A stretch of 64,000 nt of DNA from Streptomyces seoulensis (GTDB taxonomy: Bacteria > Actinomycetota > Actinomycetes > Streptomycetales > Streptomycetaceae). The stretch lies in the NCBI RefSeq assembly GCF_004328625.1, contig NZ_CP032229.1, forward strand, positions 2,232,001-2,296,000. The letters run 5' to 3'. The translations under genes were made by a program, and so were the position numbers. Shown piece after piece: positions 1 through 64,000 of the stretch (positions are counted from its first letter, which is position 1; each line of letters begins with the position of its first letter). Under the pieces are notes generated by a model that saw nothing but the letters and a program-made list of their open reading frames with translations, was not told where the DNA came from and made no database searches.

Positions 1-820
1 GCATGTTCAGCGCGGTCGCGCGCACCTGGCGGCCCGCCTCGGCCTCGTCGTCGGTGGCGAGCGCGGAGACGCCGATGAGGGCGTAGGGCTCGGCCAGCAC
101 CTCGGAGGGGCGGAAGGTCTCCCGGTACAGGTCGAGCGCAGGGACGGTGTTCTGCGCGGAGAAGTGGTGCGCGAAGGCGAAGGGCAGGCCGAGCATGCCG
201 GCCAGCTGGGCGCTGAAGCCGGAGGAGCCCAGCAGCCAGATCACCGGCCGGTGCGACGACTGCACCCCGCCGGGGGTACTGCCCTGCACCGGGCCGGGGA
301 TGGCGTGGATACGGGCGTAGGGGTGCCCGTCGGGGAAGTCGTCGTCGAGGAACCGGGTCAGCTCGGCGAGCTGCTGCGGGAAGTCGTCGGCGCCCTCGTT
401 CAGGGTGTCGGAGCGGCGCAGTGCGGCCGCCGTCGCCCCGTCCGTGCCCGGCGCCCGGCCGAGGCCCAGGTCGATCCGGCCCGGTGCCATGGCCTCCAGG
501 GTGCCGAACTGCTCGGCGATGACCAGCGGGGCGTGGTTGGGCAGCATGACGCCGCCCGAGCCGAGCCGGATGCGGTCGGTGTGGGCGGCGAGGTGGGCCA
601 GGATCACGGCGGGCGAGGAGGAGGCGACGCCCGGCATCGAGTGGTGCTCGGCGACCCAGTACCGGTGGAACCCGCGCGCCTCGGTGCGGCGGGCCAGCTC
701 CACGCTGGTGCGCAGCGCGTCGCTCGCGGTGCTCCCGGCCCCCACGGTGACCAGGTCGAGTACGGAGAGGGGGACGGGGGCGGTGCCGTGCACGGCGCCC
801 CGGATCTCGTCTGCCGGCAC
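1..820 (-). CDS. Luciferase-like flavin monooxygenase, MsnO8 type (C-terminus beyond window)
   Basis: Partial gene running off the left edge. The visible 273 residues begin [23 protein letters not shown] at a GTG preceded by AGGAGG, so the N-terminus is complete. Family-typical segments of the luciferase-like (TIM-barrel) oxidoreductases are present: RYWVAEHH near residue 50, an [14 protein letters not shown] stretch, [17 protein letters not shown], and [15 protein letters not shown]. Such enzymes use FMN or F420 in the cytosol; the substrate cannot be read from sequence. It is transcribed away from nothing obvious: the next gene lies 83 bp upstream on the same strand. Family assignment is firm; the flavin and substrate are unknown. 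Confidence 0.88.
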
Positions 821-903
821 GGTGGATGCCTCCTGTTTACGGCGTGCTCTGTCCTGTCGTGCCGTAACAGGAGGCAGTCCCCGCTTATTCCCCCGGCCTC
901 GCC

Positions 904-1635
904 TCAGAGCTGGGTGGCGGGCTCCCGGGTGAAGAGGGTGCCGAGGGTGTCGGTGTGCAGCCGGCGGTCGGCCAGCCTGAGGCCCTCCCACACCGAGACC
1001 TGGGACGCGGTGAGCACCGGCTTGCCGAGCGCGGCCTCCAGCGCGGCCAGGTGGGCGGCGGTGCGCAGCGCGGTGTCGGGCAGCAGCAGCGCCTCGGCGT
1101 CCGGGGTGTCGGCGGCCCGTGCCAGGGCAAGCAGTTCGGCCTCGCCGCCCTCGGCGGCCCGCTCGGCGGTGAGGGCGTCGACCTCCTCGGCACCGGTCAC
1201 CTCCAGGCCGCCGTCGGCCAGGAACGCGCCGAACAGCGCGGCGGCCTTGGGCGGGTAGGCGTGCGCGACGGCGACCCTGCGGGCGCCGAGCGCCTGGGCG
1301 GCGTGCACGAAGCCCAGGGAGGTGGAGGAGGCGGGGAGTCCCGCCTGCCGGGCCAGTTCCGTCGCCTCGGTGTGCGCGCCCTTCCAGCCGTGCGCGAAGC
1401 CGCCCGCCGGGCTGGTCCACACCACGGCCTCGGCGCCGGTCAGCCGCAGCCCCTCCATGGCCGCCGTGAGCCGTCCGGCGAACTCCGCACCGTGCAGCGG
1501 GTCCACCGCGTGGGCGTCCTCGCCGGTACCGGTGTGCACCAGGTCCAGCCGGACCGCGCCGGCGAGCAGTTGCTCGATGCGCGGGTAGTCGTCCTCGCCG
1601 CGATGCCCCGGGCAGAGGAATCCGATCGCTGTCAT
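904..1635 (-). CDS. Asp/Glu racemase / maleate isomerase-like protein lacking the catalytic cysteines
   Basis: A 243-residue protein ([19 protein letters not shown]...) with the two-domain layout of the Asp/Glu racemase superfamily (maleate cis-trans isomerase, arylmalonate decarboxylase, EutA). The family normally has one active-site Cys in each half. Here the first site reads [11 protein letters not shown] and the second reads [10 protein letters not shown], where relatives have SCTNLRT, so both cysteines appear replaced. It lies next to and divergent from the D-2-hydroxyacid dehydrogenase and ehuBCDA. A role in ectoine-related catabolism, like EutA, is suggested by context only; it may be a non-catalytic or altered enzyme. 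Confidence 0.75.
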
Positions 1636-1866
1636 GTCGGCCTTTCTGTCTTCGTCCACGGTCTGTTCAGGGATCTCCCCTGCGTCTTCCCCCGCTTCCC
1701 GCGAGGGCGCCCCGTGTGGCCCGCACGGCGGTACGGGCACCCCCGCTCCCGGTTCGGGTACCCAGCGCGGGCGGGATCTTCTCCTCGGGGCGCGGCCCGT
1801 TGACTGCACCGGGCCGTCGGTGCCAGCGTGGGGCGACCGCGCGGGGAGAGGAGAGGTGGCAGGCCG

Positions 1867-2814
1867 ATGACCCTCCCCACGCTGCTCGTCCTGGGCGCCG
1901 ATCCACCGCCGAGGCTCGGCCGGCTCACCGGGCGGGCCCGCGTGCTGCACACGGACGACGAGGGGCTGGCCGCGCTGCTGCCCGAGGCGGACGTGCTGCT
2001 GGTGTGGGACTTCCGGTCCCGGGCGGTACGCGACGCCTGGCCCGGCGAGGGCCCCCGCCCGGCCTGGGTGCACACGGCGAGCGCGGGCGTGGACCATCTG
2101 CTCTGCCCCGAACTGGCCGCCTCCGACACGGTGGTGACCAACGCGCGCGGTGTCTTCGACCAGCCGATGGCCGAGTACGTGGCCGCCCTGGTGCTCGCGG
2201 CCGCCAAGGACCTCCCGCGCACGGTGGACCTCCAGCGGGACCGGGTCTGGCGGCACCGGGAGTCCCGCCGGGTGGCGGGCACCCGCGCCTGTGTGGTCGG
2301 CTCCGGCCCGATCGGCCGGGCCATCGCCGCCACCCTGAAGGCGCTCGGGGTGACGCCCGCGCTGGTGGGCCGGGTGCCGGGCGCCGGTGTGCACGGACCG
2401 GCCGACCTGGACCGGCTGATCGCCCGCGCGGACTGGGTGATCGCCGCCGCCCCGCTCACCGGGCAGACACGCGGCATGTTCGACGCCCACCGCTTCGGGG
2501 TGATGCAGCCCTCCGCCGTCTTCGTCAACGTCGGCCGGGGCGAGCTGGTGGACGAGCCGGCCCTCACCGAGGCGCTGCGCCGGCGCTGGATCGCGGGCGC
2601 CGCCCTGGACGCCTTCACCACCGAACCCCTGCCCCCCGACTCCCCGTTGTGGGACCTGCCCGGCCTGCTCGTCTCCCCGCACATGAGCGGCGACACGGCC
2701 GGCTGGCGGGACGAACTCGGCGCCCAGTTCGTGGACCTCTACGAGAGGTGGGCGGCCGGAACACCGCTGGTCAACGTGGTGGACAAGAAACGCGGTTACG
2801 TCCCCGGCCACTGA
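1867..2814 (+). CDS. D-2-hydroxyacid dehydrogenase
   Basis: A 315-residue cytosolic NAD(P)-dependent oxidoreductase. The Rossmann glycine motif appears as VVGSGPIGRAI, followed by the family segments FVNVGRGELVDEPAL and GAALDAFTTEPLP (with catalytic Glu) and SPHMSG with the catalytic His. I chose the ATG at 1867 because GAGAGGAG/GAGAGG lies 10-20 bp before it; an in-frame start 39 bp upstream has no ribosome site. It starts 231 bp from the divergent racemase-like gene and ends 31 bp before ehuB, so it may be cotranscribed with the transporter. The substrate is unknown; the reaction is reversible reduction of a 2-keto acid to a D-2-hydroxy acid. Confidence 0.88.
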   Translation: MTLPTLLVLGADPPPRLGRLTGRARVLHTDDEGLAALLPEADVLLVWDFRSRAVRDAWPGEGPRPAWVHTASAGVDHLLCPELAASDTVVTNARGVFDQPMAEYVAALVLAAAKDLPRTVDLQRDRVWRHRESRRVAGTRACVVGSGPIGRAIAATLKALGVTPALVGRVPGAGVHGPADLDRLIARADWVIAAAPLTGQTRGMFDAHRFGVMQPSAVFVNVGRGELVDEPALTEALRRRWIAGAALDAFTTEPLPPDSPLWDLPGLLVSPHMSGDTAGWRDELGAQFVDLYERWAAGTPLVNVVDKKRGYVPGH

Positions 2815-2845
2815 ACTCCCCATCGCCGGCGGGAAATCGGCGCGC

Positions 2846-3808
2846 ATGACCCGTTCGGGCCTGGGTAGCGGCGCCGCCATGGCTTCTCGACTTGGCAAGG
2901 ACACGGAAAGAATCCGGCCGTCGGTACGCCGGAGAGAGAGACGGGCGGTGCTGCTGGGCGCGCTGGCACTGGGCGGGGTGGGAGCGCTGGGTGCGACGGG
3001 CTGTACGCGGGTGGCGGCCGACTCCGGCGCGAAGGGCGGGGAGCTGCTGGACCGGCTGCGGGCGCAGGGTGTCGTACGGCTGGGAATAGCCGGTGAGGTG
3101 CCCTTCGGGTTCATCGACCGGGACGGGAACCTCACCGGGGAGGCGCCGGAACTCGCCAGGGTGATCTTCAGGCGGCTCGGGGTGGAGCGGGTGCAGCCGG
3201 TGCCGACCGAGTTCGGCTCGCTCATACCGGGCCTGAACTCCCAGCAGTTCGACGTGGTGGCCGCCGGAATGTACGTCAACGCCGAGCGCTGCCGCCAGGT
3301 CATCTTCGCCGACCCGGACTACCAGATGAAGGACGCCTTCATCGTCCGCAAGGGCAACCCGAAGGGCCTGCGCTCCTACCGGGACGTGGTGCGGAAGAAG
3401 GCCCGGTTCGCCACCGGCGCGGGGTACGCCGAGATCCAGTACGCGGTCGAGGCGGGCTACAAGGAGAGCGACATCCTCATCGTGCCGGACCAGGTCGCCG
3501 GGCTGAACGCGGTGGAGGCCGGGCGGGTCGACGTGTTCGCCGGTACGGCGCTCACCACCCGCGAGGTGGTCAGGAAGTCCCGCAAGGCGGAGTCCACCGA
3601 GCCGTTCGCGCCCCTGGTGGCGGGCGAACCGCACGTCGACGGGGGCGCGTTCGCGTTCCGGCCGGTCGAGACCCGGCTGCGGGACGCCTTCAACACCGAG
3701 CTGCGCGAGCTGAAGCGAACCGGTGAACTGCTGCGCGTCCTCAGGCCGTTCGGATTCACCTCGGCCGAGATGACGGACCTCACCGCGAAGGAGCTGTGCG
3801 GCGGATGA
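2846..3808 (+). CDS. ehuB: Ectoine/hydroxyectoine ABC transporter substrate-binding lipoprotein EhuB
   Basis: A 320-residue lipoprotein that binds ectoine or hydroxyectoine outside the membrane and passes it to EhuCD. The N-terminus carries a charged region, then a hydrophobic stretch ending in the lipobox GATGC near residue 52. The SBP family-3 fold follows, with EhuB-typical segments GEVPFGFIDRDGNLTGEAPELAR, FGSLIPGLNSQQFDVVAAGMY, ERCRQVIFADPDYQMKDAFIV and PFGFTSAEM (each cited only as a landmark). An in-frame ATG at 2879 is an alternative start and would give a more usual signal peptide length. It is the first gene of a tightly overlapped ehuBCDA operon. The match to EhuB rather than generic polar amino-acid binders is strong along the chain, but ligand binding is not proven. 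Confidence 0.9.
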   Translation: MTRSGLGSGAAMASRLGKDTERIRPSVRRRERRAVLLGALALGGVGALGATGCTRVAADSGAKGGELLDRLRAQGVVRLGIAGEVPFGFIDRDGNLTGEAPELARVIFRRLGVERVQPVPTEFGSLIPGLNSQQFDVVAAGMYVNAERCRQVIFADPDYQMKDAFIVRKGNPKGLRSYRDVVRKKARFATGAGYAEIQYAVEAGYKESDILIVPDQVAGLNAVEAGRVDVFAGTALTTREVVRKSRKAESTEPFAPLVAGEPHVDGGAFAFRPVETRLRDAFNTELRELKRTGELLRVLRPFGFTSAEMTDLTAKELCGG

Positions 3809-4449
3809 CCTCAGGACTGTGGGAACTCGTCCTCCGGGGCGTCTGGACGACCGTCCAGCTCCTCGTACTCAGCGCGCTGCTGGCGTCGGCGGTGTCCTTC
3901 GCCGTCGGTGTCGCGCGCACCGACCCGCGCCGGCTCGTGCGCTTCCTCGCGGGCCTGTACACCGAGGTGTTCCGCGGCACCTCCGCGCTGGTGATGATCT
4001 TCTGGGTGTTCTTCGTGCTGCCCGTCGCCTTCGGCTGGCAGCTGGTCCCGCTGTGGGCGGGCACCCTGGCCCTCGGCCTGACCTACGGCGCGTACGGGTC
4101 GGAGATCGTGCGCGGCGCCCTGAACGCGGTCGACCCGGCCCAGCGTGAGGGCGGGATCGCGCTCGGCTTCACCCGGTGGCAGCGGCTGCGGCTGATCCTG
4201 CTGCCGCAGGCGGTGCCGGAGATGGTGCCGCCCTTCTCCAACCTGCTGATCGAGCTGCTCAAGGGCACCGCGCTGGTGTCGGTGATGGGCATGGGCGACC
4301 TCGCCTTCAGCGCCAATCTGGTGCGGCTCGCCCTCCAGCAGAGCGCGGAGATCTACACGTACGTGCTGTTCATCTACTTCGTGATCGCGTTCGGGCTGAC
4401 CCGGCTGATGCGCTCGCTGGAGAAGCGGCTGAAGGGTGGCGTCGCATGA
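3805..4449 (+). CDS. ehuC: Ectoine/hydroxyectoine ABC transporter permease EhuC
   Basis: A 214-residue integral membrane permease of the His/Glu/Gln/Arg/opine type. About five hydrophobic segments are visible, and the EAA loop that contacts the ATPase reads REGGIALGFTRWQRLRLILLP, close to the family consensus. The TEVFRGTSALVMIFWVFFVLP block near residues 55-75 is typical of family-3 amino-acid permeases. The ATG at 3805 overlaps the ehuB stop (ATGA), with AAGGAG 11 bp upstream; a GTG at 3796 is possible but too close to that site. It pairs with EhuD to form the channel. Confidence 0.9.
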   Translation: MTSGLWELVLRGVWTTVQLLVLSALLASAVSFAVGVARTDPRRLVRFLAGLYTEVFRGTSALVMIFWVFFVLPVAFGWQLVPLWAGTLALGLTYGAYGSEIVRGALNAVDPAQREGGIALGFTRWQRLRLILLPQAVPEMVPPFSNLLIELLKGTALVSVMGMGDLAFSANLVRLALQQSAEIYTYVLFIYFVIAFGLTRLMRSLEKRLKGGVA

Positions 4450-5096
4450 CGTGGGACTGGAACGCCGTGAGCGACTTCATGCCGTACTTCTGGCACGGGC
4501 TGCTGGTCACGCTCCAGGTGGTGGCGCTGGGCTCGCTGCTGTCGTTCTCGCTGGGGCTGGTGTGGGCGCTGCTGATGCGGGTGCCCTCGCGCTGGGTGCG
4601 CTGGCCGGTCGGTGTGGTCACCGAGTTCGTGCGCGACACCCCGCTGCTGGTGCAGCTGTTCTTCCTGTTCTACGTGCTGCCCGAGTGGGGTGTGACCTTC
4701 TCGGCGCTGACCACGGGCGTCGTCGCCATCGGGCTGCACTACTCGACGTACACGATGCAGGTCTACCGGGCCGGGATCGAGGCCGTGCCGGTGGGCCAGT
4801 GGGAGGCGGCGACCGCGCTGAGCCTGCCCCGGCGGCGGACCTGGACCGCGGTGATCCTGCCGCAGGCCCTGCGCCGGGTGATCCCGGCACTCGGCAACTA
4901 CGTGATCTCCATGCTGAAGGACACCCCGATGCTGATGGTGATCACCGTGCTGGAGATGCTCGGCCGGGCGCGGCTGTTCTCGCAGGCGAGCTTCCAGTTC
5001 ACCGAGCCGCTGACCGTGATCGGCGTGGCCTTCATCGTCCTGTCCTATCTGGCCTCCCTTCTCCTGCGAGCACTGGAGCGACGTCTTGTCCGCTGA
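4446..5096 (+). CDS. ehuD: Ectoine/hydroxyectoine ABC transporter permease EhuD
   Basis: A 216-residue membrane permease that partners EhuC. It has several hydrophobic spans, a TEFVRDTPLLVQLFFLFYVLP block near residues 60-80, and an EAA loop reading QWEAATALSLPRRRTWTAVIL. It begins at an ATG overlapping the ehuC stop (ATGA), showing translational coupling. The end overlaps the ehuA start by 11 bp. Its length fits the family. EhuC and EhuD are distinct sequences, so the importer is a heterodimer, as in the rhizobial Ehu system. Confidence 0.9.
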   Translation: MTWDWNAVSDFMPYFWHGLLVTLQVVALGSLLSFSLGLVWALLMRVPSRWVRWPVGVVTEFVRDTPLLVQLFFLFYVLPEWGVTFSALTTGVVAIGLHYSTYTMQVYRAGIEAVPVGQWEAATALSLPRRRTWTAVILPQALRRVIPALGNYVISMLKDTPMLMVITVLEMLGRARLFSQASFQFTEPLTVIGVAFIVLSYLASLLLRALERRLVR

Positions 5097-5859
5097 CATC
5101 ACCCTGCCGAAGCAGACCCGGTCCGGTGAGCTGATCCGGCTGGAGCGGGTCACCAAGCGCTTCGGCGCCCACACCGTCCTCGACCAGCTGGACTTCTCCG
5201 TGGACGCGGGCAGACATGTGACCCTGATCGGCCCCTCCGGGTCGGGCAAGACCACGATCCTGCGGCTGCTGATGACCCTCACCCAGCCGGACGAGGGCAC
5301 CATCACCGTGGACGGGCAGGCGCTGTTCCCGGCGCCGGAGAAGCAGGTGCGCGAGGTGCGGAAGAAGATCGGGATGGTCTTCCAGCACTTCAACCTGTTC
5401 CCGAACATGTCCGTGCTGCGCAACATCACCGAGGCGCCGGTCCAGGTGCTCGGGCTCGCCCGGGACGAGGCGGAGGCGCGGGCGCGCGAGCTGCTGGAGC
5501 TGGTCGGGCTCTCCGACAAGCTCGACGCGCGTCCCACCCGGCTCTCCGGCGGCCAGCAGCAGCGGGTCGCCATCGCGCGGGCGCTCGCCATGCGGCCACG
5601 GGTGCTGCTGCTGGACGAGGTGACCAGCGCGCTCGACCCGGAGCTGGTCGCGGGCGTGCTGGACGTGCTGCGCGACATCGCCCGCGGCACCGACATCACC
5701 ATGCTCTGCGTGACCCACGAGATGGGCTTCGCGCGGGACATCTCCGACCAGGTGCTCATGTTCGACCAGGGCCGGGTGGTGGAGTCCGGGCCGCCGGAGA
5801 AGATCTTCGGCGACCCGGAGCAGGAGCGGACGCGGGACTTCCTGAGCGCGGTGCTGTAG
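5086..5859 (+). CDS. ehuA: Ectoine/hydroxyectoine ABC transporter ATP-binding protein EhuA
   Basis: A 257-residue cytoplasmic ATPase that energises the importer. Walker A is GPSGSGKTT near residue 45, the Q-loop is in GMVFQHFNLFPNM, the signature is LSGGQQQRVAIARAL, Walker B is VLLLDEVTSALDPEL, and the switch His is in CVTHEMGFA. All key ATPase residues are present. The start is a TTG at 5086 inside the end of ehuD, supported by GGAGCG five bases upstream; no in-frame ATG or GTG gives the N-terminal strand. It closes the operon. About 100 bp later a tRNA gene begins. Confidence 0.92.
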   Translation: MSADITLPKQTRSGELIRLERVTKRFGAHTVLDQLDFSVDAGRHVTLIGPSGSGKTTILRLLMTLTQPDEGTITVDGQALFPAPEKQVREVRKKIGMVFQHFNLFPNMSVLRNITEAPVQVLGLARDEAEARARELLELVGLSDKLDARPTRLSGGQQQRVAIARALAMRPRVLLLDEVTSALDPELVAGVLDVLRDIARGTDITMLCVTHEMGFARDISDQVLMFDQGRVVESGPPEKIFGDPEQERTRDFLSAVL

Positions 5860-5956
5860 CCGCGCGGGCGCGGCGCCGCAGGTGGTGCGGAGCATCCCCG
5901 GGGACCGGGTAGTATTTTCTCTGTCGCCGGCCGCGAAAGCGGAAGGCGGGAGTCAT

Positions 5957-6030
5957 GCGCCGCTAGCTCAGTTGGTTAGAGCAGCTGACTCTTAATCAGC
6001 GGGTCCGGGGTTCGAGTCCCTGGCGGCGCA
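5957..6030 (+). tRNA. tRNA-Lys (anticodon CTT), copy 1
   Basis: A 74-nt cloverleaf. The acceptor strand GCGCCGC pairs perfectly with GCGGCGC, followed by discriminator A; CCA is not encoded. The D arm is GCTC/GAGC, the anticodon stem GCTGA/TCAGC holds loop CTCTTAA (anticodon CTT, reading AAG), and the T arm contains TTCGAGT. A TAGTAT element at 5910-5915 is a plausible -10. The gene is identical to the one at 10061-10134. A strong hairpin terminator follows directly. Confidence 0.97.
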
Positions 6031-6038
6031 CATCTGCC

Positions 6039-6077
6039 GAGGGCGGACCGGGAAACCGGTCCGCCCTCGCGGTTTTC
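6039..6077 (+). terminator. Intrinsic terminator after tRNA-Lys copy 1
   Basis: A perfect 13-bp stem (6039-6051 with 6056-6068) closes a GAAA tetraloop and is followed by GCGGTTTTCC. It sits nine bases after the tRNA. It also lies just beyond the stop of the converging DUF3592 gene, so it may serve both strands. Confidence 0.85.
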
Positions 6078-6515
6078 CTAGACCGCCGAGTGGGCGGACA
6101 CGGCGAAGAGTACGCAGCCCACGGTGATCGCCCCCATGAAGGCGACCAGTACCGCTGTGCCGAGGATCAGCCGCCCCCGGGCCGGCGGGAGCGCGGTGGC
6201 CCACTGGGGCCGCTCCGCCGGATAGCGCACCACCACGTGGTCGCCCGGCACCACGGTCGAGTCGCCGCCGATCTCGTCGAAGCGGACCCGCTCGCCCTCG
6301 CGGGTGGTGAACTCGTACACATGATGGAGCGTGCGGCGCGCGGCGGTGTCACGGCTGCCGTTGGTCTTCGTATAGGTGTTGAGACAGCGCCCCTCGGCGG
6401 TCAGGCCGCGGGTCCACGCCCGGTCGGTGCGCAGCGTGCGGCGGATCACCTGGACCGCGCCGGAGACACACCCGGCGACGATCAGTCCGGGCACGAGGTA
6501 CAGCAGTGCTTCCAT
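6078..6515 (-). CDS. DUF3592 domain membrane protein
   Basis: A 145-residue protein beginning MEALLYLVPGLIVAG, with one N-terminal and one C-terminal membrane segment (last one LILGTAVLVAFMGAITVGCVLF, given as a landmark) around an extracytoplasmic beta-rich middle. That middle segment, with HHVYEFTTREGERVRFDEIGG and PGDHVVVRYPAERP, is typical of DUF3592, whose biochemical role is unknown. The ATG at 6515 has a G-rich site upstream; 27 further in-frame upstream codons lack coding character. It converges on tRNA-Lys copy 1. Confidence 0.78.
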   Translation of the reverse strand: MEALLYLVPGLIVAGCVSGAVQVIRRTLRTDRAWTRGLTAEGRCLNTYTKTNGSRDTAARRTLHHVYEFTTREGERVRFDEIGGDSTVVPGDHVVVRYPAERPQWATALPPARGRLILGTAVLVAFMGAITVGCVLFAVSAHSAV

Positions 6516-6603
6516 CAGGCCCCCCTGGGTCGGCACGCCGCTCCGGTGGACCGGCGTGCCGTGAACGTACCCATGGCGCGGGGCCGTCGGCCTCAAGCGA
6601 AGC

Positions 6604-7218
6604 TCAGAATGTGACGTCCGAGCAGGCGTAGAAGGCGTTCGTGGTGTCGGCCACGTTCCACACCGCGAGGATCACGTGGTGGCCGGACAGCCCCTTGGGC
6701 AGGGTGCCGCTGTGGCTGAGCGTGGACGGCGGGCGCTGGCCGTTGTACGGCACCGAGAGGAAGGGGGTGAGGTTGAGGTCGGACCGGGCCAGGGCGTGGT
6801 TCTGGTTCCAGCCCTGCTTGGTGACGTAGTAGGTGAAGTCGCTGGTGGCGTGCATGGCGGTGAACTGCCAGCGGAAGGTGTACGACTGGCCGCCGGTGAC
6901 CTTGGTGGTGGGCCAGGCGCCGCCGGAGGGGGTGTTCGGGGCGTTGAGCTGGCCGAAGCGGCTGTTGCCGCCGCTGCAGAGCTGGCCGTCGCCGGGGCCG
7001 GAGCCGGGGAAGCCCTTGGGGCCCTCGACGCTCTGCGGCTCCCACTGGATGTCGCCGCAGTTGGTCACGGAGCCGTTCTGGCAGAGCTTCTGCCGGCTGA
7101 CCGGCAGATCGGTGTAGCCGTGGCCGCTGGCGCCGCCGGTGGAGAGTACGAAGGCGCCGGCGGTGGCCATGCCGAGCACGGCCGCGGACAACGCTGACAA
7201 CCTGGTCCTGGTACGCAT
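6604..7218 (-). CDS. Secreted AA10 lytic polysaccharide monooxygenase
   Basis: A 204-residue exported copper enzyme that oxidatively cleaves chitin-like or related cell-surface glycans. The signal peptide ends at ASG, leaving mature N-terminal His (residue 33, HGYTDLP), the first copper ligand of the histidine brace. The second is His123 in FTAMHATSDF. Four cysteines and the closing AVWNVADTTNAFYACSDV fit single-domain AA10 proteins. A DasR-like box lies about 95 bp upstream (7311-7322), so GlcNAc control is likely. It lies near cslA-glxA-cslZ; in model Streptomyces an LPMO from this neighbourhood has been linked to apical glycan deposition, so substrate could be self cell wall rather than dietary chitin. 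Confidence 0.92.
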   Translation of the reverse strand: MRTRTRLSALSAAVLGMATAGAFVLSTGGASGHGYTDLPVSRQKLCQNGSVTNCGDIQWEPQSVEGPKGFPGSGPGDGQLCSGGNSRFGQLNAPNTPSGGAWPTTKVTGGQSYTFRWQFTAMHATSDFTYYVTKQGWNQNHALARSDLNLTPFLSVPYNGQRPPSTLSHSGTLPKGLSGHHVILAVWNVADTTNAFYACSDVTF

Positions 7219-7267
7219 GCTGCCGCTCCTGGGGAACGTCGTGGGGGAAGGTCACTGAGCCGGGCTG

Positions 7268-7322
7268 TGCGATGACGGTGCGATGGCACTGCGGTGCGAT
7301 GACGCTGCGATGGTCCAGACCA
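7268..7322 (-). promoter_or_regulatory. DasR-like box with four TGCGATG direct repeats upstream of the LPMO
   Basis: The core TGGTCCAGACCA at 7311-7322 matches the DasR responsive element core TGGTCTAGACCA at 11 of 12 positions, and resembles the direct-repeat element of Streptomyces chitinase promoters. Between it and the gene are four copies of TGCGATG at 7268, 7279, 7295 and 7306, spaced 11, 16 and 11 bp. The box is known biology; the heptamer repeats are unexplained. Confidence 0.75.
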
Positions 7323-7376
7323 AGTACCAGATTATTGCCGGGAGTTGAACGTGTCCATACCATTCGGCGGCATGCG

Positions 7377-8495
7377 TCAGGCCGGTTCCCGGCGGGCCGA
7401 GCAGAAGGCCACCGTGAGGTCGCGGACCAGCGCCTTGCGCTCGTAGTCGTCCAGCTCCACCAGCCCGCGCGTGGTGAGCCGGGTGACCGTGTCCTCCACC
7501 GAGTCCACCACCGAGCTGAGCATGGTGGCCCGCTGCTGGGCGTCCAGCGCGGCGATCCGGCGCCGCTGCATGGCGGCGGCCACCTCGGGCGCGTACTCCA
7601 CCCGGACCGGCTGCACCGAGAACACCTCCACCCCGACCGGCGCCACGTCGGCCGCTACCAGCCGGGTCAGCGCGTCCCCGGCCGCGTCCGCCCCGCTGCG
7701 CACCCCGCCGGGCAGCTCCACCGGGACCCGCGCGAGGGCCGACTCGACGCATTCGCGCAGGTAGGTCTCGTGCTCCTCGATGCCGAGCAGCGCCCGCGCG
7801 GTGTCCCGCACGCGCCACACCACCAGCACCACCACCCGCAGCGCCACCCCGCCCGCGTCGGCCGCCGGCACCGCCCCGCTCCGCCAGTGCCGCAGCCGCA
7901 CATCGGCCCGGCGCCGCCGCAGCAGCGGGTTGATCCACAGCAGCCCGGTGCGCCGTACGGTCCCCCGGTTGCGGCCGAACAGCCCCAGTACGTAGGCCCG
8001 TCCGGTGCGCCCGCGCGCCAGCCCGCCGAACCCGAGCAGCCCCAGCGCACCGGTTCCCGCGTACGCCGCCCACTGCGCGGTGCCGAGCCCCGCGCCGGCG
8101 TGCGTGCCGAGCACCTCACCGGGCAGCATCCCGGCCCACCAGGTGGTGGCCACGCACCCGGCGACCCCGCCGAGCCCGGCCAGCACCCCGGCCGCGCCGG
8201 GCAGCACCCGCGCCGGACGCTCCTGGAGCTCCGGGTCGGGCCGCACTTCGGGGCGTCTGCGGACCGGCGCCGCACGGACGGCCCGGGGCTGTTCGCCGGT
8301 GCCCCGGCGGCGGTTCACCACGGCGGGACGCCGCGCCCCGGGGGCGGGTTCGTCGCGGAAGAGGAGGTGGACGGGGATCTCGGTGGTCGCCTCGTTGTGG
8401 ATCAGCCGGGGCGGCCGGACGGCCGTCCCGGCGCCGCCCGGCAGGCTCTCGGGGTGATCGTCGGGCTCGTGCGTGTGGGGTGTGGTGGTGCTCAT
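7377..8495 (-). CDS. SPFH/band 7 domain membrane protein
   Basis: A 372-residue protein. The first 100 residues are hydrophilic and Pro/Arg-rich. Two hydrophobic segments follow around residues 105-170 (GCVATTWWAGML and WAAYAGTGALGLLGFGG). The rest is an SPFH (stomatin/prohibitin-like) domain: GLLWINPLLRRRRADVRLRHW, then RVVVLVVWRVRDTARALLGIEEHETYLRECVESAL and SVQPVRVEYAPEVAAAMQRRRIAALDAQQRA as landmarks. Such proteins scaffold membrane microdomains. The ATG at 8495 has GGAGG nine bases upstream. Function here is not known. Confidence 0.82.
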   Translation of the reverse strand: MSTTTPHTHEPDDHPESLPGGAGTAVRPPRLIHNEATTEIPVHLLFRDEPAPGARRPAVVNRRRGTGEQPRAVRAAPVRRRPEVRPDPELQERPARVLPGAAGVLAGLGGVAGCVATTWWAGMLPGEVLGTHAGAGLGTAQWAAYAGTGALGLLGFGGLARGRTGRAYVLGLFGRNRGTVRRTGLLWINPLLRRRRADVRLRHWRSGAVPAADAGGVALRVVVLVVWRVRDTARALLGIEEHETYLRECVESALARVPVELPGGVRSGADAAGDALTRLVAADVAPVGVEVFSVQPVRVEYAPEVAAAMQRRRIAALDAQQRATMLSSVVDSVEDTVTRLTTRGLVELDDYERKALVRDLTVAFCSARREPA

Positions 8496-8582
8496 GGGTG
8501 CCTCCAGCCTCCGCGCCGGGTGCGTCATGACAGGGGATGCCGGGCCGCGCGCGGACGCGGGGCCCGGGGGTGACCGGGCGCC

Positions 8583-9875
8583 TCAGCCGAACAGACGGCG
8601 CCAGGTCTCGGGGCCCGGATAGCCGTCCGCCGCTCCGCCGCGCCAGCCCTGGGCGCGCTGGAAGGCTTCGACGGCACGCCGGTCGGACTCGCTCCAGCGG
8701 GGTCCGGGCCCGGTCGCGTAGAAGCTGCCGAATCCTTTCTTCACCAGTTGCCGCCCCAACAGGGTGACCTGGGCGTTGTCCGCGCCCGCCTTGAAGTACT
8801 GCTTGCCGGGGAAGGCCGGGACGCCGCCGGGGCCCGCCGAGCCCGCGGTGATGTCCTTGCCCGCGCCGGTGACCAGCAGTTCCCAGGTACGCGGGCCGGG
8901 CAGCCCGTCGGCGTCGGCGCCGGTCCAGCCCTGGGCCTGCTGGAACGCCTGGGTGGCGCGCCGGTCGGCCTCGCCCCAGACCGGGCCGGGCCCGGTCGAG
9001 TAGTACGAGCCGCCGCCCCGGGCGACCAGCATCTCGCCGAGCTGGGTGACGTACTTGTTGTTCGCGCCGGGACCGAAGTAGGAGGTGCCGGGGAAGGGCA
9101 CCGGGGTGGCCGTCGGCTCGGCGCCCGCCGTGCCCGCGGTCACTCCCTTGTAGCGGTAGGGGACGTACTTGGTGGTGTTGTTCCAGTAGGGGTAGGGCGT
9201 GCTCTGGCGGCGGGTGTGCGGGGGCGTCTGCTCGTAGGCCGTGTAGGCGGTGTGGGTGTAGTCGGTCCAGCCGCCGAAGATCACTACGTGCGAGCCGCCC
9301 TCGGGGTCGGCGGCGTTGTGGAAGAGCAGGATGTCGCCGGGCTGGAGCTCTCCCTTGGTGATCTTCACGGCGAACTGGCCGAGGCTGCCGGTCCACTCGT
9401 TGGAGAGCAGCCCCCAGGCCATGGAGACATAGCCCGAGCAGTCCTGGCGGTACCCGTCCGACCAGAACTTGGTCATGCTGTACGGCACCTGCGCGGTGAC
9501 CCACTGCTTGGCCCGGTTGATGATCGCCGTCCGGGTGGTGGCGGGGGCCTTGGTCTGCGGCCGGGCGGGTGAGCCGGCCGGGCCGTGCAGGGGTGCGGTG
9601 CCGCCCTGCGGGGTCGCGGACCCGCCGTCCGCCGCCGGGGCGCCGGGGCGGTGCGGGGCCGTGTGCGGGGGCGGCGCCTGGGCGAGCGCGCCGGCCGCGG
9701 GGGCGGCGCCGAGGACGGCGGACGCGGCGGCGGCCACGACCACCGCGCCCCGGGCGGCCGGGCGGACGCCGGTACGGGCGGACGCCGGGCGGGGGGCGAG
9801 CCGCCGCCACCGGACGCAGCCGAGGCAGTCGCAGTCGCTCACCGGATCGAATTCCTCGAAGACCGGAGCCGTCAT
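8583..9875 (-). CDS. Exported NlpC/P60-like cysteine peptidase with two peptidoglycan-binding-like repeats
   Basis: A 430-residue cell-wall protein. A short cytoplasmic head holds a CDCLGC cluster before RWRR, then a hydrophobic export/anchor segment near residues 45-65. The catalytic domain shows the Cys motif DCSGYVSMAWG and the His motif GSHVVIFGGW, with GELQPGDILLFHN between them, as in NlpC/P60 or amidase-like enzymes. The C-terminus has two about 75-residue repeats, each FPG...FxxGAxN...Q.LGxxLV...G.GSxY.TGPGPxWxExDRRA..AFQ.AQGW, a Streptomyces peptidoglycan-binding-type module. The start is the ATG at 9875; upstream in-frame codons look noncoding. Confidence 0.85.
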   Translation of the reverse strand: MTAPVFEEFDPVSDCDCLGCVRWRRLAPRPASARTGVRPAARGAVVVAAAASAVLGAAPAAGALAQAPPPHTAPHRPGAPAADGGSATPQGGTAPLHGPAGSPARPQTKAPATTRTAIINRAKQWVTAQVPYSMTKFWSDGYRQDCSGYVSMAWGLLSNEWTGSLGQFAVKITKGELQPGDILLFHNAADPEGGSHVVIFGGWTDYTHTAYTAYEQTPPHTRRQSTPYPYWNNTTKYVPYRYKGVTAGTAGAEPTATPVPFPGTSYFGPGANNKYVTQLGEMLVARGGGSYYSTGPGPVWGEADRRATQAFQQAQGWTGADADGLPGPRTWELLVTGAGKDITAGSAGPGGVPAFPGKQYFKAGADNAQVTLLGRQLVKKGFGSFYATGPGPRWSESDRRAVEAFQRAQGWRGGAADGYPGPETWRRLFG

Positions 9876-10060
9876 GCGATCTGCCTCACATTCGGGATGG
9901 ATATGTCCGCGTGTGTGCACGTTGATCAGTCTCACAACTGTCCGCGTGGCGCGCATGTTGACGGTCCGAATGGTGCACACCCCCGGCCGGCCCCCGGCGA
10001 GGCGCCTCGGCGGCGGTCAGGAGCACCCTGGCTGGTCCTGTAGAGTTTTCCCGTCAGCAG

Positions 10061-10134
10061 GCGCCGCTAGCTCAGTTGGTTAGAGCAGCTGACTCTTAAT
10101 CAGCGGGTCCGGGGTTCGAGTCCCTGGCGGCGCA
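10061..10134 (+). tRNA. tRNA-Lys (anticodon CTT), copy 2
   Basis: Identical in all 74 nt to the gene at 5957-6030, with the same acceptor pairing GCGCCGC/GCGGCGC and anticodon loop CTCTTAA. The upstream TAGAGTTTTC at 10041-10050 resembles the TAGTATTTTC before copy 1, so the promoter -10 region is partly duplicated too. Two terminator-like hairpins follow. Confidence 0.97.
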
Positions 10135-10144
10135 CAGACAACGA

Positions 10145-10182
10145 GCAGGCCCCCCGTGCGAACGGGGGGCCTGCTTGCGTTT
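10145..10182 (+). terminator. Intrinsic terminator after tRNA-Lys copy 2
   Basis: A perfect 13-bp GC-rich stem (10145-10157 with 10162-10174) with loop GCGA, followed by TTGCGTTT. Placement right after the tRNA fits factor-independent termination. Confidence 0.85.
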
Positions 10183-10206
10183 CCGTTCACCGCAATGAAC
10201 GGTTTT
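10183..10206 (+). terminator. Second tandem terminator-like hairpin
   Basis: CCGTTCA (10183-10189) pairs with TGAACGG (10196-10202) across a six-base loop and runs into TTTT. It stands directly behind the first terminator, so the tRNA unit appears to be double-insulated from cslA. Confidence 0.55.
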
Positions 10207-10501
10207 GACCGGTAAACAACAGGTTTCGCATCTTGCGATCATGCTCGTCGGCGTAGAACCCTGTTGTCCACGATGCCGTGGAAACACGGCAGTTGGGGGG
10301 AAGTACCGGTCGCGCACCGCGCCCAGGGGGGCCATCTCGCGCCGCGACCGGAGCATCGCCGTTCCCTGCCCTGCTCACGGTGAGTCATGGCATGGTCACG
10401 GTCGCATGCCGTGAAGTCGTCCGCGCCAGCCTGGGGAGGTCCGTCGCGGGCGGAAGGACTGACGAAACACGCGCCGATCCGCGCGTGTGGGGGGATGACA
10501 C
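10207..10501. other. Untranslated region before cslA
   Basis: No convincing gene. It likely holds the cslA promoter and leader. TTGACC at 10205-10210 with CATCTT about 18 bp later is a weak promoter candidate overlapping the second hairpin. TCACGG and CCGTGA segments recur around 10376-10411, giving several alternative small hairpins. I see no known riboswitch consensus. Confidence 0.4.
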
Positions 10502-12379
10502 ATGACGGACGATCCGTCACGCACCACCAGACCGGGACCCGTCGCGCACCGGCCCGGCCGGACCGCGAAGGGCCTGCCGCGCTACGACTACGAGCACTAC
10601 AGCCGTCTCGCCGGCCCGCTCACCCAGCCGCCGGACGGGCGGCCGTACACCGTCCGCTACCGCTCGCTGCTCGCGCAGGAGCCGCACCGGGTGCGGGCCG
10701 CGCTGATGCTGGGCGCGGCCCCGCTGCTCTCGCTCGTCCTGCTGGGCTGGCTGCTCCAGCCGGAGCACTGGACCGAGCGCGACCACCCCGCCTACGGCTT
10801 CCTGCCGGCGCTGGACACCCTGATGCTGGTCTCGATCGGCCTGATCGAGCTGTTCCGCTGCCTGAACGTGCTGTCCAACGCGCACGCCACCCTCGTCGCC
10901 CGTGACCCGGTGCCGGTGGTGCCCGAGGCCGGGACCCGGGTGGCCTTCCTGACCTCCTTCGTGCCCGGCAAGGAGCCGCTGGAGATGGTCACCCGGACGT
11001 TGGAGGCGGCCGTCCGGCTGCGTCACCGGGGGCTGCTGCACGTCTGGCTGCTGGACGAGGGCGACGACCCGGCCGTCAAGGAGGTCTGCGCCCGGCTCGG
11101 CGTCCGCCACTTCAGCCGCAAGGGCGTGGCGAAGTGGAACCAGCCCTCGGGCCCGCACCGCGCGAGGACCAAGCACGGCAACTACAACGCCTGGCTGGAC
11201 GCGCACGGCGACGCCTACGACTTCTTCGCCTCCGTCGACACCGACCACGTCCCGCTCCCCAACTACCTGGAGCGGATGCTCGGCTGGTTCCGCGACCCGG
11301 ACGTCGGCTTCGTCGTCGGCCCGCAGGTGTACGGCAACTACGACACGTTCGTCACCAAGGCCGCCGAGTCGCAGCAGTTCCTCTTCCACGCGCTGATCCA
11401 GCGCGCCGGGAACCGCTACGGCGCCCCGATGTTCGTCGGCACCTCCAACGCGGTGCGGATCGGCGCGCTGAAGCAGATCGGCGGGCTGTACGACTCGATC
11501 ACCGAGGACATGGCGACCGGCTTCGAGATGCACCGCGCCACCAACCCGGCCACCGGCCGCAAGTGGCGGTCGGTCTACACCCCGGACGTGCTCGCGGTGG
11601 GCGAGGGCCCGAACGCCTGGACCGACTTCTTCACCCAGCAGCTGCGCTGGTCGCGGGGGACGTACGAGACGATCCTCAAGCAGTACGGGAAGGGCTTCGC
11701 CGGCCTGCCGCCGGGCAAGCTGTTCAACTACACGATGATGATCGTGTTCTACCCGATGTCCGCCCTCAACTGGATTCTGGCCGCCCTGAGTTGCGCGCTC
11801 TTCCTGGGCCTGGGCGCCTCGGGCGTGAACATCGACCCGACCGTCTGGCTGATGCTGTACGGCAACGCCTCCGCGCTCCAGATCGGCCTGTACCTCTGGA
11901 ACCGGCGGCACAACGTCTCCCCGCACGAGCCGGAGGGGTCCGGCGGGATCGCGGGCATGATGATGTCGGCGCTCTCCGCACCGGTGTACGCCCGCGCGCT
12001 GCTGGACGCGGTGCTGCGCCGCAGGAGCGGCTTCGTGGTGACCCCCAAGGGCGACTCGGCCAGCCCGGACACCCTGTTCGGGACGTTCCGCATCCACTGG
12101 TTCTTCATCGCGGTGTTCGCGGGCTCGCTGACGGCGGGCTTCACGCTGGACCACGCCCACCCGGCGATGGTCACCTGGGCGGTCTTCGCGCTGCTGATCA
12201 CGGCTTCGCCGATCCTGGTCTGGGGATGGTCGCTGCGGGGTGAGCGCGTGCCGGACACGGCCGCGGCGCCCGCACCGGAGCCGCCGCCCGTGCCGCGGGT
12301 CCCGGCGCAGCGCACGGCGCGGGACAGCGAGCAGACCCTGCGGATCGGCGTCGGCGGGCTGGGGGGACGGGACGAATGA
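10502..12379 (+). CDS. cslA: Cellulose synthase-like glycosyltransferase CslA
   Basis: A 625-residue membrane GT2 processive glycosyltransferase that makes a beta-glycan at Streptomyces hyphal tips. Two membrane spans lie near residues 66-85 and 103-120. The catalytic domain follows with DEGDD (185-189), DTDH (246-249, the DxD site), TED (334-336) and QQLRW (379-383), the complete D,D,D,QxxRW set. C-terminal spans are visible near residues 398-440, 450-465 and after 535. The start ATG follows GGGGGG with seven bases between. The stop overlaps the glxA start (ATGA), so synthase and oxidase are coupled. Polymer identity (cellulose-like) is from work on the family. Confidence 0.95.
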   Translation: MTDDPSRTTRPGPVAHRPGRTAKGLPRYDYEHYSRLAGPLTQPPDGRPYTVRYRSLLAQEPHRVRAALMLGAAPLLSLVLLGWLLQPEHWTERDHPAYGFLPALDTLMLVSIGLIELFRCLNVLSNAHATLVARDPVPVVPEAGTRVAFLTSFVPGKEPLEMVTRTLEAAVRLRHRGLLHVWLLDEGDDPAVKEVCARLGVRHFSRKGVAKWNQPSGPHRARTKHGNYNAWLDAHGDAYDFFASVDTDHVPLPNYLERMLGWFRDPDVGFVVGPQVYGNYDTFVTKAAESQQFLFHALIQRAGNRYGAPMFVGTSNAVRIGALKQIGGLYDSITEDMATGFEMHRATNPATGRKWRSVYTPDVLAVGEGPNAWTDFFTQQLRWSRGTYETILKQYGKGFAGLPPGKLFNYTMMIVFYPMSALNWILAALSCALFLGLGASGVNIDPTVWLMLYGNASALQIGLYLWNRRHNVSPHEPEGSGGIAGMMMSALSAPVYARALLDAVLRRRSGFVVTPKGDSASPDTLFGTFRIHWFFIAVFAGSLTAGFTLDHAHPAMVTWAVFALLITASPILVWGWSLRGERVPDTAAAPAPEPPPVPRVPAQRTARDSEQTLRIGVGGLGGRDE

Positions 12380-14310
12380 GGGACCTCACCGGGCGCCGCC
12401 GCGCCCGCCGGCTGGGCATGGGCGCCGTGGTGGTCCTCGCGCTGGCCGGGATGAACGGCCCCTGGCTCTACCGCTTCGGCACCGAGCGGTACCACCGGTA
12501 CGCGATCGACAGGCCGGAGTACAAGGCCGCCAACGGCCGCTGGGAGATCGTGGAGTTCCCCGAGGAGTACCGCCAGGACACCATCCACGCGGCGCTGCTG
12601 CGCACCGGCAAGGTGCTGCTGGTGGCGGGGTCGGGCAACAAGCAGGAGAACTTCGACGCCAAGCGGTTCGACACCCGGCTCTGGGACCCGGTCAGGGGCA
12701 CGGTCGAGAAGATCCCCACGCCCAAGGACCTGTTCTGCACCGGCCACACCCAACTGGCCGACGGCCGGCTGCTGATCGCGGGCGGCACCAAGCGGTACGA
12801 GAAGCTCAAGGGCGATGTCACCAAGGCGGGCGGCCTGATGATCGTCCACAACGAGAACCCGGACCGCCCGGTCACACTGCCGGCCGGCACCCGTTTCACC
12901 GGGCGGGGCAACGGCCGCACCTTCGTCTCCAAGGACCCGGTCCTCGTCCCGCGCGCGAAGAAGGTCTTCGACCGCGCGGGCCGCTTCCTGCGCAACGACC
13001 CGGGCCTCGGCCGCATCTACGTCGAGGCGCAGCGCAGCGGCACGAGGTACGGGACCGGCACGCAGGACAACTACCGGGTGCGCGGGCTCACCGGCGCCGA
13101 GGCGCGCAACACGTACGGCATCGCGCAGAAGCTGGCGCTCGACAAGAAGGACTTCCAGGGCATCCGGGACGCCTTCGAGTTCGATCCGGTGGCCGAGCGG
13201 TACATCAAGGTCGACCCGATGAACGAGGCCCGCTGGTACCCGACGCTCACCACCCTGGCGGACGGCAAGGTGCTCAGCGTCTCGGGGCTGGACGACATCG
13301 GGCAGCTGGTGCCGGGCAAGAACGAGGTCTTCGACCCGGCGACCGGGAAGTGGGCGTACACGCCGAAGGTCCGGCAGTTCCCGACCTACCCGGCGCTGTT
13401 CCTGATGCAGAACGGCAAGGTCTTCTACTCGGGCTCCAACGCGGGGTACGGGCCGGACGACGTGGGCCGGAAGCCCGGCGTGTGGGACGTGGGCACCAAC
13501 GAGTTCACCGAGCTGCCGGGGCTGAGCGATCCCGGCCGGCTGGAGACCTCGGGGACGGTGCTGCTGCCTCCGGCGCAGGACGAGCGGTTCCTGGTGATCG
13601 GCGGGGGCGGGGTCGGGGAGTCCGCGCTGGCCAGCAGGAAGACCCGGCTGATCGACCTCAAGGCGCGTGATCCACGGTTCGTGGACGGGCCCTCGCTCGC
13701 GAAGGGGACCCGGTATCCGCAGGTCTCGGTGCTGCCCGACGACACCGTGCTGGTGTCGGGGGGCTCGGAGGACTACCGGGGGCGGGGCGACTCCGACATC
13801 CTCCAGGCGCGGATCTACCACCCGGACAGCGGCCGCTTCACCCGGGTCGCCGACCCGCTGGTGGGGCGGAACTACCACTCCGGGTCGGTCCTGCTGCCGG
13901 ACGGGCGGGTGATGTTCTTCGGCTCCGACCCGCTGTACGGGGACCGGGCGAACACCCGGCCGGGGAAGTTCGAGCAGCGGATCGAGATCTACACGCCGCC
14001 GTATCTGTACCGGGGTTCGCGGCCCTCGCTGGGTGCCGGGCCGGAGCGGATCGCGCGGGGCGGGTCGGGGACGTTCGTCTCCGCGCATGCTTCGAGCATC
14101 CGCAAGGTGCGGCTGATCCGGCCGAGCGCCGCCACGCATGTGACGGACGTGGACCAGCGGTCCATCGCGCTGGGGTTCAGCGTGTCGGGGGACCGGGTGA
14201 CCGTGCGGGTGCCGGGCAACCGGAATCTGGTGCAGGCGGGGTGGTACATGCTGTTCGTGGACGACGACCAGGGGACGCCGTCGAAGGCGCGATGGGTGCG
14301 GGTGCCCTAG
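12376..14310 (+). CDS. glxA: Radical copper oxidase GlxA
   Basis: A 644-residue membrane-anchored, extracytoplasmic galactose-oxidase/glyoxal-oxidase-type enzyme needed with CslA for tip glycan deposition and development. One N-terminal anchor (GMGAVVVLALAGM) is followed by a kelch-like seven-bladed propeller. The crosslink pair is visible: Cys121 in DLFCTGHTQ and Tyr288 in ARWYPTLTT. The axial Tyr-His pair is in RNYHSGSVLLP and the last copper His in THVTDVDQR. All copper-site residues are therefore present. It starts inside the cslA stop. Its stop shares bases with the convergent cslZ stop. Confidence 0.95.
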   Translation: MRDLTGRRRARRLGMGAVVVLALAGMNGPWLYRFGTERYHRYAIDRPEYKAANGRWEIVEFPEEYRQDTIHAALLRTGKVLLVAGSGNKQENFDAKRFDTRLWDPVRGTVEKIPTPKDLFCTGHTQLADGRLLIAGGTKRYEKLKGDVTKAGGLMIVHNENPDRPVTLPAGTRFTGRGNGRTFVSKDPVLVPRAKKVFDRAGRFLRNDPGLGRIYVEAQRSGTRYGTGTQDNYRVRGLTGAEARNTYGIAQKLALDKKDFQGIRDAFEFDPVAERYIKVDPMNEARWYPTLTTLADGKVLSVSGLDDIGQLVPGKNEVFDPATGKWAYTPKVRQFPTYPALFLMQNGKVFYSGSNAGYGPDDVGRKPGVWDVGTNEFTELPGLSDPGRLETSGTVLLPPAQDERFLVIGGGGVGESALASRKTRLIDLKARDPRFVDGPSLAKGTRYPQVSVLPDDTVLVSGGSEDYRGRGDSDILQARIYHPDSGRFTRVADPLVGRNYHSGSVLLPDGRVMFFGSDPLYGDRANTRPGKFEQRIEIYTPPYLYRGSRPSLGAGPERIARGGSGTFVSAHASSIRKVRLIRPSAATHVTDVDQRSIALGFSVSGDRVTVRVPGNRNLVQAGWYMLFVDDDQGTPSKARWVRVP

Positions 14311-15299
14311 CCGCCGGCCAGCTTCAGGGCGTACTCCGGCCACCAGGCCCCCGCCTTCGGGCCCCCTCGGCATTCGCCGTCCGACTCTCCCGGGCGTTTG
14401 ACCCAGAGGTAGGCGTCGACGAGGGGGTCCGCCGTCCTGGTGGTCGGAGGCTCGCCCAGGGCCCGGCCCGGCGGGTTGCACCAGCGCTCCTCCGGGGCGC
14501 CCGCCGTGTACGGGCCGTTGCCGTTGCGGCTGGTGTCGACGACGAAGTGCTTGCCGCCGACCTCGGCCGAGAGGCGCTTGCCGTAGGCGACGGAGTCCGG
14601 CGTGGAGTAGAAGTTGGAGACGTTGACGGCGAACCCGTCGGCGTCCGCCACGCCCGCCGCCTTAAGCGGGGCGTGGATCTGGTCGGGCCGGCCCCAGCCC
14701 GCGTTGCCCGCGTCCAGGTAGACCCTGGTGTGCTTCAGGGCCGCGAGCCGGGTGACCGCGCCCCGCAGGAGGTCGTAGCGCTCCTCGTGGAATTCCTCCG
14801 GGGTGCAGCCGTCCACCAGGTGGAGCAGGGCGTCCGGTTCGAGGACGACGGTGGCGGGGCGGTTCCCGATGCCGCGCGCCACCCCGTCGACCCAGGCCCG
14901 GTACGCGGCTCCGTCGGCCGCGCCCCCGCGCGAGTACTGGCCGCAGTCGCGGTGCGGGATGTTGTAGAGGACCAGCAGCGCGGTACGGCCGGACCGGGCG
15001 GCGGCCTCGGTGTACCCGCGTGCCTCCCCCTCCGGGTTCTCCGGGCCGAGCCACTCCCCCACCGGCTGCCCGGCGATCCGCCGTATCCGCGCGGCCTCCG
15101 CCGTCCGGCCGGCCTTCTCGTAGGCGGCGACCTGGCGGGCGGCGCTGCCGTCGGGGTTGACCCAGTAGGGGTCCCCCGGCTGTGCGGTGGCGGCCGGCGC
15201 TTTCCCGGCGCCCCGGTCGTCCCCCGGCGCACACCCCGCCGTCAGCAGTGCCGCCCCCAGCAGCACCGCGGACGCACGGGTCCCCCATTTGCCGTCCAT
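14307..15299 (-). CDS. cslZ: GH6 endoglucanase lipoprotein CslZ
   Basis: A 330-residue lipid-anchored glycoside hydrolase family 6 enzyme, expected to trim or release the CslA beta-glucan. The signal peptide ends in the lipobox LTAGC (Cys near residue 24). GH6 landmarks are LYNIPHRDCGQYSRGGA, the acid motif VVLEPDAL, YLDAGNAGWG, FAVNVSNF, HFVVDTSRNGNGP and the C-terminal YLWVKRPGESDGEC. The catalytic Asp in RDCG and the LEPDAL Asp are intact. The ATG at 15299 has GGGGGG seven bases before it. The gene converges on glxA with stop codons overlapping in a CTAG. Confidence 0.92.
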   Translation of the reverse strand: MDGKWGTRASAVLLGAALLTAGCAPGDDRGAGKAPAATAQPGDPYWVNPDGSAARQVAAYEKAGRTAEAARIRRIAGQPVGEWLGPENPEGEARGYTEAAARSGRTALLVLYNIPHRDCGQYSRGGAADGAAYRAWVDGVARGIGNRPATVVLEPDALLHLVDGCTPEEFHEERYDLLRGAVTRLAALKHTRVYLDAGNAGWGRPDQIHAPLKAAGVADADGFAVNVSNFYSTPDSVAYGKRLSAEVGGKHFVVDTSRNGNGPYTAGAPEERWCNPPGRALGEPPTTRTADPLVDAYLWVKRPGESDGECRGGPKAGAWWPEYALKLAGG

Positions 15300-15405
15300 G
15301 CGTTTCCCCCCTGGGCGCATCAGCTCCGGAGGGCCAATCGTGGCATACCGGCCGTGCCGGACATGGCCGGACGCGGAAGCCAACGCCCTTGAGGTGCCGG
15401 GGTGT

Positions 15406-16059
15406 TCAGGCTCCCGTACCGGTGAGGTACGCGGAGACGACCACGTTGGCCGTGTAGGCGCGGGTGGTCCGGTCGTAGGTGCCGCCGCAGGTGATCAGGC
15501 GGAGTTCGGCGCGGCCGGGGTGGCGGGTGCCGTAGGCGCGGGTGGCGTCGAAGTGGTCGGCGGGGAGCACCTCGACGTCGTCGATGGTGAACCGGGCGAC
15601 CTTGCCGTCCGCGCGGACCACCCGGACGGTCTCGCCGGGTTCGAGGGTGCTGAGGCGGTAGAAGACGGCGGGCCGGGTCTCGGTGTCGACGTGGCCGACC
15701 AGCAGCGCGGTGCCGTTCGCGCCGGGTGTGGTCCCGGCGCCGTACCAGCCGACCACCCCGGGCTGGTCGAAGGGCGGCGGGTCGATGGCGCCCCGGCTGT
15801 CCAGTCCGCGCTTCACCACCGGTGCCTGGATGGCGAGTTGGGGGATGTCGACGCGCTGCGGGACGGAGTCGGGCAGCGGGGTCGCCGGGGCGGGCAGGGT
15901 GACGCCGCCGAGTCCGGCCACGTCGCCGTGCGTGGTGCCGGCCGGGCTGTCGGGCAGCCCGGTCGCCTCACGCCCCCAGAGCCAGAGTCCGAGCAGCAGC
16001 ACGGCCCAGGCCACGGCCGTGACCATGCGGCCGGTGGCGCGCCCCTGCTCCTCGGCCAT
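15406..16059 (-). CDS. Class F sortase
   Basis: A 217-residue membrane-bound transpeptidase that would link a surface protein to the wall. One N-terminal membrane segment (VTAVAWAVLLLGLWLWG) is followed by the sortase barrel. The triad is visible: His in LLVGHVDT, Cys in LRLITCGG and Arg in DRTTRAY. Short length and the SIGAXX-free IDIPQLAIQAPV start (here RVDIPQLAIQAPVV) are typical of actinobacterial class F. It lies 12 bp downstream of the small surface-protein gene on the same strand, so the two are probably one operon. Confidence 0.9.
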   Translation of the reverse strand: MAEEQGRATGRMVTAVAWAVLLLGLWLWGREATGLPDSPAGTTHGDVAGLGGVTLPAPATPLPDSVPQRVDIPQLAIQAPVVKRGLDSRGAIDPPPFDQPGVVGWYGAGTTPGANGTALLVGHVDTETRPAVFYRLSTLEPGETVRVVRADGKVARFTIDDVEVLPADHFDATRAYGTRHPGRAELRLITCGGTYDRTTRAYTANVVVSAYLTGTGA

Positions 16060-16071
16060 CCCGGCGCCCGC

Positions 16072-16677
16072 TCAGCCGTCGTTCCGGCTCCGGCGGGACC
16101 GGAGCGCCCCGACGGTGACCGCCGCGCAGCCGGCCAGGGCCAGCCCGGTCAGGGCCTGGGCGGCGCCGGGGCCCGAGCCGGTGGGGGCCACGGTGGCGAA
16201 CAGGGTGCTGGTGTCCGCCCCGGCGGCCGTGCCGCCGCCGCCCGCGTGGACCGGGGCGACGGGGGACGGCCCGGTGTCCGGCCCCGAGCCGGTGTCGGAG
16301 TCCGTGTCGGGGCGGGTGCCCGGCCGGGACTCGTCGACGCTGATCCGGCCGGTGAACGAGTAGTCGGCGCAGGTGATCCGCACGTCGTACGCCCCCGCCT
16401 TGAGCGAGGTGCGGACCCGGGTCTGGCCGGACAGGTCGTCCTGGCCGCCGGTCAGCCGGGCGTCCGAGACGAACGCGCTGGACACCGCCGTGCCCTGCGA
16501 GGCCGTACAGCCGCGCACCCGCAGCGACACGTCGGTGCCGGGCAGCGGGATCGCCGGGGCCACGGTGAGCCCGCCGGTGCCGTGCGTGCCGCCGCCGTCC
16601 GCCGCGTGGGCGGCCGACGGGGTGAACGCGGTGGCGGCGATGATTCCGGAACAGAGAGTGAGGCGAAGTGAGCCCAT
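16072..16677 (-). CDS. Exported Gly/Pro-rich surface protein, likely sortase partner
   Basis: A 201-residue protein with a signal peptide (MGSLRLTLCSGIIAATAFTPSAAHA), a beta-sandwich-like middle with two cysteines (VRGCTASQ and VRITCADY), a Pro/Gly/Asp linker, and a C-terminal hydrophobic segment (ALTGLALAGCAAVTVGAL) ending in RSRRSRNDG. This tail resembles a cell-wall sorting signal, but there is no LPxTG or LAxTG; the closest string is VAPTGSG. GGAGG lies eight bases before the ATG at 16677. It sits directly upstream of the class F sortase. Specific function is unknown. Confidence 0.8.
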   Translation of the reverse strand: MGSLRLTLCSGIIAATAFTPSAAHAADGGGTHGTGGLTVAPAIPLPGTDVSLRVRGCTASQGTAVSSAFVSDARLTGGQDDLSGQTRVRTSLKAGAYDVRITCADYSFTGRISVDESRPGTRPDTDSDTGSGPDTGPSPVAPVHAGGGGTAAGADTSTLFATVAPTGSGPGAAQALTGLALAGCAAVTVGALRSRRSRNDG

Positions 16678-16795
16678 CGTGAAACCTCCAGATAGTGGGA
16701 GGTTCCCCCGTCCGGCGCCCACCCGCATCCGGACAGGGCGTCCGGTTGCTCCGTACGGGTGGGACCGCGTTTGAGGTACTCGGTAACGCCCCAGG

Positions 16796-17575
16796 TCAGA
16801 CGAGGTCCACGAGGTCCGCGATGGAGTCGACGACCTTGGACGGGCGGAACGGGTAGCGGTCGATCTCGTCCGCCTGGGTGACACCGGTGAGCACCAGGAA
16901 CGTGCGCATCCCGGCCTCCAGACCCGCGAGTACGTCGGTGTCCATGCGGTCACCGATCATCGCGGCGGTCTCCGAGTGGGCGCCGAGCACATTGAGGCCG
17001 GCCCGCATCATCAGCGGGTTGGGCTTGCCGACGAAGTACGGCTTCTTCTTGGTCGCGGCGGTGATCAGCGCGGCGACCGAGCCGGTGGCGGGCAGCGCGC
17101 CCTCGGTGGAGGGGCCGACGTTGTCCGGGTTGGTGGCGATGAACCGGGCGCCGTCGTTGATCAGCCGGACCGCCTTGGTCATGGCCTCGAAGCTGTACGT
17201 CCTGGTCTCGCCCAGGATCACGAAGTCCGGGTCGTGGTCGGTGAGGATGTAGCCGACGTCGTGCAGCGCGGTGGTCAGCCCGGCCTCGCCGATGACGTAC
17301 GCGCTGCCGCCGGGCCGCTGCTCGTTCACGAACTGGGCGGTGGCCATCGCGGACGTCCAGATGTTCTGCACCGGCACGTCAAGGCCCAGCCTCGTCAGCC
17401 GGGCGTGCAGGTCGCGCGCCGTGTAGATGGAGTTGTTCGTCAGTACCAGGAACGGCCGCTCGGCCTCCCGCAGCTTCTTCAGGAACGCGTCGGCGCCGGG
17501 GATGGGCACCCCCTCATGGATCAGAACGCCGTCCATGTCGGTGAGCCATGACTCGATGGGCCTGCGGTCTGCCAT
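16796..17575 (-). CDS. HAD-IIA sugar-phosphatase, NagD type
   Basis: A 259-residue cytosolic phosphatase of the NagD/AraL group. HAD motif I is LTDMDGVLIHEG (nucleophile and acid Asp), motif II is VLTNNS, the conserved Lys is in VGKPNPLMM, and motif III is MIGDRMDTDV. The C2-type cap occupies the middle third. In Escherichia coli NagD dephosphorylates nucleoside monophosphates, including UMP; the substrate here is not known and the name does not imply GlcNAc metabolism. It is monocistronic as far as can be seen. Confidence 0.9.
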   Translation of the reverse strand: MADRRPIESWLTDMDGVLIHEGVPIPGADAFLKKLREAERPFLVLTNNSIYTARDLHARLTRLGLDVPVQNIWTSAMATAQFVNEQRPGGSAYVIGEAGLTTALHDVGYILTDHDPDFVILGETRTYSFEAMTKAVRLINDGARFIATNPDNVGPSTEGALPATGSVAALITAATKKKPYFVGKPNPLMMRAGLNVLGAHSETAAMIGDRMDTDVLAGLEAGMRTFLVLTGVTQADEIDRYPFRPSKVVDSIADLVDLV

Positions 17576-17694
17576 GCGTACGTCCTCCAGCGGGTGTCTG
17601 CCGACGGCTGAGGGGTCCAGGGTAGTGAGGGGGGAGGGGATGCGGAGGGTGGGGGCGGGGCGGGTTGCGGTGTCCGGGGATGTGGGGGGCTCGG

Positions 17695-18969
17695 TCAGCT
17701 GCGTTTGCGGGTGAGCAGCAGCGCGGTGGTGCCGAGGAGGACGAGGAGGGCGGCCAGCGCCGCGAGGAGGGCACGCGGGAGGGGGCCGCCGGTGTGGGCG
17801 AGTTCGGGGAGCCCGGGGTCGTCGGGGTCCTCGGCGTCGTACGGGGCGGACGGGGAGGGGTCGGCGGGGGCGGGGGTGGTGTCCGGGGCGTAGGGGTTCT
17901 CGGGGGCCGGGGTGACGCCCGCCTCCGTGGTGTCGGGGGCACGGAAGGGGCTGAGCGGGGGGTCGTCGGGGGCGGGGGTCTCTTCGGGGTCGGCCGGGTG
18001 GGCGGGCTCGTCGGTACGCGCCGGGCGGCCCGGGTCGTCGGTGTCCGGCGGGCGTCCGGGTTCCTCGGTTTCTCCCGCGCGGCCGGGCTCGTCGGTCCCC
18101 ACCGTGCGGCCGGACTCATCGGTGGCCTGCGGACGGGCGGGTTCATCGGTGCCGATCGGACGAGCGGGGTCCTCGGTGCCCACCGGGCGGCCGGCCTCGT
18201 CCGTGCCGACCGGGAGGCCGGGTTCATCGGTACCCAGCGGGCGGCCCGCCCCGTCCGTGGCCGTCGGCCCGATGGGCCGGGTCGGCTCGGTCGGCGGGGC
18301 GGAGCCCTTCGTGCGGGCGGGGTCGGGTTCCTCGCCGTCGATGTCGAAGACGTAGTCCTCGGACTCCCCCACCCACTCCCCGTCCTGCCCCCGGCGCTGG
18401 ACCAGCGCGGCCCTGGTGGTGACGTGGTCGGCGTACGTGTCGGAGGTGATCAGCAGGCGCAGCTTGACGGTGACCGTCTTGCCGGGGGCCACGGTGTACC
18501 CGGCGAAGCCGTCGGCCCCGACCACGCCGACCAGCTCCTGGTGATCGGTGCTCTCCAGCCGGACGGGGCGCCGCCTGCGTCCGTCGTAGAAGTCGAGTTT
18601 GGCCTGCGACGGCCGTAGAAGACCCTCGTCGTCGACGAGGACCACCACCGGGTGGATGTCCGCGCACGGCTGTGTCCCGGTGTTGACGAGGTCGATGTAC
18701 CAGGTGCCGGGCGCCCCGCCGGCCTGGTAGGTGTCGGGGCCGCCGTGGACACGCGTACCGAGCGGGAAGGAGCCGTCGTCCCCCGCCGGGCAGGGCGCGA
18801 CGGCGGCCGCGGAGGACACGGGCGCCAGCGCGGTGACCGCGACCAGGCAGAGACAGGCGGGCACGGAGGCGGCCGCGGACGAGCGGGACGGCGAGCGGGA
18901 CAGGGACGACGACAGGGACCGGGCCAGAGACCGGGACAGAGGCAACGACAGGGCCGAGGACAATCGCAT
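17695..18969 (-). CDS. LAxTG cell-wall-anchored surface protein with a Pro/Asp/Glu repeat stalk
   Basis: A 424-residue surface protein. The N-terminus is an unusual Ser/Arg/Leu repeat (SRSLARSLSSSLSRS) before the hydrophobic export segment. A beta-rich domain follows (about residues 60-210). Then comes a stalk of about nine copies of a ten-residue unit like GTDEPGRPVG, and finally the sorting signal LAHTGG (after GLPE), a hydrophobic span and RKRS. LAxTG is the form used by class E sortases in Streptomyces, so its sortase is probably encoded elsewhere. The start is uncertain; GTG at 18975 is an alternative. Confidence 0.85.
   Translation of the reverse strand: MRLSSALSLPLSRSLARSLSSSLSRSPSRSSAAASVPACLCLVAVTALAPVSSAAAVAPCPAGDDGSFPLGTRVHGGPDTYQAGGAPGTWYIDLVNTGTQPCADIHPVVVLVDDEGLLRPSQAKLDFYDGRRRRPVRLESTDHQELVGVVGADGFAGYTVAPGKTVTVKLRLLITSDTYADHVTTRAALVQRRGQDGEWVGESEDYVFDIDGEEPDPARTKGSAPPTEPTRPIGPTATDGAGRPLGTDEPGLPVGTDEAGRPVGTEDPARPIGTDEPARPQATDESGRTVGTDEPGRAGETEEPGRPPDTDDPGRPARTDEPAHPADPEETPAPDDPPLSPFRAPDTTEAGVTPAPENPYAPDTTPAPADPSPSAPYDAEDPDDPGLPELAHTGGPLPRALLAALAALLVLLGTTALLLTRKRS
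17990..18250 (-). repeat. Degenerate about 30-bp tandem repeats coding for the surface-protein stalk
   Basis: Roughly nine imperfect in-frame units encode TDEPGRPVG-like decapeptides in the LAxTG protein. Units differ at several bases, so this is an old or selected array rather than a fresh expansion. Length may vary among strains. Confidence 0.7.
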
Positions 18970-19076
18970 GAACACATGAACATGCCGGACCCCCGCCCCC
19001 GCGCCCCGCGCCACTCCGGCCCCGCCCCCGGCTCCGCCCGAACAGTGGACCCGTACTGCGCCAACCGGCAGCCCCC

Positions 19077-20210
19077 TCAGCCCCCCGCCCGCCCGAACAC
19101 CGGCGCCAGCAGCAGCTGCCCCGCCCCCACGGCCACCACCCGCTCCCCGCCCGGCGCCAGCCGTACCGGCACCGCGTCCCCGAGCACCCCCTCCCGCCGG
19201 GCCCGCGCCGCGAGTATCCCGGCGACCCCCTCGACGTACTCCCCCGGCGCGGCGGCGACCGTCCGCCCGCCGAGCAGCACCCGGTCGATGTCCAGCAGCC
19301 CCGCCAGGTTCCCGGCGCCCACCCCGAGCACGCGCGCCGCCTCCCCGGTCTCGCCGCGCCCGACGGCCGCCAGGCACAGCGCCTCCAGGCACCCCCGGTC
19401 CCCGCACTCGCAGGGAGGCCCGTCGAGCTGGATCACCTGGTGCCCGAACTCCCCGGCCCCGGTCCGCGCCCCCCGGAGCACACTGCCGCCGATCACCAGG
19501 CCCGCGCCGAGCCCCGTACCGAGGTGCAGATAGGCGAACGAACCGCGCTCGCCCCCCGCCGCCAGCCCGAGCGCCGCCGCGTTGGTGTCCTTGTCGACCA
19601 CCACCGGCACGCCGAGCCGCCCGGCGAGCGTGTCCCGCAGCGCGAACCCCTCCCACTCGGGGAACCCGGTCACCCGGTGCAGCACCCCGCCGGCATGGTC
19701 CAGCGGTCCCGGCAGCGCGACCCCGACCCCGAGCAGCGTCCCGGCGTCCGCGAGCCCCTCGCCGCCCAGCACCTGGGTGACCAGCGCGGTCACCTCGTCC
19801 GCCACCAGCGCGAGCACCGTCTGAGCGCCGCCGCCGAGTCCGGTGTCACCGCGCCGCTCGCCGACCACGGTGCCGTCGAGGTCGAGCAGCACCACCCGCA
19901 GCTCGTCCCGGTCCAGGTGCACGCCGACCGCGTGCCCGGCCTCGGGGACCAGGCGCAGCACGGTGCGCGGCTTGCCGCCGGTGGAGGCGCGGCGACCGGC
20001 CTCGGCGGCGAAGCCGTCCTCCCGCAGCCGCGCGGTGATCTTGCTGACGGCCTGCGGGGTGAGCCCCGTGCGCTCGGCGAGTTCCAGCCTGCTGATGCCC
20101 TCCGCCCCGGCGCCGCGCAGCAGATCGAGCACGAGTGCGGTGTTGTGGGACCGCACCGCGGGCAGATTCGCCCCCGCCGGGTTGCGCCCCGTCTTGTCAG
20201 TCCTGTTCAC
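19077..20210 (-). CDS. ROK-family transcriptional regulator
   Basis: A 377-residue sugar-responsive repressor. The N-terminus has a winged helix (HNTALVLDLLRGAG, then ELAERTGLTPQAVSKITARL). The ROK kinase-like body follows, with the zinc motif CECGDRGCLEALC and the glycine loop LHLGTGLGAGLVIGG. It starts at a GTG because the only upstream ATG runs into a stop. It is divergent from the Gfo/Idh/MocA gene, 56 bp apart, with a palindrome in between; this makes local autoregulation and control of the dehydrogenase likely. The inducer is unknown. Confidence 0.9.
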   Translation of the reverse strand: MNRTDKTGRNPAGANLPAVRSHNTALVLDLLRGAGAEGISRLELAERTGLTPQAVSKITARLREDGFAAEAGRRASTGGKPRTVLRLVPEAGHAVGVHLDRDELRVVLLDLDGTVVGERRGDTGLGGGAQTVLALVADEVTALVTQVLGGEGLADAGTLLGVGVALPGPLDHAGGVLHRVTGFPEWEGFALRDTLAGRLGVPVVVDKDTNAAALGLAAGGERGSFAYLHLGTGLGAGLVIGGSVLRGARTGAGEFGHQVIQLDGPPCECGDRGCLEALCLAAVGRGETGEAARVLGVGAGNLAGLLDIDRVLLGGRTVAAAPGEYVEGVAGILAARARREGVLGDAVPVRLAPGGERVVAVGAGQLLLAPVFGRAGG

Positions 20211-20236
20211 GGGTCCATTCTCCCCGCCGCTTGCAC

Positions 20237-20257
20237 TTTGGCAACAGCGTTGCGAAA
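20237..20257. promoter_or_regulatory. Palindromic operator between the ROK regulator and Gfo/Idh/MocA gene
   Basis: Half-sites TTTGGCAAC and GTTGCGAAA, three bases apart, pair at eight of nine positions. The site lies 10 bp before the dehydrogenase ATG and 27 bp from the regulator start, where a repressor could block both promoters. Binding by the adjacent ROK protein is inferred from position. Confidence 0.6.
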
Positions 20258-20266
20258 GTAGGAGTC

Positions 20267-21340
20267 ATGACTGGTACACCCCTCCGCGTCGGCCTGATCG
20301 GCTACGGCCTCGCCGGCTCCGTCTTCCACGCCCCGCTGATCGCCGCCACGGACGGCCTCGTCCTGGACACGGTCGTCACCTCGAACCCCGAGCGCCAGGA
20401 GCAGGCCCGCGCCGAGTTCCCGGACGTCCGTGTCGCCGCCACGCCGGACGAGCTGTTCGAGCGCGCCGGTGAGCTGGACCTGATCGTCATCGCGTCCCCG
20501 AACAAGACGCATGTGCCGCTCGCCACGGCCGCCCTCAAGGCCGGTCTGCCGGTCGTCGTGGACAAGCCGGTCTCCGGCACCGCCGCCGAGGCCCGCGAGC
20601 TGGCCGCCCTCGCCGACGAGCACGGGGTGCTGCTCTCCGTCTTCCAGAACCGCCGCTGGGACAACGACTTCCTCACCCTCCGCAAGCTGCTGGCCGACGG
20701 CGCGCTGGGCGACGTCTGGCGCTTCGAGTCCCGCTTCGAGCGCTGGCGCCCGCAGCCCAAGGGCGGCTGGCGCGAGTCCGGCGACCCGGCCGAGATCGGC
20801 GGCCTGCTCTACGACCTCGGCAGCCACGTCGTCGACCAGGCCGTCACCCTGTTCGGCCCGGTCACCGAGGTGTACGCCGAGGCGGTCGTCCGCCGGGACG
20901 GCGCCGAGACCGACGACGACACCTTCCTCGCCCTGACCCACGCGAACGGCGTCCGCTCGCACCTCTACGTCTCCGCGACCACCGCCCAGCTCGGCCCGCG
21001 CTTCCGGGTGCTCGGCTCGCGCGCCGGCTTCGTGAAGTACGGCCTGGACCCGCAGGAGGCGGCGCTGCGCGACGGCGCCCGCCCCGGCACCGGGTCCGCG
21101 TGGGGCGTCGAGGAGGAGTCCCTCTGGGGCCGCCTGGGCGCCGGCGAGTCCCCGGTCACCGGCGGCGGCACCGCCGTCGAGACCGTGCCGGGCGACTACC
21201 CCGCGTACTACGCGGCCGTGGCCGCCGCCGTGCGGGGCACCGGCCCGAACCCGGTGACCGCGCTGGAGGCCGCCGAGACCCTCGACGTACTGGAGGCGGC
21301 CCGCCGCTCCGCCCGCGACAAGGTGACGGTGACCCTCTGA
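20267..21340 (+). CDS. Gfo/Idh/MocA family oxidoreductase
   Basis: A 357-residue NAD(P)-dependent dehydrogenase. The Rossmann motif is GLIGYGLAGSVFHAPLI at the N-terminus; the lysine motif VVDKPVSGTAAEA near residue 100 is the family's DKP/EKP signature; LYDLGSHVVDQA supplies the usual Asp/His region. Substrates in this family are sugars, inositols and related polyols. AGGAG lies just before the ATG at 20267. It overlaps the next gene by one base (TGATG) and is divergent from a ROK repressor, suggesting sugar-regulated expression. Confidence 0.9.
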   Translation: MTGTPLRVGLIGYGLAGSVFHAPLIAATDGLVLDTVVTSNPERQEQARAEFPDVRVAATPDELFERAGELDLIVIASPNKTHVPLATAALKAGLPVVVDKPVSGTAAEARELAALADEHGVLLSVFQNRRWDNDFLTLRKLLADGALGDVWRFESRFERWRPQPKGGWRESGDPAEIGGLLYDLGSHVVDQAVTLFGPVTEVYAEAVVRRDGAETDDDTFLALTHANGVRSHLYVSATTAQLGPRFRVLGSRAGFVKYGLDPQEAALRDGARPGTGSAWGVEEESLWGRLGAGESPVTGGGTAVETVPGDYPAYYAAVAAAVRGTGPNPVTALEAAETLDVLEAARRSARDKVTVTL

Positions 21341-21816
21341 TGACGCAGGCACAGAACACCCCGAGCGTGGCGGACCTGGAGGCGCAGGAACAGCGCCTGG
21401 TCTTCCGTACCTTCACCCACGACGACGCCTGGGCGCTGGGCTCCCTCCTGGTCGAGCTGGGCCGGGAGCGGCAGGCGCCGATCGCGATCGACATCCACCG
21501 CGCGGGCCAGCAGCTCTTCCACGCGGCGCTGCCCGGCTCGACCCCGGACAACGACGCCTGGATCGCCCGCAAGCGCCGGGTGGTGGAGCGCTACGGCAGC
21601 GCCTCCTACCTGGTCGGCTCACGCTTCCGCGCCAAGGGCACCACCTTCGAGGACTCGTCCCGCCTCGACCCCGACCGCTACGCGGCGCACGGCGGTTCCT
21701 TCCCGGTCACCGTCGAGGGCGTGGGCGTCGTCGGCTCGGTGACCGTGTCCGGGCTGCCGCAGATCGAGGACCACCGGCTGGTCGTCGAGGCGCTGGAGCG
21801 GTTCCTGGCGGGGTGA
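21340..21816 (+). CDS. UPF0303 / heme-degrading (HbpS-like) domain protein
   Basis: A 158-residue protein of the UPF0303 group, related to the DUF336/HbpS fold. Landmarks are the N-terminal LEAQEQRLVFRTFTHDDAW, the middle PIAIDIHRAGQQLFHAAL, and GGSFPVTVEGVGVVGSVTVSGLPQIEDH near the C-terminus, the pattern that names the fold. It is translationally coupled to the Gfo/Idh/MocA gene (TGATG). Members are often annotated heme-degrading, but a metabolic role with the neighbouring dehydrogenase is equally possible. Confidence 0.82.
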   Translation: MTQAQNTPSVADLEAQEQRLVFRTFTHDDAWALGSLLVELGRERQAPIAIDIHRAGQQLFHAALPGSTPDNDAWIARKRRVVERYGSASYLVGSRFRAKGTTFEDSSRLDPDRYAAHGGSFPVTVEGVGVVGSVTVSGLPQIEDHRLVVEALERFLAG

Positions 21817-21850
21817 TCCCCGCTCTTGACGGTGTGATCCCCGCGCGGCT

Positions 21851-21909
21851 CCCTCCGGTCGGGCCTGTCGTGCACGACGATCGTTCGTGCACGACATCCA
21901 GCCGGAGGG
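21851..21909. promoter_or_regulatory. Composite palindrome upstream of the F420-type oxidoreductase
   Basis: Perfect 12-base arms TGTCGTGCACGA (21866-21877) and TCGTGCACGACA (21885-21896) flank seven bases. Each arm contains the self-palindrome TCGTGCACGA, centres 17 bp apart. Outer blocks CCCTCCGG (21851-21858) and CCGGAGGG (21902-21909) also pair, and the right one includes the ribosome site. It could be a tandem repressor operator or an RNA hairpin hiding the start. Confidence 0.65.
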
Positions 21910-21918
21910 AAAGATCCG

Positions 21919-22800
21919 ATGAGCGATGCGACGAGCGGGAGCATCTCCAAGGCCGAGATCGGCCGGTACGGCGTATGGAGCCTCGGCCTGCGCGACGAGG
22001 ACCCGGGGCGGCGCGGTGAGATCGGGGAGGCGGCGGCCGAACTCCAGGAGCTCGGCTACGGCACCGCCTGGCTCGGCGGCTCCAGCGCGCCCGTCAACGC
22101 CCTGCCCCTGCTGGAGAAGACCGACCGGCTGATCGTCGGCACCAGCATCCAGAGCATCTGGCAGTACGACGCCCGGCAGAGCGCGGCCGGTTACGCCGAG
22201 GTGGAGGCCGCGCACCCCGGCCGCTTCCTGCTCGGCCTCGGTATGAGCCACGCCAAGCTGGCCGAGCAGTACCGGCGGCCGTACTCGGCGCTGGTGGAGT
22301 ACCTGGACGAGCTGGACGCGGCCGGTGTCCCGGCCGGGCGGCGCGTGCTGGCCGCGCTCGGCCCGAAGACCGTACGGCTGTCGGGCGAGCGCTCCCTGGG
22401 GGCGATCCCGTATCTCGTCACCCCCGAGCACACCGCGCGGGCCCGCGAGATCCTCGGCCAGGAACCGCTGCTGGCACCGGAGTTCGGGGTCGTCCTGGAG
22501 TCCGACCCGGCCCGCGCCCGCGAACTGGCGCGCGGCCACCTGGAGATGTACCTCCAGCTCCCCAACTACACCACCAACTTCCAGCGGCTCGGCTTCACCG
22601 AGGACGACCTGCGCGAGGGCGGCAGCGACCGGCTGATCGACGCGCTGTACGCCTGGGGCGACGACGACGGCATCCGGGAGAAGGTGAACGCCTTCCTCGC
22701 CGCCGGTGCCGACCACGTCGCCCTCCAGGTGGTGCAGGAGGGCTCCCCCGGCGACCTGCCCCGCGCGGCCTGGCGGAAGCTGGCGGGCATCCTCCGCTGA
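21919..22800 (+). CDS. LLM-class F420-dependent oxidoreductase
   Basis: A 293-residue luciferase-like TIM-barrel enzyme of the short actinobacterial TIGR03620-like group, expected to use coenzyme F420. Landmarks: RYGVWSLGL at the start, LGYGTAWLGG, LIVGTSIQSIWQYDA, HPGRFLLGLGMSHAKL and the C-terminal GADHVALQVV. GGAGGG is nine bases before the ATG at 21919. The substrate is unknown. The elaborate palindrome directly upstream suggests dedicated repression, possibly by a TetR-type protein encoded elsewhere. Confidence 0.85.
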   Translation: MSDATSGSISKAEIGRYGVWSLGLRDEDPGRRGEIGEAAAELQELGYGTAWLGGSSAPVNALPLLEKTDRLIVGTSIQSIWQYDARQSAAGYAEVEAAHPGRFLLGLGMSHAKLAEQYRRPYSALVEYLDELDAAGVPAGRRVLAALGPKTVRLSGERSLGAIPYLVTPEHTARAREILGQEPLLAPEFGVVLESDPARARELARGHLEMYLQLPNYTTNFQRLGFTEDDLREGGSDRLIDALYAWGDDDGIREKVNAFLAAGADHVALQVVQEGSPGDLPRAAWRKLAGILR

Positions 22801-22820
22801 ACGCCCCCTCCTCCGGCCGC

Positions 22821-23513
22821 TCATGACAGCATCCCCCGCTCCACCGCGCTCCAGGTGGTGCTGGTGACGACGTACAGCGCGGCCGCCAGGGGGACGACGG
22901 CGACGGTCACCAGGGTGAGGAAGGACAGGAACGGCGCCACCTTCCCGACCGCGCCCTGCCCCGGAACGCCCGCCTGTACGGGGTTCTCGGCCGCCGTACG
23001 CCTGGCCCGCCGGAAGTTGACGGTGGCGACGGCCGCGACCACGGCGAAGAGGGCCAGGTAGACGAGGTCGGCCCCGCCGAGGACCCCGCCGCCCAGGGCG
23101 TCGGTCCAGTGGCCGCCGAGCGGGGCGGCCAACAGGTCGTGGTCGAGGAGGGTGTTGGGTCCGTCGCCGATCGTGGCGTTGGAGAACAGGTGGTACAGCA
23201 GGAAGAACGCGGGGAGTTGGAGCAGGCCCGGCAGCAGGCCGGAGAACGGCGAGACCTTCGCCTCGGTGTGCAGCTCCAGCATCGCCCGCTGGAGCCGCTC
23301 GGGATCGCGGGCGTGCTTCGCGCGCAGCTCGGTGATTCTGGGCTGGAGGGCGGTGCGGGCCCGCTGTGCGCGGGCGGCGGCGCGGGCGAGGGGGTGGGTG
23401 GCCAGCCGGACCAGCGCGGTGAACAGGACGATCGCGGCGGCGGTCGCGGAGGCGTGACAGAACGGCTGGAGCAGATAGGCGAGTTGCTCGACCAGGCGGG
23501 CGAAGAAAGACAT
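22821..23513 (-). CDS. YidC/Oxa1-family membrane insertase paralogue
   Basis: A 230-residue polytopic membrane protein. It has the YidC core: a first span (ATAAAIVLFTALVRLATHPL), a cytoplasmic basic hairpin with ALQPRITELRAKHARDPERLQRAMLELH, then LPGLLQLPAFFLLYHLF and two or three more spans. The Arg near the end of the first span, matching the groove Arg of YidC, is present. It is shorter than the housekeeping YidC near oriC, so it is a second copy. GGAGGG lies seven bases before the ATG. The DUF6412 gene is upstream on the same strand. Confidence 0.87.
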   Translation of the reverse strand: MSFFARLVEQLAYLLQPFCHASATAAAIVLFTALVRLATHPLARAAARAQRARTALQPRITELRAKHARDPERLQRAMLELHTEAKVSPFSGLLPGLLQLPAFFLLYHLFSNATIGDGPNTLLDHDLLAAPLGGHWTDALGGGVLGGADLVYLALFAVVAAVATVNFRRARRTAAENPVQAGVPGQGAVGKVAPFLSFLTLVTVAVVPLAAALYVVTSTTWSAVERGMLS

Positions 23514-23623
23514 GGGTGACCCTCCGTACGGGGTGGCGTCGTGCCGGGTGTGGACGCGGCCGGAAACGGCCGGTGGCAGGACGACCCGCGCGGGCGGGGC
23601 GGAGACAGGGGTGGTGCGGGGCC

Positions 23624-23959
23624 CTACGCGCAGGTCGTCGACAGGGCCCGGCCGGGCGCCCGTGGCCTGCGGCGCCCCCTCGCGTCGGGGTCGCGCTGCG
23701 CCAGGAACGCCGTACGGCGGGCCCTGTCGCGTATCGCGGTGCGGACGCGCGTCGGCGGGACGGCGGGGACGCGGCGGGCGGTGAGGACCGTACAGAGGGC
23801 GAGGGCGGTACCGGCGGCGGTGGTCGCGGCGAGCGCGACGGCGGTGCCGAGGCCGCCGGAGCCGAGGGGGGTGGCCTGGAGCAGGAGCAGCTGGAGCAGC
23901 ACGAGCAGCGGCAGCAGGGCGCGCGCGACGGTGGAACGACCGTGCGTCACCGACACCAC
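23624..23959 (-). CDS. DUF6412 small membrane protein
   Basis: A 111-residue protein with two hydrophobic segments (VARALLPLLVLLQLLLLQA, and TAVALAATTAAGTALALCTVL) and a basic C-terminus (TRVRTAIRDRARRTAFLAQRDPDARGRRRPR). It belongs to the actinobacterial DUF6412 group commonly found next to a YidC paralogue, as here. Two GTG codons in tandem are possible starts (23959, 23956). No function is known; a partner or client of the insertase is a context guess. Confidence 0.68.
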   Translation of the reverse strand: MVSVTHGRSTVARALLPLLVLLQLLLLQATPLGSGGLGTAVALAATTAAGTALALCTVLTARRVPAVPPTRVRTAIRDRARRTAFLAQRDPDARGRRRPRAPGRALSTTCA

Positions 23960-24124
23960 CCCCCTGCTCTCCCCTTGCCCCCATGACTACGGGCTGTACA
24001 GGCCCGTTCACCCCGTACAACGCCCGGTGTTCCGGCCCGGTTCCCGATCTTCGCCGCGAGTTGGGGAAATCTCCTCGTCGGGCGCCCTCCTCGGCTGTCA
24101 CCCCTCGGCAGTACGGTGTCATGC

Positions 24125-25138
24125 ATGCGCCCCGACACGCCTGCCGAGAACGTCGACCACACCGCTGAAGCGGCACGCCTGGAGCGGACCGCCGGCCTGT
24201 ACCCCGAGGACGCGGAGGCCCTGCTGCTGCGCGCCGCGGCCCACCTCGAACTGTCCGGCGCCCGCCCCGCGGCGACCGCGCTCTACGACCGACTGCTGTC
24301 CTCCGCCGGCCCGTTGGAGCATCCGCAGCTCGTCCGCGCCCTGAAGGCGGCGAACCTGTGGGAGTACGGCCACGAGGCCGAGGCGCGCGCGATCATCGAC
24401 GGCATCCGCACGGCCGCTCCGCGGGACCCGGCGCCGTGGGTGATCGTCGCGGAGGCGCTGGAGTCGCACGACGAACTGGAGGCGGCGCACGAGACGTTCC
24501 AGGAGGGCGCGGCCCTGCTGCTGACGGACGTCCCGGAGCCGCCGTACGCCACGCACCCGCTCCTCTTCGGCCGCCACCGGGTCCGCCGCATGCTCGGCCT
24601 CCCCCACGACACCTGGGACGCCCTCGCCGACACCCTCCACACCTCCCCGGTCTCCCTGGACGAACTCCACGACCCGAAGCGGGTGTGGTCCCTCGGCTCG
24701 GAGAACCCGGCGGAACTGGAGGCCGAGATCTCCCGCCTCCGAGCGGAGCTGTCCACGGCCCGCGAGGCGTTGTCCCGCCCCTACCCGGTGGCCGTCCTCC
24801 ACTGGCCGTCCTCAGAACTGACGGAACTGGTCACGGCGTACCCGACCCTCGAATCGGAGTACACCTCCCACGCCGACCACCTGGCGACCATAGAGACGTC
24901 CCTGACCGAACTGGCCACCTCCGGCACCCCCAACCTCGGCATCGTCACCGGCACAGTCCCGTCCTACGAGGCCTTCGCCGCCTCGGAGGGCACGTCCCCT
25001 GCGGACCCGGCACTCCTCCCGGAGTACGCGACGACGCTGGCGGCACGGGGGCTGGCGGTGGCTTGGCCGCCGGGGCGGGGGGCGGGGTGCTGGTGTGGGT
25101 CGGGTGTTGTGTATGGGGAGTGTCACGGGGCGCAGTAA
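24125..25138 (+). CDS. TPR-like protein with C-terminal SEC-C zinc motif
   Basis: A 337-residue cytosolic protein. The N-terminal half has helical repeats resembling TPRs (LYPEDAEALLLRAAAHLELSG, then ALKAANLWEYGHEAEARAI and DPAPWVIVAEALESHDELEAAHETFQEG). The end carries a SEC-C-like zinc knuckle: CWCGSGVVYGECHG. The in-frame ATG at 24125 is preferred; a GTG at 24116 is possible. This is the last core gene before the foreign island and appears intact. SEC-C motifs often bind zinc and contact proteins; the role here is unknown. Confidence 0.78.
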   Translation: MRPDTPAENVDHTAEAARLERTAGLYPEDAEALLLRAAAHLELSGARPAATALYDRLLSSAGPLEHPQLVRALKAANLWEYGHEAEARAIIDGIRTAAPRDPAPWVIVAEALESHDELEAAHETFQEGAALLLTDVPEPPYATHPLLFGRHRVRRMLGLPHDTWDALADTLHTSPVSLDELHDPKRVWSLGSENPAELEAEISRLRAELSTAREALSRPYPVAVLHWPSSELTELVTAYPTLESEYTSHADHLATIETSLTELATSGTPNLGIVTGTVPSYEAFAASEGTSPADPALLPEYATTLAARGLAVAWPPGRGAGCWCGSGVVYGECHGAQ

Positions 25139-25221
25139 GACGCACTGGCCAACCCCTTCGGCCGTTGTCAGTAGTGGCTGTTACAACTAATCCACATTGA
25201 CAGGCACCTGAGGGGGTTGCA

Positions 25222-28200
25222 GTGGCAGAGGCTAGGGGGCCGGCAGAGCCGGTTGCTGGGGTTTACGAGAAGCTGATCACTCAGGACGACGAGCGAGAGC
25301 TCGAGCAGCTTGAGGCTCTGGGTTGGAAGGCCATCAACGCGGCGGTCAGCGCGGAGTCCACGCCCCATGTGCTTGCCAGGCACATCGGGGCGCTGGTCGC
25401 CCAACGGCTCACCCAGCTGCCGCCGGAGCAGCGGGTGCCGTTTGCTAACGAACTCCTAGCCTCGCTCGCCGCTAGGGGCGCGACCGAAAGCGAGCCGGAG
25501 GCGGTCAGCGCCCTCATCGAGGGTCCGCAGCAACTGCTGGCGCTTGCTAGGCAGGAGGCTCCGGGAGCCTACTCCGTCCGTCCGCTAACCCCGCTGTCTG
25601 AGGCGTCGCTGTTGACGAATTCCCCGGAGGACTTGAGCCTCGGCACCGAGCTCCGAGCCGAACTTGCCACTGCGGACCGAATTGACCTTCTGTGCGCCTT
25701 TGTGAAGTGGTACGGGATACGAGTCCTTGAGGACGCCTTGCGCGCTGCCAAGGATCGTGGTGTGCCGATTCGGGTCATCACCACCACCTATATGGGTGCC
25801 ACAGACCGCCATGCCCTAGACCGTCTCGTACGAGACTTCGGCGCCACCGTGAAGGTCAACTACGAGATCCGGTCCACCCGCCTGCATGCGAAGGCATGGC
25901 TCTTCCGTCGCAACACGGGCTTTGACACGGCATACGTGGGCAGCTCGAACCTTTCTCGGGCCGCGCTGCTCGACGGGCTCGAGTGGAATGTGCGCCTGTC
26001 GTCGGTGGCTACGCCGGCAGTCCTGGACAAGTTCGAGGCGACCTTTGACGCATATTGGAACGACACCGCCTTCGAAACCTACGACCCTGACCAGCACGGT
26101 GCCCGCCTGGACGAAGCTCTGGCGCAGGCGAGTGGCACTGGGACGGGAACGGACCTGAAGATCAACCTCTCCGGTCTTGAAGTACGTCCGTTCCCGCATC
26201 AGCGGGACATGTTGGAGCGCCTCACGGTCGAGCGGGAGTTGCGCGATCGCCACCGAAACCTCCTCGTTGCCGCCACGGGCACGGGCAAGACCGTGATGGC
26301 CGCCCTTGATTACCGCGGCTTGCGCAAGAACTTCGTGGGTGGCCAGCCGCGGCTCCTCTTTGTCGCCCACCGCAAGGAGATCCTGCGGCAGTCGCTCCGC
26401 ACCTACCGAGAAGTGCTCGATGACGGATCTTTCGGCGAGCTTCTGCATGGCGGTCAGGATCCGCGGGACTGGAACCACGTCTTTGCCAGCGTCCAGTCCC
26501 TCAATGTGCAGCGTCTCGAGCAGTTGGCTCCTGATCACTTCGACATCATCGTCATCGACGAATTCCACCATGCCACTGCGTCTACGTACCGGCGGGTCAT
26601 AGAGCACTTCAAGCCCAAGGAGTTGCTGGGGCTGACGGCCACGCCCGAGCGGATGGACGGACGCAACGTCCAGGATGAGTTCTTCGATGGCAGGATCGCC
26701 GCCGAAATGCGCCTCTGGGAGGCACTGGAAAACGACCTCCTCTGCCCCTTCCACTACTTCGGAGTGCCCGATGGCACGGACCTCACGAACCTGAACTGGC
26801 AGAAGGGTTCGTACACCGACCAGGACCTCGACAAGCTGTACACGGGCAACCACGCTCGCGCTCGCATCGCGGTGAAGCAGATCCAGGACAAGGTCTCCAA
26901 CCCCGGGTTTATGCGGGCGCTCGGCTTCTGCGTCACCAAGGCCCATGCCCACTTCATGGCGGGCTTCTTCCGTGAAGTCGGCTTCCAGGCCGTAGCGCTG
27001 GACAGTGACTCTTCCTCGGACGCACGCGCCCAAGCACTTGCCGACCTCCGTGATGGCAAGCTTCAGGTGATCTTCTCCGTCGACCTGTTCAACGAGGGAC
27101 TCGACATCCCCGACGTCGACACACTGCTGCTGCTCCGTCCCACTAATAGCGCGACGATCTTCCTTCAGCAGCTGGGCCGAGGGCTGCGGCGCACCGAGAC
27201 CAAGCCGGTACTGACAGTCCTCGACTTTATCGGGCAGCACAGGGCTGAGTTCCGCTTTGAGGAGCAGTTCCGGGCTCTGACCAACCTGACCCGCAACCGA
27301 CTGGTCGACCACATCGAGCATGACTTCCCGCAGCTTCCGTCGGGCTGCCAAATCATTCTCGAGGGCAAGTCCAAGGATTTCGTTCTGGACAACATCCGGA
27401 CCCAGCTTGGGGCCACGGTGAAGACGCTGATCAAGGAGGTGAAGTCCTACCACACGCCTCTCTTGGCCGACTACCTGCGCGAGAGCAGGCGCGACATCAA
27501 AGAGTTGTACAAGAGCGACAACTCCTGGACCGCGGTACTGCGCCGCGCAGGGTTCCTCGAAGAGACCGCTCCCCCTGCGGAGGCAGCGCTACTCAAGCGA
27601 GTCCACGCATTTCTGCACGTCGACGACCCGGAGCGGGCGGATGCCTACCAGCGGCTGCTTCAGGATGACGCTCCCACCTACGCGGAGATGAGCCCCCTCG
27701 ATCAGGCATACGCTCGCATGCTGTTCTTCAACATTTGGGACAACGCAGGCGGCTTCACCAGCTATCAAGAGGGTCTTGAGTCACTGCGTCCGCTGACCGC
27801 GTTCCGCGACGAGTTGTGTCAGCTGCTCACGTACGTCATGGAGCGTACGGACCACTTCCCCCTCTCCCTTTCCGGGCGCCTGAGTCAGGTGCCACTGAAG
27901 GTGCACAGCGCCTACAACCGCTCCGAGATACTCGCTGCGCTCGGTGTGGCCCGCCTCGGTGGCCAGATGCCGCGCTCGTTCGCGCAAGGGGTGCAGTGGG
28001 TCGATAAATTGCAGACGGATGCGCTGCTCATCACCCTGGAGAAAAACGAGAAGGACTTCTCCCCCACCGTTCGCTACAAGGATTATGCACTTAGCCCGAC
28101 GCTGTTCCACTGGGAGTCACAGAATGCCACGGCTGTCGACTCTCGCACGGGTAAGCGCTACCAGCACCATGAAGCGTTGGGCAGTGAAGTGCTTCTCTTC

Positions 28201-28371
28201 ATGCGCCGATACAAAAACACTGACATAGGCAAGTCCCAGCCCTGGATGCTGCTCGGGCCGGCCACTTATCACACGCACACCGGCAGCAAGCCGATGGCCA
28301 TCACTTGGCGCCTAGAGCACGAGTTGCCGGCTGATGTGTGGACGTACTCCGCGGCCGTCACGGCAAGCTGA
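25222..28371 (+). CDS. PLD-DEAD helicase-DUF3427 protein (candidate defence or DNA-repair enzyme)
   Basis: A 1049-residue three-part protein. A phospholipase-D-like nuclease domain spans about 130-270, with LHAKAWLF (His222, Lys224) and VGSSNLS but no clear Asp of a full HKD. The superfamily 2 helicase follows: Walker A GTGKT (353-357), DEFHH (446-450), TATP (472-475) and QLGRGLRR (650-657). The last 350 residues are a DUF3427 region. It starts at a GTG after GAGGGGG. Third codon positions are visibly less GC-biased than in neighbours, and the gene abuts an IS and a truncated core gene, all signs of horizontal transfer. Such proteins are met in mobile islands; a defence role is inference. Confidence 0.88.
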   Translation: MAEARGPAEPVAGVYEKLITQDDERELEQLEALGWKAINAAVSAESTPHVLARHIGALVAQRLTQLPPEQRVPFANELLASLAARGATESEPEAVSALIEGPQQLLALARQEAPGAYSVRPLTPLSEASLLTNSPEDLSLGTELRAELATADRIDLLCAFVKWYGIRVLEDALRAAKDRGVPIRVITTTYMGATDRHALDRLVRDFGATVKVNYEIRSTRLHAKAWLFRRNTGFDTAYVGSSNLSRAALLDGLEWNVRLSSVATPAVLDKFEATFDAYWNDTAFETYDPDQHGARLDEALAQASGTGTGTDLKINLSGLEVRPFPHQRDMLERLTVERELRDRHRNLLVAATGTGKTVMAALDYRGLRKNFVGGQPRLLFVAHRKEILRQSLRTYREVLDDGSFGELLHGGQDPRDWNHVFASVQSLNVQRLEQLAPDHFDIIVIDEFHHATASTYRRVIEHFKPKELLGLTATPERMDGRNVQDEFFDGRIAAEMRLWEALENDLLCPFHYFGVPDGTDLTNLNWQKGSYTDQDLDKLYTGNHARARIAVKQIQDKVSNPGFMRALGFCVTKAHAHFMAGFFREVGFQAVALDSDSSSDARAQALADLRDGKLQVIFSVDLFNEGLDIPDVDTLLLLRPTNSATIFLQQLGRGLRRTETKPVLTVLDFIGQHRAEFRFEEQFRALTNLTRNRLVDHIEHDFPQLPSGCQIILEGKSKDFVLDNIRTQLGATVKTLIKEVKSYHTPLLADYLRESRRDIKELYKSDNSWTAVLRRAGFLEETAPPAEAALLKRVHAFLHVDDPERADAYQRLLQDDAPTYAEMSPLDQAYARMLFFNIWDNAGGFTSYQEGLESLRPLTAFRDELCQLLTYVMERTDHFPLSLSGRLSQVPLKVHSAYNRSEILAALGVARLGGQMPRSFAQGVQWVDKLQTDALLITLEKNEKDFSPTVRYKDYALSPTLFHWESQNATAVDSRTGKRYQHHEALGSEVLLFMRRYKNTDIGKSQPWMLLGPATYHTHTGSKPMAITWRLEHELPADVWTYSAAVTAS

Positions 28372-28387
28372 GACCGAACAGCAGGGC

Positions 28388-29359
28388 TTAGAGATTCCGC
28401 GGGTAGAGGACAAGGCGTCATGGTCGGCGGTCTGGCCGTGTGTCCCAGCGTTGGCTGGTCCAGGCTTCGCGGATGAGGCGTCGGATCACGATGATCGCGG
28501 TCATCAACGCGAGCAGTGCGTTGATGACGACCGCTCGACGTTCCGTGCAGGACAGGGTGAAGTTGAAGCCGCGGCTGTACCAGGAGTTGGTGCGCTCGAC
28601 GACCCAGCGGCGAGTGTGGTTGATCGGGATCACGACGCCCTTGGGCTGGATCCGCCACTCGCAGCCGAGATCGGTCAGCAGTTTGCGGGTGACCGTGGAG
28701 TCGTAGCCCGCGTCAAGGTGCACCGTGATCTGCTCAGGCAACGCGAGCTCGAAACGCCCGAGCTTCTCTAGCGTCGGGCGCAGCAGCGGGGAGTCGTGGC
28801 GGTTCGCGCCGGTCACAACACAGCCCAACGGGATCCCGCGTCCGTCGGTCATCCGCGACCACTTGATCCCGAGTTTTCCCCGGTCAACCGGTGATTTCCC
28901 GGCGACCTCACCACCGCAGGGCGCTTTGGTGATCTGCCCGTCGACGGTGATGTCGGCCAGGTCCAGGCCCACGACACGGTCGTAGGTCTCCAACACGATC
29001 TGCTCCAGCCCTGCGAAGACACCGGCCGCGATCCACTCGTTGCGTCGGGTTCTCATCGTGGTTGCCGAGCACGATTGATCGGCGTGCTTCTCGTACGAGC
29101 CGCCGAAGACGAGTTTCGCGACGAGCTTGTCGAACATGATCCGGTCCGGGATCCGTGGGTTGTGACAGCCCCACGGATGTGTCTCGAGATGCGGTGGCAG
29201 GAGGGCCTCGAACTGGACCCACAAGGGCTCGATCGCCCATGCTTCGACGGCTGGCACCGGTGCTCCGTTTTCAGATGTAGAGATGTAGGAGTCCCGCGTC
29301 AAAACGGATCCCGGGCCCGCGTCACATCAGCCTGACGCCCCTACCTGTGAAATTTCTTA
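28388..29359 (-). mobile_element. IS5-family insertion sequence (IS1031-like), with TTA target duplication
   Basis: The element proper is about 28391-29356 (966 bp). Imperfect terminal inverted repeats match at 12 of 16 positions: GAGATTCCGCGGGTAG at the left and the complement of CTACCTGTGAAATTTC at the right. TTA occurs directly outside each end (28388-28390 and 29357-29359), as expected for the TNA duplications of the IS1031 group. One transposase gene fills it on the minus strand. It lies between the helicase and the LapA remnant. Confidence 0.85.
28418..29257 (-). CDS. IS5-family DDE transposase
   Basis: A roughly 280-294 residue transposase. The first catalytic Asp is in DITVDGQITKAP, the second in HLDAGYDSTVTRKLL, and the Glu in RRWVVERTNSWYSRGF, the Y-R-E type signature of the IS5 group. 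The N-terminal DUF4096-like half (WVQFEALLPPH, DRIMFDKLVAKLVFGGSYEKHA) is also present. No frameshift is visible, so it may be active. The start is ambiguous: GTG at 29257 or a TTG at 29302 that adds 15 residues. Its G/C bias is lower than that of core genes. Confidence 0.85.
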   Translation of the reverse strand: MPAVEAWAIEPLWVQFEALLPPHLETHPWGCHNPRIPDRIMFDKLVAKLVFGGSYEKHADQSCSATTMRTRRNEWIAAGVFAGLEQIVLETYDRVVGLDLADITVDGQITKAPCGGEVAGKSPVDRGKLGIKWSRMTDGRGIPLGCVVTGANRHDSPLLRPTLEKLGRFELALPEQITVHLDAGYDSTVTRKLLTDLGCEWRIQPKGVVIPINHTRRWVVERTNSWYSRGFNFTLSCTERRAVVINALLALMTAIIVIRRLIREAWTSQRWDTRPDRRP

Positions 29360-29590
29360 CCAATTGACCAAACTCAGGATCAGTCGGTGGACGTCAGCTA
29401 CTTCGGTGCCCACGGGTGCGTTCCGCTGCGCGTGGCCCTGCTGCCGGCCGCGGTGGCGGGCATCCTGCTCACCGCGCTGGCGGGCAGCACGCGGATCATG
29501 CAGTTGCGCGCGACCGCCCGCAAGCACCGCCGGGCCGACCACAGGGCTGTGAAGGCCGAGGCCAAGGACTCGTCAAAGGCCCGGCGGTAG
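29360..29590 (+). pseudogene. LapA-like membrane protein remnant, 5' end missing
   Basis: From about 29366 the frame reads DQTQDQSVDVSYFGAHG, then a membrane span (LRVALLPAAVAGILLTALAG) and a basic tail (RIMQLRATARKHRRAD) ending at 29590. This matches the second half of Streptomyces LapA-like proteins, in which a first membrane span precedes QSVDVSYFG. The first span and start codon are absent: the coding frame meets foreign sequence at the IS end. A GTG at 29387 could still express 67 residues, with one span. The IS itself has an intact target duplication, so the deletion probably came with the island junction rather than with this transposition. Confidence 0.7.
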
Positions 29591-29596
29591 CCCGGA

Positions 29597-30607
29597 CTAC
29601 CGGGAGCCCGCCACAGGCCGCTGCTTGTAGAAGGACTCCTCCAGGTAGGCGGCCTCGTGCGGCTGGTAGGGCTCCTCCAAGTAGGCGGCCTCGTCTTCGT
29701 CGAGTTCGACGTCCACCGCGGCGACCGCGTCGGCCAGCTGGGTCGGCTTGGTGACCCCAACGATGGGCGAGGTCACCGTCGGGTTGCGCATGACCCAGGC
29801 CAGGGCAACCTGGGCCGGGGACAGACCCCGCTTGCCCGCGATCTCGTGGACACGCTCGGCCACTGCCTGGTCCTCGTCGCGGTAGAGGATCTTGCCGCCC
29901 GCGTCGGTCTCGGCGCGCGCCGTGGCGGTGTCCCGGGCCCGCGTCAGCCTGCCCCGCGCCAGCGGGCTCCACGGGATCACGCCGATGCCCTGGTCGGCGC
30001 AGAGCGGGATCATCTCCCGCTCTGCTTCCCGGTGGATGAGGTTGTAGTGGTCCTGCATCGACACGAACCGGGTCCAGCCGTTCAGGTCAGCCAGGTACAG
30101 GGCCTTGGCGAACTGCCAGGCGTACATGGAAGAGGCTCCGATGTAGCGGACCTTCCCGGACTTGACCGCGTCGTGCAGCGCCTCGAGGGTTTCCTCGATC
30201 GGGGTGTCGTAGTCCCAGCGGTGGATCTGGTACAGGTCGATGTAGTCGGTCCCCAATCGCTTCAGGGAGGCGTCGAGCTCGGCGAGGATCGCCTTGCGGG
30301 ACAGCCCGGCGCCGTTCGGGCCGGGGCGCATCCGCATCCAGACCTTGGTGGAGAGAACGACCTCCTCGCGCCGGGTGAAGTCCTTGACCGCCTGGCCGAC
30401 GATCTCCTCGCTGCTTCCGGCGCTGTATCCATTGGCCGTGTCGAGGAAGTTGACGCCGCCCTCGAGGGCCTGCTTGATGATGTCCCGGCTGGCGTCCGCG
30501 CCCAGCGACCAAGGCTCGCCGCCCCGGTCCGGCTCGCCGAAGCTCATGCAGCCGAGGGCGATGGCGGAGACTTCCAGTCCGGTCGTTCCGAGTTTGATGT
30601 ATCGCAT
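29597..30607 (-). CDS. Aldo/keto reductase
   Basis: A 336-residue cytosolic NADPH-dependent carbonyl reductase of the YhdN/AKR11-like type. The catalytic tetrad is visible: Asp and Tyr in FLDTANGYSAG, Lys in VVLSTKVWM and His in LYQIHRWD. The family segment PWSPLARGRLTR is present. The C-terminus contains a 12-residue duplication (EAAYLEEPYQPH followed by EAAYLEESFYKQ), which most relatives lack. The gene starts only a few bases after a MerR-type promoter (30618-30645), so the transcript is nearly leaderless and is probably induced by aldehydes or electrophiles. Confidence 0.92.
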   Translation of the reverse strand: MRYIKLGTTGLEVSAIALGCMSFGEPDRGGEPWSLGADASRDIIKQALEGGVNFLDTANGYSAGSSEEIVGQAVKDFTRREEVVLSTKVWMRMRPGPNGAGLSRKAILAELDASLKRLGTDYIDLYQIHRWDYDTPIEETLEALHDAVKSGKVRYIGASSMYAWQFAKALYLADLNGWTRFVSMQDHYNLIHREAEREMIPLCADQGIGVIPWSPLARGRLTRARDTATARAETDAGGKILYRDEDQAVAERVHEIAGKRGLSPAQVALAWVMRNPTVTSPIVGVTKPTQLADAVAAVDVELDEDEAAYLEEPYQPHEAAYLEESFYKQRPVAGSR

Positions 30608-30617
30608 GCTTCCGAAC

Positions 30618-30645
30618 CTAGGAATTGGAGTGCGCTCTAACGCAA
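30618..30645 (-). promoter_or_regulatory. MerR-type promoter of the aldo/keto reductase
   Basis: On the minus strand TTGCGT (-35) and TAGGTT (-10) are separated by 19 bp, longer than normal. The spacer contains the near-palindrome TTGGAGTGCGCTCTAA (30625-30640, plus-strand reading), one mismatch from a perfect dyad. An over-long spacer with a centred dyad of this type is the hallmark of MerR-family activation (for example AdhR/NmlR-like). No MerR gene is in the window. Confidence 0.72.
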
Positions 30646-31036
30646 ATACGTCTCGGTCCGGAATTCGGAGGTGTGGGGCATGTGTGCCCTGTCAGGTTTT
30701 GACCGTTTCGGCCAGACGTACCAGAGCACCCAGCGGTAGCGGATAACAAACTGTCAATTCTCGGCCGAGCGCGTGGGGCACTACTCAGCCCCCCGACGGC
30801 AAACCGCCCTCGCGGGTCCGTCGCCACGACCGATCATCGCTCGATCACTAGGAGATTCCGCTGGTCCCGGCGGTGGTATCGCGGCGCTCGCGACGGCGCC
30901 CCTACCCGCGGGATCTCTTAGCAGGGCGGGCCTTGGGGTGGGGCAGACGACCCCGTCGGTGGGTGCTTCTTGCCGCCCGTTAGCCTCGACCGCACGTATG
31001 GCGAACACGGCATACGAGGACGACAGGAGACAAGTC
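30646..31036. other. Intergenic region without a recognised gene
   Basis: About 390 bp between divergent genes. It must hold the promoter of the gene at 31037; I see no convincing -35/-10 pair, only TTGCCG near 30970 followed by GTTAGCCT. No tRNA, RNA motif or coding frame with Streptomyces codon bias stands out. Confidence 0.4.
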
Positions 31037-31339
31037 ATGGCCAAGGTTCCTGGTGCGGTGGTCGCCGCCGTCGGTCTCGTCGGTGGTTACGGCGTCGCCC
31101 GTTGGACGAAGAGGCGGCCGCTCGGTGGGGTGGTGCTGGCCGGGGCCGGGGTCGTTGCCGCGCGGGAGTGGAACGCTCGGGCCGGGGCTCCTACGGCTGC
31201 CGCGCTGACCGGTGCGTACGTCGCCGGGTTCGCCGGGTCCCACCCCCTCGCCAAGAAGGTCGGCGCCTGGCCCTCCGTGCTCGGCGTGGCCGGCGCGGTC
31301 GCCCTCGCCTCCTGGGCGTTCGCCGACCGGCGGAGCTGA
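31037..31339 (+). CDS. Small Gly/Ala-rich hypothetical membrane-associated protein
   Basis: A 100-residue protein, MAKVPGAVVAAVGLVGGYGVARWT, with two or three short hydrophobic segments and repeated Gly-Ala stretches (VVLAGAGVVAAREW, AALTGAYVAGFAGSHPLAKKVGAW, VLGVAGAVALASWAF). I do not recognise its function. AGGAG eight bases before the ATG supports this start; an in-frame ATG at 30998 would add 13 residues. Third-position GC is high, as for a real gene. It ends at a strong shared terminator. Confidence 0.65.
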   Translation: MAKVPGAVVAAVGLVGGYGVARWTKRRPLGGVVLAGAGVVAAREWNARAGAPTAAALTGAYVAGFAGSHPLAKKVGAWPSVLGVAGAVALASWAFADRRS

Positions 31340-31356
31340 ACACCACGTCCCCCGGT

Positions 31357-31388
31357 CGGGGCCGCCCGGCACATCCCTGGCGGCCCCG
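31357..31388. terminator. Bidirectional hairpin between small protein gene and MFS gene
   Basis: CGGGGCCGCC (31357-31366) pairs perfectly with GGCGGCCCCG (31379-31388), giving ten base pairs and a 12-base loop. It sits between convergent stops (31339 and 31396). No T-run follows, as is common in Streptomyces. Confidence 0.6.
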
Positions 31389-31395
31389 TGTCCAC

Positions 31396-32925
31396 CTATC
31401 CCACCCCCACCCCCGAAGGCGCCGTGGACGACAGCGGCGTGGCCACGTCCTCCAGTGAGCGCCCCTCCGCCCGTACCGCCAGTGCCGCCGCGACCAGGCC
31501 CGCCACGCACATCAGGGACGCGCCGATCTGGAAGGCGAGGACCGTGTCGCCCACGTGGCCGGTGCTCGTCAGGTCGGCGAAGATCAGCGGGCCGCTGATG
31601 CCGCCCGCCGCCGTGCCCAGGGCGTAGAAGAAGGCGATGGACATCGCGCGGGTCTCCATCGGGAAGATCTCCGAGACGGTGAGGTACGCGCTCGACGCGC
31701 CCGCGGAGGCGAAGAAGAGGACCGCGCACCAGCAGGCCGTCAGGGTGGTCGCGCTGAGCGAGCCACGGTCGAAGAGCCATGCCGTGCCGAACAGCAGGAG
31801 GCCGGAGAGCAGGTACGTGGACGAGATCATCACCCGGCGCCCCACCGTGTCGAACAGCTTGCCCAGCAGCAGGGGGCCGAAGAAGTTGCCGACCGCGATG
31901 ACCGCGAAGTAGTAGCCGGTCCGGTCGGCCGGGACGTCGAAGAAGCGGGTGAGGATGGCGCCGAAGCCGAAGGTGATGGCGTTGTAGAGGAACGCCTGGC
32001 CGATGAAGAGGGAGAAGCCGAGTACCGCGCGCCGGCGGTAGCGGCCGAAGACGGTGCGGGCGATCTCCAGGAAGGTGACGCTGCCCCGGCGGTGGATCTC
32101 CAGCCGGCCCTCGGGCGCGGGCAGCGCGTGCCCCTGCTGATCCTCGATCTTCCGCTCGATCCCGGAGACGATCTCCTCCGCCTCCCGGTCCCGGCCGTGG
32201 ATCAGCAGCCAGCGTGGGCTCTCCGGTACGTGCCGTCGTACCAGCAGGATGACCAGGGCGAGCACCGCGCCGAGGGCGAAGGTGAGGCGCCAGCCGATGT
32301 TCTCCGGCAGGAAGGCGGTGTCCAGCGCCAGGATGGACAGCAGGGAGCCGCCCACCGCGCCCAGCCAGAAGCTGCCGTTGATCATCAGGTCCACCCGGCC
32401 GCGATAGGCGGCCGGGATCAGCTCGTCGATCGCGGAGTTGATGGCCGCGTACTCCCCGCCGATGCCGAAGCCGGTCAGGAAGCGGAACAGGAAGAACCAC
32501 CACGCCTCGGTCGACAGCGAGGTCAGCGCGGTCGCCGCGAGATACACGGCCAGCGTGATCATGAACAGCTTGCGGCGCCCGAAATGATCCGTCAGGCGCC
32601 CCCAGAACAGGGCGCCGACGCACGCACCGGCCACGTACAGCGCGGCCGCGGTGCCGGTGACCTGCCCGGAGCTGATGGAGAGTCCGCTGCCGGGCTCGGA
32701 GAGCCGGCCCGCGATGTTGCCGACGACCGTGACCTCCAGGCCGTCGAGAATCCACACCGTGCCCAGGCCGACCACGATCGTCCAGTGCCAGCGGGACCAG
32801 GGCAGACGGTCCAGCCGGGCCGGGATGTCGCTGGTGGTCGAGCCACCTCCCGCCGCACCGCCGCCGTTCGCACCGCTTCCGGTCGAGCCGCCCGATCGTG
32901 ACGGCGTCCCCGCTCCCGTACTCAT
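31396..32925 (-). CDS. MFS transporter, sugar/aromatic-acid type
   Basis: A 509-residue transporter with 12 predicted spans. A Gly/Ser-rich cytoplasmic head of about 40 residues precedes the first span. MFS signatures are GRLTDHFGRRKLF after span 2 and LGKLFDTVGRRVMI after span 8; the sugar-porter-like motifs PESPRWLLIHGR before the central loop and FLTGFGIGGEYAAINSAIDE are clear. The IGGEYAA motif is typical of metabolite:H+ symporters. Substrate unknown. The ATG at 32925 is chosen with GAGGGG upstream. Confidence 0.88.
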   Translation of the reverse strand: MSTGAGTPSRSGGSTGSGANGGGAAGGGSTTSDIPARLDRLPWSRWHWTIVVGLGTVWILDGLEVTVVGNIAGRLSEPGSGLSISSGQVTGTAAALYVAGACVGALFWGRLTDHFGRRKLFMITLAVYLAATALTSLSTEAWWFFLFRFLTGFGIGGEYAAINSAIDELIPAAYRGRVDLMINGSFWLGAVGGSLLSILALDTAFLPENIGWRLTFALGAVLALVILLVRRHVPESPRWLLIHGRDREAEEIVSGIERKIEDQQGHALPAPEGRLEIHRRGSVTFLEIARTVFGRYRRRAVLGFSLFIGQAFLYNAITFGFGAILTRFFDVPADRTGYYFAVIAVGNFFGPLLLGKLFDTVGRRVMISSTYLLSGLLLFGTAWLFDRGSLSATTLTACWCAVLFFASAGASSAYLTVSEIFPMETRAMSIAFFYALGTAAGGISGPLIFADLTSTGHVGDTVLAFQIGASLMCVAGLVAAALAVRAEGRSLEDVATPLSSTAPSGVGVG

Positions 32926-33006
32926 CGGCACCCCTCGCTCCTCGGCACCCCTTCGTCGTCGAAGGACGACTTACGGGTGCCCGCGCCGCACGGGATCAGA
33001 CCGGGC

Positions 33007-33033
33007 CGCCCGGCAGGCTCACCCCGCCGGGCG
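33007..33033 (-). terminator. Possible terminator of the DUF445 gene
   Basis: CGCCCGGC (33007-33014) pairs with GCCGGGCG (33026-33033) just past the DUF445 stop. The eight-base-pair stem is GC-only with an 11-base loop and no T-run. Confidence 0.4.
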
Positions 33034-33038
33034 AGCCG

Positions 33039-34385
33039 TCAGCCGCCGAGCGCCCGCGACACGGTGTAGATGACCAGCCCGGCCAGCGAACCCACCACCG
33101 TGCCGTTGATCCGGATGAACTGGAGGTCGCGCCCGATGTGCGCCTCGATCTTCCGGGTGGTGTGCTCCGCGTCCCAGCCCGCCACCGTCTCGGTGATCAG
33201 GGAGGTGATCTCCTTGCGGTAGCTGGTGACCACGTGGACGGCCGCGCCCTCGACCCAGCGGTCGACCTTGCCCTGCATCTTGGGCTCGGTCGCCAGCCGC
33301 CGCCCCAGCGAGAGCAGCCCGGTCCGCACCCGCAGGCGCAGCTCGCTGTGCTCGTCCTCCGCCGCCGCGACGATCATCGACCGTACGGCGGTCCAGGCGG
33401 ACGCGATCAGGTCCTGCACCTCGTCCCGGGCCAGCACCTCGCGCTTGAGCCGGTCCACCCGTGCCCGGGTCTCGGTGTCGGACTGGAGGTCGGAGGCGAA
33501 GTCGGTGAGGAAGCGGTCCAGGGCGGCGCGCGCGGGGTGCGAGGGCATCTCCCGCATCTCCGTGACGAAGCGCAGCAGTTCCTTGTAGACGCGGTCGCCG
33601 ACCTTGCGGTCCACGAAGCGCGGGGTCCAGCCGGGCGCGCCGCCCTCGATGGCCACCATCACGTCGTCCCGGTGCCGCTCCAGCCACTCGTGGGCGCGGC
33701 CCACCACCAGGTCGACCACGCGCCGGTGGCCGCCGTCGGCCACGATCCGGTCCAGCAGCTTGCCCACGGCCGGTCCGATCTCCCGCGCGTCGGCCCGCCG
33801 GGTGATCGCCTCCCCCACCACCGCCTGCACGTCCGAGTCGCGCAGCACGGTCAGCGCGCCGCGCAGCGCGGTGGCCAGCTCGGCGGTGACCCGGTCGGCG
33901 TTGGCCGGCTCGGCCAGCCAGTCACCGAGCCTGCTGCCGATGCCGACGGCGGCGAGCCGCTGCCGTACGACGTCCTCGGAGAGGAAGTTCTCCCCGACGA
34001 ACTCGCCCAGGGAGACGCCGAGCTGGTCCTTCTTGGTGGGGATGATCGCGGTGTGCGGGATGGGCAGGCCCAGCGGGTGCCGGAACAGCGCGGTGACCGC
34101 GAACCAGTCGGCGAGCGCGCCGACCATCCCGGCCTCGGCGGCCGCCGCGACATAGCCCGTCCAGTGTCCCGCCCCCGCGTGCCCGGCCCAGGTGGCCAGG
34201 GCGTACACGACGGCGACGAACAGCAGCAGTCCGGCCGCCGTGAGCTTCATGCGCCGTACGCCGCGCTGCCGCTCCTCGTCGGCCGCCGTGAAGGCGGTCA
34301 TGGTCCGGTACGAACCGGCCCGCCCGGCAGCCGTCGGCCGGGGGGTGCGGCCCGGCTCCGCCTCTTCCGTTTGCGCGCGTTCCAT
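33039..34385 (-). CDS. DUF445 family membrane protein
   Basis: A 448-residue protein. The first span (KLTAAGLLLFVAVVYALATW) and a second in AAAAEAGMVGALADWFAVTALFRHPLG mark the N-terminus; that second motif with HPLGLPIPHTAIIPTKKDQLG is the DUF445 (YheB-like) signature. A long helical, charged middle follows, and a last hydrophobic segment (INGTVVGSLAGLVIYTVSRAL) ends the protein. The ATG at 34385 is preferred to a GTG at 34418 because GGAG stands nearby. The family's role is not established. Confidence 0.85.
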   Translation of the reverse strand: MERAQTEEAEPGRTPRPTAAGRAGSYRTMTAFTAADEERQRGVRRMKLTAAGLLLFVAVVYALATWAGHAGAGHWTGYVAAAAEAGMVGALADWFAVTALFRHPLGLPIPHTAIIPTKKDQLGVSLGEFVGENFLSEDVVRQRLAAVGIGSRLGDWLAEPANADRVTAELATALRGALTVLRDSDVQAVVGEAITRRADAREIGPAVGKLLDRIVADGGHRRVVDLVVGRAHEWLERHRDDVMVAIEGGAPGWTPRFVDRKVGDRVYKELLRFVTEMREMPSHPARAALDRFLTDFASDLQSDTETRARVDRLKREVLARDEVQDLIASAWTAVRSMIVAAAEDEHSELRLRVRTGLLSLGRRLATEPKMQGKVDRWVEGAAVHVVTSYRKEITSLITETVAGWDAEHTTRKIEAHIGRDLQFIRINGTVVGSLAGLVIYTVSRALGG

Positions 34386-34591
34386 CTCGCTCCGCCCGAT
34401 CGGTGATCCCGCACACACATTGTCCCTTCCCGCCTCGGCAGGGAACGGCGGGGAGGCCCACGGCGTCAGACTGGAGGGGGGCCGGGGCAGGTTCCGGCGA
34501 CCGGGGTGCCCGTCAACTCCGGTCCCCCATATGCCGCATCATGGTGTATTGATCGTCCGGCTTCCCGTCTCCCGAGGAGAACAACGCCAGC

Positions 34592-35923
34592 GTGACCAAG
34601 CGCCACGGTTATGCCCTGCTCAGTGCGTTCGTCGCACTCGTCGTCGCCCTTTCCGTCACCGTCCTCATCAGGTCGGCGGCCGGCGAGGGCACCTCGGGGT
34701 CCACGGCCACGGGCCGGCGCCCCCACGGTTCGTCCGCCGCGCCCGCCTCGGCGGGCACCTGGGTCGGCTCCTGGGCCGCGTCGCCCGTCGGCGCCGAGCC
34801 CGGCACCGAGGCCACCGGCCTCGCGGGCCGCTCGGTGCGCAACGTCGTGCACGCGCACACCGGCGGTACGAGCGCCCGCGTCACCCTGTCGAACCTGTAC
34901 GGCCAGGCGCCGCTGACCATCACTCACGCCTCGGTGGCCCTCTCGGCGGGCCGGGGCACGGCCGCCGCCCGTGCGGAAACGATGCGGCGCCTGACGTTCG
35001 ACGGCTCCTACGCGGTCACCATCCCGGCCGGCGGCCAGGCCGTCAGCGACGCGGTGCGGCTCGTCGTCCCGCACGACCAGGACGTGCTGGTCACCACGTA
35101 CGCCCCCACGCCCTCCGGGCCGGTCACCATCCACCCGCACGCGCGGCAGATCTCGTTCGTGGCGCCCGGTGACCGCACCGAGGAGGCGACGGGCGTCCCG
35201 TACGCCGAGCGGAGCGGGTACTGGCGTTACCTGACCGCGCTGGACGTGCTGAGCAACGAGGCGGACGGCACGGTGGTGGCGTTCGGCGACTCCATAACCG
35301 ACGGCATCACCTCGACCATGGGCGAGAACCGACGCTGGCCGGACGTGCTGGCCTCCCGGCTGCGTTCGGCCGCCGCGAGCGGGGCGGACGTGCCGCGCTA
35401 CTCCGTCGTCAACGAGGGCATCACCGGCAACCAGGTGCTGGCCGACGGGCTGGGCCGGCCCGCCGAGAACCCGAGCGGGCTGTCCCGCTTCGGCCGTGAC
35501 GCGCTGTCCCGGCCCAACGTCAAGGTCGTCGTCATCGACCTCGGCATCAACGACGTCACGCACTCCCGCTCGGCCGCCGACGGCAAGAAGATCACCGACG
35601 GGCTGCGCACCCTGGTCCGGCAGGCGCACGCGCGCGGACTGAAGGTCGTCGGCACCACCCTGACCCCGTTCGGCGGCCACCGGACCTGGACCCCGGCGCT
35701 GGAGCGGATGCGCGAGCAGGTCAACGCGGAGATCCGGGCCGGCGGGGTGTACGACGCGGTCGTCGACTTCGACCGCGCCCTGAAGGACCCCAGCGACCCG
35801 CACCGGATGCTCCCCCGGTACGACTCCGGCGACCACCTGCACCCCAGCGACCTCGGCTTCCACACCATGGCCGAGACCCTGAACCTCTCGCTCCTCAAGG
35901 GCGCCGGACAGGCGGAGCTGTAA
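34592..35923 (+). CDS. Secreted or anchored SGNH/GDSL hydrolase
   Basis: A 443-residue exported esterase/lipase-like enzyme. One N-terminal signal/anchor (ALLSAFVALVVALSVTVLI) is followed by a beta domain (residues 55-215). The SGNH catalytic domain then shows all four blocks: Ser in VVAFGDSITDG, Gly in NEGITGNQV, Asn in DLGINDV and Asp/His in DSGDHLHPSD. The layout matches Streptomyces GDSL proteins acting on acyl or acetyl groups of glycans; the substrate is unknown. GAGGAG lies about 12 bp before the GTG start. Confidence 0.9.
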   Translation: MTKRHGYALLSAFVALVVALSVTVLIRSAAGEGTSGSTATGRRPHGSSAAPASAGTWVGSWAASPVGAEPGTEATGLAGRSVRNVVHAHTGGTSARVTLSNLYGQAPLTITHASVALSAGRGTAAARAETMRRLTFDGSYAVTIPAGGQAVSDAVRLVVPHDQDVLVTTYAPTPSGPVTIHPHARQISFVAPGDRTEEATGVPYAERSGYWRYLTALDVLSNEADGTVVAFGDSITDGITSTMGENRRWPDVLASRLRSAAASGADVPRYSVVNEGITGNQVLADGLGRPAENPSGLSRFGRDALSRPNVKVVVIDLGINDVTHSRSAADGKKITDGLRTLVRQAHARGLKVVGTTLTPFGGHRTWTPALERMREQVNAEIRAGGVYDAVVDFDRALKDPSDPHRMLPRYDSGDHLHPSDLGFHTMAETLNLSLLKGAGQAEL

Positions 35924-35967
35924 CCCCTGGCGGGTACGCGGAAGGGGGCCGGTGAATACTGGCCCCC

Positions 35968-36570
35968 ATGACCCGCTTGATCCTCGCCACCCGTAACGCC
36001 GGAAAGATCACCGAGCTGAGGGCCATCCTGGCCGACGCCGGGCTGCCGCACGAGCTGATCGGTGCCGACGCCTTTCCCGAGATCCCGGACGTCAAGGAGA
36101 CCGGCGTCACCTTCGCGGAGAACGCCCTGCTGAAGGCGCACGCGCTCGCCCAGGCCACCGGGCTTCCGGCTGTCGCCGACGACTCGGGGCTCTGCGTCGA
36201 CGTGCTGAACGGCGCCCCCGGCATCTTCTCCGCCCGCTGGGCCGGCCGGCACGGCGACGACACCGCCAACCTCGATCTGCTGCTCGCCCAGCTCTCCGAC
36301 ATCGCGGACGAGCACCGGGCCGCCCACTTCGCCTGCGCGGCCGCGCTGGCGCTGCCCGACGGCACCGAGCGGGTGGTGGAGGGCCAGCTGCGCGGCACCT
36401 TGCGGCAGGCCCCGGCGGGGAGCGGCGGCTTCGGGTACGACCCGATCCTTCAGCCGGAGGGCGAGAGCCGTACCTGCGCGGAGCTGAGCGCGGACGAGAA
36501 GAACGCCATCAGCCATCGCGGTAAGGCGTTCCGTGCCCTGATCCCGGTGGTGCGGGAGCTGCTGGGCTGA
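35968..36570 (+). CDS. rdgB: RdgB/HAM1 non-canonical purine NTP pyrophosphatase
   Basis: A 200-residue housekeeping enzyme that hydrolyses ITP, dITP and XTP to monophosphates, cleaning the nucleotide pool. The family opening LILATRNAGKITEL is complete, and TFAENALLKAHALA, PAVADDSGLCVDVLNGAPGIFSARWAG and GFGYDPILQPEG hold the metal and base-binding residues. SHRGKAFRAL closes the active site. Length fits exactly. In many actinobacteria it is next to rph; here rph is 9 kb away on the other strand. Confidence 0.95.
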   Translation: MTRLILATRNAGKITELRAILADAGLPHELIGADAFPEIPDVKETGVTFAENALLKAHALAQATGLPAVADDSGLCVDVLNGAPGIFSARWAGRHGDDTANLDLLLAQLSDIADEHRAAHFACAAALALPDGTERVVEGQLRGTLRQAPAGSGGFGYDPILQPEGESRTCAELSADEKNAISHRGKAFRALIPVVRELLG

Positions 36571-36577
36571 ATGCTGG

Positions 36578-36661
36578 TGCGGCCGGAGGGACTCGAACCC
36601 TCACGGGAGTTACCCCACTGGGACCTAAACCCAGCGTGACTGCCAATTCCACCACGGCCGC
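36578..36661 (-). tRNA. tRNA-Leu (anticodon TAG)
   Basis: An 84-nt class II tRNA read on the minus strand. Acceptor GCGGCCG pairs with CGGCCGC, followed by discriminator A. The anticodon stem CTGGG/CCCAG holds loop TTTAGGT, giving anticodon TAG for CTA. A long variable arm follows, then a T loop with TTCGAGT. CCA is not encoded. Confidence 0.96.
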
Positions 36662-36700
36662 CTGCTGCTGCCCGGCCATGCTAGCGGCCGGGCGGCGGCT

Positions 36701-37168
36701 TCAGATGCCCAGATCCTTGATGATCTTCGCCACGTGACCGGTGGCCTTGACGTTGTACAGGGCGCGCTCGACCTTGCCGTCCTCGTCCACGACGACCGTG
36801 GAGCGGATGACACCGGTGACGGTCTTGCCGTAGAGCTTCTTCTCGCCGAAGGCGCCGTACGCCTGAAGGACCTTCTTGTCCGGGTCGGCGAGGAGGGTGA
36901 CCTTGAGGTCCTCCTGCTCACGGAACTTGGCGAGCTTCTCCGGCTTGTCGGGCGAGATGCCGATGACGTCGTACCCGGCGCCGGACAGCAGGGCGAGGTT
37001 GTCGGTGAAGTCGCACGCCTGCTTGGTGCAGCCGGGGGTAAGCGCGGCGGGGTAGAAGTACACGATGGTCTTGCGGCCCTTGTGGTCCGACAGGGACACC
37101 TCGTTCCCGTCGGCGTCGGGCAGGGTGAAGGCGGGGGCAACGTCCCCGGGCTCAAGTCGCTCGCTCAT
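36701..37168 (-). CDS. bcp: Thioredoxin-dependent thiol peroxidase (Bcp/PrxQ)
   Basis: A 155-residue cytosolic peroxiredoxin that reduces organic and hydrogen peroxides with thioredoxin. The peroxidatic Cys is in LTPGCTKQACDF, where the second Cys five residues on is the PrxQ resolving position. Thr and Pro of the TxxC active site and the FxFYPA strand (VYFYPAALTPGC) are present. Length is normal. Confidence 0.95.
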   Translation of the reverse strand: MSERLEPGDVAPAFTLPDADGNEVSLSDHKGRKTIVYFYPAALTPGCTKQACDFTDNLALLSGAGYDVIGISPDKPEKLAKFREQEDLKVTLLADPDKKVLQAYGAFGEKKLYGKTVTGVIRSTVVVDEDGKVERALYNVKATGHVAKIIKDLGI

Positions 37169-37261
37169 CCGCCAAGCCTAACCGGGGGCCCTTGCCGTGC
37201 GGTGTGGCGCAGAGCTGACAGACTGTTCGGAACAGCACCAGGAGATTTCGGAGGCCGTACG

Positions 37262-37609
37262 GTGGCGGAGACGTCGGACACCAGAACACCGGCGCAGATC
37301 GAGGCGGACATCAAGCGCCGTCGTGCTGTGCTGGCCGAGACGCTCGACGAGATCGGGGTGCGGGTGCACCCCAAGACGATCGTCGGGGATGCCAAGGCGA
37401 AGGCCGTCGCCGGCGTCGACCGCGTCTTCGGACGGGCGTACGTCCAGGTCAATCGCGTGATGACCGAGGTGCGGGACCAGTTCGTGGACGACGACGGCGC
37501 GCCCCGCATGGAGCGCGTCGTACCCGCCGCGCTGATCGTCGCCGGGACGGTCGGGCTGATCGTCGCGGGCTCGCGCAAGCGCAAGCACCGGCGTCTGCTC
37601 TCGCGCTAG
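37262..37609 (+). CDS. DUF3618 domain small membrane protein
   Basis: A 115-residue protein. The DUF3618 head (TPAQIEADIKRRRAVLAETLDEIGVRVHPKTI) is followed by a helical middle and a C-terminal span (VVPAALIVAGTVGLIVAG) with the basic tail SRKRKHRRLLSR. The GTG at 37262 has GGAGG eight bases upstream. Related proteins occur across actinobacteria, often near stress genes; function unknown. Confidence 0.82.
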   Translation: MAETSDTRTPAQIEADIKRRRAVLAETLDEIGVRVHPKTIVGDAKAKAVAGVDRVFGRAYVQVNRVMTEVRDQFVDDDGAPRMERVVPAALIVAGTVGLIVAGSRKRKHRRLLSR

Positions 37610-37702
37610 CACGGACCACCTTTCGCGACCGGGTCGCCGCGGCGAGGAGCCGTGGCGACCCGGAGGCGTGTCCGCGCCGCGCGGGCAGGTAGGTTCGGGG
37701 GC

Positions 37703-38062
37703 GTGAGCGCCAACAGAGACGAGCAGAGCACCTCCCAGCACGACAAGCTGCCCATCCGGATGCTGCACGACCGGGTGCTGGTGCGGCAGGAGACCGGTGA
37801 GGGCGAGCGCCGTTCGGGCGGCGGCATCCTGATCCCCGCGACCGCGGCGGTCGGGCGCCGGCTGGCCTGGGCCGCGGTGGTCGCGGTCGGGCAGAACGTC
37901 CGCACCGTGGAGCCCGGCGACCGCGTCCTGTTCGACCCGGAGGACCTGGCCGAGGTCGAGGTCCGGGGCGTGGCGTACGTGCTGATGCGCGAGCGGGACC
38001 TGCACGCGGTGGCCGCGGACCGGTTCGAGGGGTCGGAGGACTCCACCGGGCTGTACCTCTGA
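37703..38062 (+). CDS. GroES-like co-chaperonin family protein
   Basis: A 119-residue variant of GroES. It keeps IRMLHDRVLVRQE, the mobile-loop region as GGGILIPATAAVGRRLA, and the dome end VEPGDRVLFDPEDLAEVEVRGVAYVLMRERDLHAV. The N- and C-terminal extensions and the altered loop differ from the housekeeping GroES, which lies elsewhere beside groEL1. No groEL is next to it. Whether it caps a chaperonin is unknown. Confidence 0.82.
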   Translation: MSANRDEQSTSQHDKLPIRMLHDRVLVRQETGEGERRSGGGILIPATAAVGRRLAWAAVVAVGQNVRTVEPGDRVLFDPEDLAEVEVRGVAYVLMRERDLHAVAADRFEGSEDSTGLYL

Positions 38063-38078
38063 GCCATCGCCGGAACAT

Positions 38079-38120
38079 ACGAGAAGGGGCTGACGACCGT
38101 GGTCGTCAGCCCCTTCTCGT
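38079..38120. terminator. Strong bidirectional terminator between groES-like gene and PBP
   Basis: A 20-base perfect inverted repeat (38079-38098 with 38101-38120) around a two-base centre; realistically an 18 to 19-bp stem with loop CGTG. It sits between convergent stops (38062 and 38129). Confidence 0.85.
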
Positions 38121-38128
38121 GTGCGGTC

Positions 38129-41100
38129 CTACTGGCGCCGGGCCGTCTGCGGGGCGATGAAGCCGCCGGGCAGACCGGTGGTACCGGGGTCGGCGCCGCC
38201 GCCCGTGCCGCCCGTACCGGGCTGGCCGCCGGGGTTACCGCCGCCGGTGGCGCCCCCGTCGGCGGCCCCGCCGTTGGTGGTGGCCGGGCCGCCGCCCGCG
38301 CCGCCGTCGGTGGTGGTGGCACCGCCGCCGCCCGTGGTCGGGTCGGCGGGGGTGGTGCCCTGGGAGGGGGTGCTGCCGCCGTTGCCCTGGCCGCCGTCGG
38401 TGGGCGTGGTGCCCTGGCTCGGGGTGCCGGTGGTGCCGCCGTTGTCCTGGCCCGCGTCGGTGCCGGGCGAGGTGGAGGGGCGGGTGCTGGGCGCGACCAC
38501 GTCGGCGCCGGGCTGGAGTTCCAGGTCGAAGCTCGCGGCGGGCTTGCCGCGCAGCGCGTCCCGCGTGTACTGCGCCCAGATCTCGGTGGGCGGACCGCCA
38601 CCGTTCATCCGGGCCACGCCGAGGGCGCCGTACAGCGGTACGTGCTTGGCGGTGACCGGGTCCTGGCCCATCACGGAGACGACCGTGGCGAGGTCCGGGG
38701 TGTAGCCCGCGAACCAGGCGGCGGTGTCCTCCTCGGCGGTACCGGTCTTGCCCGCGGCCGGACGGCCTGCGGCCTGCGCGGCCGTGGCCGTACCGCCCTC
38801 GACCACGCTCTTCAGCACCGAGGTGGTGGTGTCGGCGGCCTCGCGGGTGACGGCCTGCTTGGTCTGCCGGCCGGGCAGGTCGACCGGGACGTTGTCCTTG
38901 CTGATCTTCTCGATGATCGTGTACGTGCCGTGCCGGCCGTGGTTGGCCAGGGTGGCGTACGCCTCGGTCATCTCCAGCACGCTGGCGTTGGCGGTGCCGA
39001 GCGCGATGGACGGGGACGGGTAGAGGTCGGGGGTGTCGGCCGGGATGCCGAGGTCGATCGCGGTCTGCTTGACCTTGTCACCGGTGACGTCGGCGGCCAT
39101 CTGCGCGTACACCGCGTTGACGGACAGGTCGGTGGCCTTGCGGACGGTGATCTGGCCGTAGGACTTCTGGTCCTCGTTCTCCGGGTTGTACCGGCCGCCG
39201 GACCAGCCCGTCACCAGACGCTTGTTGGTGCCGTCGTAGTACGTGTTGGGCGTGATGCGCTGGCCGTCCTGCGTGCTGGAGGAGTTCTGCACGGCCGAGG
39301 TGAACACGAACGGCTTGAAGGTGGAGCCGACCTGGTAGTCGCCCCGGGTCGCACCGTTGGTGTACTGCTGCACGTAGTCGATGCCGCCGTACATCGCGAC
39401 GATCTTGCCGGTCTTCGGGTCGATCGAGGCGCCGCCCGCGCGGACGTAGGTGTCGGCCTTGCGGTTCTTCTTGTCCAGCTTGGAGATGAGCTGGTCGTCG
39501 ACGGCCTTCACGAAGGCGTCCTGCTTGGGCTTCTGGATGGTGGTCGTGATCCGGTAACCACCCGCGGTCAGCTGGTCCTTGGTGAGGATGTCGTGGCCGA
39601 CCAGGTACTGCTTGACGGCCTCGACCAGATAGCCGCGCTGGCCGGACATGCCGGTGGAGACGGTCTGCTCCTTCGGCATCGGGAACTTCATCCCGGTGCG
39701 CTCGGACTGGCTCAGCCAGCCCTTGGCGACCATGCCGTCCAGCACGTAGTTCCAGCGGGCGAGCGCGGCCGGCTTGTTCTCGGGGTGGGCGACGACGTCG
39801 TACTCGCTGGGCGCGTTGACCAGCGCGGCGAGGTAGGCGGCGCGGCCCGCGTCGAGGTCGATCGCGTCGACGCCGTAGTACGCCTGGGCGGCGGCCTGGA
39901 TGCCGTAGGCGTTGCGGCCGAAGTAGCTGGTGTTGAGGTAGCCCTCGAGGATCTCGTTCTTCGACTTCTCCCGGTCCAGCTTGATCGAGATGAAGAACTC
40001 CTTGGCCTTGCGGGTGACCGTCTGCTCCTGGGCCAGGTAGTAGTTCTTCACGTACTGCTGGGTGATGGTGGAGCCGGACTGCTTGCCCTTGCCGAGGGCG
40101 GTGTTCCAGCCCGCGCGGAGCATCGCCTTGGGGTCGACGGCGGACTCGGTGTAGAAGTCGCGGTCCTCGGCGGCCAGGATGGCGTGCTGGGCGGGCTTGG
40201 CGATCTGGGCGAGGCCCACGTTCTCGCGGTTGACCTCGCCGTCTCGGGCGAGCTGGGAGCCGTCGGCGTAGAGGTAGACGGTGGCCTGCTTGGTGGCCAG
40301 GGCGTTGGCGGCCGGGATCTGGACCATCGAGTAGCCGAGGAACAGCAGCCCGATGACCACGATCACGCACATGACGAAGGTGCCGAGCACCATCCGCCAG
40401 GTGGGGAAGATCCGCCGCCAGCCGGTGCGCTTGGGCCGCTTGGGCTTCTTGCCGCCGCCGTCCCCGGTACCGCCGCCACCCTCGCCGCCGTCGCTGCCGT
40501 TGCCGCTCGCCTGGGGGGTCGCGGTGGGCTCGGACGGGGTGCGGGGCAGGACGCTGGTGGCTCCGGCCGCGGCGGCCGGGGCTGCGGGAGCCGGGGCCAC
40601 GGGGGGCTTGGGCGCGTCGGCGCCGGGCTTGGGGGTGTCGCCGGACCGGGGCGCGTTGACCCGGCGGAGCACCTGCGTGCTCTCGGCGGGCGGCGGCTGG
40701 TCGGCCTTGACGCGCCGGAGCACCTGGGTGCTCTCGGGCGCCTGCTCCGGCTTGGCACCACCGGTACGGGGCTTCGCCGACCCGGCGGGGGCGCTGACCC
40801 GGCGCAGCACCTGGGTGCTCTCGGCGGGCGGGGTGTCCGCCGCCGGGCTCTTGGCCGGCGGGTTCTTCCCCGCGGGGGACTTCTCGGCGGGGGACTTCTC
40901 GGCGGGGGACTTCTCGGCAGTGGACTTCTCGGCGGGGGACTTCTCCGCCGGGGCCTCCTTGGCACCGGACTGCGCGGGCACGGCCGGGGCCTGCGCGCCC
41001 TTGGCACCCTCGGCACCCTCGTCCGGCTTCTCCGCCTCGGGCTTCCCGCCCGTCGCCGGAGAACCCGTCGCCGAAGATCCCGTCGGCCGGGGGGCGTTCG

Positions 41101-41212
41101 GGCTCTTCACCGGTTTCGCCTGCGGTTCCGCTGCTGCGGGCCCCTCAGCCGGCTGAGGTCCCCTCGGTGCCCCGCCCTCGTTCGGCTGCTGCGGCTGCGG
41201 CTCGTCGCTCAT
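38129..41212 (-). CDS. Class A penicillin-binding protein (transglycosylase/transpeptidase)
   Basis: A 1027-residue bifunctional peptidoglycan synthase. The first 280 residues are a disordered cytoplasmic region with AEKSP-type repeats and three STQVLRRV repeats. One span (LGTFVMCVIVVIGLLFLGYSM) follows. The GT51 domain shows AAEDRDFYTESAVDP and GSTITQQYVKNYY, with the catalytic Glu in EDRDF. The transpeptidase shows GSTFKPFVF (SxxK), SVN and KTGTAEED (KTG). A Gly/Thr-rich tail of about 90 residues ends it. An in-frame GTG at 41221 is an equally possible start. Convergent with the groES-like gene. Confidence 0.93.
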   Translation of the reverse strand: MSDEPQPQQPNEGGAPRGPQPAEGPAAAEPQAKPVKSPNAPRPTGSSATGSPATGGKPEAEKPDEGAEGAKGAQAPAVPAQSGAKEAPAEKSPAEKSTAEKSPAEKSPAEKSPAGKNPPAKSPAADTPPAESTQVLRRVSAPAGSAKPRTGGAKPEQAPESTQVLRRVKADQPPPAESTQVLRRVNAPRSGDTPKPGADAPKPPVAPAPAAPAAAAGATSVLPRTPSEPTATPQASGNGSDGGEGGGGTGDGGGKKPKRPKRTGWRRIFPTWRMVLGTFVMCVIVVIGLLFLGYSMVQIPAANALATKQATVYLYADGSQLARDGEVNRENVGLAQIAKPAQHAILAAEDRDFYTESAVDPKAMLRAGWNTALGKGKQSGSTITQQYVKNYYLAQEQTVTRKAKEFFISIKLDREKSKNEILEGYLNTSYFGRNAYGIQAAAQAYYGVDAIDLDAGRAAYLAALVNAPSEYDVVAHPENKPAALARWNYVLDGMVAKGWLSQSERTGMKFPMPKEQTVSTGMSGQRGYLVEAVKQYLVGHDILTKDQLTAGGYRITTTIQKPKQDAFVKAVDDQLISKLDKKNRKADTYVRAGGASIDPKTGKIVAMYGGIDYVQQYTNGATRGDYQVGSTFKPFVFTSAVQNSSSTQDGQRITPNTYYDGTNKRLVTGWSGGRYNPENEDQKSYGQITVRKATDLSVNAVYAQMAADVTGDKVKQTAIDLGIPADTPDLYPSPSIALGTANASVLEMTEAYATLANHGRHGTYTIIEKISKDNVPVDLPGRQTKQAVTREAADTTTSVLKSVVEGGTATAAQAAGRPAAGKTGTAEEDTAAWFAGYTPDLATVVSVMGQDPVTAKHVPLYGALGVARMNGGGPPTEIWAQYTRDALRGKPAASFDLELQPGADVVAPSTRPSTSPGTDAGQDNGGTTGTPSQGTTPTDGGQGNGGSTPSQGTTPADPTTGGGGATTTDGGAGGGPATTNGGAADGGATGGGNPGGQPGTGGTGGGADPGTTGLPGGFIAPQTARRQ

Positions 41213-41414
41213 GTCGTGCACGGACTCCTGTTTCGTCGTACGTTCCCGTACGCCTCGTACGCCTTCTGCGCCCCCTGGTTGAAGACTCTCGCACCTGGTG
41301 AACCGTTCCCGGATTCCGGCACGCTTCGGTCACGGAAAACGCGTGGCCGTTCGCGGGGGCCGGGGGCTAGGCTCCTGCGCTTCGGTGTCGAGCAGTCCGA
41401 GGAGGTGGACCGGC

Positions 41415-42215
41415 GTGGACGCTGGACGGTTGTACGTGGCCGTCGCGGCAGGGGGATTCAGACGGTACGCGACCTACCGCGCGGCCACGGCGGCAGGGGT
41501 GTTCACCAATACCGTCTTCGGTCTGATCATCGTCTGCACCTACCGTGCCCTGTGGGACGCCCGTCCGCACTTGGGCGGATATGACCAGGCGCAGGCCGTG
41601 ACCTACGTATGGCTGGGACAGGCCCTGCTCTCCACGCTGGCGATCGGCGGCGGGGGCGTCGAGGAAGAGTTGATGGAACGCATCCGTACGGGTGACGTGG
41701 CGGTCGATCTCTACCGGCCGGCCGATCTTCAACTGTGGTGGCTCGCGGCCGACCTGGGCCGGGCCTGTTTCCAGCTGCTCGGGCGGGGGGTGCTGCCCTT
41801 CCTCTTCGGGATGCTCTGCTTCCACGCCTATCTGCCCCCGGACGCCGGCACCTGGCTGGCGCTGCTGGTCACGCTGGCGCTGGCGATGCTGGTCGGCTTC
41901 GGCATCCGGTACCTGCTGGCGCTGAGCGCGTTCTGGCTGCTGGACGGCTCGGGGGTGACCCGGATCGCGCAGCTGGCGGGGTATTTCTGCTCCGGGATGC
42001 TGCTCCCGCTGAACGTCTTCCCGGGCACGCTCGGCGAGGTCGTGCGGGCGCTGCCCTGGTCGGCGCTGCTCCAGGCCCCGGCGGACGTGCTGCTGGGCCG
42101 GGCGGACCTGCTGGGGGTCTGGCTGTTCCAGGCCGGATGGGCGGTGGCGCTGCTGGGCGCGGGGCGCCTGCTCCAGTCGGCGGCGACCCGGCGGGTGGTG
42201 GTCCAGGGTGGCTGA
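41415..42215 (+). CDS. ABC-2 type exporter permease, first subunit (DUF990 type)
   Basis: A 266-residue membrane protein with about six spans and the ABC-2 subfamily segment GDVAVDLYRPADLQLWWLAADLGR. The opening FRRYATYRAATAAGVFTNTVFG is typical of actinobacterial three-gene exporters with two unequal permeases. The GTG start at 41415 has GGAGG nine bases upstream. It overlaps the next permease by 8 bp. No regulator is adjacent. Cargo unknown; the adjacent PBP offers no proof of a wall-related cargo. Confidence 0.86.
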   Translation: MDAGRLYVAVAAGGFRRYATYRAATAAGVFTNTVFGLIIVCTYRALWDARPHLGGYDQAQAVTYVWLGQALLSTLAIGGGGVEEELMERIRTGDVAVDLYRPADLQLWWLAADLGRACFQLLGRGVLPFLFGMLCFHAYLPPDAGTWLALLVTLALAMLVGFGIRYLLALSAFWLLDGSGVTRIAQLAGYFCSGMLLPLNVFPGTLGEVVRALPWSALLQAPADVLLGRADLLGVWLFQAGWAVALLGAGRLLQSAATRRVVVQGG

Positions 42216-43029
42216 GTACGGCCGGGTCCGCGAGGGTGTGCGGGCGTACGGGCTGATCGCCGGGATGTGGGTGCGCTCCACGATGGCGTACCGGGCATCG
42301 TTCGTGATGACCACGTTCGGCAACTTCGCGGCGACCTTCTTCGACTTCGTCGCGATCATGCTGATGTTCTCCCGCGTGGACTCGCTGGCGGGCTGGTCGC
42401 TGCCGGAGGTGGCGTTCCTGTACGGGCTGTCGGCGGTGGCCTTCGGGATGGCGGATCTGCTGATCGGGTCGATGGACCGGCTGGGGCGCCGGGTGCGGGA
42501 CGGCACGCTGGACACCCTGCTGGTGCGTCCGGCGCCGGTGCTGGCGCAGGTCGCGGCGGACCGGTTCGCGCTGCGGCGGCTGGGCCGGGTGACGCAGGGG
42601 GCGCTGGTGCTGGGCTGGTCGCTGAGCCGGCTGGACGTGGACTGGACGCCGCTCAAGCTGCTGCTGATGCCGGTGATGATCGCGGGCGGCTGCGGGATCT
42701 TCTGCGCGGTGTTCGTGGCGGGCGCGGCCTTCCAGTTCCTGGCGCAGGACGCCTCGGAGGTGCAGAACGCCTTCACCTACGGCGGTACGACCCTGCTCCA
42801 GTACCCGCCCGCGGTGTTCACCGAGGGTCTGGTGCGCGGGGTGACCTTCGTGCTGCCGCTGGCCTTCGTCAACTGGGTGCCCGCCGCCTATGTGCTGGGG
42901 CGCCCCTGTCCGCTGGGGCTGCCGGGGTGGACGGCGTTCGTCTCCCCGCTGGTGGCGCTGGCCTGCTGTGCGCTCGCCGGGCTGGCCTGGCGGGCGGGAC
43001 TGCGTTCGTACCGGAGCACGGGGAGCTGA
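42208..43029 (+). CDS. ABC-2 type exporter permease, second subunit
   Basis: A 273-residue, six-span membrane protein. Landmarks: MWVRSTMAYRASFVMTTFGNF, GTLDTLLVRPAPVLAQVAAD and SVSP-like closing region PGWTAFVSPLVALACCALAG. It is similar in plan but not in sequence to the preceding permease, so the exporter is a heterodimer. The start is a GTG inside the end of the upstream gene, implying coupled translation. The ATPase gene starts 4 bp after the stop. Confidence 0.86.
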   Translation: MAEYGRVREGVRAYGLIAGMWVRSTMAYRASFVMTTFGNFAATFFDFVAIMLMFSRVDSLAGWSLPEVAFLYGLSAVAFGMADLLIGSMDRLGRRVRDGTLDTLLVRPAPVLAQVAADRFALRRLGRVTQGALVLGWSLSRLDVDWTPLKLLLMPVMIAGGCGIFCAVFVAGAAFQFLAQDASEVQNAFTYGGTTLLQYPPAVFTEGLVRGVTFVLPLAFVNWVPAAYVLGRPCPLGLPGWTAFVSPLVALACCALAGLAWRAGLRSYRSTGS

Positions 43030-43033
43030 ACTG

Positions 43034-44005
43034 ATGGCGGACGGCGAGGGGTTCATCGCGCTGGAGAAGGTCGGCAAGGTCTTCGAGGTGCGCAGGAAGA
43101 CCGGGTTCCTGAAGCGGGAGCGGCGCGAGGTGCGGGCGGTGGACTCGATCTCGTTCACCGTGGCGCGCGGGGAGATGGTCGGCTACATCGGGCCGAACGG
43201 CGCGGGCAAGTCGACCACGATCAAGATGCTGACCGGCATCCTCACCCCGACCTCGGGCCGGCTGCGGGTGGCCGGGATCGACCCGTCGCGGGAGCGGACC
43301 CGGCTGGCGTCCCGGATCGGGGTGGTGTTCGGGCAGCGGACGACCCTGTGGTGGGACCTGCCGCTGATCGACTCCTACCGGCTGGCGCACCGCATGTACC
43401 GGATTCCGGACGCCCGGTACCGGGAGAACCTGGACCGCTGTGTCGAACTGCTGGAGCTGGCCGACCTGTTGGACGTGCCCGTACGCCAGCTCTCGCTGGG
43501 CCAGCGGATGCGCGGCGACATCGCGGCGGCCCTGCTGCACGACCCGGAGGTGCTGTACCTGGACGAGCCGACGATCGGCCTGGACGTCGTCTCCAAGGCG
43601 AAGGTGCGTGGCTTCCTGAAGGAGCTGAACGCCGAGCGCGGCACCACGGTCCTGCTCACCACCCACGACCTCCAGGACATCGAGCAGCTGTGCTCGCGGG
43701 TGATGGTGATCGACCACGGCCGCCTGGTGTACGACGGTTCGCTGACCGGGCTGCACACGGCCGGGGAGGGCGAGCGGACGCTGGTGGTGGACCTGGAGCG
43801 GGAGCTGCCGCCGGTCGAGGTGCCCTCGGCGCGGGTGGTGCGGGTGGAGGGGCCCCGGCAGTGGCTGGCGTTCCCGGCCGGACAGTCGGCGGCACCCCTG
43901 GTGGCCCATCTGGCGGCGGCCTACCCGCTGGTGGACCTCTCCGTCCGGGAACCCGACATCGAGGCGGTCATCGCCAAGATGTACGCGGAGAAGGCCGTCT
44001 CGTAG
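43034..44005 (+). CDS. ABC-2 exporter ATP-binding protein
   Basis: A 323-residue ATPase driving the two permeases. Walker A GPNGAGKST, Q-loop VFGQRTTLWWDLP, signature LSLGQRMRGDIAAALLH, Walker B VLYLDEPTIGLD and switch His in LLTTHDL are complete. The signature is LSLGQ rather than LSGGQ, as usual in this exporter subfamily. About 80 C-terminal residues form an extra domain. It ends the operon; the DUF1707 gene begins nine bases later and may be cotranscribed. Confidence 0.92.
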   Translation: MADGEGFIALEKVGKVFEVRRKTGFLKRERREVRAVDSISFTVARGEMVGYIGPNGAGKSTTIKMLTGILTPTSGRLRVAGIDPSRERTRLASRIGVVFGQRTTLWWDLPLIDSYRLAHRMYRIPDARYRENLDRCVELLELADLLDVPVRQLSLGQRMRGDIAAALLHDPEVLYLDEPTIGLDVVSKAKVRGFLKELNAERGTTVLLTTHDLQDIEQLCSRVMVIDHGRLVYDGSLTGLHTAGEGERTLVVDLERELPPVEVPSARVVRVEGPRQWLAFPAGQSAAPLVAHLAAAYPLVDLSVREPDIEAVIAKMYAEKAVS

Positions 44006-44014
44006 TCTGCTGTC

Positions 44015-44761
44015 ATGACCGACGACGCTGCCCCGGACCGCCGTTCCCCCGGTCCCGTGCCGGACCTCCGCGCCTCCGACGCCGACCGGGAGCGGGTCGC
44101 CGAGATCCTCCGCGACGGCCTGGCCGAAGGCCGCCTGGACATGGCGGAGTTCGAGGAGCGGCTGGAGTCGGCGTACCAGGCCCGCACCTACGGCGAGCTG
44201 GCCCCGCTGACCAGCGACCTGCCGGCCACCCCGGCCGCCGCTCCCCCGGTCTCCTTCACCAAGCGGCCGGTGGACGACGGGAGTTGGGCGTCCCGGATCG
44301 TCGGCGGCGAGGGCTCCTCGACCGGGGCGGTGGCGGTGCTGTCCGGGTTCCAGCGCAAGGGGCGCTGGACGATGCCGAAGAAGTTCACCTGCTTCGCGTT
44401 CATGGGCGGCGGCGAGATCGACCTGCGCGAGGCGTTCTTCGCGGACCGCGAGGTCGAGATCAACTGCGTTGCCGTCATGGGCGGTCTGGAAGTGATCGTG
44501 CCGCCGGGTGTCGAGGTCGTGGTGCGCGGCATCGGCGTCATGGGCGGTTTCGAGCACCTGGACCGGGACGAGCCCGGCGACCCGGGAGCGCCGCGCGTGA
44601 CCATCACCGGGTTCGCGTTCTGGGGCGGGGTCGGCGTGGAGCGCAAGCTCACCCGGGCCGAGCGGCAGCGGCTGAAGGAGCTGCGCCGCCGGGACCGCCT
44701 GGACCGCCGGGAGGCCCGGCAGGAACTCCGCCGGGGCCGCCGGGAGGACCGGGGGCGCTGA
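44015..44761 (+). CDS. DUF1707 and LiaF-like domain protein
   Basis: A 248-residue soluble protein. The N-terminal DUF1707 (SHOCT-like) block is DLRASDADRERVAEILRDGLAEGRLDMAEFEERLESAYQARTYGELAPLTSDLP (landmarks: RASDADRE, EGRLD, RTYGEL). The C-terminal half is the cell-wall-active antibiotics response region, with VAVLSGFQRKGRW, FMGGGEIDLREA and VAVMGGLEVIVPPGVEV. It then has a highly basic tail. Proteins of this plan are often near envelope-stress genes; role not shown. Confidence 0.85.
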   Translation: MTDDAAPDRRSPGPVPDLRASDADRERVAEILRDGLAEGRLDMAEFEERLESAYQARTYGELAPLTSDLPATPAAAPPVSFTKRPVDDGSWASRIVGGEGSSTGAVAVLSGFQRKGRWTMPKKFTCFAFMGGGEIDLREAFFADREVEINCVAVMGGLEVIVPPGVEVVVRGIGVMGGFEHLDRDEPGDPGAPRVTITGFAFWGGVGVERKLTRAERQRLKELRRRDRLDRREARQELRRGRREDRGR

Positions 44762-44765
44762 ATCC

Positions 44766-45158
44766 CTACGGGGTGCAGACCTTGGTGAGTTCGCCGGCCG
44801 CGTCGGTGACCGGGCGGACGTCCGGGGTGTTTTCCCCGTTCCTGATCTCGGTCCGGACGTGGGAGACGGCCGAATTCAGGTCGTCCACCGCCTTGTTGAC
44901 ATCGGCGTCGTCCGTGCGGTCGCCGATCCGGTCCAGGTTCTGCTCTATGGAGTCCAGCGAGGCGTCGGCCCGCGAGGGGTCGTCCGCGGCGTTCTCCACG
45001 GCCTGCTGGAGGTCGGTGACGCTGTCCGCGATGGAGTCGGCGGTCTGCACACAGTCCAGGGCCTTGTGCACGGCGTCGCAGCCGGTGGCGAGGCCCACGG
45101 TGAGCGCGGCGGCCGCGAGCGCGGCGATGACGGTGGTACGGCGGCGGCCGGCGGCCAT
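44766..45158 (-). CDS. Small secreted helical lipoprotein
   Basis: A 130-residue protein with a signal peptide whose lipobox is LATGC (Cys near residue 27), followed by a helical Asp/Ala/Ser-rich domain (TADSIADSVTDLQQAVENAADDPSRADASLDSIEQ). Landmark Cys residues occur near the start (LDCVQT) and at the end (TKVCTP). GGAGGG precedes the ATG at 45158. I do not recognise its function. It converges on the DUF1707 gene. Confidence 0.75.
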   Translation of the reverse strand: MAAGRRRTTVIAALAAAALTVGLATGCDAVHKALDCVQTADSIADSVTDLQQAVENAADDPSRADASLDSIEQNLDRIGDRTDDADVNKAVDDLNSAVSHVRTEIRNGENTPDVRPVTDAAGELTKVCTP

Positions 45159-45296
45159 GCGTGTCCCTCCCCAGGTACGGCTGGCCGGGCGCGCGGGATC
45201 GAGCCGCGCGCCCGTACCGTCCAAGACGCCGTCCGCCGGGGCGGGGTTGCCTGGGGGTGTCCGTCTTTTTTGGGGTTCTCTTTACCCGCCCCGGTG

Positions 45297-46034
<738 letters not shown>

Positions 46035-46059
46035 GCGGCTGAGCCTATCGGGAGTGACG

Positions 46060-46094
46060 CGAGGGGCTCCTCCCCCATGGGAAGAAGCCCCTCG
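46060..46094 (-). terminator. Terminator downstream of nagF
   Basis: CGAGGGGCT (46060-46068) pairs with AGCCCCTCG (46086-46094), with a loop that can itself fold. It lies between the nagF stop and the rph start, both on the minus strand. Confidence 0.65.
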
Positions 46095-46112
46095 TGCAGG
46101 TGAGCGCGAGGC

Positions 46113-46346
46113 TCACATCATGTCTTCGATCTCCGCGGCGATCGGGTCGGCGTCGGTGCCGATGACGACCTGGACGGCGGTGCCCATCTTCACGACACCG
46201 TGCGCGCCGGCGGCCTTCAGGGCGGCCTCGTCGACGAGCGACGGGTCGTGGACCTCGGTACGCAGGCGGGTGATGCAGCCCTCGACCTCGTCGATGTTCT
46301 CGATGCCGCCGAGCCCGGCGACGATCTTCTCAGCCTTGCTGGCCAT
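46113..46346 (-). CDS. nagF: GlcNAc PTS EIIB component NagF
   Basis: A 77-residue single-domain EIIB. The phosphorylated Cys lies in VEGCITRLRTEV near residue 24, as in glucose/GlcNAc-family EIIB. It passes phosphate from the EIIA protein to the sugar bound by the EIIC, NagE2, encoded divergently. A DasR-like box (46394-46409) lies about 50 bp before the start. Separation of B and C domains into two small genes is the Streptomyces arrangement. GlcNAc specificity follows from this context. Confidence 0.92.
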   Translation of the reverse strand: MASKAEKIVAGLGGIENIDEVEGCITRLRTEVHDPSLVDEAALKAAGAHGVVKMGTAVQVVIGTDADPIAAEIEDMM

Positions 46347-46393
46347 GTTCTTTCTCCCTGGTCCGAACCGGTCCGAACGAGAACCGTCCGGAG

Positions 46394-46409
46394 ACTGGTC
46401 TACACCACC
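46394..46409 (-). promoter_or_regulatory. DasR-like box before nagF
   Basis: ACTGGTCTACACCACC matches the DasR responsive element ACTGGTCTAGACCACT at 14 of 16 positions, about 50 bp from the nagF start. In Streptomyces DasR represses nag genes until glucosamine-6-phosphate accumulates. Confidence 0.85.
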
Positions 46410-46516
46410 ACGGGGAACCCCGCCAAACCGCCCCCGGACCCCGGCGCGTCCGGCACTCCGCGTAGCCCTTCGATCGCTATTTCACGGGTTCCTTATATCC
46501 ATGCCATCGTGCTACA

Positions 46517-46548
46517 ACAGGTCTACACCACAAGTGGTGTAGACCACA
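46517..46548 (+). promoter_or_regulatory. Two abutting DasR-like boxes before nagE2
   Basis: Two 16-bp boxes lie back to back: 46517-46532 (13 of 16 matches) and 46533-46548 (14 of 16 against AGTGGTCTAGACCACT). Together GGTCTACACCAC and GTGGTGTAGACC form a perfect 12-bp inverted repeat around AA. They end about 60 bp before the GTG of nagE2. Confidence 0.85.
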
Positions 46549-46606
46549 GACGCTGCCGTCCCCTTCCATGGTCCCAGGGCGGCGCCCTGCCCATCTGGAG
46601 GAAGTT

Positions 46607-47872
<1,266 letters not shown>

Positions 47873-47877
47873 CCCGG

Positions 47878-47939
47878 CCGGCCTACGCGCGAGGGCCCCG
47901 GAACCTGATCAGGTTCCGGGGCCCTCGCGCGTAGGCCGG
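47878..47939. terminator. Very long palindromic terminator between nagE2 and MBL gene
   Basis: A perfect palindrome with 31-base arms centred between 47908 and 47909 (core CCTGATCAGG). It separates convergent stops at 47872 and 47942, and would stop both transcripts. There is no T-run. Confidence 0.85.
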
Positions 47940-47941
47940 GG

Positions 47942-48694
47942 CTACAGCTCGTACGTCGTGCCGGGCGCCGCCAGCTCCACCGGCCCGGCGAAGGTCTCGC
48001 GGGCGTGGGCCAGGTTGACCTCGGGGTCGGTCCACGGCGGGATGTGGGTGAGGACCAGCATGCGGGCGCCCGCGCGGGTGGCGGTCTCCCCGGCCTCGCG
48101 CCCGTTGAGGTGCAGGTCGGGGATGTTCTCCTTGCCGTGCGTGAAGGCGGCCTCGCACAGGAACAGGTCGGTGTCCCGCGCCAGCTCGTCCAGCGCCTCG
48201 CTGACCCCGGTGTCCCCCGAGTACGTCAGGGACCGGCCCCCGTGCTCGATCCGGATCGCGTACGCCTCCACCGGGTGCCGCACCCGCTCGGTGTGCACGG
48301 TGAAGGGGCCGATCTCGAAGGTGGACGGCTTGACCGTGTGGAAGTCGAAGACCTCGCTCATGGAGGACGCGGACGGGGTGTCGGCGTACGCCGTGGTCAG
48401 CCGGTGCTCGGTGCCCTCGGGGCCGTGGACCGGGATCGGCTCGCAGCGGCCGCCCTCGTACCGGTAGTAGCGCGCCACGAAGTACGCGCACATGTCGATG
48501 CAGTGATCGGCGTGCAGATGGCTGAGGAAGATCGCGTCGAGGTCGTACAGACCGATGTGGCGCTGCAACTCGCCCAGGGCGCCGTTGCCCATGTCGAGAA
48601 GCAGCCGGAAGCCGTCGGCCTCGACGAGGTAGCTCGAACAGGCCGATTCCGCGGACGGGAACGACCCCGAGCAGCCGACGACGGTGAGCTTCAT
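47942..48694 (-). CDS. Metallo-beta-lactamase-fold hydrolase
   Basis: A 250-residue cytosolic MBL-fold enzyme of the RNase Z-like group. The metal motif is SHLHADHCIDM; other ligands lie in LTYSGDTGVSEAL and VLTHIPPW. MKLTVVGCSGSFPSAESACSSYLVE is the usual first strand with bound glycine loop. Neither a substrate-recognition exosite nor a beta-CASP domain is visible. GGAGG is 12 bases upstream of the ATG. It is monocistronic. Confidence 0.88.
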   Translation of the reverse strand: MKLTVVGCSGSFPSAESACSSYLVEADGFRLLLDMGNGALGELQRHIGLYDLDAIFLSHLHADHCIDMCAYFVARYYRYEGGRCEPIPVHGPEGTEHRLTTAYADTPSASSMSEVFDFHTVKPSTFEIGPFTVHTERVRHPVEAYAIRIEHGGRSLTYSGDTGVSEALDELARDTDLFLCEAAFTHGKENIPDLHLNGREAGETATRAGARMLVLTHIPPWTDPEVNLAHARETFAGPVELAAPGTTYEL

Positions 48695-48910
48695 GGAGCG
48701 GAAACCTCCGTTGGCAGAAGCGGGTCGGAGAGCAGCAGGGCAGGGTTGTGCGGTTCGTCGAGCGTAAGGCGCGAGAGGACGGGTCGCTCCTTCGCCAGGG
48801 GCCGTTGTGGGCGAACTCACCTGTGCTGTCACCGGTTCGGCTGGACCGGGGGCGCATGGGGATCAGCCGAGGGCGCGCGGCGGGCGGCGCGCGCCGGTAA
48901 CGTCCCGCTC

Positions 48911-49318
48911 ATGGACACGACGTGGTGGCTCGCGCTGGTGGCGGTGCTCCTGCTGGCCCTGGTCGCCACGCTGGTGGACGGCTGGGGACGGGGGCACCGA
49001 CAGCGCCGGGCCCGCCGACGGCCGCCCTCCACAGAAGAGTTGACGGGCCGTCCGCGCGCCGGTGACATCTGGTGGGCCGAGCCGCTGCCGTGCCTGGTGC
49101 TGGCGGTACGGGACGGGCATGCCACGGTCGCCCGGATCACCGGCCGCCCGGAGGAGGAGCGGCCGGACCTGATCCCGCTGCCGGGCGGTGTCCTCGGCGA
49201 GGGGGCCCGCTTCCTGGACGCCGGGGAGCTGCACGAGGTACCCGTGGAGGAGCTGCGGCACCGGGTGGGCGAGGTCGACCCGGTCCTGTGGGACCGGGTG
49301 CGCCACCTCGCCGGTTAG
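48911..49318 (+). CDS. Membrane-anchored PemK/MazF-like protein
   Basis: A 135-residue protein: an N-terminal span (WWLALVAVLLLALVATLVDGW), a basic linker (RGHRQRRARRRPPS), then a small beta domain with RPRAGDIWWAEPLPCLVLAVRDGHATVARIT, which resembles the start of PemK/MazF barrels, and DLIPLPGGVLGEGARFLDAGELHEVPVEEL. Residues usual for RNase activity cannot be confirmed, and no antitoxin is adjacent. A MITE begins at its stop codon. Probably a membrane protein using the fold rather than a classical toxin. Confidence 0.65.
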   Translation: MDTTWWLALVAVLLLALVATLVDGWGRGHRQRRARRRPPSTEELTGRPRAGDIWWAEPLPCLVLAVRDGHATVARITGRPEEERPDLIPLPGGVLGEGARFLDAGELHEVPVEELRHRVGEVDPVLWDRVRHLAG

Positions 49319-49479
49319 GGTCTTTCGTTTGGATCAGGCCGGATCAGGGAGCGAGGTCCGGTGCCGTGGATCGCAAGGCGGAGGAGGGAGTCATGGCGGA
49401 GCCATGGCGAGTGACGACAACGCGGCGAGGCGCGGTGCCGGGGCACGCGAGCCCGGCCTGATCCAAACGAGAGGCCCTA
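49316..49479. mobile_element. 160-bp MITE flanked by TA duplications
   Basis: The element is 49318-49477. Its ends are inverted repeats of 23 bp (49318-49340 and 49455-49477) matching at 21 positions. TA occurs immediately outside each end (49316-49317 and 49478-49479), as for IS630/Tc1-mariner transposition. It has no transposase, only a 22-codon open frame from 49393. Its ends resemble those of a MITE family common in Streptomyces, as far as I recall. Confidence 0.82.
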
Positions 49480-49869
49480 GCGGACCTGGACCGTCACCTT
49501 CCAGTGCTCGGCGGCGCGGGCCGAGGTCAGTTCGACGGTGCCGGGCTTGTCGGCGCGGTACGCGGCGTTCGCGTCGCCCGGCTGGAGGACGAACCCGGAG
49601 TTGACCGCGGTCAGCGCGCCGCCCTTCGCCTCGACCGGCTTCCAGGGGCGGGCCTTGTCGCCGTCGAGGGCGAGCCGCAGCTCACCGCCCTTGGCCAGGC
49701 AGAGGTCGCGGCCGGAGTCGGCGGCGGTCAGCTTCAGCGCGCTCACGCACTTCTCGCGGGACGGCTTCGGTGACACGCTCCGCCCCGCGTCCCTCCCTTC
49801 CGTCCCGCAGCCCGCGAGCAGCAGGGCCGCCGCGAGCGCGGCGAGGGCGAGCGGTGTCGTACGGCGCAT
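49477..49869 (-). CDS. Small secreted lipoprotein
   Basis: A 130-residue protein with lipobox LLAGC (Cys near residue 20), then a beta-rich domain holding one Cys pair (REKCVSALKLTAADSGRDLCLAKGG) and the closing RAAEHWKVTVQVR. I do not recognise its family. The last codons are followed by TAG that is formed with the MITE's flanking TA. GGAG precedes the ATG at 49869. It converges on the PemK-like gene. Confidence 0.75.
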   Translation of the reverse strand: MRRTTPLALAALAAALLLAGCGTEGRDAGRSVSPKPSREKCVSALKLTAADSGRDLCLAKGGELRLALDGDKARPWKPVEAKGGALTAVNSGFVLQPGDANAAYRADKPGTVELTSARAAEHWKVTVQVR

Positions 49870-49964
49870 GGGGTCCGCCTCTCCGTCCGGGGCCGGCCGG
49901 GACACCGGCACCACTTGGTACCGGTGTGACGCACGACTGCCCCGAACGGCTCCCTCAAGGGGAG

Positions 49965-51198
<1,234 letters not shown>

Positions 51199-51248
51199 GG
51201 TTGCGGGCTCCTGTTCGAAGGTGTTCGTCGGGGCTGCGGCTCGGTACG

Positions 51249-51281
51249 TCAGCAGAAGGCGCGCACCACAGTCAGAACCAT
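51249..51281 (-). CDS. Possible cysteine leader peptide MVLTVVRAFC upstream of cysO
   Basis: A ten-codon frame ending in Cys (TGC) then TGA, 51 bp before cysO. TACGAT lies about 10 bp upstream on the minus strand, so its transcript would be leaderless or nearly so. The position fits a cis-acting peptide that senses Cys-tRNA to control cysO-cysM, but there is no independent evidence of translation. A second overlapping frame (MSPWF) also exists. Confidence 0.35.
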   Translation of the reverse strand: MVLTVVRAFC

Positions 51282-51360
51282 GGGCTCATCGTATCGATTC
51301 CCGGTCCACCGACCGGAATCCTGTCCCGGATGGCGGACGGTTCGCGACCGGGGAGTGGGA

Positions 51361-51783
51361 TCAGTACGCCTCGACGACCTCGACCTCCTCCTCGGTGACC
51401 GCTCCGTCCAGGATGCGGAACGAACGGAACTGGAAGTCGCCGAGGCCGTCGGCGTCCGCCGTGGAGACCAGGACGTAGTGCGCGCCGGGCTCGTTGGCGT
51501 AGCCGATGTCGGTGCGGGAGGGGTACGCCTCGGTCGCGGTGTGGGAGTGGTAGATGATCACCGGCTCCTCGTCGCGGTCGTCCATCTCCCGGTAGAGCTT
51601 CAGCAGGTCCTGGGAGTCGAACTCGTAGAACGTGGGCGAGCGGGCGGCGTTCAGCATCGGGATGAACCGCTCCGGGCGCCCGGTGCCCTCCGGCCCGGCC
51701 ACCACACCGCACGCCTCGTCGGGGTGGTCCTCGCGGGCGTGGGCGACGATCCGGTCGTACAGGTCCTGGGTGAGGGTCAGCAT
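51361..51783 (-). CDS. mec: JAMM metalloprotease Mec (CysO processing)
   Basis: A 140-residue zinc protease of the Mpn+/JAMM type. The HxHx7SxxD motif is complete in YHSHTATEAYPSRTD, and the upstream Glu lies in HPDEACGVVAG. In mycobacteria Mec releases cysteine from the CysO-cysteine adduct. Here it may also trim the Met-Ala tail of CysO. It lies 162 bp upstream of cysO on the same strand, so may be the first gene of the set. Confidence 0.93.
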   Translation of the reverse strand: MLTLTQDLYDRIVAHAREDHPDEACGVVAGPEGTGRPERFIPMLNAARSPTFYEFDSQDLLKLYREMDDRDEEPVIIYHSHTATEAYPSRTDIGYANEPGAHYVLVSTADADGLGDFQFRSFRILDGAVTEEEVEVVEAY

Positions 51784-51806
51784 GCGGGCCAGGATAGGGG
51801 GACGGG

Positions 51807-51833
51807 CCGTCCCGTACCGCAGTGCGGTACGGG
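51807..51833. terminator. Hairpin upstream of mec
   Basis: GTCCCGTACCGCA pairs with TGCGGTACGGGAC around a single G, so the practical stem is about 11 bp. It lies between mec and the permease terminator; it could end read-through from the permease. Confidence 0.45.
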
Positions 51834-51848
51834 ACGACCCGCATGGCG

Positions 51849-51906
51849 GACGCCTTGAGCGGCGGCCGCCGGGGGTGCCACGAGTACTCCCGGCGGCCAG
51901 GCGTCC
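51849..51906 (-). terminator. Terminator of the amino-acid permease
   Basis: GGACGCCT (51849-51856) pairs with AGGCGTCC (51899-51906) and an inner stem GGCCGCCGGG pairs with CCCGGCGGCC. It stands 20 bp beyond the permease stop on the minus strand. Confidence 0.7.
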
Positions 51907-51926
51907 TGGATGGTCCCTCGGCGGGT

Positions 51927-53345
51927 CTAGCCCACCTTCTCCAGCGCCGGCTCGTCACGCTCGCCGCCCTGCGGCGTGCGGGACTTCATGACCTTCCAGC
52001 CGATGCCGAGCGCGACGGCCCAGACGGCCATCACGTACAGGCAGACGCGGGAGTCGGCATCGTACGCGATCAGGCCGGTCACGAAGACCAGGAAGGCGAT
52101 GGCGATGTACGAGCAGACCGAGCCGCCCGGCGCGGGGAAGGACGAGGCGGGCAGCTTGCCCGCGGCGACCGCACGGCGGTAGAGCACGTGGCTGATCAGG
52201 ATCATCAGCCAGGTCCAGATGCCGGCGGCGGTGGCGACGGAGGTGACGTAGCCGAACGCCTTCTCCGGGACCACGTAGTTCAGCACCACGCCGATGCCCA
52301 TGAACAGCACCGAGACGGTGATGCCGAGCGCCGGGGTCTTGGTGGAGGACAGCTTGGCGAAGACGCGCGGGGCCTCGCCGTTGTCCGCCAGGGTGCGCAG
52401 CATGCGGCCCGTGGAGTACATGCCCGAGTTGCAGGAGGACAGGGCGGCTGTGAGGACGACGAAGTTCACGATGCCCGCGCCGGCCGGGATGCCGATCACC
52501 GCGAACGCCTTCACGAACGGGCTGACGCCCGGCGCGAACTCGGTCCACTTGACCACGCAGAGGATGACGGTGAGGGCACCGACGTAGAAGAGGGCGATGC
52601 GCCAGGGCAGGGTGTTGATCGCCTTGGGCAGCGTCTTCTCGGGGTCCTCGGACTCGCCGGCGGTGACGCCGACCAGCTCGACCGCGAGGTAGGCGAACAT
52701 GACGCCCTGCAGGGTCATCAGCGAGGAGCCGACGCCCTTGGGGAAGAAGCCGTCGAACTGGTACAGGTTCGCCACCGAGGCGGTGTCACCGGCGGCGCTG
52801 AAGCCGAAGGTCAGCACGCCGAGGCCGATGACGATCATGCCGATCAGGGCCGTGACCTTGACCATCGAGAACCAGAACTCCAGCTCGCCGAAGAGCTTCA
52901 CGGAGATCAGGTTGACGCCGAACAGGACCACCAGGAAGACCAGCGCCGTGACCCACCGCGGGACGGCCGGGAACCAGTAGTTGACGTAGATCGCGGCGGC
53001 CGTCAGCTCGGCCATGCCGGTCACGACCCACATCAGCCAGTACGTCCAGCCGGTGAAGTAACCGAAGAAGTCGCCGAGGAACTCGCGCGAGTACTCGGCG
53101 AACGAACCCGACACCGGGCGGTAGAGCAGCAGCTCGCCCAGGGCTCGCATGATGAAGAAGATGATCACGCCCGCGAGGGCGTACATGAGGATGAGGCTGG
53201 GACCGGCCTTGGCGATGTTCGCCCCGGCTCCCAGGAACAGACCGACTCCGACGGCGCCACCGATGGCGATCATCTGGACCTGCCGGCTGCCGAGCCCTCG
53301 CTCGTAACCCTCTTCAGGGGCTTCGGTGACCTTCTCAGAGGCCAT
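51927..53345 (-). CDS. APC-family amino-acid permease
   Basis: A 472-residue permease with 12 spans. The APC opening GLGSRQVQMIAIGGAVGVGLFLGAG, the motif FIMRALGELLLYRPVSGSFAEYSREFLG and VELVGVTAGESEDPEKTLPKAINTLPWRI are typical of the amino-acid transporter (GABA/Ala/Gly/Ser-type) branch. The C-terminus is charged. ATG at 53345 is chosen; the longer frame upstream lacks bias. Substrate cannot be read. Confidence 0.9.
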   Translation of the reverse strand: MASEKVTEAPEEGYERGLGSRQVQMIAIGGAVGVGLFLGAGANIAKAGPSLILMYALAGVIIFFIMRALGELLLYRPVSGSFAEYSREFLGDFFGYFTGWTYWLMWVVTGMAELTAAAIYVNYWFPAVPRWVTALVFLVVLFGVNLISVKLFGELEFWFSMVKVTALIGMIVIGLGVLTFGFSAAGDTASVANLYQFDGFFPKGVGSSLMTLQGVMFAYLAVELVGVTAGESEDPEKTLPKAINTLPWRIALFYVGALTVILCVVKWTEFAPGVSPFVKAFAVIGIPAGAGIVNFVVLTAALSSCNSGMYSTGRMLRTLADNGEAPRVFAKLSSTKTPALGITVSVLFMGIGVVLNYVVPEKAFGYVTSVATAAGIWTWLMILISHVLYRRAVAAGKLPASSFPAPGGSVCSYIAIAFLVFVTGLIAYDADSRVCLYVMAVWAVALGIGWKVMKSRTPQGGERDEPALEKVG

Positions 53346-53692
53346 GGTGGTGCGCCTTTCTCCATGCCGACCCGTGGCCTTCACTCGGCCTCGGATCGGG
53401 TCTCGATCCCCCCGGAACTGATGGAGTGAGCAGGTCAGGGACCCGCTCGTTGCCTGGCCGGCGATCGCCGGCTCGGTGGCGCACCCGGCGCGACATGGGT
53501 GGTGTCCGCCGGGCGATCGTGAAGATTTATCACGGCCGCAATATTGAGCAAAGAGGGGTCCGAGGGCGTCCTGTGGCGCACCGCACAGGAAGAATGGGAC
53601 AAAGTGCGCCCTAATGCAGCAAAAGCGGCCGCACCGGTGACGCGATCGTTATCCGGAGTTGAGCGTCCTCTGAGCGAACGCGAAAGCGGCGC
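53346..53692. other. Intergenic region upstream of the permease
   Basis: 347 bp without a convincing gene. It is locally AT-rich, unusual here. CGTGA (53518-53522) and TCACG (53530-53534) form a small inverted repeat around AGATTTA, and AATATTGAGC follows. It probably contains the permease promoter and a repressor or activator site. Confidence 0.4.
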
Positions 53693-54301
53693 TCAGGGCA
53701 TCAGCGTCGAGACGAGGGTCTCCTGAAGACCGCCGAGCCAGAGATAGGCCAGCACCATGGGCTTGCGCGGGTCCTGGTCCGGGAGGCGGTACAGCGGGTC
53801 CGTGTCCTCCTCGTCGGAGATCTCCAGCCGGGAGCCGATGGCCAGGCGCAGGTCGTTCAGCGCGGAGAGCCACTGCCGGGACTGCTCGGGCGACAGCTTG
53901 AGCACCGCCTCGCCGCCCTCCGCCGAGGACGCGATCTGGTCCAGGGTGCGGATGACGGCGAGCGCGTTCTTCCGCTTGCCGGCCCTCAGGTCGTTCTCGG
54001 TGTAGCGGCGGAACTCGGCGGAGTGCGCGCGCCGCTCCTCGGCCTCGGCCGGGTCACCCGGCTCCCGCTCGGGGTCGGTGTAGGCGTCCGGGAACAGCCG
54101 GCGCAGCACCGGATCGGCGGGCGGCTCGCTGGGGCCCTCGGCGAACAGCTGGGCGAGCGGGTCGTCGCCGGCGTCCTCGGCGGGGCCGGGTCCGATCAGC
54201 TCCAGGAGCTGGACGGCCAGCGAGCGGATGATGGAGATCTCGACGTCGTCGAGCGCGACGGTCGCGCCGCCGCCGGGGAGCGGTTCGAAGTGTCCGGGCA
54301 T
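53693..54301 (-). CDS. DUF2017 protein
   Basis: A 202-residue soluble protein. FEPLPGGGATVALDDVEISIIRSLAVQLLELIG is the conserved N-terminal block of DUF2017; ALNDLRLAIGSRLEI and the end MVLAYLWLGGLQETLVSTLMP are conserved too. Members are almost always beside clpS, as here (10 bp downstream of it), implying a link with ClpAP/ClpCP proteolysis, so far undemonstrated. Confidence 0.88.
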   Translation of the reverse strand: MPGHFEPLPGGGATVALDDVEISIIRSLAVQLLELIGPGPAEDAGDDPLAQLFAEGPSEPPADPVLRRLFPDAYTDPEREPGDPAEAEERRAHSAEFRRYTENDLRAGKRKNALAVIRTLDQIASSAEGGEAVLKLSPEQSRQWLSALNDLRLAIGSRLEISDEEDTDPLYRLPDQDPRKPMVLAYLWLGGLQETLVSTLMP

Positions 54302-54311
54302 CTGTGTCGGT

Positions 54312-54629
54312 TTACTTCCGGTCCTGCTGGAGGGTGGCCCACAGTCCGTAGCCGTGCATCGCCTGCACGTCGCGCTCCATCTCCTCGCGGCTCCCGCTGG
54401 AGACGACCGCCCGGCCCTTGTGGTGGACGTCGAGCATGAGCTCGGTGGCCTTGTCCTTCGAGTAGCCGAAGTACGTCTGGAAGACGTAGGTCACATAGCT
54501 CATGAGGTTGACCGGATCATTGTGGACGATCGTGATCCAGGGGACGTCCGGCTCGGGTACGGCGAAGGTCTCCTCCGCCGATTCGGTGCGTTCGATCTCT
54601 ACGGGCGCGGGTGACGTCACAACAGCCAT
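54312..54629 (-). CDS. clpS: ATP-dependent Clp protease adaptor ClpS
   Basis: A 105-residue adaptor that delivers N-end-rule substrates to Clp ATPase. The core reads [46 protein letters not shown], with the substrate-binding DDxVN-like HNDPVN and the ClpA/C-binding Lys-rich His segment (landmarks HNDPVN, VHHKG). The acidic N-terminal tail is flexible. It starts at the ATG; a GTG 30 bp upstream lacks a ribosome site. It is followed by the DUF2017 gene. Confidence 0.95.
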
Positions 54630-54686
54630 GCTGCCACTCGGCCCAGAAATCGTCACACTGACGAAATGGGAGTACGCTTCGTCGTC

Positions 54687-56033
54687 ATGAACACAGCGGA
54701 CCTTGGGCTGCCGGTCGAAGTCCCGTCGACGGCGCTCTTCACGGACCAGTACGAGCTGACCATGCTGCAAGCCGCCCTGAAGGCCGGGACGGCCGAGCGG
54801 CGCAGCGTGTTCGAGGTCTTCACCCGCCGCCTGCCGCACGGCCGCCGCTACGGCGTGGTCGCGGGCACCGGCCGGGTGCTGGACGCGGTGACGAACTTCC
54901 GGTTCGACGCGCAGATGCTCGCCTTCCTGGGCGAGCGGGGGATCGTCGACGAGCCGACCCTGAAGTGGCTCGCGGACTACCGCTTTCAGGGCGACATCTG
55001 GGGCTACCCGGAGGGCGAGGTGTACTTCCCCGGCTCGCCGCTGCTGCGGGTCGAGGGCAGCTTCGCGGAGTGCGTGCTGCTGGAGACGGTGATCCTCTCC
55101 ATCCTCAACCACGACTCGGCCATCGCGGCCGCCGCCTCCCGGATGTCCTCCGCCGCGGGCGGGCGGCCGCTGATCGAGATGGGCGCCCGGCGCACCCACG
55201 AGCTGGCCGCGGTGGCCGCCGCGCGCGCCGCCTACGTCGGCGGCTTCGCCACCACCTCCGACCTCGCGGCGGGCTTCAGGTACGGCATCCCGACCGTCGG
55301 CACCTCCGCGCACGCCTTCACCCTGCTGCATGACCAGGAGCGGGACGCCTTCCGCGCCCAGGTCGACGCGCTCGGCGCGGACACCACGCTGCTGGTGGAC
55401 ACCTACGACGTCGCGGAGGCCGTCCGTACGGCGGTGGAGGTGGCCGGTCCCGAGCTGGGCGCGGTGCGCATCGACTCCGGCGACCTGCTGCTGGTCGCGC
55501 ACCGGGTGCGGCAGCAGCTCGACGACCTCGGCGCGACGGACACCCGGATCGTGGTCACCTCCGACCTGGACGAGTACGCCATCGCCTCGCTGGCGGCTGC
55601 GCCGGTGGACGCGTACGGGGTGGGCACCCAGCTGGTCACCGGGTCCGGGCATCCGACCTGCTCGATGGTGTACAAGCTGGTAGCCCGCGCCGAATCCGCC
55701 GACCCCTCCGCCGAGCTGGTGCCGGTGGCGAAGAAGTCCAGCGGCGGGAAGACCTCCATCGGGGGCCGCAAGTGGGCGGCACGGCGGCTGGACAAGTACG
55801 GGGTCGCGGAGGCCGAGGTCGTGGGCACCGGGCCGGTGCCGGACGAGCTGGCCGACCGGCAGCTGCTGGTCGAGCTGGTCAAGGGGGGCGACGTCGTGGC
55901 ACGCGAGCCGCTGGACGCCGCCCGCGAGCGGCACATCGCGGCGCGGGGCAACCTCCCGCTCTCCGCGACCCAGCTCTCCCGGGGCGAGCCCGTTCTCCCG
56001 ACGGAGTACCTGCACCTGCCCTCGGGTAGCTAG
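54687..56033 (+). CDS. pncB: Nicotinate phosphoribosyltransferase
   Basis: A 448-residue enzyme that converts nicotinate and PRPP to nicotinate mononucleotide in the Preiss-Handler pathway. Landmarks: [20 protein letters not shown] at the start, [34 protein letters not shown] with the catalytic His region, and RIDSGDL for phosphate binding. It is probably leaderless or with a very short leader. The divergent clpS starts 57 bp away. pncA, encoding nicotinamidase, follows 59 bp on, so both NAD-salvage steps are in one unit. Confidence 0.94.
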
Positions 56034-56092
56034 TGCGGGAGGCCGGAAGTCTCTAGGCTCGATTCCTTGGACCCCACTCGAAGGACACCACC

Positions 56093-56686
56093 ATGCGCCG
56101 CGCCTTGATCGTCGTTGACGTGCAGAACGACTTCTGCGAGGGGGGCAGTCTCGCGGTGGCCGGCGGGGCGGACGTGGCCGCCGCGATCACCGAGCTGATC
56201 GGCCAGGCGGCCGGGTCCGGGTACCGGCACGTGGTGGCCACCCGCGATCACCACATCGCGCCGGGCGGCCACTTCGCGGACAACCCGGACTACGTCCACT
56301 CCTGGCCCGCGCACTGCGTCGCGGGCACGGAGGGGGTCGGCTTCCACCCCAACTTCGCCCCCGCCGTCGCCTCCGGCGCGGTCGACGCGGTCTTCGACAA
56401 GGGCGCCTACTCCGCCGCGTACAGCGGCTTCGAGGGCACGGACGAGAACGGGGTCTCTCTGGCCGACTGGCTCCGCGCCCGCGCCGTCGAAGAGGTCGAC
56501 GTCGTCGGCATCGCCACGGACCACTGCGTACGGGCCACCGCCCTGGACGCTGCCTCCGAGGGCTTCCGCACGCACGTCCTGCTGGAGCTGACGGCGGGGG
56601 TGGCCCAGGAGACGACGGACAAGGCCCTGGAGGCATTGCGCGAGGCCGGTGTCCAGCTCACGGGCAAGCCGGTGGTGAACGCGTAA
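56093..56686 (+). CDS. pncA: Nicotinamidase
   Basis: A 197-residue hydrolase that deamidates nicotinamide to nicotinate, supplying PncB. The catalytic Asp is in [13 protein letters not shown], Lys in [16 protein letters not shown], and the nucleophile Cys in [13 protein letters not shown]. Metal ligands His occur in [12 protein letters not shown]. Length matches the family. The ATG at 56093 has GAAGGAC a few bases before it. Confidence 0.94.
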
Positions 56687-56729
56687 TCCAGCCTGCGGCC
56701 ACGACGCACCCGCACCCGCACCCGAAGGT

Positions 56730-57035
56730 CTACGGCTGAACCGCAGGGGACCGCAGCGCGCGGATCGGGCGCCACAGGCCCGTGCCCTCCGTCGGGGCCG
56801 TGCGCCATATGAGGCCGTCGGGGTGGTGGAGGACTGCTGTCACCTCGTCCGGGGTGGGTGGGGCTGTGTTGCCTCGCAAGAACACGGACCACAGGCCGAG
56901 ATTCCTCAGCCGGGTCAGAGCCCTCGCACGATTGCCCGCGTGGACGAGTACCCGGACGCCGGCCGTGCCGTGGGGCAGGTTCAGGGCCACCACGACCGTT
57001 CCGTTCGGCAGCTTGCAGAAGCCTCCTGCGGCCAT
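56730..57035 (-). CDS. Conserved hypothetical protein, 101 residues
   Basis: A small soluble protein, MAAGGFCKLPNGTVVVALNLPHG, with a beta-rich first half and PPTPDEVTAVLHHPDGLIWRTAPTEGTGLWRPIRAL at the end. I do not recognise a fold. G/C bias at third positions is that of a real gene. It is transcribed in the same direction as, but downstream of, the M6 protease and its terminator. Confidence 0.6.
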   Translation of the reverse strand: MAAGGFCKLPNGTVVVALNLPHGTAGVRVLVHAGNRARALTRLRNLGLWSVFLRGNTAPPTPDEVTAVLHHPDGLIWRTAPTEGTGLWRPIRALRSPAVQP

Positions 57036-57096
57036 GCGGTCACATCCCCGTTCAGTCAGGTGTCAATAAGCGATCCACAGGACGCACCTAAACACG

Positions 57097-57130
57097 ATCG
57101 GCGGCGACCCGCTAGGGGGTCACCGCCGAT
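57097..57130 (-). terminator. Terminator of the M6 metalloprotease
   Basis: ATCGGCGG (57097-57104) and GACCC (57106-57110) pair with GGGTC and CCGCCGAT across a short loop, with one bulged base. It lies 27 bp past the protease stop on the minus strand. Confidence 0.65.
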
Positions 57131-57156
57131 ACGTCTCTGACCTGCGAAGATGTCGC

Positions 57157-59514
57157 TTACTTCGCCGCGGGCCCGACTTCCAGCTCGATCGTGGAGCCGT
57201 CGTCCGCCTGCTTCTTGATCTTGATCTTGGTGTTGGTGTCAGTGACCTTCACGCCACCGGTGGGGTTCGACGAATCCCAGTAGGTGTTCTTGCGGTCGTC
57301 GAAGACCGACACCCCGTTCTGCGCCTTGATCTTCGTCACCACGCCCGCCTTGTGCAGCGTGATGCCGTCCGTCGGGTCGAGCGAGAACGGCGAGTCGTAC
57401 GCCTGCATACGGTTGCGCAGCAGCGTCCCGTCGGACCACTTCAGCGCCTTCGGGTGCGCGTCGACGGGAAGGATCAGACCGGTGCCCGGGTGCGCGTTCG
57501 CGTTGGTGTTGTTGTCCGCCTGGGAGGTGTCCCACTTCCAGATCAACAGGCCGTCCTGGTACGGGTAGTGCTCCACCCAGTCGGGCCGGTCGGTGCCGGT
57601 GTAGCCGAAGTTGTACGGGCCGACCTTCAGCGTCTTGTCGTACGACACGTACTGGCGGTTCTCCGCGAGGTAGTACTGCGCGTAGTCCTTGGTGAAGGAG
57701 GCGCCGATGCGGGAGAACCCGCTCGCGGCCCAAGCGGCGTCCGTCGTCTCGGCGTTGTCGGAGAACAGCGGGGTGCCGTCCGCGGTGACCGTGATCTCGT
57801 CGGCCGCGAAGCCCTTCAACGCCACGCCGCCGTCGGTCTGGTAGCGGAAGCGGAGCTGGATCTTCTGGCCGGCGTAGGCGTCCAGCGAGTACGACAGCTT
57901 CTTGTAGCCGTCGAGCGTGCCGGTCAGCGCGGGCTTGTCGGAGCCGTCGCGCGGGATCGGCTGACCGTCCACCGTGCCGTCCAGGGCGGTCCAGTTGGCG
58001 CCGTCCGTGGAGACCTCGGCGTAGAGGTAGTCGTAGCCCGCCTCGATGTCGTACCAGCCGTCCAGGCCCAGCGTGGCCTTGGACTTGCCGGTCAGGTCGA
58101 CCGAACGGGTCAGCGTGTTCTTGAGGTCGTTACCACTGCCGCTCCACCACTGGGTGGCTCCCTGGGCCGGGGCGACGATCTCGGTCTTGACCGCCTTCTT
58201 CGGCAGCGTGACCAACAGGGCCTGGCGGTACTTGGTGTTGTACTCCGCGAGACCGAGCTTGTGCCAGGAGGAGACGCCCGCCTTGGCGGTGTCGTAGGTC
58301 AGCCAGCCGAGCTGGAGCTTGTCCCACGCGTTCATGTCGCCGGGCAGGTCGCCGATGGCTTCCTTGCCGGTGCCGAGCCAGGAACCGGAGGACATCAGGG
58401 TCCAGAAGCCGGTGGAGTTGTCGCCGCCGTCGGTGTCGTACTCGTCCGGCAGACCGAGGTCGTGGCCGTACTCGTGGGCGAAGACGCCGAGTCCGCCGTT
58501 CTCCGGCTGGATGGTGTAGTCGCCGACCCAGACGCCGGTGTCGCCGACCGGGGCGCCGCCGAGCTTGTTGCCTGCCGGGCCGGTCGCGCCCGCGTCGGTG
58601 CCGAACGCGTACCAGCGGTGCGCCCAGATGGCGTTGGTGCCCTCGGCGCCGCCGCCCGCGGACTCGTCCTCACCGGCGTGCACGATCTGGAAGTGGTCGA
58701 CGTAGCCGTCCGGCTCGTTGAAGTCGCCGTCGCCGTCGTAGTCGTAGCGGTCCCACTGGTCGTACTGGGCCAGGTCGGCCTTGATGGCGGCGTCCGACTT
58801 GCCGGCCGCCTTCTGCCCGGCGACCCAGGACTTCAGACCGTCGCTGACCACGTTCCACACGCTGGTGCAGTTGGTCTGGCCGCAGGCGTTGTTGCCGTAA
58901 CGGGCTTCGTTGTAGGGGACCTTGACCCAGTCCGAGACCTCGCCCTCGACCGAGTAGCGGCCCGAGGACTGCTTCTCGTAGTACTTCTTCAGCGACTCGG
59001 TCTTGGCACCGGTGCCGAAGTAGAGGTCCTGGTAGTGCTTCTGGTTGTAATCCGGCTGCCAGGCCGTGGAGTTGTCCTTCTTGCGGTCCGGCGCGGCGAT
59101 CTTGTTGTGCAGCGGGCCGGGGGTGCCGCCGAACTTGGGGTCGGTCTGGTCCCCGAACTCCACCAGGATGGTGAAGATCTTGTCGGTCTTCTCCCGGCTC
59201 AGCTCGACGTACTTGCTGTCGCCCTTCTTGCCCTTGAGCTGGACGACCTTCGAGCCGTCGCGCTCCTTCGCCGTGGCCTTGCCGGCGATGAGCTGGTTCA
59301 GGGCCTCCTGGCGCTGAGCGTCCTGGGTCTTGCTCAGCGGGCCGTCGAGGTCGTGCTCCCGCTGTCCGGCCGGGGCCGGGTCGTGCCGGTTCTCGGCCGC
59401 CGGCCGGGCCATCGTGCCGGCCTCGGCCACGGCGAACGTGGCGAAGGTGGCCGACGACGCCGCCAGGGCCACGCCTATCGCCGCGGCTCTGAACATCCAG
59501 GGTCTGCTGGTCAC
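57157..59514 (-). CDS. Secreted M6-family (immune inhibitor A) metalloprotease
   Basis: A 785-residue exported zinc protease. The signal peptide (AAAIGVALAASSATFATFAVAEA) follows MTSRPWMFR. A propeptide occupies roughly residues 35-115. The catalytic domain contains FAHEYGHDLGLPDEYD (HExxH, with downstream Asp) and several Asp/Asn-rich calcium-type loops (YDGDGDFNEPDGY). The C-terminal third forms beta domains of the MAM/CBM-like type. The GTG at 59514 has GGAGGATC eight bases upstream. It probably digests host or nutrient proteins; no dedicated inhibitor or regulator is adjacent. Confidence 0.92.
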   Translation of the reverse strand: MTSRPWMFRAAAIGVALAASSATFATFAVAEAGTMARPAAENRHDPAPAGQREHDLDGPLSKTQDAQRQEALNQLIAGKATAKERDGSKVVQLKGKKGDSKYVELSREKTDKIFTILVEFGDQTDPKFGGTPGPLHNKIAAPDRKKDNSTAWQPDYNQKHYQDLYFGTGAKTESLKKYYEKQSSGRYSVEGEVSDWVKVPYNEARYGNNACGQTNCTSVWNVVSDGLKSWVAGQKAAGKSDAAIKADLAQYDQWDRYDYDGDGDFNEPDGYVDHFQIVHAGEDESAGGGAEGTNAIWAHRWYAFGTDAGATGPAGNKLGGAPVGDTGVWVGDYTIQPENGGLGVFAHEYGHDLGLPDEYDTDGGDNSTGFWTLMSSGSWLGTGKEAIGDLPGDMNAWDKLQLGWLTYDTAKAGVSSWHKLGLAEYNTKYRQALLVTLPKKAVKTEIVAPAQGATQWWSGSGNDLKNTLTRSVDLTGKSKATLGLDGWYDIEAGYDYLYAEVSTDGANWTALDGTVDGQPIPRDGSDKPALTGTLDGYKKLSYSLDAYAGQKIQLRFRYQTDGGVALKGFAADEITVTADGTPLFSDNAETTDAAWAASGFSRIGASFTKDYAQYYLAENRQYVSYDKTLKVGPYNFGYTGTDRPDWVEHYPYQDGLLIWKWDTSQADNNTNANAHPGTGLILPVDAHPKALKWSDGTLLRNRMQAYDSPFSLDPTDGITLHKAGVVTKIKAQNGVSVFDDRKNTYWDSSNPTGGVKVTDTNTKIKIKKQADDGSTIELEVGPAAK

Positions 59515-59887
59515 TTGAGATCCTCCCCCGCGCCGCGCGCACGGCAGGAGGGTTCCGGACCTTGGAAGATTCCGTGCGCGCACGATCAACGCGTGTAGTC
59601 AAGTGCCGTAATTTGACTAGAGGTTCAGCAGAAAAGACAGACCTTGACTTGAACAGGACAAGTGCACTATGCGGAGTTGGCGTCCGCTTTACGAACACCT
59701 GCTACGGCAGAACGGGCGCGTGCATCCGCCCAGTTGAGGCGGACCATGACTCCGTGCGCCCCCTGTGCACCGCCCCCCGGGGTGAGGCGGGGCTTACCTG
59801 GCACAGGACTCGGGCATGCACGCGAAGAGAGCCGAAACGGCGCCCCCGCACCCCCCTCTGCCCCCGTCTTCCGAGGACACGATCGCC
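59515..59887. other. Intergenic region upstream of the M6 protease
   Basis: 373 bp with no recognised gene. TAGTCAA (59596-59602) and TTGACTA (59613-59619) form a perfect inverted repeat 10 bases apart; either arm could act as a -35 element or the pair as an operator. Further TCAAG/CTTGA words occur at 59600-59670. The region likely controls protease expression. Confidence 0.45.
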
Positions 59888-60181
59888 ATGCCTCGTCCGA
59901 CCGTCGCACAGCTCGTCTACGGTTCCTGCACCGTGGTCCTCTCCACCGTCGCCATGCTGGCCCTGTCCCAGACCAGTTCGGGCATCGGTGTCGCCGTCAT
60001 CGCGCTGGCCGCGCTCGCGCTCGGGCTGCTGGTCGCCATGACGGTGCCGCTGCCCCGGCACCGCCCCACGCGGTCCGCCGCCGCCTCCGGGCCGGCGCCC
60101 GCCGAGCCCGCCCGGCTGTCCGAGCGCCGCCGCCCCGTCGGCGCCTCGGCGGAGTCGGTACGCGGCCGCGCGGCCTCCTGA
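59888..60181 (+). CDS. Small two-span hypothetical membrane protein
   Basis: A 97-residue protein, MPRPTVAQLVYGSCTVVLSTVAMLALSQ, with two hydrophobic segments and a Pro/Arg/Ser-rich cytoplasmic tail. No family is recognised. An in-frame start 72 bp upstream would add 24 residues rich in Pro. Expression and start are uncertain; bias supports coding. Confidence 0.5.
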   Translation: MPRPTVAQLVYGSCTVVLSTVAMLALSQTSSGIGVAVIALAALALGLLVAMTVPLPRHRPTRSAAASGPAPAEPARLSERRRPVGASAESVRGRAAS

Positions 60182-60205
60182 CGGCGGCCGCCTGACGGGA
60201 CCACG

Positions 60206-60253
60206 CGCCGGAGCGGCGGGCCGGGGACTCCTCCCCCGCCCGCCGCTCCGGCG
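60206..60253. terminator. Hairpin between small membrane gene and RDD gene
   Basis: A 16-bp perfect stem (60206-60221 with 60238-60253) around a 16-base loop, between convergent stops at 60181 and 60272. Confidence 0.7.
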
Positions 60254-60271
60254 TGCCGCGCCCCGGCCCGC

Positions 60272-61021
60272 TCAGGTGGTGGCGACCACCACCGTCTTCG
60301 CCGCCTTGTCGTGCAGACCCTGCTTGTACGGGCGGTCGAAGTAGCTCCAGCCGCCGCAGATCGCGGTCCAGACACAGGCGCAGCAGAAGGCGAACGGCAG
60401 CCACAGCACCAGCGCCCGGATCAGCGAGGACTGCCGGGAGGGGGTGGCGCCGTCACGCAGGTTGGCCACCCGCATCTTGAACCAGCGCATGCCGAGCGTC
60501 TGTCCGGTGCGGGCGATCAGGATGGTGTCGTAGGCGACGTACAGCACGGCCGCGATGATCGACTGGCCGAGCGACTTGCCGACCTCCATCCGGTCGCCGT
60601 TCACGTCGTACTGGTGCACCCCGAAGGCCCAGGTCAGCAGCCATACCGCGATGCCGACGATGATCATGTCGATGATGCGGGCGACGGTGCGCTTGCCGCT
60701 GTCCGCGAGCGGGGGCATGCCGGCGAGGGGGTCGCCGGGGCGGCCGGGACCGCCTCCGTAGGGGCCGCCACCGCCGTAGGGGTCACCGCCGCCGTACGGA
60801 CCGCCGCCGTAGGGCCCGCCCGACCCGTAGGGGTCACCCGAGCCGTAGGGGCCGCCGCCCTGGGGCGGGGGCTCGCCGCCGGGCGGCGGGGGCTGCTGGG
60901 CACCGTACGGGCGGTCGTACGGCGAGCCCGGCCCCTGCCCCGGGTCCGACGGGGGCCGCTTCCTCAGCGGGTCGTCGTCGGGGGGCTGCGGTCCGGAGCC
61001 GGGGGGCGGTTCACTGCTCAT
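60272..61021 (-). CDS. RDD-family membrane protein with Pro/Gly/Tyr-rich N-terminus
   Basis: A 249-residue protein. The first 105 residues are disordered, with GGPYGGG and DPYGSGG repeats. The RDD domain follows, with RIIDMIIVGIAVWLLTWAFG, then ARTGQTLGMRWFKMRV and the closing HDKAAKTVVV. Such proteins in actinobacteria are often linked to membrane transport of unknown compounds. The ATG at 61021 follows the neighbouring RDD gene by 61 bp; the two are probably one operon. Confidence 0.85.
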   Translation of the reverse strand: MSSEPPPGSGPQPPDDDPLRKRPPSDPGQGPGSPYDRPYGAQQPPPPGGEPPPQGGGPYGSGDPYGSGGPYGGGPYGGGDPYGGGGPYGGGPGRPGDPLAGMPPLADSGKRTVARIIDMIIVGIAVWLLTWAFGVHQYDVNGDRMEVGKSLGQSIIAAVLYVAYDTILIARTGQTLGMRWFKMRVANLRDGATPSRQSSLIRALVLWLPFAFCCACVWTAICGGWSYFDRPYKQGLHDKAAKTVVVATT

Positions 61022-61082
61022 GGCACCGAGTCGACCGCGAACGCGGGGCCGCCGCACCCGGCGGGCGGCCGTACGGGGGACG

Positions 61083-62360
61083 CTATTCGGCCACGAAGGT
61101 GTGCGCCGCCTTGTCGTGCCAGCACTGGCGCCACGGCCGGTCGAACAGCCCCCACAGCAGGCCGATCACCCCGATCACCAGGACGCCGGACAGGCTGTGC
61201 ACCAGCCAGCGGCGCAGCGCGGCCCCGAAGGACGGGGGCTGGTGCCCCTCGATGTCCCGCACCTGGATGCCGCACAGCCGCTTGCCCAGGGTGCGGCCCC
61301 AGCGGGCGGTCGGCAGCACCTCGTACACCACGCCGAAGACCAGCAGGACGCCGAGGACGAGGGCGAGCGAGACGCCGGTGGTGCCGTCGAGCAGCCAGAC
61401 GGTGACGGTACGGCCGGACAGCCGGGCCGCCTCGATCTTGCTCTGCGTGTGGTCGACGGCGCGTACCCCCAGGGGGACGGCGGCTGCCGCCGTGACGGCG
61501 CCGATGAACACGGTGTCGATCAGGCGGGCGGCGAATCGCTTGCCGAGTCCGGCCGGGCGGGCCTCCGCCTGGCGCCGGGCCGCCGCGAGGAACGGGTCCT
61601 CCACCGGCGGCTTCCACGGCGCCACGGGCTGCTGCTGCTCCCCAGCCCCGGCCAGCTGATGCACCTGCTGCGCCCAGGACGCCTGGCCGCCGCCGGGTCC
61701 GGGGGCGAGGGGGCCTCCGGCCCGGGGCGGGAGTACGGGGTTCGCCGGGGCGCCCGCGTGCGGCGGCGGGCCGGGCCGGCGGGGGGCGTCCGCGCCCGGC
61801 AGTCCCTGCGACGGGACCGGCGGAGCCACGGCGGCCTGGGCGGGGCCCGAAGCCGCCCGCGCGGACCCGCCGGCCGCGAAGGGGCCTTGGCCCACGGGGC
61901 CTTGGGGCGTGGCGGGCCCGGACCCCGTGGGCCCGGTGGAGGCCGCTCTGGGCCACTCCTCGTCCCCGGGACCTCCCGCCGCTCCCTGAGCCTCGGCCGC
62001 GTCCTCCGCCCGCACCCGGCGGAAGGTCATCGTCCCGTCGTCCCGCTGACCTCCCGCGGCCGGACCCGGGGTCGGCCGCCGGAACAGGAAGGTGTCCGGA
62101 GGAGCCTCCCCCTGGGCCGCCGGGCCACCGGCGGAGCCGCCCTCCTCGAAGAAATGCGGACCCGTCTCCTCCACAGGGGGCGTGTCGGGGCCGGAGGTTG
62201 ACGGGGCGGTGAGCGGTTCGCCGTCCGCGGGGGCGGGGCGGCTGGTGCCCGGCACCCAGGCGGTGCCGTTCCAGTAGCGGACGTAGCCGGGGATGGACGG
62301 GTCCGGGTAGTAGCCCTCACGGGGCCTGTCGTCACCGTGGGCCGGCGTAGGGGCGCTCAT
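61083..62360 (-). CDS. DUF2510 and RDD domain membrane protein
   Basis: A 425-residue protein. The N-terminal DUF2510 motif is GYYPDPSIPGYVRYWNGTAWV (residues 15-36). A long Pro/Ala/Gly-rich linker follows. The RDD domain (from about residue 275) has KRFAARLIDTVFIGAVTAAAAVPLG, WGRTLGKRLCGIQVRD and the closing CWHDKAAHTFVAE. Two to three spans are visible. It is the upstream gene of a two-gene RDD unit. Function unknown. Confidence 0.86.
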   Translation of the reverse strand: MSAPTPAHGDDRPREGYYPDPSIPGYVRYWNGTAWVPGTSRPAPADGEPLTAPSTSGPDTPPVEETGPHFFEEGGSAGGPAAQGEAPPDTFLFRRPTPGPAAGGQRDDGTMTFRRVRAEDAAEAQGAAGGPGDEEWPRAASTGPTGSGPATPQGPVGQGPFAAGGSARAASGPAQAAVAPPVPSQGLPGADAPRRPGPPPHAGAPANPVLPPRAGGPLAPGPGGGQASWAQQVHQLAGAGEQQQPVAPWKPPVEDPFLAAARRQAEARPAGLGKRFAARLIDTVFIGAVTAAAAVPLGVRAVDHTQSKIEAARLSGRTVTVWLLDGTTGVSLALVLGVLLVFGVVYEVLPTARWGRTLGKRLCGIQVRDIEGHQPPSFGAALRRWLVHSLSGVLVIGVIGLLWGLFDRPWRQCWHDKAAHTFVAE

Positions 62361-62595
62361 GTCCGTCGTCCCGTATCTGCTCGGGGGTGGAAGGGAGCCC
62401 CCACATCTATCAGACCCGGGGCGCCCCTCACCCCTCTCCGGCCGGAGCCGACCCCTTCCGGGCGATGCCGCGGTGGCGCGCGACGCCGGTTGGGAAAAAA
62501 TTTCCGGGAACCCGCGTAATGACCGCGCCGCTGCCCCCTCTCTCCTGGCACGGGCCCGTCCGAGCGGCCCGCGGTCAGAGCGAAGGAGACAGGTC

Positions 62596-63009
62596 ATGGA
62601 GCACACGGTGGTGGAGCGCGAACTGGAGCTGCGGCTCATCCTCTCGCCGGAGCGGAGCATCCCGGTCCCGGCCCGGCTCGGCTACCGGTCGGACGACCCG
62701 TACGCCGTCCACATCACCTTCCACATCAACTCCGACTTCCCCGTGCACTGGACGTTCGCCCGGGAGCTGCTGGTGGAGGGCGTGTTCCGGCCGTGCGGGC
62801 ACGGGGACGTGCGGGTGTGGCCGACGAAGGTGAACGGCCGCAGCGTGGTGCTGATGGCGCTCAGCTCGCCGGACGGCGACGCGCTGCTGGAGGCGCCCAC
62901 CCCGCAGGTGTCCGCCTGGCTGGAGCGGACGCTGCGGGCGGTGCCGCCGGGTGCCGAGGCCGCCCAGCTCGGGATCGACGACGCCCTCGACCAGCTGCTG
63001 GCGCGGTGA
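62596..63009 (+). CDS. ssgG: SsgA-like sporulation/cell-division protein, probably SsgG
   Basis: A 137-residue cytosolic SALP. Family landmarks: RLGYRSDDPYAVHITFHINSD, VHWTFARELLVEGVFRPCGHGDVRVWP and VVLMALSSPDGDALLEAP. SALPs control septum placement and wall synthesis in sporulating hyphae; SsgB recruits FtsZ. The assignment to SsgG rests on remembered gene order (beside an FAD-linked oxidase near SCO2924), not on alignment. AAGGAG precedes the ATG. The region upstream contains GGAAAAAATTTCC (62493-62505), an unusually AT-rich dyad. Confidence 0.85.
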   Translation: MEHTVVERELELRLILSPERSIPVPARLGYRSDDPYAVHITFHINSDFPVHWTFARELLVEGVFRPCGHGDVRVWPTKVNGRSVVLMALSSPDGDALLEAPTPQVSAWLERTLRAVPPGAEAAQLGIDDALDQLLAR

Positions 63010-63035
63010 GGCACCCCGGCCCGACCGGCCCCGGC

Positions 63036-64000
63036 TCAGAAGAGCTTGCCGGGGTTGAGGATGCCGAGCGGGTCGAAGACGTCCTTCACGGCCCGCTGCA
63101 TCTCCAGCCCCACGGGCCCGAGTTCGCGCGCCAGCCACTCCTTCTTCAGCACGCCCACCCCGTGCTCGCCGGTGATGGTGCCGCCGAGTTCGAGCCCGAG
63201 GGCCATGATCTCGTCGAAGGACTCGCGGGCCCGGCGGGACTCGTCCTCGTCGAGGGCGTCGAAGCAGACGGTGGGGTGGGTGTTGCCGTCCCCGGCGTGT
63301 GCGCACAGGCCGATGGTGAGGTCGTACTTGGCGGCGATCCGTTCGACGCCCTCCAGCATCGCGCCGAGTTTCGAGCGGGGCACGCAGACGTCGTCGATCA
63401 TCGTGGTGCCCTTGACCGCCTCCAGCGCGACGAGCGACATCCGCCGCGCCTGGAGAAGGAGTTCGGACTCGGCGGCGTCGTCGGCGACGACCACCCCGGT
63501 GGCCCCGGCCGCCTCGCACAGGGCGCCGACGGCGGCGAGGTCGGCCGCGGGTTCGGGGGTGTCGAAGGCGGCCAGCAGCAGTGCCTCGGTGGACTCCGGC
63601 AGACCCATCCGGGCGAAGTCGTTCACCGCCTTGACGGTGGTGCGGTCCATCATCTCCAGCAGCGAGGGCACATGCCCGCCGGCCATGATCGAGCACACCG
63701 CGTCGCAGGCGTCGGCGGCGGTGGCGAACTCGGCGGCCAGCACCAGTTGCCGGGGCGGCTTGGGCCGGAGCCCGAGCACCGCGCGGACCACGATGCCGAG
63801 CGAGCCCTCGGAGCCGACGAACAGCCGGGTCAGGTCGTACCCGGCGACGCCCTTGGCGGTGCGGCGGCCGGTGGACATCAGGCGGCCGTCGGCGAGGACG
63901 ACGTCCAGCCCGAGGACGTACTCGGCCGTCACCCCGTACTTGACGCAGCACAGGCCGCCGGACGCGGTGCCGATGTTGCCGCCGATCGTGCAGGTCTCCC
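63036..64000 (-). CDS. FAD-linked oxidase (GlcD/D-lactate dehydrogenase type), N-terminus beyond window
   Basis: Partial gene entering from the right edge: the first codons lie outside. The visible 321 residues start ETCTIGGNIGTASGGLCCVKYG, the FAD-binding PCMH region, followed by RLFVGSEGSLGIVVRAVLGLRPKP. The C-terminal oxidase domain contains GLCAHAGDGNTHPTVCF with the metal-binding His, GGTITGEHGVGVLKKEWL and DPLGILNPGKLF. The enzyme likely oxidises a 2-hydroxy acid such as D-lactate or glycolate; there is no evidence which. Confidence 0.93.
   Translation of the reverse strand, partial: ETCTIGGNIGTASGGLCCVKYGVTAEYVLGLDVVLADGRLMSTGRRTAKGVAGYDLTRLFVGSEGSLGIVVRAVLGLRPKPPRQLVLAAEFATAADACDAVCSIMAGGHVPSLLEMMDRTTVKAVNDFARMGLPESTEALLLAAFDTPEPAADLAAVGALCEAAGATGVVVADDAAESELLLQARRMSLVALEAVKGTTMIDDVCVPRSKLGAMLEGVERIAAKYDLTIGLCAHAGDGNTHPTVCFDALDEDESRRARESFDEIMALGLELGGTITGEHGVGVLKKEWLARELGPVGLEMQRAVKDVFDPLGILNPGKLF

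Follow-up and report, generated by a model that had tools for sequence, protein, structure and literature searches.

Positions 25222–28371 (+) of a 64,000-nucleotide stretch of the Streptomyces seoulensis genome (the window) very probably encode a 5-methylcytosine (m5C)-dependent type IV restriction enzyme of the SauUSI family, sitting in an immigration-control slot that holds either a writer or a cutter of m5C. Judged by its sequence, the enzyme is of an already known type and not an unknown system; what is new is the chromosomal address and the genus-wide alternation of its contents. A literature search, with most subscription papers outside its reach, returned nothing on the slot or on SauUSI–C5 methyltransferase exclusion in Streptomyces.

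Gene and enzyme family

The gene is a single intact open reading frame (ORF) of 1049 aa with a GTG start and no internal stop, and gaggggg was read by eye 5 nt upstream of the start. Pfam places PLDc_2 at residues 169–279, ResIII at 321–477, Helicase_C at 565–656, and DUF3427 at 857–1042, bearing out the 1049-residue PLD–helicase–DUF3427 fusion described in a first-pass annotation of the same DNA. The atypical codon use beside an insertion sequence remarked on there is seen as a GC3 of 0.79 against 0.91 in the upstream SEC-C gene, with an IS5-family element adjoining; GC content is 62.5%, compared with 72.1% in the window (bases 1–25000 plus 33001–64000). A recent arrival read from this low GC was considered and rejected: low GC is common to all 78 Streptomyces homologues measured (mean 62.9%, s.d. 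2.0, range 57.3–69.0%; flank GC at 61 homologue loci, 71.5%) and is therefore no evidence for recent arrival.

The PADLOC model mREase_IV (PDLC03659) matched residues 105–1049 over 945 of 945 model positions with 1894 bits, and a family profile matched residues 27–952 of PDB 7clg at E 1.6e-191. The latter is the structure of SauUSI from Staphylococcus aureus, which cuts 5mC/5hmC DNA; ATP-dependent cutting of such DNA at SmCNGS, with two sites, defines its type. A structural alignment with SauUSI covered 603 residues, 26% of them identical, and a structural search with the predicted model (low in confidence over most of its N-terminal ~115 residues) gave helicase-centred matches plus 7clg among the matches listed. 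A profile of the C-terminal 180 codons (17 homologues) found 7clg 835–921 at E 1.6e-6, the next match being at E 0.17. The SauUSI architecture, that of a characterised type IV enzyme, had been missed in the first pass.

A PLD nuclease, an SF2 ATPase, a coupler and an SRA recognition domain are thus present in one chain. The PLD-family nuclease domain (~residues 129–291; 25606–26094, +), supported by PLDc_2 and the alignment and with limits taken from the model, carries H222, K224, N243, and E254, all invariant among 32 aligned homologues. The variant HKD noted earlier was found as such, with H222 and K224 present and the D of a canonical HKD motif absent. In SauUSI the printed nuclease motif is H-x-K-x4-E, and its x4-E position (E126) corresponds to R229 here. 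The SF2 translocase/helicase domains (~residues 321–690; 26182–27291, +) contain GTGKT at 353–357, DEFH at 446–449, and QQLGRGLR at 649–656; these ATPase motifs are intact, G353, T354, G355, K356, T357, D446, E447, H449, Q650, G652, and R653 being invariant in the same 32 homologues. A helical coupler (~residues 691–880; 27292–27861, +) follows from the secondary structure of the model and occupies the same place in the SauUSI alignment. The target-recognition domain (~residues 890–1049; 27889–28368, +) is the C-terminal, DUF3427 part found by the 7clg-matching profile, and its SRA-like fold we infer from the 7clg alignment. Within its pocket, alignments read by eye pair SauUSI W868, D858, and I842 with W964, D954, and I937; Y831 and F841 are changed to W926 and L936, and M829 has no match. 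D954 is invariant and W964 nearly so among the 32 homologues.

Slot behind the SEC-C gene

On the left, the slot is bordered by a gene of 340 aa with a SEC-C motif (24116–25138, +; Pfam SEC-C, E 1.1e-4). This gene was detected in 119 of 150 genomes (E ≤ 1e-40), so that the core gene reported upstream is common, although not universal. When the window was compared with the nearest of 80 homologue loci (L031, from S. bauhiniae), DNA similarity ended at 28369 and resumed at 30948, which sets the variable slot at 25139–30947 and carries it past position 29362, where the segment had previously been closed. Behind the nuclease gene lies the IS5-family element, a single copy in the genome (28386–29361), holding a transposase at 28418–29302 (−; NCBIfam IS5_3, 129 bits, cut-off 110); its possible ends near 28386 and 29361 are imperfect, agreeing at 15 of 20 bases at best. 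The truncated neighbour was confirmed as the C-terminal remnant of a LapA-domain gene (29351–29590, +; Pfam LapA_dom, E 3e-8), probably cut on its 5' side by the element. An aldo/keto reductase gene (29597–30607, −; Pfam Aldo_ket_red, E 3e-80) without a match in L031 is extra cargo of the variable segment. The conserved right side includes a transporter gene (near 31396–32931); 1.2-kb pieces starting at 30401–33401 matched 14–22 of the 80 loci, each of which carries at most 6 kb of flank. A tRNA-borne island was also considered and rejected, the nearest tRNA being at 36575–36661.

The SEC-C gene stood upstream of the homologue, in the same orientation, in 68 of the 80 loci. The first-pass annotation had named a conserved housekeeping context as evidence against its defence reading, and the context is indeed conserved; it is, however, a hot spot of restriction systems and not a housekeeping operon. 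"Foreign island" therefore holds for the content, which is exchanged, and not for the address, which is conserved genus-wide. The 19 kb that follow the SEC-C gene of the window contain no companion methylase gene, in line with the earlier statement that no partner methylase is seen; given the SauUSI-type architecture, the absence of one defines the enzyme type and is not a gap in the system.

Across Streptomyces, a C5 (m5C) methyltransferase occurred in 0 of 36 slots with a SauUSI-type gene vs 50 of 81 slots without one, and none of 118 slots held both. The 36 include one broken copy (G057, split), and the 81 include G079 and G142, where the SauUSI gene lies outside the fetched stretch; G144 was left out, and G130, with its SEC-C gene at a contig end, is outside the slot set. 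The scan of slot ORFs for families covered all except 28 of 128 ORFs, mostly short and a few long. On the SEC-C tree, counted without five short or partial slots, slot content looks random. In one pair of close relatives the cargo is swapped: G066 carries 15.5 kb of C5 cargo and G115 carries 4.5 kb of SauUSI cargo, with DNA identity of 96.8% up to the SEC-C end and 91% again past the cargo. Natural swap pairs of this type offer ready comparisons. As in an immigration control region, restriction systems are interchangeable here at a single chromosomal address. The exclusion inside the slot could in part simply reflect one cargo per slot.

C5 methyltransferases across genomes

The exclusion evidence spans 392 genomes. 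The full-length gene was present in only 41 of the first 150, and a C5 methyltransferase (E ≤ 1e-15) was found in 6 of these 41 vs 87 of 105 genomes without the gene (p = 1.6e-14). Outside the slot (E ≤ 3.3e-25) the counts were 5/41 carriers vs 50/105 non-carriers (p = 5e-5), and in 242 further genomes 17 of 68 carriers vs 144 of 174 non-carriers had such an enzyme (p = 4e-17). Independent tree pairs gave a median p of about 5e-4. N6-adenine methyltransferases, taken as a control, were not depleted (36/41 vs 81/105, p = 0.17; pair test, p = 0.69). At a looser cut-off (E ≤ 1e-5), C5 matches rose to 14/41 vs 95/105, or to 15/41 carriers (p = 1e-10) once a second-contig gene of the window's own genome is added. 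Among genomes lacking the SEC-C gene the effect was not significant (2/4 vs 21/26).

The genome-wide count excludes four genomes: G057 and G089, whose copies are split (the second piece in G089 also contains a stop), and G138 and G144, whose copies are partial; of these, G057 and G144 have C5 matches (E ≤ 1e-15). Two others, G006 and G029, were counted as negative, their helicase–DUF3427 homologue matching only residues 326–1044 at 55–56%; both have C5 matches, and counting them as carriers gives 8/43 vs 85/103. Taken together, these data suggest that the SauUSI-type gene and m5C methyltransferases rarely share one genome.

The exclusion is not absolute. The six exceptions among the first 41 carriers are G012, G013, G060, G067, G069, and G091. 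The C5 methyltransferases of G012 and G067 are long open genes on large contigs, that of G069 lies on a 152-kb second contig, and in the further set those of G418 and G429 match PADLOC models that also match slot methyltransferases. G013 and G091 are closer to phage families (PHROG vs PADLOC, 194 vs 95 and 173 vs 97 bits), the latter being a 174-aa piece; for G069 the corresponding pair is 269 vs 254 bits. The window's own genome gave no C5 match in a six-frame search at E ≤ 1e-15, its 592-aa methyltransferase-like gene on the second contig (C2) falling below that cut-off there and reaching E 1.2e-16 in Pfam as a whole protein; like the G013 and G091 enzymes, it scored higher with PHROG than with PADLOC (184 vs 89 bits). 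In a control scan of nine other exceptions PHROG families were matched too, and eight of the nine scored higher with PADLOC models. From these scores the G013 and G091 methyltransferases lean towards phage-like, which is not a proof.

Mechanism, alternatives and known relatives

By analogy with SauUSI, the enzyme would act as a type IV restriction endonuclease, a single chain that depends on ATP and on DNA modification. Its C-terminal SRA-like domain would flip out and bind 5-methylcytosine (or 5hmC) in short SmCNGS-type contexts, base binding would switch on the SF2 motor to translocate along DNA, and the PLD nuclease domains of a dimer would make the double-strand break. It would destroy m5C-marked DNA that enters as plasmids, phages, or R-M elements; should the host acquire and keep an m5C methyltransferase of matching site, its own chromosome would be attacked, presumably lethally. 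This incompatibility is likely why the slot holds an m5C-writing system instead in many other Streptomyces, and why genomes seldom keep both writer and cutter; contents may be swapped by recombination in the flanks.

An enzyme of SauUSI descent that has ceased to read m5C and responds to another modification (phosphorothioate or a hypermodified base) or to a structure, the slot pattern being cargo competition, is unlikely in our judgement. Such an enzyme would fit the partly matched base pocket, the presence of nuclease or C5 methyltransferase but never both in 118 slots, and the C5-like matches (E ≤ 1e-5) in 14/41 carriers. It accords poorly with the depletion of C5 methyltransferases outside the slot as well (5/41 vs 50/105), with its repetition in 242 further genomes and absence for N6 methyltransferases, with the invariant D954 and nearly invariant W964, and with the m5C restriction in vivo reported for ScoA3I, a presumed orthologue (PMC3874153, available text).

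We give little credence to a one-gene system of the abortive type that is toxic or directed against phages generally and acts without modification dependence: the near end-to-end match to SauUSI with the same domain order, and 1894 bits for mREase_IV against 21–103 for PbeA, ZacB, MkoB, and PsyrT, outweigh those weak PADLOC matches and the occurrence of PLD and helicase domains in other defence systems. A RadD/XPB-type repair helicase or an HsdR subunit is practically negligible, with 100 bits against the NCBIfam equivalog cut-off of 720 for RadD, 20 against 284.55 for HsdR, no hsdM or hsdS among seven neighbouring ORFs scanned with Pfam, additional nuclease and recognition domains, and a full-length gene in only 41/150 genomes. 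The observation made in the first pass is confirmed and its interpretation partly supported: a one-gene defence in a variable site stands, and the target, by analogy with SauUSI, is likely to be DNA modified with m5C and not phages at large.

More tentatively, and with slightly more doubt than belief, we propose a Streptomyces-wide locus at which m5C-writing systems and an m5C-dependent nuclease alternate, kept apart by lethal incompatibility and switched until random on the flank tree. If so, the genus would fall into two kinds of exchange group, m5C-marked and m5C-intolerant, and the slot would shape which strains trade plasmids, phages, and biosynthetic clusters. The exclusion is natural-history evidence that SauUSI-type enzymes police m5C in vivo in Streptomyces. 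Whether restriction conflicts structure gene flow becomes directly testable at one address, and in practice the exclusion may help predict from sequence which strains reject m5C-marked (dcm+) DNA.

Like SauUSI, the window's protein combines PLD nuclease, SF2 ATPase, helical coupler, and SRA domain in that order, with the H and K of an HxK nuclease and no cognate methylase; unlike SauUSI, which it exceeds by 96 aa, it carries an additional helical part at its N terminus, has R229 in place of E126, and has a partly changed base pocket. Within Streptomyces, ScoA3I (Sco2863) of S. coelicolor is the likely precedent: the available text of PMC3874153 groups it with SauUSI among the type IV enzymes that restrict m5C DNA in vivo. 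Its islet Gi-3 (SCO2862–2871; 65.9% GC) is described as absent from S. lividans in the accessible parts of PMC1934918 and PMC3017869. The two enzymes share m5C restriction, in our case predicted, and a low-GC setting; orthology and the same slot are presumed. An S. violaceoruber homologue (L009, 81% identity) sits behind the same SEC-C gene, and no S. coelicolor record is among the 80 loci retained from 225 confirmed ones.

Conflicts between an R-M methylase and a methylation-dependent nuclease, mutually exclusive or silenced, are described for the StyLTI methylase vs Mrr, PcaRCI vs PcaRCII, and McrBC vs incoming methylases in the accessible parts of PMC8989522 and PMC2614495. The Streptomyces case resembles them; they involve other enzymes, and those parts describe no single slot across a genus. 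The immigration control regions of E. coli and Listeria monocytogenes likewise keep interchangeable restriction systems at one address, and at lmo0301–lmo0305 of the latter, according to the available text of PMC10059834, type II systems were never found side by side with those of type I or IV. The Streptomyces slot differs from both in operating genus-wide between species, in opposing specifically an m5C writer and an m5C-dependent cutter, and in a depletion that extends outside the slot.

The nuclease gene and its slot

The nuclease, a candidate SauUSI-type (type IV, m5C-dependent) restriction enzyme, is encoded on the plus strand at 25222-28371 by an intact ORF of 1049 aa, with a GTG start, gaggggg 5 nt upstream, and the Pfam domains PLDc_2, ResIII, Helicase_C and DUF3427 in this order. 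A SEC-C-motif gene (24116-25138) lies upstream; an IS5-family element (28386-29361, single genomic copy), a LapA-domain remnant (29351-29590) and an aldo/keto reductase gene lie downstream. The four-domain ORF and its IS5-family neighbour bear out the nuclease-helicase gene beside an IS of the first-pass annotation, though the island extent given there (25139..29362) proved too short: 92% DNA similarity to the S. bauhiniae locus spans the SEC-C and nuclease genes up to 28369, breaks, and restarts only at 30948. Residues 1-115 (25222-25566) form an additional N-terminal helical part beyond the SauUSI alignment and match no Pfam family; the consensus of the homologues has a YEKLIT...PHVLARH motif here. 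Elsewhere in the window, two tRNA-Lys(CTT) genes (5957-6031 and 10061-10135) lie ~4 kb apart, possibly with an integrated element between them.

Full-length homologues were counted in 41 of 150 listed Streptomyces genomes and DUF3427 in 23/246 of a phylum-wide draw; homologue GC content is low (a mean of 62.9%, 78 measured). Two helicase-DUF3427 homologues (G006:C13:117138-119270 and G029:C8:50076-52247), in open reading frames 1295 and 1349 aa long, align to nuclease residues 326-1044 only, their N-terminal part being apparently different, and both genomes also carry C5 methyltransferases (m5C writers).

Of the 80 loci fetched, 68 have the homologue 3' of the SEC-C gene and oriented like it, at a distance of 86-5430 bp; several of the remaining 12 are contig ends. 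Nuclease and SEC-C divergences were weakly correlated (66 loci; Mantel rho 0.29; 0/500 permutations as high), with discordance in both directions: L048 and L052 share 95% in SEC-C and 74% in the nuclease, L060 and L070 79% and 90%. The slot between the SEC-C gene and the conserved right side therefore keeps its address while its cargo is traded. A natural swap illustrates this: genomes G066 and G115 are 96.8% identical up to the SEC-C gene end, then carry 15.5 kb with a C5 methyltransferase and 4.5 kb with the nuclease, respectively, before alignment resumes at 91% identity across 2.4 kb. Among the eight differing-content pairs aligned, others resume only partly or, for G115/G126, not within the stretch. 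No integrase was found among the slot-ORF families listed (25 of 72); flank recombination would be the simplest swapping mechanism.

Depletion of C5 methyltransferases

At E ≤ 1e-15 (PF00145, genome-wide; four ambiguous genomes dropped), C5 methyltransferases occurred in 6/41 nuclease-bearing (SauUSI) genomes versus 87/105 others (p = 1.6e-14), and at E ≤ 1e-5 in 14/41 versus 95/105. Outside the slot, with hits listed down to E 3.3e-25, the counts were 5/41 versus 50/105 (p = 5e-5), and 4/37 versus 30/79 in SEC-C genomes (p = 0.002). N6-adenine methyltransferases (PF02384) showed no depletion (36/41 versus 81/105, p = 0.17). In 242 previously unused genomes, the C5 pattern recurred (17/68 versus 144/174, p = 4e-17; 16/65 without three partial or distant nuclease copies).

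By flank class, C5 depletion held among SEC-C flanks ≥78% identical to the window's (3/24 versus 30/32) and below 78% (1/13 versus 36/47), and was not significant in genomes without a SEC-C slot at hand (2/4 versus 21/26). On the SEC-C tree (FastTree, 113 slots), slot content required 50 changes versus a mean of 50.6 across 100 shuffles. Independent pairs gave a median p of 5e-4 for both slot content and genome-wide C5, against p = 0.69 for the N6 control. Because this is a one-gene flank tree, movement of the flank itself would weaken the test.

Genomes holding both enzymes

Six of the 41 SauUSI genomes are C5-positive (E ≤ 1e-15). The genes of G012 and G067 are long and open, with PPC and ENV motifs; that of G069 lies on a second contig of 152 kb; those of G013 and G091 lean to phage families, the latter encoding 174 aa only; G060 is the sixth. 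In the further set, the methyltransferases of G418 and G429 match PADLOC models PDLC00032 and PDLC03304, which also match slot methyltransferases. In the genome of the window itself, the second contig (C2, 87 kb) encodes a C5 methyltransferase-like protein of 592 aa (L270:10149-11927, minus strand), nearer to PHROG (phage family) than to PADLOC models, which could represent either conflict with the nuclease or escape from it. Its neighbours are a WhiB-like regulator and a recombination-type protein; an integrase-like gene lies farther along. If incompatibility of writer and cutter is the mechanism, the methyltransferases of all these exceptions should modify different sequence contexts; otherwise either they or the nuclease should be silent. 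Nuclease copies are broken in G057 (split), G089 (split, with a stop) and G144 (fragments). Two of these genomes, G057 and G144, have C5 methyltransferases as well, the outcome expected if the writer is permitted once the cutter is lost.

Comparison with known systems

The likely Streptomyces precedent, judged from published descriptions, is ScoA3I (Sco2863); Loenen and Raleigh list it just under SauUSI and a pair of staphylococcal relatives and give it as an enzyme that restricts m5C DNA in vivo (PMC3874153). SCO2863 belongs to islet Gi-3 (SCO2862-2871; 8.6 kb, 65.9% GC, low CAI), which is missing from S. lividans (PMC1934918, PMC3017869). A term search of the Actinobacteria defence survey (PMC10482375) returned no SauUSI, and 'type IV' in its reference list only; our literature search found no description of this slot.

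Methylases are known to conflict with methylation-dependent nucleases, through mutual exclusion (StyLTI/Mrr) and silencing (PcaRCI/PcaRCII) (PMC8989522), and through killing by McrBC upon new methylation (PMC2614495); the incompatibility is put in general form in a 2025 review (PMC12707154). Immigration control regions have also been described, and in Listeria no type II system co-localised with one of type I or IV (PMC10059834). The nuclease is a further member of a known enzyme type; what is new is that, across the genus, m5C writers alternate with the m5C-dependent cutter at a single address. This alternation extends the immigration-control idea and is the best evidence here that the nuclease targets m5C in vivo.
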